This document shows positions 1 through 32,693 of a DNA stretch of 32,693 nucleotides, piece by piece. Numbering within the stretch: position 1 is the first letter of the stretch; each line of letters begins with the position of its first letter. The translations under genes and the position numbers were made by a program. The stretch lies in NCBI GenBank assembly GCA_028599115.1, contig JAQRMR010000058.1, forward strand, positions 1 through 32,693, written 5' to 3'. The notes below the pieces were generated by a model, which did not search any database, was not told the origin of the DNA, and saw only the letters and a list, made by a program, of their open reading frames with translations. Source of the stretch: Methyloprofundus sp. (GTDB lineage Bacteria; Pseudomonadota; Gammaproteobacteria; Methylococcales; Methylomonadaceae).

Positions 1-743
1 GGCGCATGGTCCGAAAATCGCTCTTCTTTATAAATAGAGCTAGATAAGACTTTATCTTTAAGTGCTTCGCTAATAACATGGTAGTCAATGCGCCAGCCGG
101 TGTTATTTTTCCAAGCTTGTCCACGGTTAGACCACCAAGTATATTGTTCGGCTTCGTTATTAACTAGGCGAAAAGCATCATGCCAAGGATTTTTATAGAA
201 TAATTCATCTAACCAGGCGCGTTCTGCGGGTAAAAAACCAGAATTTTTTTGATTAGGCTTCCAGTTTTTTAAATCAATTTCTTTATGGGCAATATTCCAA
301 TCGCCACAAATAATGTAATCCCTGTTGTCTTTGGCGCGTTCTTGTAAAAATGGTAAAAACCGATCCATGACACTGTATTTAAACTCTTGGCGCTCTTCTT
401 TAGATGAACCAGAAGGGAGGTAAAGTGAAATAACGCTTAGATTACCAATTTGTACTTCTAAGTACCGCCCTTCGTAGTCAACATCATCAAACCCCATGCC
501 TTCAATGACTTTGTCGGGTTTGTGTTTGCTGTAAATAGCGACTCCGCTGTAGCCTTTTTTAACGGCGCTATGAAAATAGCTAGAATAGCCTTCGGGATGA
601 AATGCAGCGGCGGTTAGTTGGTCGGGCTGTGCTTTAGTCTCTTGTATGCAGATGACATCGGCATTTTGTTTTGCCATCCAAGGAAAGAAGCCTTTGCGCT
701 CTGCGGCGCGAATTCCATTTGTATTAACAGTGATAATGCGCAT
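1..743 (-). CDS. xthA: Exodeoxyribonuclease III (3' end truncated by window start)
   Basis: Reverse complement from the ATG at 743 reads MRIITVNTNGIRAAERKGFFPWMAKQNADVICIQETKAQPDQL...GDWNIAHKEIDLKNWK...RFSDHAP; ExoIII/AP endonuclease motifs IQETK, GDWN, SDHAP. The supplied 614..826 ORF is a different, spurious frame. Confidence 0.93.
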   Translation of the reverse strand, partial: MRIITVNTNGIRAAERKGFFPWMAKQNADVICIQETKAQPDQLTAAAFHPEGYSSYFHSAVKKGYSGVAIYSKHKPDKVIEGMGFDDVDYEGRYLEVQIGNLSVISLYLPSGSSKEERQEFKYSVMDRFLPFLQERAKDNRDYIICGDWNIAHKEIDLKNWKPNQKNSGFLPAERAWLDELFYKNPWHDAFRLVNNEAEQYTWWSNRGQAWKNNTGWRIDYHVISEALKDKVLSSSIYKEERFSDHA

Positions 744-840
744 AATTTGTAAGGGGTTACTTGCGAAATTTGGTATGATAAAGTATTATACTCTGTTCTA
801 AATTGTGTTAGTCGATTTTTAGACATTTATTAAGGTCATT

Positions 841-1041
841 ATGAAACCAGAAATTCACCCAGAATATAGCCAAATCACTGTTACTTGTGGTTGTGGAAAC
901 GAGTTTATTACAGGCTCTGTACTAGGCAAAGATTTGAACATTGAAGTATGTTCAGCTTGTCACCCTTTCTTCACTGGTAAGCAGCGTGTTGTTGATACAG
1001 CTGGCCGTGTAGATAAATTCCGTAAGCGTTATAGCCAGTAG
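841..1041 (+). CDS. rpmE: 50S ribosomal protein L31 (zinc-binding, CxC...CxxC type)
   Basis: 66 aa, [22 protein letters not shown]...[28 protein letters not shown]. Confidence 0.97.
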
Positions 1042-1082
1042 GTTATTTCGACGCTTCGTAAAAAAAAGCATAGGAAACATCA

Positions 1083-2378
1083 ATGACAGAAGAAACATTA
1101 ACCATACGCAATAATTCAACAGGAAAGGAAGCAGATTTTTCTTTGCTTAAAGGAACAATTGGTACGCCTGTTATTGATGTCAGTTCGTTGAACAAAAAAA
1201 TGGGGTTATTTACTTATGATCCTGGTTTTATGTCGACATCGAGCTGTAAAAGCGCTATTACTTATATAGATGGAGAGAAAGGGGTCTTGTTGTATCGAGG
1301 CTACCCTATCGATCAACTTGCTGAGAAATGTTCATTTCTTGAGGTTGCCCATTTGTTGATGAATGGCGAGCTTGCGAGCGATAGTAAGCAAGCAGAGTTT
1401 GAGCATGAAGTAGGGCAGCATGCAATGCTTCATGAAGCCATGCGTAGCTTTATTGATGGCTTTCATTATGATGCTCATCCGATGGCGATGATGGTGGGGA
1501 TTGTTGGTTCCTTATCTGCTTTCTATCATAGTGAGCTGGATATGAATGATCCAGAACATCGTAGAATTTCAGCGATGCGTATGCTAGCTAAAATGCCTGT
1601 GATTGCGGCAGCATGTTACCGACACTCAATTGGTTTCCCTTTTGTGTATCCTCGCTCAGATCTGAGTTATTGTGAAAACTTTCTTAATATGATGTTTTCC
1701 CTGCCGTCTCAGAAATATATCGATAAAGATAATTATATTGACCCTGTCGCGGTTAAGGCACTTAATTTATTATTTATTCTTCATGCTGATCATGAGCAAA
1801 ATGCGAGTACATCAACTGTACGCTTAGCAAGTAGTACTGGGGCTAACCCTTATGCTTGTATTGCTGCTGGTATTGGTGCGCTTTGGGGGCCTGCACATGG
1901 TGGGGCAAATGAAGCTGTATTAAGTATGTTGGAAGAAATTGGAACGGTTGACCGAATTCCAATGTTTATCGAAAAAGCGAAAGACAAAAATGATCCTTTC
2001 CGTTTGATGGGTTTTGGACATCGAGTTTATAAGAACTTTGATCCTAGAGCGACAATTATTCGTAAAGCTTGTTATGAGGTTTTAGAAGGCTTGGCAGGGT
2101 CAGAAAAAGATCCATTGTTTGAGCTGGCGCTAGAGCTTGAAAAATACGCATTGAATGATGAGTATTTTATTGAGAAAAAATTGTATCCTAACGTTGATTT
2201 TTATTCGGGCATTATTTATAAGGCACTGAATATTCCAGTTGATATGTTTACGGTTATGTTTACCATTGCAAGAACAGCTGGTTGGGTATCGCATTGGCTA
2301 GAAATGATGGCAGAACCTGGGCAGCGTATTGGCCGCCCAAGACAAATATATACAGGGCATGATATTCGTAATATATAA
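1083..2378 (+). CDS. gltA: Citrate synthase
   Basis: 431 aa with [49 protein letters not shown] and RPRQIYTG motifs. Confidence 0.97.
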
Positions 2379-2433
2379 GATTTAAAATGTGATTGCTGAG
2401 ATGCTTCGTGAAGCTGTTCAGTAATAATAGTAG

Positions 2434-2460
2434 AAAAAGCAGCTGATGGCTGCTTTTTTT
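2434..2460 (+). terminator. Rho-independent terminator after gltA
   Basis: AAAAAGCAGC-TGATG-GCTGCTTTTTTT: GC stem followed by a T tract. Confidence 0.8.
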
Positions 2461-2555
2461 ATGCCTGTTAGAAACAGGAGCGCAATGATGTTTTTATTGT
2501 TACCTTTGTCATTACACTAGCAAGTAGAGTATGCGCCTTAAGTTAAGCATTTTGC

Positions 2556-2625
2556 GTAGGATGTGCTGAGGCACGAAGCGCATCTTTGTATCGCTGGTGC
2601 GCTTCCTATCGTCAGCACATCCTAC
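2556..2625. repeat. REPIN-like palindromic element: two inverted REP-like units
   Basis: Outer arms GTAGGATGTGCTGA (2556-2569) / TCAGCACATCCTAC (2612-2625), 14 bp perfect; inner arms GAAGCGCA (2575-2582) / TGCGCTTC (2598-2605), 8 bp perfect. The two halves read in opposite directions give GTAGGATGTGCTGAggcacGAAGCGCATC and GTAGGATGTGCTGAcgatagGAAGCGCACC. Confidence 0.75.
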
Positions 2626-2745
2626 CTTTTTTCTGAATTTAATGGCTGTGAGGGTATGCTCCAAACTGCCTCAATAGGGTGTTATGAAAAAAGGGGGTGC
2701 GGTGCGCCCTCGACAGCTTATAGTCAGCATACGAAATGACATAGT

Positions 2746-5103
2746 CTAAAATAAAGCTTCCGTTGTTTGTGGTGTGTTTTCTCCTGAGCCATCTTTTTCA
2801 TCAATATCTAAAAGGGGGGTTGGCATGGGTGCATACTCAGTTGGAATATTTTCATCTCTAAAAAACTCCCAATAACTAAATTCAGAGGCTTTTTCTTCTT
2901 GGCTTAGTAAACTTGTTTTTTTATCCAGTAATATTTTAGTGATACCGGTTGGTGGTAAGAGTTCGTGCTCTGGTTTGTTTTGCAGTGCTACACGCATAAA
3001 ATCAATCCATAAAGGGAGAGCGGCTTTTCCGCCTGTCTCCCAAGGACCTAAGCTTTTAGAGTCATCCCTGCCAACCCATGCAATACCGACGATATCTTTT
3101 GTGTAGCCGTTAAACCAGGCGTCTTTTTGCTTATTAGTGGTGCCCGTTTTTCCTGCTAAATCAGTGCGGTTTAGTGCTTTAGCTTTAACTCCGGTACCTC
3201 GGCGTACAACATCACGAAGTAATGAATTCATTAAAAAATTGACGGGTTTAGATATAATGCGAGGTGCCTGACTGACTGTGTTTTGATTGGCGCAGTCTGC
3301 ACAGGCAAGTAAAGGGGAGGCTTGAAAAATGACATCTCCCTTTGCTGACTCGATACGGTCAATAAAATAAGGCTGAATTAAAAAGCCGCCATTAGCAAAA
3401 ACAGAGTACATACGAGCCATTTCTAATGGTGATGCGTAGCCGCTTCCAAGAGCTAAGGAAAGTTTTTGAGAGAGTTGTTCGGCGATGAAGCCAAAGCGGA
3501 GCGCAGTATCTGTTACGCTAGGTATGCCAAGTGAGCGTAATAACCGAATTGAGATTAAGTTGCGTGAAAGTCTAAGTGCTGTGCGTATGCTGGTGGGGCC
3601 GTAAAACTTATGGCTATAGTTTTCTGGTCTCCACTCGGTCGTTTGTGTGTTATCGCCAACAATAGGTGCATCGTTGATAAGGCTAGCCACGGTGTAGTTA
3701 TTTTCTAGTGCGGTGGTATAAATAATAGGTTTAAACCCTGAGCCCGGCTGTCTTTTTGCTTGTATCGCGCGGTTGTATTTGTTGTTAAAAAATGAATAGC
3801 CTCCTGAAAGGGCTAAAATAGCGCCATTATTTGGACTTAAGGCGACAAAGGCGCTTTGAGCTTCAGGTTTTTGGGCAAGCACCCAGGTGTCATTGTTTTT
3901 TCTAACTCGAAAAGTATCCCCTTGTTTGAGAATATCTAAAAAAGAGTGTATTTCTTGTTTGCGACTTTTATTTTGCGCAGTTGAAGTGCTATAAGGGGAA
4001 TCTTTCCAAAATAAAGTGATGGTGGTGTTATCTTTAAGTTTGGCGGTTAGTTTTTCTTTGTCTATGAAAGTGACTTGGGCGGCAAAGGTGTGGCCTATGT
4101 TAGGAGTATTAGTGAGTGCAATATTTTTTTCGCGGTTATTTCGGTAACTATAGCGCTCATCATAGTGATGTAAGTTTGTTCTCAAGCTGTTTGTTGCTGC
4201 GCCTTGTAGTGTTGAGTTAATCGTTGTATAAACTTTTAACCCAGAGGTATAAGCTGACTCTTCGCCATATAGGTTAATAATGTCGTTACGAACCATTTCA
4301 GCTATATAAGGGGCATAAAGCTCTCGTTGATTAGTATAGCGATGGGCGGTCACTTCTGCGGAGCTTGCTAGTGTGTATTCTGCATTGTTAATGTAGCCTA
4401 GCTCAAGCATGCGTCCCAGTACGTAATTGCGACGAATTAATGCGCGCCTGGGGTTTGATATGGGGTTGTATAGTGAGGGAGCTTTGGGGAGGCCTGCAAT
4501 CATTGCTAATTCGGCAAGTGTTAATTCTGCTAAGGGGCGGTGGTAATAAATATCAGCTGCTGCAGCAATGCCGTAAGACCTTTGGCCAAGATATATTTTA
4601 TTAAAATAAAGTTCTAATATTTCATGCTTAGTGAGTTCTGATTCAATTTTAAAAGATAGGATAATTTCTTTGATTTTTCGGGTGTAGGTTTTTTCGTTAG
4701 AGAGTAGAAAGTTTCGCGCGACTTGCATGGTAATAGTGCTGCCACCCTGTTTCTTTTTGCCAGTTAATATAAGCTGAATAACAGCGCGAGCTAAGCCTTT
4801 ATAGTCAACACCAGAGTGAGTAAAAAAGTTCGCGTCTTCAGAGGCGGTAAAGGCATTGATTAGTTGTTTAGGGGTGTTATTAATTGAAATTGGGCTGCGA
4901 ATTTTTTCACCGAACTGCTCAATGAGTAGCCCGTCTGAGCTGTAAACACTTAGGGGTTGGTTGTATGTGACACTTCTAAGAATCTGTGTATCAGGTAGTT
5001 CGTTACGCAGTTGCTGGTAAGCGATATAGCAAGTTACTAATCCAATAGCAGACAAACTAAGGAGCGAAATTAAGCCCCATTTTAAAATTTGTTTAAGAGT
5101 CAT
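2746..5103 (-). CDS. mrcA: Penicillin-binding protein 1A (bifunctional transglycosylase/transpeptidase)
   Basis: 785 aa; N-terminal TM, EDANFFTHSGVDYKGLARA and GGSTITMQVARN (GT51), SRNLISIRLL (SxN) and AGKTGTTNKQKDAWFNGYT (KTG) transpeptidase motifs. Confidence 0.95.
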   Translation of the reverse strand: MTLKQILKWGLISLLSLSAIGLVTCYIAYQQLRNELPDTQILRSVTYNQPLSVYSSDGLLIEQFGEKIRSPISINNTPKQLINAFTASEDANFFTHSGVDYKGLARAVIQLILTGKKKQGGSTITMQVARNFLLSNEKTYTRKIKEIILSFKIESELTKHEILELYFNKIYLGQRSYGIAAAADIYYHRPLAELTLAELAMIAGLPKAPSLYNPISNPRRALIRRNYVLGRMLELGYINNAEYTLASSAEVTAHRYTNQRELYAPYIAEMVRNDIINLYGEESAYTSGLKVYTTINSTLQGAATNSLRTNLHHYDERYSYRNNREKNIALTNTPNIGHTFAAQVTFIDKEKLTAKLKDNTTITLFWKDSPYSTSTAQNKSRKQEIHSFLDILKQGDTFRVRKNNDTWVLAQKPEAQSAFVALSPNNGAILALSGGYSFFNNKYNRAIQAKRQPGSGFKPIIYTTALENNYTVASLINDAPIVGDNTQTTEWRPENYSHKFYGPTSIRTALRLSRNLISIRLLRSLGIPSVTDTALRFGFIAEQLSQKLSLALGSGYASPLEMARMYSVFANGGFLIQPYFIDRIESAKGDVIFQASPLLACADCANQNTVSQAPRIISKPVNFLMNSLLRDVVRRGTGVKAKALNRTDLAGKTGTTNKQKDAWFNGYTKDIVGIAWVGRDDSKSLGPWETGGKAALPLWIDFMRVALQNKPEHELLPPTGITKILLDKKTSLLSQEEKASEFSYWEFFRDENIPTEYAPMPTPLLDIDEKDGSGENTPQTTEALF

Positions 5104-5424
5104 GTCTTTTGTGAATAATTTCGAAATTAAAATTTTAAATAAGTATATAGTAAATAGTTATAAAAGTTAGGGCGTGATATGCTCTAAATTAGTATTATTT
5201 CTAATGTACCTTGTTTTTCTTTGCTATTGAGAACAGAATAAAATAGAAGTAATGTTTATTTATTTAAGAGTTTTGAACAAATTTAGTAAGCTATGTAGCC
5301 AGGAGTACTTTGTTTGTATTTCATTGGTTTATGTGCAATACATGAAATCTACATTATGTGTGATTAGTGTTTTTTCGGGCATAATTAAGTGTACTCGTAA
5401 TGTTAATAAAGACAGAGTTATTAT

Positions 5425-6483
5425 ATGAAATGGTTTAATCGTAAGTCTGAGCGTATTTTAGGGATTGATATAAGTACGGCAGCAATTAAGTTACTGGAAT
5501 TGAGCAAAACATCAGAAGGATATAAAGTTGAGAGCTATGCTGTTCGACCTATACCGGAAGGTGTTTTAGTAAATAATGACCCAGAAGATATGGAAGTTAT
5601 TTCTGAAACAATTCGTGATGTCTTGAAGCAAGCAAACACAAAGGTACGCAGTGCAAGTATTGCTATAGCCGAATCAGATGTATTTAGAAAAGTAATCACA
5701 ATGCCAGCAGGGTTCTCTGATTCTGAAATGGAAGAACAGATTATTATTGATGCTGATCAATATATCCCTTACCCATTAGATGAAGTCCGCTTTGATTTTG
5801 AAGTGATAGAAACAGATGAAAAAACGGATACTGCTGAAGTGTTGTTAGTTGCATCGAGAATGGAAAACATTGATGAGCGAGTAGCAATACTAGAGTTGGC
5901 CGATGTAGTGACGAAAGTGGTTGATTTAGAAACCTTTGTTATGGTTGACGCATTATCTTTACTTGCCAATGATTTACCTAATAAAGGGGCAGATCAAACC
6001 ATAGCAATGGTTGATATCGGTGCTTCTATTATTAGTTTAAATGTCGTTCGTGATGGGCGGTCTATTTATGCGCGTGATCAAACTTTGGGTGGCCGGCAGT
6101 TAACAGAGGAAATTCAACGAATTTATGGCTATTCATTTGAAGAGGCAGGGAGGGCTAAGAAAAGTGCTAATGCACCTGAAGGATATAATACAGAGGCATT
6201 AGAGCCGTTTAAGCGGGCAATTGTGCAGCAGATAGCAAGGGCGCTGCAAGTATTTTATTCATCTGCAGCAAGAGAGGATATTGATAGCATTGTTTTCTCT
6301 GGAGGTTGTGCGTCTATCGAGGGAATAGCGGAGCTAGTAGAAGTGGATCAAAAATGCCCTGTTTTAATTGCAAACCCTTTCCATAGCATGGCTGTAGCAA
6401 AAAATATAAATGAACAAAGCTTAAATGCTGATGCACCTGCATTGATGGTGGCTTGTGGTTTAGCGCTAAGGAGTTTTGACTAA
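5425..6483 (+). CDS. pilM: Type IV pilus assembly protein PilM
   Basis: 352 aa, actin-like fold motifs: ILGIDISTAAIKLLEL, AMVDIGASIISLNVV, SGGCASIEGI; first gene of the pilMNOPQ cluster. Confidence 0.95.
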   Translation: MKWFNRKSERILGIDISTAAIKLLELSKTSEGYKVESYAVRPIPEGVLVNNDPEDMEVISETIRDVLKQANTKVRSASIAIAESDVFRKVITMPAGFSDSEMEEQIIIDADQYIPYPLDEVRFDFEVIETDEKTDTAEVLLVASRMENIDERVAILELADVVTKVVDLETFVMVDALSLLANDLPNKGADQTIAMVDIGASIISLNVVRDGRSIYARDQTLGGRQLTEEIQRIYGYSFEEAGRAKKSANAPEGYNTEALEPFKRAIVQQIARALQVFYSSAAREDIDSIVFSGGCASIEGIAELVEVDQKCPVLIANPFHSMAVAKNINEQSLNADAPALMVACGLALRSFD

Positions 6484-7049
6484 TGGCTCGAATTAACTTA
6501 TTACCGTGGCGAGAAGCGTTACGTAAGAAAAAGCAGAATGATTTCTTTGTTGGAATAGGGGGGAGTGCTATTTTTGCAATTGCTGTCGTACTTTCTTATT
6601 TATATTATTTAAACGGAGAGATTGAGACGCAGCAGAACATGCGAGCGAAAGTGGAACAAAAAACTAAAGAGCTGCGTTTAGTAACTAAGAAAATTAGGGA
6701 TATAAAAAAGAAGAAAACTATTATTGACGATAAAATGATGGCGATACAAAAATTGCAAAATAGCCGACAAGTTGTTGTACATTTTATGGATGAAGTAGGA
6801 AAGGTTATTCCTGATGGTGTGCACTTAACAGAAATTAAGCAAGGTGATGCACAGGTCTCGGTTAAAGGTAAAACCCAATCAAATGCACGTATTTCAGAAT
6901 TAATGAGAAATATTGATAATTCAGATTGGCTGGTCGCTCCTGAAATTAGTGTTATCGAAATGGGAAAAAAAGGAGCTAGTGGTAAGTTAAGTGATTTTAC
7001 ACTTACTCTTAAGCAACGTAAGAATGAAACCAAAGAAGAGGATCAGTAA
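6483..7049 (+). CDS. pilN: Type IV pilus inner membrane protein PilN
   Basis: MARINLLPWREALRKKKQNDFF start, single TM and PilN-like C-terminus; overlaps the pilM stop. Confidence 0.95.
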   Translation: MARINLLPWREALRKKKQNDFFVGIGGSAIFAIAVVLSYLYYLNGEIETQQNMRAKVEQKTKELRLVTKKIRDIKKKKTIIDDKMMAIQKLQNSRQVVVHFMDEVGKVIPDGVHLTEIKQGDAQVSVKGKTQSNARISELMRNIDNSDWLVAPEISVIEMGKKGASGKLSDFTLTLKQRKNETKEEDQ

Positions 7050-8212
7050 TGGATCTATCTGAAATTAATTGGGATATTAATGAGGCGGGTGGCTGGCCTG
7101 TTCCCTTGAAAATATCAGCTGGGCTACTTGTTTTTTTCTTAATCATTGGTGGGGGGCATTATCAATTTACCAGTGATAAATTAAATGATTTAAACAGAGA
7201 GAAGGTTGAACTGCAAACCGCTATAAATTCTTATGGAACTGAATGGCGCATGGCTTTAAATTTAAAACTACATCAACAGCAATATAAAACAATTGAGGCA
7301 GCACTGGCTGAAATGATGCGCTTGATGCCAAGCGAAGCTGAAATGGCTAATTTGTTGGTCGATATTTCACAAACAGGTGTATCAAGTGGCTTGGAGTGTA
7401 ATTTATTTAAGCCTGCTGGAAAAATCACTCGTGATGATGTTGTTGCTTTACCTATTAATATTAAAGTGCAAGGGATGTATAAGGAGTTAGGCGTATTTGT
7501 CGGGGGGCTAGCAGCCTTACCTAGAATTGTCACAATAAAAGACATTCAAATTTCTCCTTTAAAAGAGAACAGCCTATTAAAGATGGCAGCAACTATCACG
7601 ACGTACCAAGAAATAGAGGCAGGAGAAGAGCAGAAACCAGCGCTAATGGATAATAGTCACCTAGTGTGCTTTAAGGATGAAGGTTTGATTATCGAAGGGT
7701 GTACTAAAACAAGTGAAGTTAAGTTATCTGAGTTTCCTGAGTTGGCTCAACGATTAAAGAAGGAAAGGGAAGATTCGACTCCTATTCGTGTTGGCGAGAT
7801 TAAAAAAATGCCACCTCTTGAAGTGTTTACATTTAATCCTAAGGAGATAAGAGACCCATTTAGCTCAAAGGTTCCTGGCAAGTATGGGGAAGGAAATTTA
7901 GACCAAGAGAAAAGTGGAATATTTCCAGATTTTGATCGAAAAAAAGGTGTTTTAGAAAATGTATCGCTCGATACTCTTAAGTTAATTGGGACTATAAAAA
8001 AGAAAAATAATCCCATTAAGTGGGGTTTAATTAAAGTAGCAAGTGGGAAGGTTCATCGAGTAAAAAAAGGAAGTTACTTGGGGAAAAATTATGGAGAAAT
8101 TATTGACATTTCATCTGCTAAAATAGACATTATGGAAATTATTCCAAATGGGCAAGGCGGTTGGGAAGAAAGAGCGGCATCAATTGCTTTATCAAAAGCT
8201 GACGAGAAGTGA
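7049..8212 (+). CDS. PilO-PilP fusion protein (PilO N-terminal, PilP C-terminal)
   Basis: 387 aa in one frame. Residues about 1-190 are PilO-like (cytoplasmic tail, TM LKISAGLLVFFLIIGG, LRLMPSEAEMANLLVDISQTGVSSGL, FVGGLAALPRIVTIKDIQI); residues about 215-387 are PilP-like (PPLEVFTFNPKEIRDPFSS, LETLKLIGTI-like ...LDTLKLIGTIKKKNNPIKWGLIKVASGKVHRVKKGSYLGKNYGEI). No separate pilP precedes pilQ. Confidence 0.85.
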   Translation: MDLSEINWDINEAGGWPVPLKISAGLLVFFLIIGGGHYQFTSDKLNDLNREKVELQTAINSYGTEWRMALNLKLHQQQYKTIEAALAEMMRLMPSEAEMANLLVDISQTGVSSGLECNLFKPAGKITRDDVVALPINIKVQGMYKELGVFVGGLAALPRIVTIKDIQISPLKENSLLKMAATITTYQEIEAGEEQKPALMDNSHLVCFKDEGLIIEGCTKTSEVKLSEFPELAQRLKKEREDSTPIRVGEIKKMPPLEVFTFNPKEIRDPFSSKVPGKYGEGNLDQEKSGIFPDFDRKKGVLENVSLDTLKLIGTIKKKNNPIKWGLIKVASGKVHRVKKGSYLGKNYGEIIDISSAKIDIMEIIPNGQGGWEERAASIALSKADEK

Positions 8213-8240
8213 TATAAAAATTAAACAAGGCGGGTGGGGT

Positions 8241-10454
8241 ATGGACAGGTTAAGTCGATGGGCATTAATGCATGTTTTTATGCTGAGCTGTTTGTTTTTT
8301 GGGCAGGCTATTGCTGCTGAAACTCAGGCTCAGTTGCTTAAAAATGTAGACTTTACTGCGCTGTCGGGAAATAAGGCTCGATTGGCTTTTGAAATGTCCG
8401 AAAAGGCAGTTAAGCCAAAGGTTTTTCAAATGAGTAAACCTGCAAGGATAGTTTTAGATTTTTCAGGGGTAAAAAGTGCGTTAAAGCAGAAAAAAAATAC
8501 GATTAATCAAGCAGGGGTTAATAGCTATATTGCTGTAGAGGCAGGTGATAGGTTGAGGGTCGTTGTAAACTTACGAGAAAAATTAACTTATACCCTTAAG
8601 CAAGAGGGCAAAAGGACGTTACTTGTTTTAACGCAAATTGAGACAGCAAAAAACTCGCTTAGCTCTACTGCAAATGATTTAGCTGATAAGCAGGTTAGTA
8701 TTGCAAAACAAGAAATTAAAAAAATAGATTTTAGAAGAGGAGCTAAAGGTGAGGGAAGAATTTTAATTTCTTTATCCAATAAAACTACTTTAGTTAAAAC
8801 ACAGCAAAAAGCGGGGAAAGTTGAATTACGCTTTATTAATACAAAATTGCCTGCAAATTATGCAAAACGTATGGATGTGATTGATTTTGCAACACCTGTG
8901 TCTATCATTGATGCAAAACAAAGTGGTGCAGATGTTAAAATTCTTATCACACCGATAGAGACAGAATATAAGTATTCAGTATTTCAGGCCGAAGGTTTAT
9001 TAACCGTTAAAGTAAGAGAAATTACTGTAGAAGAGAGCAAGGCGAAAAAGGCTGCATATAAGGGAGAAAGGTTGACCTTAGATTTTCATGATATTGAAGT
9101 ACGAAATGCATTTAAAATTTTAGCAGAAATTTCTGGCGAAAATATTATTGTTGATGATGCGGTGTCCGGAAACCTTACTTTACAGCTAGATGACGTACAT
9201 TGGGATCACGCATTTGCGCTCGTTTTAAAATTAAAAGGTTTAGCAAAGCGGCAAGTGGATAATGTCACCCTTGTTGCTCCTATGGAAAAAATCCGAAAAT
9301 TAGAAGAAGAAGAAATTGAAGCTCAAAAGGTTAATGAACGGTTAGAACCTTTAGTAACAGAATATATACCCATTAATTATGCACAAGCAGAAAGTTTTAA
9401 GGATATTTTAGAAGGGAATTCCTCGAGGGCTAGAGGAGGCTGTGCATTGATAGGGCTAGAGTTAGGCGGTAGTAGTGGGGGTTCTAGCGGCGGTAGTGGT
9501 GGTGCGAATATTGGAGGGAGTAATAATAGCTCGAATAATAACTCGAATAATAACGACGACGACGATGAAAATAATGCCTTATTATCTAAAAGAGGTACTG
9601 CACTAGTTGACCCTCGGACAAATACGTTAATTGTTAAAGATACCGCTAAGCAGCTAGAAGAAGTAAGAAAAATGTTAGCGTTATTGGACGTGCCTGTTAG
9701 GCAGGTTCTGATTGAAGCAAGAATTGTTATTGCAGAAGAAGGTTTCCAGCAAGACTTAGGGGTTAAGTTTGGTGCTTCTTATGCTGGAGGAGATGGGGCA
9801 AATACTGGCTTTGGAATAGGAGGGTCGACGGGAGGTTCAACGTCGGTAAATGGAGCTGACCCTATTTCATCGGTGGTTACTGGTTTGGCAGCAGCTAACC
9901 CTTATGGAGCATTAGGTATGACCTTAGTCAGTGGAGCTGATTATGTGTTGAACTTGGAAATATCAGCAATGCAGGATGATAGAAAAGCGGAATTTGTTTC
10001 CAACCCTAAAATTTTAACTTCTGACAGATGTATTGCAAGGATTGAACAAGGGGAAGAAATACCTTTTCAAACAACGAGCCAAGAAGGGACAACAACTATT
10101 TTTAAAGATGCTTCTATTGTATTAGAAGTTATCCCTCAGATAACACCGACAGGAAGTGTTATCATGAAAATAAAAATAACGAAAGACTCCCGAGGAGATC
10201 AAACGCCAGATGGTTTAGCCATTAATAAGCGTGAAATTAATACAAGTGTTCATATCAAAAATGGTGAGACAATTGTATTGGGTGGGGTGTATGAAGGTGA
10301 TACTTTACATACAGTAGAGTCGGTTCCTTGGTTTGCAGACTTACCTTTAGTGGGGTGGATGTTTAGGCGAAATATTGAAGGGGACTCAAAAAGAGAGCTG
10401 TTAATATTTATTACCCCAAAAGTAGTTAAAGATGTGATGCGAACCCAATCGTAA
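8241..10454 (+). CDS. pilQ: Type IV pilus secretin PilQ
   Basis: Likely start at ATG 8241 (MDRLSRWALMHVFMLSCLFFGQAIAAETQ signal peptide) rather than 8148. Contains AMIN domains, RLTLDFHDIEVRNAFKILAEISGENIIVDD, LVDPRTNTLIVKDT, RQVLIEARIVIAEEGFQQDLGVKFG and the C-terminal secretin domain. Confidence 0.95.
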   Translation: MDRLSRWALMHVFMLSCLFFGQAIAAETQAQLLKNVDFTALSGNKARLAFEMSEKAVKPKVFQMSKPARIVLDFSGVKSALKQKKNTINQAGVNSYIAVEAGDRLRVVVNLREKLTYTLKQEGKRTLLVLTQIETAKNSLSSTANDLADKQVSIAKQEIKKIDFRRGAKGEGRILISLSNKTTLVKTQQKAGKVELRFINTKLPANYAKRMDVIDFATPVSIIDAKQSGADVKILITPIETEYKYSVFQAEGLLTVKVREITVEESKAKKAAYKGERLTLDFHDIEVRNAFKILAEISGENIIVDDAVSGNLTLQLDDVHWDHAFALVLKLKGLAKRQVDNVTLVAPMEKIRKLEEEEIEAQKVNERLEPLVTEYIPINYAQAESFKDILEGNSSRARGGCALIGLELGGSSGGSSGGSGGANIGGSNNSSNNNSNNNDDDDENNALLSKRGTALVDPRTNTLIVKDTAKQLEEVRKMLALLDVPVRQVLIEARIVIAEEGFQQDLGVKFGASYAGGDGANTGFGIGGSTGGSTSVNGADPISSVVTGLAAANPYGALGMTLVSGADYVLNLEISAMQDDRKAEFVSNPKILTSDRCIARIEQGEEIPFQTTSQEGTTTIFKDASIVLEVIPQITPTGSVIMKIKITKDSRGDQTPDGLAINKREINTSVHIKNGETIVLGGVYEGDTLHTVESVPWFADLPLVGWMFRRNIEGDSKRELLIFITPKVVKDVMRTQS
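9464..9573 (+). repeat. Low-complexity coding tract (Gly/Ser -> Asn/Ser -> Asp) in pilQ with an exact 12-bp tandem duplication
   Basis: Encodes GGSSGGSSGGSGGANIGGSNNSSNNNSNNNDDDDENN; TCGAATAATAAC occurs at 9531-9542 and again at 9543-9554, followed by (GAC)3GAT. Confidence 0.85.
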
Positions 10455-10470
10455 ATTTCAATTTCAGTTA

Positions 10471-10495
10471 AAAAAGGGCATAATGCCCTTTTTTT
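10471..10495 (+). terminator. Rho-independent terminator after pilQ
   Basis: AAAAAGGGCATAATGCCCTTTTTTT. Confidence 0.85.
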
Positions 10496-10511
10496 ATGAG
10501 TAAAAAAATTA

Positions 10512-11030
10512 ATGAACAAAAAAAATATATATTTAATTGGCTTAATGGGCGCGGGTAAAACAACAATTGGCCGGCTATTAGCAAAATCCTTAGGGCTTCC
10601 TTTTTACGATAGTGATAAAGCGATAGAAGACGCTACGGGTGTCGATATTGCAACAATTTTTGAATTTGAAGGAGAGGATGGCTTTCGCCTGCGTGAAAAT
10701 AAAATGATCACAGAATTAACTGATATCGATGGCATTGTTCTGGCAACAGGTGGCGGTGTTATTTTAGATGCAGCAAATCGAAAGCAGCTAAAAGAGCATG
10801 GCTTTGTGGTTTATTTGCAATGTTCAGTAGAGCGATTAGTTGAGCGAACTTCTAGAAATTCACAGCGCCCTTTGCTAAACACAGAAAAGCCGCAGGCTAA
10901 AATTGAAGCCTTGGTTAATGAGCGTGAAGCTCTTTATAAAGAGTGTGCTGATTTTGTCATTGATAGCGGAAAAATGCAGAGTAAAGCAGTTGTTAATGAA
11001 ATTATCAAAGAATACACAGGTGAAGAGTAG
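10512..11030 (+). CDS. aroK: Shikimate kinase
   Basis: NIYLIGLMGAGKTTIGRLLAKSLGLPFYDSD (P-loop), ATGGGVIL, RNSQRPLL; followed by aroB. Confidence 0.96.
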   Translation: MNKKNIYLIGLMGAGKTTIGRLLAKSLGLPFYDSDKAIEDATGVDIATIFEFEGEDGFRLRENKMITELTDIDGIVLATGGGVILDAANRKQLKEHGFVVYLQCSVERLVERTSRNSQRPLLNTEKPQAKIEALVNEREALYKECADFVIDSGKMQSKAVVNEIIKEYTGEE

Positions 11031-11034
11031 GTAG

Positions 11035-12108
11035 ATGGCGAATGTAATGCAGGTAGAGCTGGGGGATAGAAGTTACCCTATATATATAGGCGCGGGTAAT
11101 TTAGATAAATCCGAGTTATTAACTCGACATATTAAATCAAAGCAAGTTGTTGTTGTCACAAATGAAACAGTAGCACCGCTGTATTTAGAGCGAGTGAGCC
11201 GACATTTACAGGACTATCAAGTAGAGACAATTGTTTTGTCTGATGGTGAGCAGTTTAAAACATTAGAGACATTAAATATCATTTTTGATGCATTATTAGC
11301 CAAAAAATTCAGCCGTAATGCGACTCTAATTGCTTTAGGAGGTGGGGTTGTTGGTGACTTAAGTGGTTTTGCCGCTGCCTGTTATCAGCGTGGAATTCCT
11401 TTTATACAAATACCAACAACACTATTGTCTCAAGTTGACTCTTCTGTAGGGGGAAAAACAGGTGTTAATCACGCATTAGGTAAAAATATGTTGGGCGCTT
11501 TTTACCAGCCTCAAAGTGTTATTATTGACGTTGATGTTCTGGATACCTTAGATGATAGGCAGCTAGCTGCCGGGGTTGCTGAAGTTATTAAGTACGGCTT
11601 AATTCGAGACGCTAGTTTTTTCTTATGGATAGAGAGCAATATAGAAAAGATTATGGCGCGAGATAAAATGGCGCTGACGTATATTATTGAGCAATCTTGC
11701 CAAAGCAAGGCTGAAATTGTTGCTTCTGATGAGCGTGAATCGGGTATTAGGGCAATATTAAACTTAGGTCATACATTTGGACATGCTATTGAGGCTGGTA
11801 TGGGTTATGGGGAGTATTTACACGGCGAAGCTGTTGCAATAGGAACCTGCCAAGCGGCTGAATTATCCTGTGAATTAGGTTGGTTAAGTCATACTGATGT
11901 TACTAGGATTAAAACTCTTTTTCAAAATGCAGCTTTGCCAATAAAGGCGCCAAGTAGCTTAAGTGCGGAAACCTTTTTAGAGTTAATGGCTGTCGATAAA
12001 AAGAATGTGGATGGTGATATTCGATTGATTTTACTAAAGGAAATTGGCGAAGCAACTTTGCCCGTCGCGGTAGAGCAAAAGCAATTACTAAAAGTGCTAA
12101 ATAGTTAA
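11035..12108 (+). CDS. aroB: 3-dehydroquinate synthase
   Basis: [58 protein letters not shown] motifs. Confidence 0.97.
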
Positions 12109-12199
12109 AAGGTAGTAAGGCACTAGTAATAAGTAAGAGAGTTGCCATTTGTATACGTAGTCTAGTCAAGTTTCATTGATATTTTTCAGGAAGGTAGGG

Positions 12200-13615
12200 A
12201 TGAAAAATTTGATCAGTATAGAGCAGAAAAAAAAGTTAGATTTACTGACTCATTTGGTAACAAATATTCAAAGTAGTGTGGTTTTACAAGGCCCTAAAGG
12301 ATCAGGTAAGTCAACTTTGCTGAAGGCTGCTGCAGATAAAGGGCTAGATAATAGCGATATTTTTTTGTTAAATGCGGAGTTAAGTTTAAGCTTTGAGTCA
12401 ATTCAATACGAGTTGCTACAGTTTTTAAACGACAAGTATCAATTGGATAGTCGGGCAATTACGGATGTCTTATTGGATTATGAAAAGCACGAGAAAAAGC
12501 TCGTTTTAATAATAGATGATGCTAATTTATTGCTGACAGGGTTGATTAATGCATTAATTAATTATGCAAAAGAATATAGTGCGCTAAAGCTAGTTTTCTC
12601 CTTAACTCCAGAGGAGGTCTTAGCCAAATCAAAGGCTGAAGGCATAGAGCATAGCTGTCATTTTGTTGACTTGGTGGGCTTGAGTTTCGCGGAGTCCTCT
12701 GTGTTTATTCGGCAACTAATAGCGGCTGGAAACACGAAATACACAGAAAGGGATATTAATGACTCGTTGTTACAAGCTATGTATAAACATAGCGCGGGTA
12801 ATTTAGAAAAAATTAGCTCTCTCCTAAAAGGTGAGCAAAAAAAATATATCACTACGGCCAATATTTTAATTATATTGGCCGTAGTGATAGCGATTGCTTC
12901 TACAGTGTTGAGCCTTTTTTTATGGCGAGACTCAAGTAGTAATAAAGTGATACCAAAGCCACTGCTGGAAAGTAAAAAAAAATTAGCTGTAGATATTATG
13001 CCTAAAAAGCACAAAGAAAAGGCTAATGTAGAAAAGGTGAGGGCTGCAAAGGAATTTACAGTAAAGAGTTTTTCGCATGAAATTTCTCCAGTTGTGAATA
13101 TACCTACTAAACCAGTTATTGAGGTGCCAATTGTTAATAGTCCAAAGACCGAAGTTCCAATTGTGCCGACACCAGAGTTAAGTGTTGCTAATAATCTTGA
13201 GAAGCAAGAGGAAGCAGCAACTTCTAGGGTGGCTAAAAAGCAGGTTGCTGTAAAGATAAGGGATAAGCAAGTAAAAAAAAGGGACTTGCAAGTTAGCGCT
13301 GAGCTTCCTTTAGCTAAAGACATTGATGATCGGGCATGGGTGTTAAGGCAAAAAAAGACTGCTTATTCGATGCAGCTAATGGCGTTATCGTCAAAAAAGT
13401 CGCTATTAGATGCACAAAAGGCATTTAAAAATTTGGGCTACAATACTTATTATTTACAGCATAGCCAAAATAAAAAACATAAGTACACGTTGTATTATGG
13501 TGTATTCGAGTCTATAGAAGAGGCGAATAATAAAGTTATAGAGCTGCCGGCAGCTATGAAAAAAGCATGGGTTAGACGATTTTCAGCGATAAGACAGAAT
13601 TTTTCAATTGAATAG
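12200..13615 (+). CDS. DamX-like protein: AAA/ATPase domain, TM helix, C-terminal SPOR domain
   Basis: Walker A QGPKGSGKSTLLKAA, Walker B KLVLIIDDANLL, TM helix ILIILAVVIAIASTVLSLFLW, C-terminal YSMQLMALSSKKSLLDAQKAFKNLGYNTYYLQ...YTLYYGVFESIEEA (SPOR). ATG 12200 with an upstream AGGAAGG-type RBS is preferred over 12176. Canonical position after aroKB. Confidence 0.85.
   Translation: MKNLISIEQKKKLDLLTHLVTNIQSSVVLQGPKGSGKSTLLKAAADKGLDNSDIFLLNAELSLSFESIQYELLQFLNDKYQLDSRAITDVLLDYEKHEKKLVLIIDDANLLLTGLINALINYAKEYSALKLVFSLTPEEVLAKSKAEGIEHSCHFVDLVGLSFAESSVFIRQLIAAGNTKYTERDINDSLLQAMYKHSAGNLEKISSLLKGEQKKYITTANILIILAVVIAIASTVLSLFLWRDSSSNKVIPKPLLESKKKLAVDIMPKKHKEKANVEKVRAAKEFTVKSFSHEISPVVNIPTKPVIEVPIVNSPKTEVPIVPTPELSVANNLEKQEEAATSRVAKKQVAVKIRDKQVKKRDLQVSAELPLAKDIDDRAWVLRQKKTAYSMQLMALSSKKSLLDAQKAFKNLGYNTYYLQHSQNKKHKYTLYYGVFESIEEANNKVIELPAAMKKAWVRRFSAIRQNFSIE
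12847..12889. repeat. Perfect 18-bp inverted repeat inside the damX-like CDS
   Basis: TATCACTACGGCCAATAT (12847-12864) - TTTAATT (12865-12871) - ATATTGGCCGTAGTGATA (12872-12889); the arms are exact reverse complements. Confidence 0.95.
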
Positions 13616-13692
13616 CTGTTGACTAGTTGTAATGAAAAATCATTTTATCTTAAGAAAGATAAGCAATTAATATTAAGGGATGAAGAAGAAAC

Positions 13693-14757
13693 ATGAGCGA
13701 GCTAAAAAACGATAGATTTATTCGTGCACTATTAAAGCAACCTGTGGATAAAACACCAGTATGGATGATGCGACAAGCGGGGCGCTACCTTCCTGAATAT
13801 AAAGCGACAAGGGCGGAAGCGGGAAGCTTTATGGATTTATGTACAAATCCTGAGCTAGCATGTGAGGTGACTTTACAGCCTTTAGAAAGGTTCGATTTTG
13901 ATGCGGCTATTTTATTTTCTGATATTTTAACAATTCCAGATGCGATGGGTTTAGGCCTGTACTTTAGCGAAGGTGAAGGGCCTAAATTTAAGTCCCCTAT
14001 TCGTACCGCAGCAGATATTGATAAGCTATTTATCCCGGATCCTGAGCAAGAATTAAAATACGTAATGGATGCGGTACGCCTAATTAGAAAAAACCTTCAA
14101 GGTCAAGTGCCATTGATAGGTTTTTCAGGGAGTCCGTGGACATTAGCAACCTATATGGTTGAGGGAAGTAGCAGTAAAACATTCTCAAAGGTAAAAGGCC
14201 TGATGTTTGAGCAACCAAAACTAATGCATAAGATGTTGGATAAGTTGGCTCAGTCAGTTGCTATGTATTTAAATGCTCAAATTGCAGCAGGTGCTCAAAC
14301 TGTCATGCTGTTTGATACTTGGGGTGGAGCCTTAGGAACAGAAGAGTATTTGGAATTTTCATTGCGTTACGCCGAGCAAGTTAGGGCACTATTACAAACT
14401 AATGTAAATGGCCAAGAAGTGCCTACCGTTTTATTTACAAAAGGTGGTGGCCAATGGCTAGAGTCAATGGCAGGTGCTGGCTATGATGCACTTGGCTTGG
14501 ATTGGCAGACAGATATTAAATTGGCAAGAGCAAAAGTTGGGGAGCGTGTGGCTCTTCAAGGTAATATGGATCCAATTACACTTTACGCTAACCCAGAAGT
14601 GATTAGGGAAAAAGTAGCCAGCATACTGAGTAAGTATGGCGCAGGCTCAGGACATGTTTTTAACTTAGGGCATGGCATACTGCCGGATATTAACCCAGAT
14701 CATGTAAAAGTAATGGTCGATGCGGTGCATGATTTCAGTGGTCAGTATCATAAATAA
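13693..14757 (+). CDS. hemE: Uroporphyrinogen decarboxylase
   Basis: [56 protein letters not shown] motifs. Confidence 0.97.
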
Positions 14758-14769
14758 ACAGGTAAATTG

Positions 14770-15231
14770 ATGAAAAAGCTAATGGCGATTGTCGCACTGA
14801 TGAGTGTTTCCCTGTTGAGCTACGGTGAAGTAGAAAAGTTGTCCAAAAAAAACAATGAAATTACTGTTTATAGAAGCCCAAGTTGTGGTTGTTGTGGTAA
14901 GTGGGTTAAGCACCTAGAATCGAATGGTTTTGAGGTGACGGATAAAGTGACAGCCGATGTACAAAAAATAAAAGACAAATATGGAATTAATCAGTCATTA
15001 GCATCGTGTCATACAGCCATTATTAATGGTTTTGTTGTTGAAGGGCATGTGCCTGCAGATGATATTAAAGCCATGCTGCAAACTAAATTAAAGTTAAAAG
15101 GCTTGAGTGTACCAGGGATGGTAGTTGGTACGCCGGGTATGGAAATGGGCGAGCGTAAAGATCCATATAAAGTTGTGTCATTTGATGAAAATGGCAAGCA
15201 AAGCCTATATAAAGCGTACGAGAAATATTAG
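14770..15231 (+). CDS. DUF411 family exported putative metal (copper)-binding protein
   Basis: Signal peptide MKKLMAIVALMSVSLLSYG; ITVYRSPSCGCCGKWVKHLESNGFEV, LASCHTAIINGFVVEGHVPADDI, VPGMVVGTPGMEMG are DUF411 motifs. Confidence 0.88.
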   Translation: MKKLMAIVALMSVSLLSYGEVEKLSKKNNEITVYRSPSCGCCGKWVKHLESNGFEVTDKVTADVQKIKDKYGINQSLASCHTAIINGFVVEGHVPADDIKAMLQTKLKLKGLSVPGMVVGTPGMEMGERKDPYKVVSFDENGKQSLYKAYEKY

Positions 15232-16211
15232 TGATATTAGCGATTGATGTCGGGGGGACAAAAACTCTATTGGCTTTATACGCTAAAGAAAGGAGCGACT
15301 GGGTTTTATGCAAGGAGCAGGCCTATAAAAGCTCTGCCTTTAGCAGTATAAATGAGCTTATTAAAGATTTTTTAGCTGGAGATGCCGCTAATATCATGAT
15401 GGTATGTGCTGGTGTTGCAGGCACGGTTATAGAGCAAGAATGTAAGATTACTAATTTGTCGTGGCGTATTTCTGCAAAGGAAATACAGCAAGCAACCAGA
15501 GCGCAGAAGGTTTACCTATTAAACGATTTAGCTGCAACAGCTTGGGCTGTTGCGTTGGCGGATATGGAGTATGAAGAACTTAATACGGCAAGGAGGCTAG
15601 GTTCTGGTGATATTGCAATTTTATCAGCGGGGACGGGCTTAGGAGAAGCGATATTAATTCGCGAGCAAGCAGATTTTAAAGTTTTAGCGACTGAAGGTGG
15701 GCACACTAGTTTTGCTCCACAAAATAAAGAACAAGACCGCTTATTGGTATTCTTAAGAAATAAATATAACGGACATGTTAGTTATGAGCGCATAGTCTCA
15801 GGGATGGGCTTGCACAATATTTATCAGTTTCTAAAGCAGGATGGCAGGTTTCCCGAAAGAAAAGAACTTGCTGACAAAATGCAAAGGGCAAACCCAGCCG
15901 AAATAATAGGTTTAGAGGCCGTTCGAGGGAATGATAGCTTGTGCCTTGAGTCTGTTAGGATGTTCTGTGAAATTTATGCTGCTGAGGCAGGTAATTTGGC
16001 GTTAAAGTGCTTGCCGCAGGATGGGGTGGTTCTTGCTGGAGGCATTCCACCTAAGATACTTAGTCTGATAAAGCCGATTTTTATCGCCTCGTTTATAAAA
16101 AAAGGGCGATATAGTGATTACTTGGCTAAATTACCAGTTCGAATCTGTATGAATGAGCGAGCAGTGTTGCTTGGCGCTTTAGCTTATGCAAAGAGGCAGG
16201 TAAAAGAGTAG
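15231..16211 (+). CDS. glk: Glucokinase
   Basis: ILAIDVGGTKTLLALY, LNDLAATAWAV, ILSAGTGLGEAIL, ATEGGHTSFAP, YERIVSGMGL, GGIPPKIL; GTG start overlapping the upstream stop. Confidence 0.92.
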   Translation: MILAIDVGGTKTLLALYAKERSDWVLCKEQAYKSSAFSSINELIKDFLAGDAANIMMVCAGVAGTVIEQECKITNLSWRISAKEIQQATRAQKVYLLNDLAATAWAVALADMEYEELNTARRLGSGDIAILSAGTGLGEAILIREQADFKVLATEGGHTSFAPQNKEQDRLLVFLRNKYNGHVSYERIVSGMGLHNIYQFLKQDGRFPERKELADKMQRANPAEIIGLEAVRGNDSLCLESVRMFCEIYAAEAGNLALKCLPQDGVVLAGGIPPKILSLIKPIFIASFIKKGRYSDYLAKLPVRICMNERAVLLGALAYAKRQVKE

Positions 16212-16221
16212 TTTACCTGCC
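16195..16221. repeat. 10-bp inverted repeat at the end of glk (hairpin in a convergent gap)
   Basis: GGCAGGTAAA-AGAGTAG-TTTACCTGCC; no T tract follows, so terminator function is uncertain. Confidence 0.7.
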
Positions 16222-16232
16222 GTGCAGGGTCG

Positions 16233-16673
16233 CTATAAAGAAGATATTCCAGAAAGACCGCTAATATCCCAATTGTCAGAGTCTGTAACGCCGTTCATAT
16301 CGGAACCTTGGTCATATTGGATTTGACAGGCATATTTTCTGAAAAATGATTCACCTGAGGCTTTGGTTAGTTCAATGTCCGCATTGACAAGATACTTATA
16401 GTTCCCAAGAGACCAGGACTGAAGTGGCTCGGCAGGAAAACTGATAGAAAATTCCTCATTAATATCATTTCTAATGGCTATATTGCATTGGTTAAATGCG
16501 TGATTTGTCATTGGTGTGCTATTGGCAATGCGACTTCCTTCATCGCCGCTGTCTTCAAGAAAGATACCTGTTGATGCGATCCATTTGCTAAAAGGTAGAA
16601 CGGCTTCTTTTTGTAGAAAAATAAGCCCGATTAAGGCAGCTAAAAAGAGGAGGGGGAAAAGTTTTCTATACAT
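16233..16673 (-). CDS. Hypothetical exported or membrane-anchored small protein, divergent from pmoCAB
   Basis: Start at internal ATG 16673 (MYRKLFPLLFLAALIGLIFLQKEAVLPF, N-terminal TM/signal) is more plausible than 16742; two cysteines; no family recognised. Confidence 0.65.
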   Translation of the reverse strand: MYRKLFPLLFLAALIGLIFLQKEAVLPFSKWIASTGIFLEDSGDEGSRIANSTPMTNHAFNQCNIAIRNDINEEFSISFPAEPLQSWSLGNYKYLVNADIELTKASGESFFRKYACQIQYDQGSDMNGVTDSDNWDISGLSGISSL

Positions 16674-16851
16674 TAGTGTGTGCCTGAAAATTAGGGGATA
16701 AAACAAGCTGTTTATTTTAGCAGGAAAAAGAGTCTGGTGCATAAAGTAGTCGGCTAAGGTCTTTTTATATTAAAAATAATGAGATTAAGTTTATTTTAAT
16801 AAAATGCTTATGGTGTTTGTGTTGACTCGAATATAATGTGGGTGTGTGTTT

Positions 16852-16908
16852 TTGACGCTTTTATTTAAGTTGATTGGATATTTTCTTGACACTTTTATTT
16901 AAGTTGAT
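16852..16908 (+). promoter_or_regulatory. Tandem 23-bp direct repeats overlapping a candidate sigma70 -35 element upstream of pmoC
   Basis: TTGACGCTTTTATTTAAGTTGAT (16852-16874) and TTGACACTTTTATTTAAGTTGAT (16886-16908), period 34 bp, one mismatch. Confidence 0.85.
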
Positions 16909-16913
16909 ACACT
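16886..16913 (+). promoter_or_regulatory. Candidate sigma70 promoter for pmoCAB
   Basis: TTGACA (16886-16891), 16-nt spacer, TACACT (16908-16913). Confidence 0.55.
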
Positions 16914-16977
16914 TACTCGGCATATCAAATGGAAATGATGTCATCATTATTTATGATGTGACAGGATGTTAATAACG

Positions 16978-16998
16978 CTTTCAGCATTTTGTTGAAAG
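16978..16998 (+). promoter_or_regulatory. 5'-leader stem-loop upstream of the pmoC ribosome-binding site
   Basis: CTTTCAGCA-TTT-TGTTGAAAG; 9 pairs including one GU, followed by AGGAGG at about 17015. Confidence 0.6.
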
Positions 16999-17025
16999 GT
17001 TTAAATTTACTTTTAGGAGGTAATA

Positions 17026-17778
17026 ATGGCTGCTACTACTGATTCAGTGAAAGCTGATGCTTCAGAAGCCCCACTGCTAAATAAAGTTAACCTGTTCGCA
17101 GGTTTAATGCTTTACTTGGTATTCTACTCATTCATTCGTTGGTACGAAGGTATTTACGGATGGTCTGCAGGTTTAGATTCATTCGCACCTGAGTTCGAAA
17201 CATATTGGATGAATATGTTATACATCGAGCTTGTTGCTGAAGTATTTATCGCTTCTAGTTTATGGGGATGGCTTTGGAAAACTCGTGATCGTAATGTTAT
17301 GTCTATCACACCTCGTGAAGAGCTAAGAAGACATTTTCATCACTGGGTTTGGTTAGTCATGTACGGTTGGGCTATTTACTGGGGTGCTTCATACTTCACT
17401 GAGCAAGATGGTACTTGGCATCAGACTATCGTTCGTGATACTGATTTCACGCCAAGTCACATCATTGAGTTCTACTTATCATACCCAATTTACATCATTA
17501 CTGGTGTAGCTTCATTCCTATATGCTAAGACTAGACTTCCTGCTTATTCGGAAGGTCTATCACTTATGTATTTAGTGTCTGTGTTGGGTCCATTCATGAT
17601 TCTACCAAACGTAGGCCTTAACGAATGGGGTCACACTTTTTGGTTCATGGAAGAGTTATTCGTAGCTCCTCTTCATTACGGTTTTGTATTCTTCGGGTGG
17701 GCAGCTCTTGCTGTATTAGGTGTTGTGAACACTGAAGTTGATGCTTTAACTAAACTACTTAAAAAAGACCTAGCTTAA
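17026..17778 (+). CDS. pmoC: Particulate methane monooxygenase subunit C
   Basis: 250 aa; IVRDTDFTPSHIIEFYLSYPIYI, GPFMILPNVGLNEWGHTFWFMEELFVAPLHYGFVFFGW are characteristic PmoC segments; gene order C-A-B. Confidence 0.97.
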   Translation: MAATTDSVKADASEAPLLNKVNLFAGLMLYLVFYSFIRWYEGIYGWSAGLDSFAPEFETYWMNMLYIELVAEVFIASSLWGWLWKTRDRNVMSITPREELRRHFHHWVWLVMYGWAIYWGASYFTEQDGTWHQTIVRDTDFTPSHIIEFYLSYPIYIITGVASFLYAKTRLPAYSEGLSLMYLVSVLGPFMILPNVGLNEWGHTFWFMEELFVAPLHYGFVFFGWAALAVLGVVNTEVDALTKLLKKDLA

Positions 17779-17818
17779 TATTTAAAAAAAGCAAGTTTTA
17801 AAATAGTAGTAAGAACTT

Positions 17819-17874
17819 GTTATCTCCTTATCTTTCCGCTCCGTTTGGGGCGGAAAGATAAATAGAGAGATAAC
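17819..17874 (+). other. Large two-tier hairpin in the pmoC-pmoA intergenic region
   Basis: Outer GTTATCTC (17819-17826) / GAGATAAC (17867-17874); inner TTATCTTTCCGCTCC (17828-17842) - GTTT - GGGGCGGAAAGATAA (17847-17861) with one GU pair. Confidence 0.85.
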
Positions 17875-17907
17875 GATAATAATAAAAATTTTTTTGGAGG
17901 TAAGCGA

Positions 17908-18657
17908 ATGAGTGCATCTCAATCAGCTGTACGTTCACGTGCTGAAGCGGTTCAAGTTTCACGTACGTTAGACTGGATGATTCTCTTTACATTATTCACT
18001 GTTATACTTGGTGGATATCATATTCACTACATGTTAACTGGTGGTGACTGGGATTTCTGGGCAGATTGGAAAGATAGACGTTTATGGGTAACTGTAGCGC
18101 CAATCGTATCAATCACTTTCCCTGCTGCTGTTCAAGCATGTTTGTGGTACCGTTACCGTCTTCCTTTTGGAGCGGTAGTTTGTGTTCTTGCTCTTATGAT
18201 CGGTGAGTGGATTAACAGATACTTAAACTTCTGGGGATGGACGTACTTCCCAGTAAACTTCTGTTTCCCATCTAACCTAGTTCCTGGTGCGATTCTTCTT
18301 GATGTTGTACTAATGCTTTCTGGCAGCTTTGTATTAACAGCTGTTCTTGGTGGTATGGCTTGGGGATTAGTTTTCTACCCAGGTAACTGGCCAATTATTG
18401 CTCCTTTACATGTACCTGTTGAATATAACGGTATGATGTTCACATTAGCTGATTTACAAGGCTACCATTACGTACGTACTGGTACTCCTGAGTACATCAG
18501 AATGGTTGAAAAAGGAACATTAAGATCTTTCGGTAAAGATGTTGCTCCAGTATCAGCATTCTTCTCGGCTTTCGTTTCAGTTATCATTTACTTCTTATGG
18601 CATTTCTTTGGAAGATGGTTTTCAAAAACTGACTTCATTGATGGCGAAGGCGTATAA
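17908..18657 (+). CDS. pmoA: Particulate methane monooxygenase subunit A
   Basis: 249 aa; GGDWDFWADWKDRRLWVTVAPIVSITFPAAVQ, GEWINRYLNFWGWTYFPVNFCFPS, VPVEYNGMMFTLADLQGYHYVRTGTPEYIRMVEKGTLRSFG. Confidence 0.98.
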   Translation: MSASQSAVRSRAEAVQVSRTLDWMILFTLFTVILGGYHIHYMLTGGDWDFWADWKDRRLWVTVAPIVSITFPAAVQACLWYRYRLPFGAVVCVLALMIGEWINRYLNFWGWTYFPVNFCFPSNLVPGAILLDVVLMLSGSFVLTAVLGGMAWGLVFYPGNWPIIAPLHVPVEYNGMMFTLADLQGYHYVRTGTPEYIRMVEKGTLRSFGKDVAPVSAFFSAFVSVIIYFLWHFFGRWFSKTDFIDGEGV

Positions 18658-18739
18658 ATAATAGTTTAGAAACATTATGTTTTTTATCTATTATTAATAA
18701 TAATAACGAAAATAAATTTCTCTAGTTTGGAGGAGATAT

Positions 18740-19984
18740 ATGAAAACAATTAAAGACAAAATAGCTAAGCTATCATTTGTCGCATTGCTATTGGCTGTAA
18801 CATCTGCGATGTTCTACACGCCTGCAGCATCTGCACATGGTGAAAAGTCTCAAGCAGCATTCATGCGTATGCGTACTATTCATTGGTTTGATCTTGATTG
18901 GTCAAAAGATGAAGTAGCTGTCAATGAGCAAATAACTATTTCTGGTAAATTCCACGTTTTCGCTGGATGGCCTGAAACTGTTGATAAGCCTGAAGTATCT
19001 TTCTTGAACATTGGTATTCCAGGGCCTGTATTTATTCGTCAAGGTTCTTGGATCGGTGGTCAATTAGTTCCACGTTCTGTAACACTAGAACTAGGTGATA
19101 CTTACGAATTCAAAGTTCTTCTAAAAGCACGTCGTCCAGGTGACTGGCACGTACATACTATGATGAACGTTGAAGGTGGTGGTCCAATTATTGGTCCAGG
19201 TAAGTGGGTAACTGTTACTGGTACAATGGGCGATTTCGTTAACCCATTAACTACTTTAACTGGAACTACTCTAGATTTAGAAGATTATGGGCTAGCTAAC
19301 ATATACTTTTGGCATGCTCTATGGATGTCAATTGGTGCTGCATGGATGCTATTTTGGATGAAACGTCCAATGTTTATTCCTCGTCATATCGCAGTTTCTG
19401 GTGGGAAAGCTGATACTTTAATCAGTGCTACTGACAAGAAAGTTGCAATGGGTTTTGCTGCTGGTACTTTAGGTTTACTTATGTTCTCTCTAGGAGCAAC
19501 TAACGAAGAGTACCCAATCACTACTCCATTACAAGCGGGTTTGATGCGTGGAATCATGCCAATTGAAATGCCTGAAAGTACTGTTTCTGTGAAAGTTGAA
19601 GATGCTACATACCGTGTACCTGGTCGTGCTATGCAAATGACACTTACAATCACAAACAATGGTGATTCTGCTATTCGTTTAGGCGAGTTCAACACAGCTT
19701 CTGTTCGTTTCTTAGATGCTGATGTTACTGAAGATGAATCAGGTTACCCTGATGACCTTCTAGCTGAAGAAGGTTTAACTCAATCTGATAATAGCCCTAT
19801 CGCTCCTGGCGAGTCTAAGACTATTGAAGTGACAGCTTCTGATGCAGCTTGGGAAGTTTATCGTTTAGCTGATTTAATCTACGATCCAGATAGTCGTTTT
19901 GCTGGTTTACTATTCTTCTTCGACGAAGATGGTAACCGTCAAATGACTATGGTAGATGCTCCATTAATTCCTTCTTTCATCTAA
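18740..19984 (+). CDS. pmoB: Particulate methane monooxygenase subunit B
   Basis: 414 aa; signal peptide then HGEKSQAAFMRMRTIHWFDLDW, ARRPGDWHVHTMMNVEGGGPIIGPGKWV (copper-site histidines) and cupredoxin-like C-terminus. Confidence 0.98.
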   Translation: MKTIKDKIAKLSFVALLLAVTSAMFYTPAASAHGEKSQAAFMRMRTIHWFDLDWSKDEVAVNEQITISGKFHVFAGWPETVDKPEVSFLNIGIPGPVFIRQGSWIGGQLVPRSVTLELGDTYEFKVLLKARRPGDWHVHTMMNVEGGGPIIGPGKWVTVTGTMGDFVNPLTTLTGTTLDLEDYGLANIYFWHALWMSIGAAWMLFWMKRPMFIPRHIAVSGGKADTLISATDKKVAMGFAAGTLGLLMFSLGATNEEYPITTPLQAGLMRGIMPIEMPESTVSVKVEDATYRVPGRAMQMTLTITNNGDSAIRLGEFNTASVRFLDADVTEDESGYPDDLLAEEGLTQSDNSPIAPGESKTIEVTASDAAWEVYRLADLIYDPDSRFAGLLFFFDEDGNRQMTMVDAPLIPSFI

Positions 19985-20027
19985 TGATTGAATACTTAGT
20001 CTGACTAAGTAGGAATTAAATAGCGTT

Positions 20028-20064
20028 AAAACCTCTGTTACGAAAGTAGCAGGGGTTTTTTTTT
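20028..20064 (+). terminator. Strong Rho-independent terminator after pmoB, with GAAA tetraloop
   Basis: AAAACCTCTGTTAC-GAAA-GTAGCAGGGGTTTTTTTTT (GU pairs allowed); preceded by a smaller hairpin TACTTAGT-CTG-ACTAAGTA at 19993-20011. Confidence 0.9.
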
Positions 20065-20292
20065 GCGTAAAATAAATGGAAAAAATAGGGGGGGGATGAA
20101 ATATCTAAAATGGGTGTATGTAGCTTTGTTCGAAGATAGTTGGGCGTTGTAATGGTGTAAAAGGAATAAATGGTTTTGAAATAAATAAGAAAGATTAAAT
20201 TAGGTATAACACTGTTTTGTATGTATTTAACATGAAGAAACAGGATATAATTGCAATAATGTTTAATATAAATACACACGTAAGGTAGAAGG

Positions 20293-23037
20293 ATGCTAGG
20301 TAAGCTTGCTAAATTTGTTGTTGGTAGTCGAAATGATCGCTTGGTTAAGAAAAAACGAAAACTTGTGCGTTTGGTTAATAAGCTTTCAGATGAGTATGAG
20401 CAGCTAAGTGATCCGGCATTACAGGCTAAGACGCAAGAGTTTAAGTCGCGCTTAGCAGAGGGGGAAGAGTTGAATAATTTACTACCAGAAGCCTTCGCTA
20501 CAGTTAGAGAAGCATCTTCACGTGTTTATAATATGCGCCATTTTGATGTGCAATTAATTGGTGGAATGGTCTTAAATGACGGCAAGATTGCAGAAATGAA
20601 AACAGGGGAAGGAAAAACCCTGATGGCAACATTAGCTGCATATTTGAACGCGCTCGCAGGAAAAGGTGTTCATGTTGTTACAGTAAATGACTACTTAGCA
20701 GCTAGAGATTCAGAATGGATGGGTCAGCTATATGGCTTCTTAGGGTTGTCTACAGGTGTGATTGTTAGTGGTCTAAGTCATACAGAGCGTAAGGAGGCTT
20801 ATGCGGCGGATATTACCTATGGAACGAATAATGAGTTCGGCTTTGATTACTTACGCGATAATATGGCGTTTAGTTTGGATCAAAAAGTCCAGCGTGAATT
20901 ACAATTTGCTATCGTCGATGAAGTTGACTCTATTCTAATTGATGAAGCAAGAACACCGCTCATTATTTCAGGACCTGTTGAAGATAGTATTGAAACATAC
21001 CAGAAAACGAATGAAATAGTTCCTTTTTTAACTAAAGTTGAAAGACAAGAAGGTGAAAAGGAAGGTGAAGAGCAAGGCCCAGGTGATTTTACGGTTGATG
21101 AAAAATCTAGACAGTTACATTTAACTGAAGCAGGGCATGAAAGTGTTGAAGGTTTATTAGTTAAACACGGGCTATTAGATGAAGGAAGCAGTTTATATGC
21201 GCCTGAAAATATAAGGTTGATGCATTATTTAAATGCATCACTACGGGCACATGTTTTATTTCAACGAGATGTTGACTACATTGTGCAAGGCAATGAGGTT
21301 ATTATTGTTGATGAGTTTACTGGGCGGATTATGCCAGGTAGGCGTTGGTCGGAAGGCTTGCATCAAGCGATGGAAGCAAAAGAAGGGACTAAAATACAAA
21401 GTGAAAATCAAACCTTAGCGTCTATTACCTTTCAGAATTATTTCCGCTTATATAATAAGTTGTCTGGTATGACGGGGACTGCGGATACTGAAGCTTTTGA
21501 GTTAAATAAAATTTATGGACTGGAAGTGGTTGTTATTCCAACTCATAGAAAACTAAGCCGTAAAGATAAGGGTGATTTGATTTATTTAACGGCGAAAGAA
21601 AAGTATCTAGCCATTACTGAAGATATTAAAGACTGTGTGAAAAGAGGGCAGCCTGTCCTCGTTGGAACAACTTCAGTGGAAAACTCAGAAATTATTTCAA
21701 ATATACTGATGCAAGCGAATATTACGCATGAAGTATTAAACGCTAAACAGCATGAACGCGAAGCACTCATTATTGAACAAGCCGGTATGCCAAAAGCCGT
21801 TACTATTGCAACCAATATGGCAGGACGTGGAACGGATATTGTCTTAGGTGGAAATGTTGATGCCGAGATTGATCGCCAAGGTGAAGAAGTTACCGAAGCA
21901 GAAATAGATAAATTACGAGGGCAATGGTTAGATCGACATGAGCAAGTCTTAGCGAGTGGTGGCTTACATGTTATTGGTTCTGAGAGGCATGAATCAAGGC
22001 GGATTGATAATCAGTTAAGAGGGCGCTCCGGTAGACAAGGGGATGCTGGATCAACACGATTTTATTTATCATTGCAAGATGATTTGATGCGTATTTTTGC
22101 ATCTGACCGTGTTTCGGGTTTGATGAAAAAATTAGGTATGGAAGAGGGCGAGGCAATTGAGCACCCGTGGGTTACTCGATCAATTGAAAATGCACAGAAA
22201 AAAGTTGAAGGTCGTAACTTTGATGTGCGCAAAGAAATATTAGCCTACGATGATGTTGCTAATGATCAGCGTAAAGTAATTTATCAGCAGCGTGATGAAT
22301 TAATGGCCTCTGATGATATCAGCGAAATTATTACGGCGATTAGAGCCGATGTTATTAATGATGTTATTACTAAATATATTCCTGCTAAAACAATGGAAGA
22401 GCAGTGGGATATTTCAGGTTTAGAAGAGCATTTACAGGATGAGTTTGAGGCCGATATTCCAATTGCAAAAATGCTTGAAGAAGATGGGGCATTGCACGAA
22501 GAGTCTTTGCGGACTGCAATTATTGACTTAATTAGTGTGGCATACAAAGAGAAAGAGCAAGAAATTACATCAGATGTAATGCGACATTTTGAAAAATCAG
22601 TTATGTTGCAGGTTCTTGATAATAGCTGGAAAGAACATTTAGCTGCGATGGATAATCTACGCCAAGGCATACACTTTAGAGGTTATGCTCAAAAAGATCC
22701 AAAGCAAGAATATAAGCGAGAGGGTTTTGATATGTTCACTGCCCTGCTAGACCAAATGAAATATGAAGTGATTGGTATTCTTTCTAAAGTCCAGGTTTCA
22801 ACTGAAAATGCAGATGAAATTGATGAAGAGCGACAAGTTGAGCAAGAAATGCACTTCGAACATGCCGATGCGGAAAGTGCTTTATCTGAGGCAGGTGCTG
22901 AAGAGTTGGAAAATATTGATGAAAATACACCAGAATTGGAAACCCCTTTTGTTAGGGAAGATAAAAAAGTAGGACGTAATGAGCCTTGTCCTTGTGGGTC
23001 AGGTAAGAAATACAAGCAGTGTCATGGAAAATTATGA
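20293..23037 (+). CDS. secA: Preprotein translocase ATPase SecA
   Basis: 914 aa; [57 protein letters not shown]-terminal [19 protein letters not shown] zinc-binding tail. Confidence 0.98.
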
Positions 23038-23133
23038 TTAGCTAACTCATCAAAAATAGTACATTAATTATGTGATTGGATGATTTTACGGATCTGGTCA
23101 CCATTCTAATAGTAATAGTGGACGAATAACAAA

Positions 23134-25632
23134 ATGCCAAATAGAAACTTTACTAAAAGTACACCGATACCTTCAATTACCGAGGTACCTAAATTAGGTA
23201 GCAATAAAGCTGATTTCATTAATGATTTTAAGCGGTACTATAGTCATAGGTTAGGTAGAGATGAATATTGTCGTTCGCCCTATTATGCCTACGAGGCATT
23301 GTCACTTGTAGTTAGTGACCGTCTAGTAGAGCGCTGGAAAAAAACATATAACACCTATAGAGAGCAAGACTGTAAGAAAGCTTATTATTTATCGATGGAA
23401 TTTCTTATGGGGCGTACCTTAAGTAATGCCATGTTAAATCTTGGCATTACAAGTAATGTTGCCGAGGCAATGTACGAATTAGGTTTAGATATTGAAGAGT
23501 TAATTGATACAGAGCCAGATGCAGGTTTGGGTAATGGCGGTTTAGGACGTTTAGCAGCTTGTTTTATAGATAGTTGCGCAACATTGCAATTACCAGTAAT
23601 GGGCTATGGCCTACGGTATGAATATGGAATGTTCGCTCAAGACATTGTGAATGGTGAGCAAATTGAGCACCCTGACCATTGGCTAAAAAATGGTAATGTG
23701 TGGGAAATTGAGCGCCCTGAATATACGCAGCGTATTAAATTTGGTGGCAGGGTTGAGCGGTTTATTGATGCAGACGGTACGCAACGGAAATGTTGGGTCG
23801 ATACGAATGATGTTTTAGCGGTTCCTTATGATACACCTATTCCAGGGTATGAAAATGGTACGGTTAATACACTGCGTTTATGGAAATCTACCGCTACTGA
23901 AGAGTTTAATTTACAAGATTTTAATGCCGGTGATTACGCAGAAGCCGTTGCAGAAAAAAATACCGCTGAAAATATTAGTATGGTGCTATACCCCAATGAT
24001 GCCAATGAGAATGGTAAAGCATTACGTCTACAGCAACAGTATTTATTAGCTTCAGCTAGTTTACAAGATATTGTTGCTAACTGGGTTGAGCGACACGGAA
24101 CTGATTTTACACATTTTGCCGATAAAAACTGTTTTCAATTAAACGATACACATCCGAGTGTTTCTGTTGCAGAGTTAATGCGCTTATTGATCGATGAGCA
24201 GGGCTTGACTTGGGATGATGCGTGGGCAATTACTAAGAAAACGATGGCCTACACTAACCATACCTTGCTGCCAGAAGCACTAGAGAAATGGCCTGTTAGT
24301 TTATTTGAGCGCTTATTGCCTCGAGTGTTGGAAATTATTTTTGAAATCAATGCACAATTCCTTGCTGTAGTTTCTGCGCATTGGCCAGGTGATACTGAGC
24401 GCTTAGCACGAATGTCATTAATTGAAGAGGCTGGAGATAAGCAAGTAAGAATGGCTTACCTAGCCATAGTTGGTAGTTATTCCGTTAATGGTGTTGCTGA
24501 ACTACATTCGAAGTTATTACAAGATGGTTTATTTAATGACTTTTACCAGTTGTGGCCAGAAAAATTTAATAATAAAACTAATGGCGTGACACCACGTCGC
24601 TGGCTTGCCAGTTGCAACCCTGAGCTAGCGAGTTTTATTACCGAAACAATCGGTGATAAATGGGTGACTGATTTATCAGAATTAAAAAAACTAGAAGGGT
24701 TTATCGGTGATAAAAAATTCTGTAAAAAATGGCATGCTTTACAAAGTAATGCTAAGCAAGTTTTAGCCGATTATAGTAAAGAAGAATACGATATTGATTT
24801 AAATGTAAATGCTTTATTTGATATACAAGTGAAACGTTTTCATGAGTATAAAAGGCAGTTACTTAATGTTTTGCATGTCATTCACTTGTATGATCGAATT
24901 AAACGTGGTGATACTGAAAACTGGACTAATCGTTGTGTTTTAATTGGTGGCAAAGCGGCTCCTGGTTATTACATGGCAAAACGAATTATTAAATTAATTA
25001 ATAATATTTCAGAGGTACTACGTAAAGATCCGGAAGTGGGAGACAAATTAAGCTTAGTTTTCTTACCAAACTATCGTGTTTCTGCTATGGAGAAAATTTG
25101 TCCAGCCGCTGATTTGTCAGAACAAATTTCTACGGCGGGTAAAGAAGCATCCGGTACAGGTAATATGAAATTCATGATGAATGGTGCACTGACTATTGGT
25201 ACTTTGGACGGAGCAAATATAGAAATTAGAGAAGAAGTGGGTGAGGATAACTTTTTTCTATTTGGTTTAACTGAAGACGAAGTTGAATCTTTACGCCCAC
25301 ACTATAACCCATTAGAAATGATTGATCAGGACGATGATTTAAAGCGTGTTATAAAGCTCCTGGAGTGTGGACATTTTAACCAATTTGAACCGAGTATTTT
25401 TAATGATGTTATTAATTCAATTAAAAGCTCCGATGACCCGTGGATGACTATTGCAGATTTTCGTAGTTTTGTTGATATGCAACAACAAGTAGAAGTTGCA
25501 TACCAAGATACAGATCGCTGGACGCGTATGAGTATTATGAATACAGCGAATAGCGGAAAATTCTCAACAGATAGAACGATTCAAAATTATAGTGATGAAA
25601 TTTGGGGTTTAGAGCCGGTTACTATTAAATAA
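23134..25632 (+). CDS. glgP: Glycogen/starch/alpha-glucan phosphorylase
   Basis: 832 aa; EFLMGRTLSNAMLNLG, GLGNGGLGRLAACFIDS, QLNDTHPS, KEASGTGNMKFMMNGALTIGTLDGANIEI (PLP site). Confidence 0.97.
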   Translation: MPNRNFTKSTPIPSITEVPKLGSNKADFINDFKRYYSHRLGRDEYCRSPYYAYEALSLVVSDRLVERWKKTYNTYREQDCKKAYYLSMEFLMGRTLSNAMLNLGITSNVAEAMYELGLDIEELIDTEPDAGLGNGGLGRLAACFIDSCATLQLPVMGYGLRYEYGMFAQDIVNGEQIEHPDHWLKNGNVWEIERPEYTQRIKFGGRVERFIDADGTQRKCWVDTNDVLAVPYDTPIPGYENGTVNTLRLWKSTATEEFNLQDFNAGDYAEAVAEKNTAENISMVLYPNDANENGKALRLQQQYLLASASLQDIVANWVERHGTDFTHFADKNCFQLNDTHPSVSVAELMRLLIDEQGLTWDDAWAITKKTMAYTNHTLLPEALEKWPVSLFERLLPRVLEIIFEINAQFLAVVSAHWPGDTERLARMSLIEEAGDKQVRMAYLAIVGSYSVNGVAELHSKLLQDGLFNDFYQLWPEKFNNKTNGVTPRRWLASCNPELASFITETIGDKWVTDLSELKKLEGFIGDKKFCKKWHALQSNAKQVLADYSKEEYDIDLNVNALFDIQVKRFHEYKRQLLNVLHVIHLYDRIKRGDTENWTNRCVLIGGKAAPGYYMAKRIIKLINNISEVLRKDPEVGDKLSLVFLPNYRVSAMEKICPAADLSEQISTAGKEASGTGNMKFMMNGALTIGTLDGANIEIREEVGEDNFFLFGLTEDEVESLRPHYNPLEMIDQDDDLKRVIKLLECGHFNQFEPSIFNDVINSIKSSDDPWMTIADFRSFVDMQQQVEVAYQDTDRWTRMSIMNTANSGKFSTDRTIQNYSDEIWGLEPVTIK

Positions 25633-25651
25633 GCTAACAAAGCTTAACGGT

Positions 25652-25682
25652 AAAAAAGGCTGCAAGTTATGCGGCCTTTTTT
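25652..25682 (+). terminator. Rho-independent terminator after glgP
   Basis: AAAAAAGGCTGC-AAGTTAT-GCGGCCTTTTTT; usable from both strands. Confidence 0.85.
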
Positions 25683-25687
25683 ATGCC

Positions 25688-26152
25688 CTATTTTCCACCT
25701 AAAAAATCATGCTGTTTCCATGCTTCATAGCTAACAATCGCAACCGTATTAGATAAATTCATACTACGGTTATTTGCTTGCATTGGAATTCTTAACTGGT
25801 GCTCTGCAGGGATGGCTTTTTGAACATCACTAGGCAGTCCTGCTGTCTCAGAGCCAAACAATAAAATATCCCCTTCTTGATAACGCATCTCAGCATAGGA
25901 AGCGGTTCCTTTAGTCGTAATGGCCAATATTCGATGTTCCTTCATTGCTATTAAAAAGGCGGCATAATTTTTATGCTGAGTGATATTTGCTAAATCAAGG
26001 TAATCTAAGCCTGAGCGGCGCAAACTTTTTTCTTCTAAATTAAAGCCAAGAGGCTCAATTAAATGTAAGTGGCAGCCATTATTGGCAATAAGTCGAATGA
26101 TATTTCCTGTGTTTTGAGGAATTTTCGGTTCAAAAAGAGCGATATTAAACAT
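25688..26152 (-). CDS. trmL: tRNA (cytidine(34)-2'-O)-methyltransferase TrmL
   Basis: [78 protein letters not shown] family motifs. Confidence 0.95.
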
Positions 26153-26172
26153 AATTGTGGAAGATTTATCGG

Positions 26173-27009
26173 TTAAAGTGATTCCTGAGAAGTGCTGTAA
26201 GTATCAATTAAGGACTGATAGTGATTAACAGACTCAAGTTTACCTCTTTTTTCTGCGCCTTTTTGAAAAATGCGTGCTTTTTTTAGTAGCATTTTAGTCG
26301 CAAGATCCTTGTTTTTATGGCTTAATTGCCCCTGTTTAAGCAGCTTATCGAGAGCCTGTATTCTAAAGCGATCCATGCCCCAGTGTTGATGGGATAATTG
26401 ATCTTCATGGCCGCCATACTTATTAATTAAGGGCTGTTCCAGAAAGAGCACGGGGAAAGCGTTACTGATGCGTAACCAAAGGTCATAATCCTCACAAGCT
26501 GGTAAGCTTTCATCAAAAAGTCCAAGCTCATCAAAAATAGAGTGATGAATCATGATAGAGGAGGGTGACATGGCGCACAAAGGTAGGCATTGTTCAAAAA
26601 TCCAACCACCCGATTTTTTGTGCTTATTCATAGCGTTAACACGAGTGCCATTACGAATCCAAATTTCCTCGGTATGACAAATTTTTATTTCAGGTGACTG
26701 CTTTAAACTAGATACTTGCATGACTAGTTTATCTTTTAGCCAGGTGTCATCAGAATCTAGTAATGCAATCCAACTGCCTGTTGAGTGTTGAATGCCAAGA
26801 TTTCTAGCACTGCTGACGCCAGCATTATCTTGATGCAGATAAATCACTTGTGGAAATAAATTACGTAACATTTCAGCAGTATCATCAGTAGACCCATCAT
26901 CAACAACGATGACTTCATCAGGCAATAATGATTGCTCAAAAACTGACTGTAGCGCTCGTTTTAACAAGTGTGAGCGGTTATAGCTGGGAATGATCAGAGA
27001 AATTTTCAT
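26173..27009 (-). CDS. Family 2 glycosyltransferase
   Basis: [48 protein letters not shown]...[25 protein letters not shown]; internal ATG at 27009 preferred to 27030. Confidence 0.93.
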
Positions 27010-27237
27010 GGGCAGAGGTGGGTTAACCAAGAATTAAGACTTTATTATAATTAATGCATTGCTTTTATGGCTAAGAAAATAGAGTTTTTTTGAGAAATTA
27101 GAAGGATTTAGTCTGGGTAAAACTGTCATTCTAGGAAGATAGTATTTATTTTTGCTAATACTCTGTAAATCCCATAGAATCAGGAGGAGCATTAGGCTTG
27201 ATGAGAAAGGTTTATTTTATAATAATGAGGAGAAAGA

Positions 27238-27615
27238 ATGAGTAATATACAAAAATTAATGATAGCTGTTGTTGGGGTTTTTATTACTGGCTTTTTATTG
27301 GTTGGCTCTAATAAAGAAGAGTCAAATGAGTTCAAAGCGAATGCTGCAATGGTTCGAGCAGTCGCGGCTATGCAAACAATGGCTAACCAGAAGTGTCCGG
27401 CTGCCGTAAAAAAAGCAACTGGCGATGTGGTTTATTTTGCGACAGATACAGATACGGATAAAGAAACTTATGTTTCATTAACTTGGGATGCATCGAAGAC
27501 TCAAGATAAATATAGTTTCAAAAAAGCAAAATGTACTTTACACCTAACATTGGGTGGTATTTCTAAGTTAGTGATTGATGGAAAAACAGTGATTGAAAAA
27601 GAAGTGAAGTACTAA
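27238..27615 (+). CDS. Hypothetical small exported/anchored protein with two cysteines
   Basis: MSNIQKLMIAVVGVFITGFLLVGSN N-terminal hydrophobic segment; preceded by GAGGAGAAAGA RBS and followed by a strong terminator; no family recognised. Confidence 0.8.
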   Translation: MSNIQKLMIAVVGVFITGFLLVGSNKEESNEFKANAAMVRAVAAMQTMANQKCPAAVKKATGDVVYFATDTDTDKETYVSLTWDASKTQDKYSFKKAKCTLHLTLGGISKLVIDGKTVIEKEVKY

Positions 27616-27627
27616 TAAGTGCTACTT

Positions 27628-27663
27628 TAAAGCAGGTGAAGAATTTATTCTTCACCTGCTTTA
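27628..27663. terminator. 16-bp perfect stem hairpin, probable terminator
   Basis: TAAAGCAGGTGAAGAA-TTTA-TTCTTCACCTGCTTTA. Confidence 0.75.
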
Positions 27664-27738
27664 GTTTGTTAAAAAGAAAAGATTAAGTGATAGAGTCTGT
27701 ATTACCGAAAATTATGGCCAGAAAATAACAGGTGTTAA

Positions 27739-27891
27739 GCAAAGACGCTAAAAAAGGGTGGAGTCTGTTATTATGAACTCACTAGCAAGGTATTAGAGAA
27801 TCAGCGAAATGAAAAATTGCTAGCTGAAGCACTGCTGCCAAAGCTATTTAGGCCTTGGAGTTCAAGTGGAAATAAGAAAGAAATGAGCTGA
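27739..27891 (+). pseudogene. Possible gene remnant (51-codon open stretch lacking a convincing start)
   Basis: After an in-frame TAA at 27736 reads AKTLKKGGVCYYELTSKVLENQRNEKLLAEALLPKLFRPWSSSGNKKEMS*; protein-like composition but no start codon or recognised family. Confidence 0.25.
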
Positions 27892-27937
27892 GTTATAAGA
27901 AAGGCTTAAATTGTACATAACGAAAAAAGGTTTATTT

Positions 27938-28264
27938 ATGGCGACACAAACAGAAACAGGCACGATTGCAGCCTGGAAAGATGACCGTGGTTTTGGATTT
28001 ATTAGAACAGAAAGCAATAATAAAGAAAATGATGTATTTATCCATATTTCATCATTAAACAATATGAGTCGTCGCCCACGTATTGGCGATGTTATTCATT
28101 ACGATATAACAGAAGAGAACGGCAAAACAAAAGCGGTTAATGCTATTATTGAAGGGGTAGAACCATTTAGCGATGGCGGCGGTGGCTTTGGTATTTTAAC
28201 GCTGCTTGCTGTAGCGGTTGTATCTAGTGCTGCAACAGTACTGGTTATGAATAACCTTTCATAA
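27938..28264 (+). CDS. Cold-shock-domain protein with C-terminal transmembrane helix
   Basis: ETGTIAAWKDDRGFGFIRTESNNKENDVFIHISSL (CSD, RNP1/RNP2-like), then GGGGFGILTLLAVAVVSSAATVLVMNNLS; ATG 27938 preferred to TTG 27911. Confidence 0.88.
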   Translation: MATQTETGTIAAWKDDRGFGFIRTESNNKENDVFIHISSLNNMSRRPRIGDVIHYDITEENGKTKAVNAIIEGVEPFSDGGGGFGILTLLAVAVVSSAATVLVMNNLS

Positions 28265-28275
28265 AGCTATTTTTG

Positions 28276-28304
28276 TAAGGCGAGTGCAATACTCGCCTTA
28301 TTTT
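28276..28304 (+). terminator. Rho-independent terminator after the CSD-TM gene
   Basis: TAAGGCGAGT-GCAAT-ACTCGCCTTATTTT. Confidence 0.85.
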
Positions 28305-28313
28305 GTTGTATTC

Positions 28314-29120
28314 ATGATTATAAAACTCTTCTTTTTCACACTTGCTAGTCTTTTTTATACATTAAGTTTCGGCTCTGATTTAGCTCGAGAGCAAGAAAAT
28401 GTAGATGAAATCAATGCGCTCCCCCAATATGGTAAATTAACGTGGTTGGGTGAAGGCTCGCAGCGTTTTGCTAGCCTTTATGCCGAAACGGAATCCAGTA
28501 CCAACTTAGGTATCGTTATTTTATTGCATGATATAGGCAGTCACCCAGATAAAGACCCGCTTATTTATGAGTTAAGAAGAAAGTTTCCAGAACGAAATTG
28601 GGGGACTTTAGCTTTGCAATTACCTTTGCGAGAGAGTGGGGCGACAGATGCTGATTATTATGAGTTATTGCCAGAAGCAACACAGCGCATCGTGACTGCA
28701 GTTCAGCACGTTGCTAAAACGAATACACAAATTGTTATTGTTGGCCATCAGCTTGGAGCTTTAATGGGCTTACACGCAGCTGGTACTGAAATTATGCCAG
28801 AGCTAAAAGCGATTATTACGATAGGGCTGAATGTGCCCAAAAATGAAAGTATTTATGCGCAAACAGAAGATTTAATTGCAAGAATTCAAATCCCCTTTTT
28901 AGACCTATATAGTGCATTAGGGTCGACAGAGGTTATTGCAACGGCAAGAAAACGTAGAATGGCCGCACGTAAAAACTTAAACTATCGACAAGACAAATTA
29001 AACTACTCCAACTCGCCTTATTGGGGTGATCATGCCTTAGTGATGAAACGTAGCTATAGCTGGTTGACGCGAGTTTCGAAAGATTTTCCGGTTTTAGTAA
29101 AGGAAAAACAAGATAATTAA
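28314..29120 (+). CDS. DUF3530-like exported alpha/beta-hydrolase-fold protein
   Basis: Signal peptide MIIKLFFFTLASLFYTLSFG; GIVILLHDIGSHPD, IVIVGHQLGALMGLHAA (GHxxG elbow-like), ALVMKR... C-terminal; start at ATG 28314 downstream of the terminator. Confidence 0.7.
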   Translation: MIIKLFFFTLASLFYTLSFGSDLAREQENVDEINALPQYGKLTWLGEGSQRFASLYAETESSTNLGIVILLHDIGSHPDKDPLIYELRRKFPERNWGTLALQLPLRESGATDADYYELLPEATQRIVTAVQHVAKTNTQIVIVGHQLGALMGLHAAGTEIMPELKAIITIGLNVPKNESIYAQTEDLIARIQIPFLDLYSALGSTEVIATARKRRMAARKNLNYRQDKLNYSNSPYWGDHALVMKRSYSWLTRVSKDFPVLVKEKQDN

Positions 29121-32100
29121 GTTTTATAATATTTTTTAGCTGTTCGATGAAAATAAGCTTTAATATCCTGATCTATTGCATATAAACAAGGAATTAATAT
29201 CAATGAAACTAAGGTGCCAAATACGACACCCCAAGCCATAGCCATTACCATAGGCGTTAAGAAAGGATTAGAGCCAGCAATGCCATAAGCAGTAGGAAAT
29301 AAACCAGCAGCTGTCGTTAATGACGTAATCACGATAGGCCGTAAACGTTGTGCTGCTCCTTGAGCAATAGTTACGACTGATATATTGCCTGAATTTAATT
29401 TATTTAAATTGTGGATCATCACTAAGGAATCATTCACCAGAACCCCAATTAACCCCAAAATACCAATTAAGGCAATAATACTAAGGGGTAAACCTTGTAT
29501 GGCAAAGCCAATAATAACGCCAGTTAAGCTAAAAGGAATAGCGATAAGAATTAAAAGCGGCTGAGTTAGGGAGTTAAATAAAACAACAAGAATAAAGAAG
29601 ACACTCATTAGGCAAAAAACAAATGCAATTTGCATATCACCCATAGAATCTTGTTGCTGCTCCAGCTCACCACCGTACCAAAGGCGTAATTTAGGGTGTT
29701 TTTGCAGTAGTCCTGATTCGCTTACATAGTCAGCAATAGCATCATTAATCTCTTGTACAGAAATGAGATCTCGATCAATTTCTGCATACAACGTCATACT
29801 ACGCTGGCCAAAATAATGTTTAATATTGGCTTCACCGGGGCGTACTTCTAACTCAGCAATGGTTTTTAAATAAATGCTATCACCCGTGGGTGTCATGATA
29901 ATAAGGTTTTCTAAGGTAGCTAATTTATTTTGTGATTCTCCGGTATATTTCAGGCGATATTTAATGCGCTCATCGAGTGTTTGTAATTCATCTATAATTT
30001 GTCCATCAAATGCTATTCTGACCGCTTGCGTAACATCTAAAACACTAATGTTCCTAGCTGCCATTAAAGTGTAATCAAGCTTTAGCTGAACAATATCTTT
30101 CCCGGTTTTATAGCTAGTCCAAACATCAGTTACTGCTGTTTGTTGCTGTAAAAATTGGCTGATTTTTTCTGCGACTTCATAGCGCCCTTCAGTATTACCA
30201 ATAATTTCCAGTTCAACAGGTTTTCCTGCTACCGGCGTATCTTTTAGTGGCTCAAAGATAATGCGTGCAAAGCCTTTTAGTTGAGCTGCTTCTTTGCGTA
30301 AATCAGCCATTAACAGGTTAGAATCAATAGTACGCTGTCCTTGAGGTAGCATATAAATACTAATGAGCGCCCAAGCAGGATTTCGGCCTTCGGTCACACC
30401 ATAAATATCGGTATCATGATGGCCAATACGAGTCACGATATTTAATAGCTCTTGTTCAGGTAGTTGTTGACGAATCATTGCTTCCACTTCAGCTGATTTT
30501 TTGATGGTTTTAGCAAATGAAGTGCCTTGGGGCAGCTCTATTTTGACATTAACAGTATCAATATCGACATCAGGGTAAAGGTTAAATTGCATCACGGAGA
30601 CGCCATAAGTAACAATAAGTGCGAAACTTAAAATAAACAAAGTAATGGTTTTGTAACGCTTTTGCAAAGCTCTTAAAATAAATTGATGATATTTCTGATG
30701 GAATTTTGTAAACCAAGGTTTTTCAGCTAATTTTTTAACAGGATAGCCATGTGCTAAATGCGCGGGTAGCATGAAATAACACTCAAATAGAGAAGCACCC
30801 AATACTAAAGCGATCATAACGGGTAAAGTCCAAAGAAACTCACCTTCTAAGCCACCTAAAAAAGCGACCGGTGCAAAAGCTAAAATAGTGCTTAAAGAGC
30901 TAACTAAAACAGGAGCAGTAATAGCCGTGGTGCCTTTAGTGCTAGCAGCCTGTAAATCATCACCTTGTTCTCGCCGGCTTTGAATACTTTCCGATGTTAC
31001 GACGGCATCATCAACTAACATGCCGAGTACTAAAATTAAGGCCATGAGTGAAAGAGAATCAATCGCTAGCCCCATTGTGGGCATTAAAGCAAAGCAGATC
31101 ATCACCGTTGTCGGCATGCCTAATGTAACCCAAAGTGATAAGCGCCAATGTAGAAATAACCATAAAACTAAAAAAACCAGAACGATACCAAGTAAAGCAT
31201 TACTGCCAAGAGCATCGATCATGTCATAGGTGAAACGAGAAATATCATTGACTAAAATAAGCTCAACCCCGGGCGGAAGATTAGCCCGGGCTTTGGTAAT
31301 AAAATCACGCAGAGCTTGAGTGGTTTGTAAACCATCGGAATGTTCTTTTTTTAACGCAGTAAGAGCAATACTGAGATTGCCATCGGTGCGGGATTGAATT
31401 TGCCAGTCTTGATAATCTAAAACAACTTCGGCAATATCACGAATTCGCACAGTATTACCTGCTTGACCGCTGCGAATAATAACTTCTTCTATTTCTTTAG
31501 GCGTTGCAAATTGCCCAATGGTTAAGACTTTTTTTTCTGCGACAAAAGATTCTAATGAGCCGCCGGAGTCACGTACATTACGACGTTGAATCGCATGAAT
31601 AATTTCTGCATAAGAAATGCCTAAATGCTGCATTTGCAATTGATTAAGCTGAATATGCACTTCTCGTGGCCGATAACCAATTTTTTCTATACCTGCAACA
31701 CCCTTTATCTCACGTAGGCCATCGCTTAGTTGGCGTGCAGTTTGGCGTAAAAGAGATTCAGGGACTGCACCTACAATATGCACTTCCATAATAGGAAATT
31801 TGAGGCTGGATAGTTCTTCTAATAAAGGTTTATCTTGTAAATCAACAGGCAGACGGGTGCTGGCGCGATCCACTGCTTTTTGTAGCTCATTGATAGTTTT
31901 TTGCAGGTCTTCTTGCTCAGGGTCAAGGCGTACACTGATAACAGAGATACCATCCATACTATTAGAGTTAAGCTTTTTAATACCATCAATTTTAAGAATT
32001 TCTTCTTCTAAAGGTAAGGTAATGCCTAACTCGATTTCTTCAGGGCCAGCACCGGGGTGAAAGGTAGATATTTTGACAATGCCCATTTCTATTTTAGGCA

Positions 32101-32212
32101 TCACCTCATATTTCATATTATTAAGCGCTAAGGCCCCAGTAAAAAAGGCAAACACCATTAATAGATTAACGAGTACTGGACGTTGTACAAAAAAGTAAAT
32201 AAGAGCGCGCAT
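29117..32212 (-). CDS. RND family efflux transporter permease
   Basis: 1031 aa; FVQRPVLVNLLMVFAFFTGALALNNMKYEVMPKIEMGIVKISTFHPGAGPEEIE, LVDDAVVTSES, GILGLIGVLVNDSLVMI, RLRPIVITSLTTAAGLFPT. Confidence 0.95.
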   Translation of the reverse strand: MRALIYFFVQRPVLVNLLMVFAFFTGALALNNMKYEVMPKIEMGIVKISTFHPGAGPEEIELGITLPLEEEILKIDGIKKLNSNSMDGISVISVRLDPEQEDLQKTINELQKAVDRASTRLPVDLQDKPLLEELSSLKFPIMEVHIVGAVPESLLRQTARQLSDGLREIKGVAGIEKIGYRPREVHIQLNQLQMQHLGISYAEIIHAIQRRNVRDSGGSLESFVAEKKVLTIGQFATPKEIEEVIIRSGQAGNTVRIRDIAEVVLDYQDWQIQSRTDGNLSIALTALKKEHSDGLQTTQALRDFITKARANLPPGVELILVNDISRFTYDMIDALGSNALLGIVLVFLVLWLFLHWRLSLWVTLGMPTTVMICFALMPTMGLAIDSLSLMALILVLGMLVDDAVVTSESIQSRREQGDDLQAASTKGTTAITAPVLVSSLSTILAFAPVAFLGGLEGEFLWTLPVMIALVLGASLFECYFMLPAHLAHGYPVKKLAEKPWFTKFHQKYHQFILRALQKRYKTITLFILSFALIVTYGVSVMQFNLYPDVDIDTVNVKIELPQGTSFAKTIKKSAEVEAMIRQQLPEQELLNIVTRIGHHDTDIYGVTEGRNPAWALISIYMLPQGQRTIDSNLLMADLRKEAAQLKGFARIIFEPLKDTPVAGKPVELEIIGNTEGRYEVAEKISQFLQQQTAVTDVWTSYKTGKDIVQLKLDYTLMAARNISVLDVTQAVRIAFDGQIIDELQTLDERIKYRLKYTGESQNKLATLENLIIMTPTGDSIYLKTIAELEVRPGEANIKHYFGQRSMTLYAEIDRDLISVQEINDAIADYVSESGLLQKHPKLRLWYGGELEQQQDSMGDMQIAFVFCLMSVFFILVVLFNSLTQPLLILIAIPFSLTGVIIGFAIQGLPLSIIALIGILGLIGVLVNDSLVMIHNLNKLNSGNISVVTIAQGAAQRLRPIVITSLTTAAGLFPTAYGIAGSNPFLTPMVMAMAWGVVFGTLVSLILIPCLYAIDQDIKAYFHRTAKKYYKT

Positions 32213-32688
32213 TAATCTACTCCTAGTTGTACTGGACTACCTTCCTGTATGTTTTCTAAACCCTCAACAATAAGTTGGTCACCTGCTTTTAGTCCACCTA
32301 GTACAGGAACCCATGCAGACATGCTGGCGCGTAATAACGGCTGTACTTGCTTGGCTTTATTGTCGATGAATAAATAGACCACCTTTTTTCGTTGCCTATC
32401 CACAATGGCGGTATCAGGAATTAGCAGGCTATCCGTTAAGCTTAAACCTGATAATTCTACATGAGCAGTCATACCGGGTCTCAGTAGTCCATTACGATTA
32501 CTTAAGCTGAGATAAATAGGAAAATTGCCTGTATGTTTATCTGCTTTAACACCAATAGATTCAATTAATGCACTGTGCTGTTTTCCTCTTAATGCAGGAA
32601 AAGAAACGCTTGCTGTATCGCCTTGTAATAAATAATTAACATCTTTTTCACTGATAAATATTTTTACTCTTGAGCCTCTTGCAAAACT
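32212..32688 (-). CDS. RND efflux periplasmic adaptor (membrane fusion protein), C-terminal part
   Basis: Open frame extends past the listed ORF to 32688: SFARGSRVKIFISEKDVNYLLQGDTASVSFPALRGKQHSALIESIGVKADKHTGNFPIYLSLSNRNGLLRPGMTAHVELSGLSLTDSLLIPDTAIVDRQRKKVVYLFIDNKAKQVQPLL. HlyD/AcrA-type C-terminal barrel; N-terminus outside the window or disrupted. Confidence 0.85.
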   Translation of the reverse strand, partial: SFARGSRVKIFISEKDVNYLLQGDTASVSFPALRGKQHSALIESIGVKADKHTGNFPIYLSLSNRNGLLRPGMTAHVELSGLSLTDSLLIPDTAIVDRQRKKVVYLFIDNKAKQVQPLLRASMSAWVPVLGGLKAGDQLIVEGLENIQEGSPVQLGVD

Positions 32689-32693
32689 CTAAG

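Follow-up and report, generated by a model that had tools for sequence, protein, structure and literature searches.

Within a 32,693-nucleotide stretch of a draft Methyloprofundus genome (the window), a long perfect palindrome lies inside a damX-like gene, at the point where the encoded protein is about to enter the membrane. This raises the question of how such a repeat came to lie within a coding sequence, and whether the hairpin that it specifies does any work there.

A perfect inverted repeat at the domain junction of a damX-like gene

The gene that carries the repeat and its immediate neighbours are as follows.

10512-11030: aroK, upstream of the damX-like gene (name from the original prediction and our reading of the open reading frame)
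11035-12108: aroB, upstream of the damX-like gene (named on the same basis)
12200..13615, plus strand: damX-like gene encoding an AAA ATPase domain, a membrane helix and a SPOR domain (open reading frame and Pfam)
13693-14757: hemE, downstream of the damX-like gene (named as for aroK)

The reading frame of the damX-like gene is intact, with the better start at ATG 12200 and the end at 13615. Pfam matches place an AAA ATPase domain at residues 24-138 of the product (AAA_22, 1.5e-8) and a C-terminal SPOR domain at residues 386-460 (4.4e-9). Taken with the aroK-aroB neighbourhood, these domains fit an identification of the product as DamX.

An inverted-repeat scan of the window recovered the palindrome at exactly the coordinates first proposed, as two arms that are exact reverse complements over 18/18 bp and are separated by 7 nt.

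12847..12864, plus strand: left arm, TATCACTACGGCCAATAT, the likely derived, overwritten copy, unusually diverged from relatives in this genome alone
12865..12871, plus strand: spacer and loop, TTTAATT, 7 nt
12872..12889, plus strand: right arm, ATATTGGCCGTAGTGATA, reading ILAVVI in frame, the likely template, with a divergence from relatives that is not unusual

The left-arm codons read ITTANI, and the spacer contributes a Leu codon (TTA, 12866-12868) that is present in most relatives too. Read in frame, the whole repeat gives KKYITTANILIILAVVIAIASTV, where by visual inspection a hydrophobic helix starts; the arms begin at the boundary between the ATPase part and this helix. The original placement of the repeat, wholly within the coding sequence and where the membrane helix begins, is thus confirmed.

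The predicted structure is as stable as had been supposed. Folded in isolation as RNA, the hairpin has a predicted energy of -28.0 kcal/mol (z -8.6); it still stands out in a 141-nt context (z -6.0), and as DNA it is predicted to reach -18.6 kcal/mol. The genome search proposed alongside the original prediction found no match to the 18-mer, with up to 2 mismatches, beyond the two arms themselves. The palindrome does not belong to a REP-type family, as it occupies a single genomic site and the REP-like element of this genome is a different sequence. That element is palindromic, with GGAACGCAGGTCTTTAGCCTGC and its reverse complement set 12 nt apart, and is present in about 40 copies on many contigs, some of them at contig ends (examples at C3:15629-15684 and C107:11060-11115).

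The uniqueness of the arm bears on one of the functions suggested for the repeat, a binding site for a dimeric regulator. Perfect dyad symmetry is what such a site would display, but an arm with no second genomic site at up to 2 mismatches, buried deep inside a coding sequence, makes this reading extremely unlikely. Arms of 18 bp also exceed typical regulator half-sites. A regulator site predicts conservation or recurrence, and we found neither, in the orthologues described below or in the genome.

Repeats of this length exceed chance in coding DNA

We compared the perfect inverted repeats of the genome, at spacers of 3-60, with those in three replicates of synonymous-codon shuffles, using 1.84 Mb of the genome (about 80%) and the open reading frames of at least 120 aa within it (1,473,540 bases). 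At arm lengths of 8, 11, 12, 13 and 14 bp, the observed counts were 1236, 27, 6, 2 and 1, which the shuffled counts of 1010, 16, 4, 2 and 0 broadly match. At 15 bp the shuffles averaged 0.33, and none of the three replicates contained an arm of 16 bp or longer. Above 14 bp the coding set holds just two perfect repeats, the 18-bp repeat in damX and a 23-bp repeat near the start of another open reading frame. Since the shuffles produced no arm of at least 16 bp, the damX repeat is real, unusual and beyond chance, and the original view that it was too long to be accidental stands.

Across the collected 80% or so of the genome, perfect repeats of at least 14 bp numbered 81 in intergenic DNA and 8 in open frames; several of the latter belong to a repetitive, REP-like element or fall in short, doubtful frames. 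An intergenic excess of long perfect repeats is expected from terminators and repeats. An intergenic case within the window lies at 27628-27663, where perfect inverted arms of 17 bp flank a 2-nt spacer just past an open reading frame that ends at 27615; it is probably a terminator.

The 23-bp repeat (L147:2229-2277, minus strand, G000:C104) has a 3-nt spacer and lies at the start of an open reading frame for a PAS-GGDEF-EAL protein, for which a relative 81% identical is available. Compared with two relatives, its right arm matches at 16/23 and 20/23 positions and its left arm at 13/23 and 12/23, and the relatives are themselves partly complementary there (12/23 pairs). This pattern is suggestive of a quasi-palindrome that may have been homogenised, but only suggestive, because the two relatives also differ from each other in the left-arm region (13/23). 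The 23-bp repeat may instead be a terminator for the upstream gene.

The hairpin is absent from same-genus orthologues

Nine same-genus genomes have an orthologue that spans the junction, and eight of these align closely. Several genus members, some of them nearly complete genomes, yielded no damX orthologue; the N-terminal part of the gene was unmatched in 7 of 18. The nearest orthologues are 59-61% identical in the N-terminal domain, so the ancestral state is read here from distant proteins. In 7 of the 8 closely aligned orthologues, the stretch from a Lys/Arg pair to where the helix ends (SLFLW) is as long as in this gene; the exception, L005, is 3 residues shorter across the junction, and the ninth orthologue, L012, has a two-residue insertion. 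The near-gapless alignment indicates that sequence was replaced at this site and not inserted. The L005 gene (G016:C122:15391-16802) carries an in-frame TGA at residue 30 and falls into two frames, being either a pseudogene or an assembly error.

None of the nine orthologues has a comparable hairpin, the longest perfect arms within 160 nt being 4-8 bp. The 18 pairs would form at just 1-5 positions in the eight aligned relatives, which are distant ones, and the orthologues display neither the conservation of the stem nor the covariation that mark a structured mRNA. An alignment of this kind had been named beforehand as the means of refuting a functional hairpin, and it reveals no palindrome and no covariation, though among relatives at 59-61% identity and not among carriers of the same protein. 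The absence of the hairpin in relatives makes it look like the scar of a single copying error and not like a working control element.

The same comparison weighs on the proposal that the hairpin is a selected element of the plus-strand mRNA, slowing the ribosome at the start of the helix or separating aroKB-damX from hemE through RNase III-type processing. A hairpin of -28 kcal/mol placed exactly at the junction, ahead of the helix, is what one would look for, but the hairpin is absent in 9/9 same-genus orthologues that keep the same junction and helix, and Rfam matches at the site were all sub-threshold, with none at the gathering score. We therefore consider a selected mRNA element quite unlikely. 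Both the translational pause and the internal RNA processing site, as originally suggested, predict conservation of the hairpin, and the orthologues offer none. With neither conservation among orthologues nor recurrence in the genome, the functional readings are left unsupported.

Colinearity with the orthologues also speaks to the possibility that the repeat is a fold-back artefact of library preparation or assembly. The genome is a draft in 121 contigs, which leaves room for such errors, but the open reading frame is open, colinear with the orthologues on both sides and of their length. In addition, a fold-back chimera would normally run on as reverse complement and would not rejoin the gene after 18 nt. 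This explanation, raised in the original prediction, is in our judgement very unlikely.

Divergence and codon usage point to different arms

If one arm was copied from the other, the overwritten arm should be the more diverged. In the left arm, 6/18 and 8/18 positions agree with the two nearest relatives, which puts it at percentiles 1.7 and 4.3 of 18-nt windows across the aligned region. Averaged over all pairs, its mean deviation from the gene-wide identity is -0.189 in this genome, compared with -0.014 to -0.108 in eight other genus members, and one left-arm site holds Asn in 7/8 relatives and Thr here. The mean deviation of the right arm, -0.080, falls inside the range of the eight other genus members. 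Left-arm divergence that is specific to this genome favours the left arm as the overwritten copy. Codon usage points the other way, as the codons of the right arm are the rarer ones, near the 2nd percentile of gene windows, and those of the left arm are ordinary, and on that evidence the right arm may instead be the derived one. We lean toward a right arm that was copied as its reverse complement over the left-arm site; with the two kinds of evidence opposed, the direction is a lean and not a result.

A terminator-like shape on the minus strand

The original prediction had set simple termination aside because no T tract follows the stem. This is true of the plus strand, where GCGATTGC follows position 12889, but wrong for the minus strand, where a T tract comes directly after the hairpin.

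12837..12846, minus strand: T tract, TATTTTTTTT, immediately downstream of the hairpin as read on that strand; AAAAAAAATA on the plus strand, as Lys codons

On the minus strand the site thus has the shape of an intrinsic terminator, with a stem of 18 pairs (7 of them G-C) and a loop of 7 followed by TATTTTTTTT. A stem-loop and T tract that satisfy the usual description of a terminator may end an antisense transcript, if there is any, and the shape could reflect a terminator of antisense transcription through damX, selected or accidental. There is, however, no minus-strand gene nearby, as between 5425 and 16211 the likely genes are all on the plus strand, and the minus strand downstream has one weak promoter-like match, from a promoter scan that did no better than chance. 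The T tract is the complement of a run of Lys codons ahead of the helix, and A-rich Lys/Arg codons occur likewise in relatives that have no hairpin; the terminator shape is on this account probably incidental. The hairpin, moreover, is not conserved in the relatives. We regard an antisense terminator as unlikely, if less so than the other functional readings; the minus-strand hairpin might stop antisense transcripts, and nothing points to selection for that.

A fold-back template switch as the probable origin

A fold-back template switch leaves just such a trace: an exact reverse-complement copy close by, in a gene whose length is unchanged. Such switches are recognised by a nearby segment that repeats its neighbour, as reverse complement, almost perfectly; here the agreement is 18/18 with a spacer of 7. 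As a counterpoint, an ancestral quasi-palindrome is not visible in the available relatives, which are too distant to represent the immediate ancestor. On the sequence comparisons above, we think it likely that the palindrome records a template switch, made over a short range by a strand that folded back while the DNA was being replicated.

In such an event, the nascent strand bearing one arm would have folded back on itself and been extended by about 18 nt, copied either from its own sequence or from the opposite strand, before resuming its proper template. The site of one arm (probably the left) would thereby have become the exact reverse complement of the other, with a 7-nt turn between them. 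The new codons, ITTANI, would have been tolerable at the loosely constrained junction of the ATPase domain and the membrane helix; with length kept and these residues tolerated, the reading frame would have survived. The earlier suggestion of a recent inverted duplication comes close to this reading, differing in that sequence was replaced and not added.

As for the hairpin itself, it is probably neutral or carries a slight cost. A species-specific role, in which a hairpin made by template switching has since been kept as an antisense terminator or mRNA hairpin that limits antisense transcription or tunes DamX insertion, seems to us decidedly improbable.

Comparison with known template-switch mutations

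Template-switch mutation is established in Escherichia coli, at the thyA hotspot and with lacZ reporters, where it perfects imperfect palindromes (PMC7202029). The damX case resembles that quasipalindrome mutation in the outcome, a perfect inverted repeat in a coding gene attributable to short-range fold-back copying, but it is known by its end state only, with no ancestral quasipalindrome in the available relatives. In coding genes of Saccharomyces cerevisiae, template switches that change neighbouring amino acids at once have been inferred (PMC8604942). As there, homogenised arms in damX would change adjacent amino acids in a coding gene without adaptive need; the yeast cases were polarised by strains and parental nodes, whereas the damX case, in a bacterium, is polarised by distant orthologues.

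Template switches have also been inferred to create hairpin stems of RNA genes in one step (PMC8794818), and the damX repeat is like them in that one event can make a perfect stem. The stems of RNA genes were kept afterwards, whereas the damX stem lies in a coding sequence and is not conserved. Perfect inverted repeats within protein-coding genes have a further parallel in the mitochondrial genes of Nematomorpha, which hold numerous coding palindromes of up to 284 bp, some of them at shared places in four species (PMC6649704); unlike those, the damX repeat is single, 18 bp long and private to one genome.

The damX palindrome is an example of a known process, and a new system is not indicated. 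Its value is that it cleanly illustrates how a single slip in replication may alter about six adjacent codons of a bacterial gene together; ordinary substitution models, faced with such a change, would mistake it for many mutations, independent or selected.
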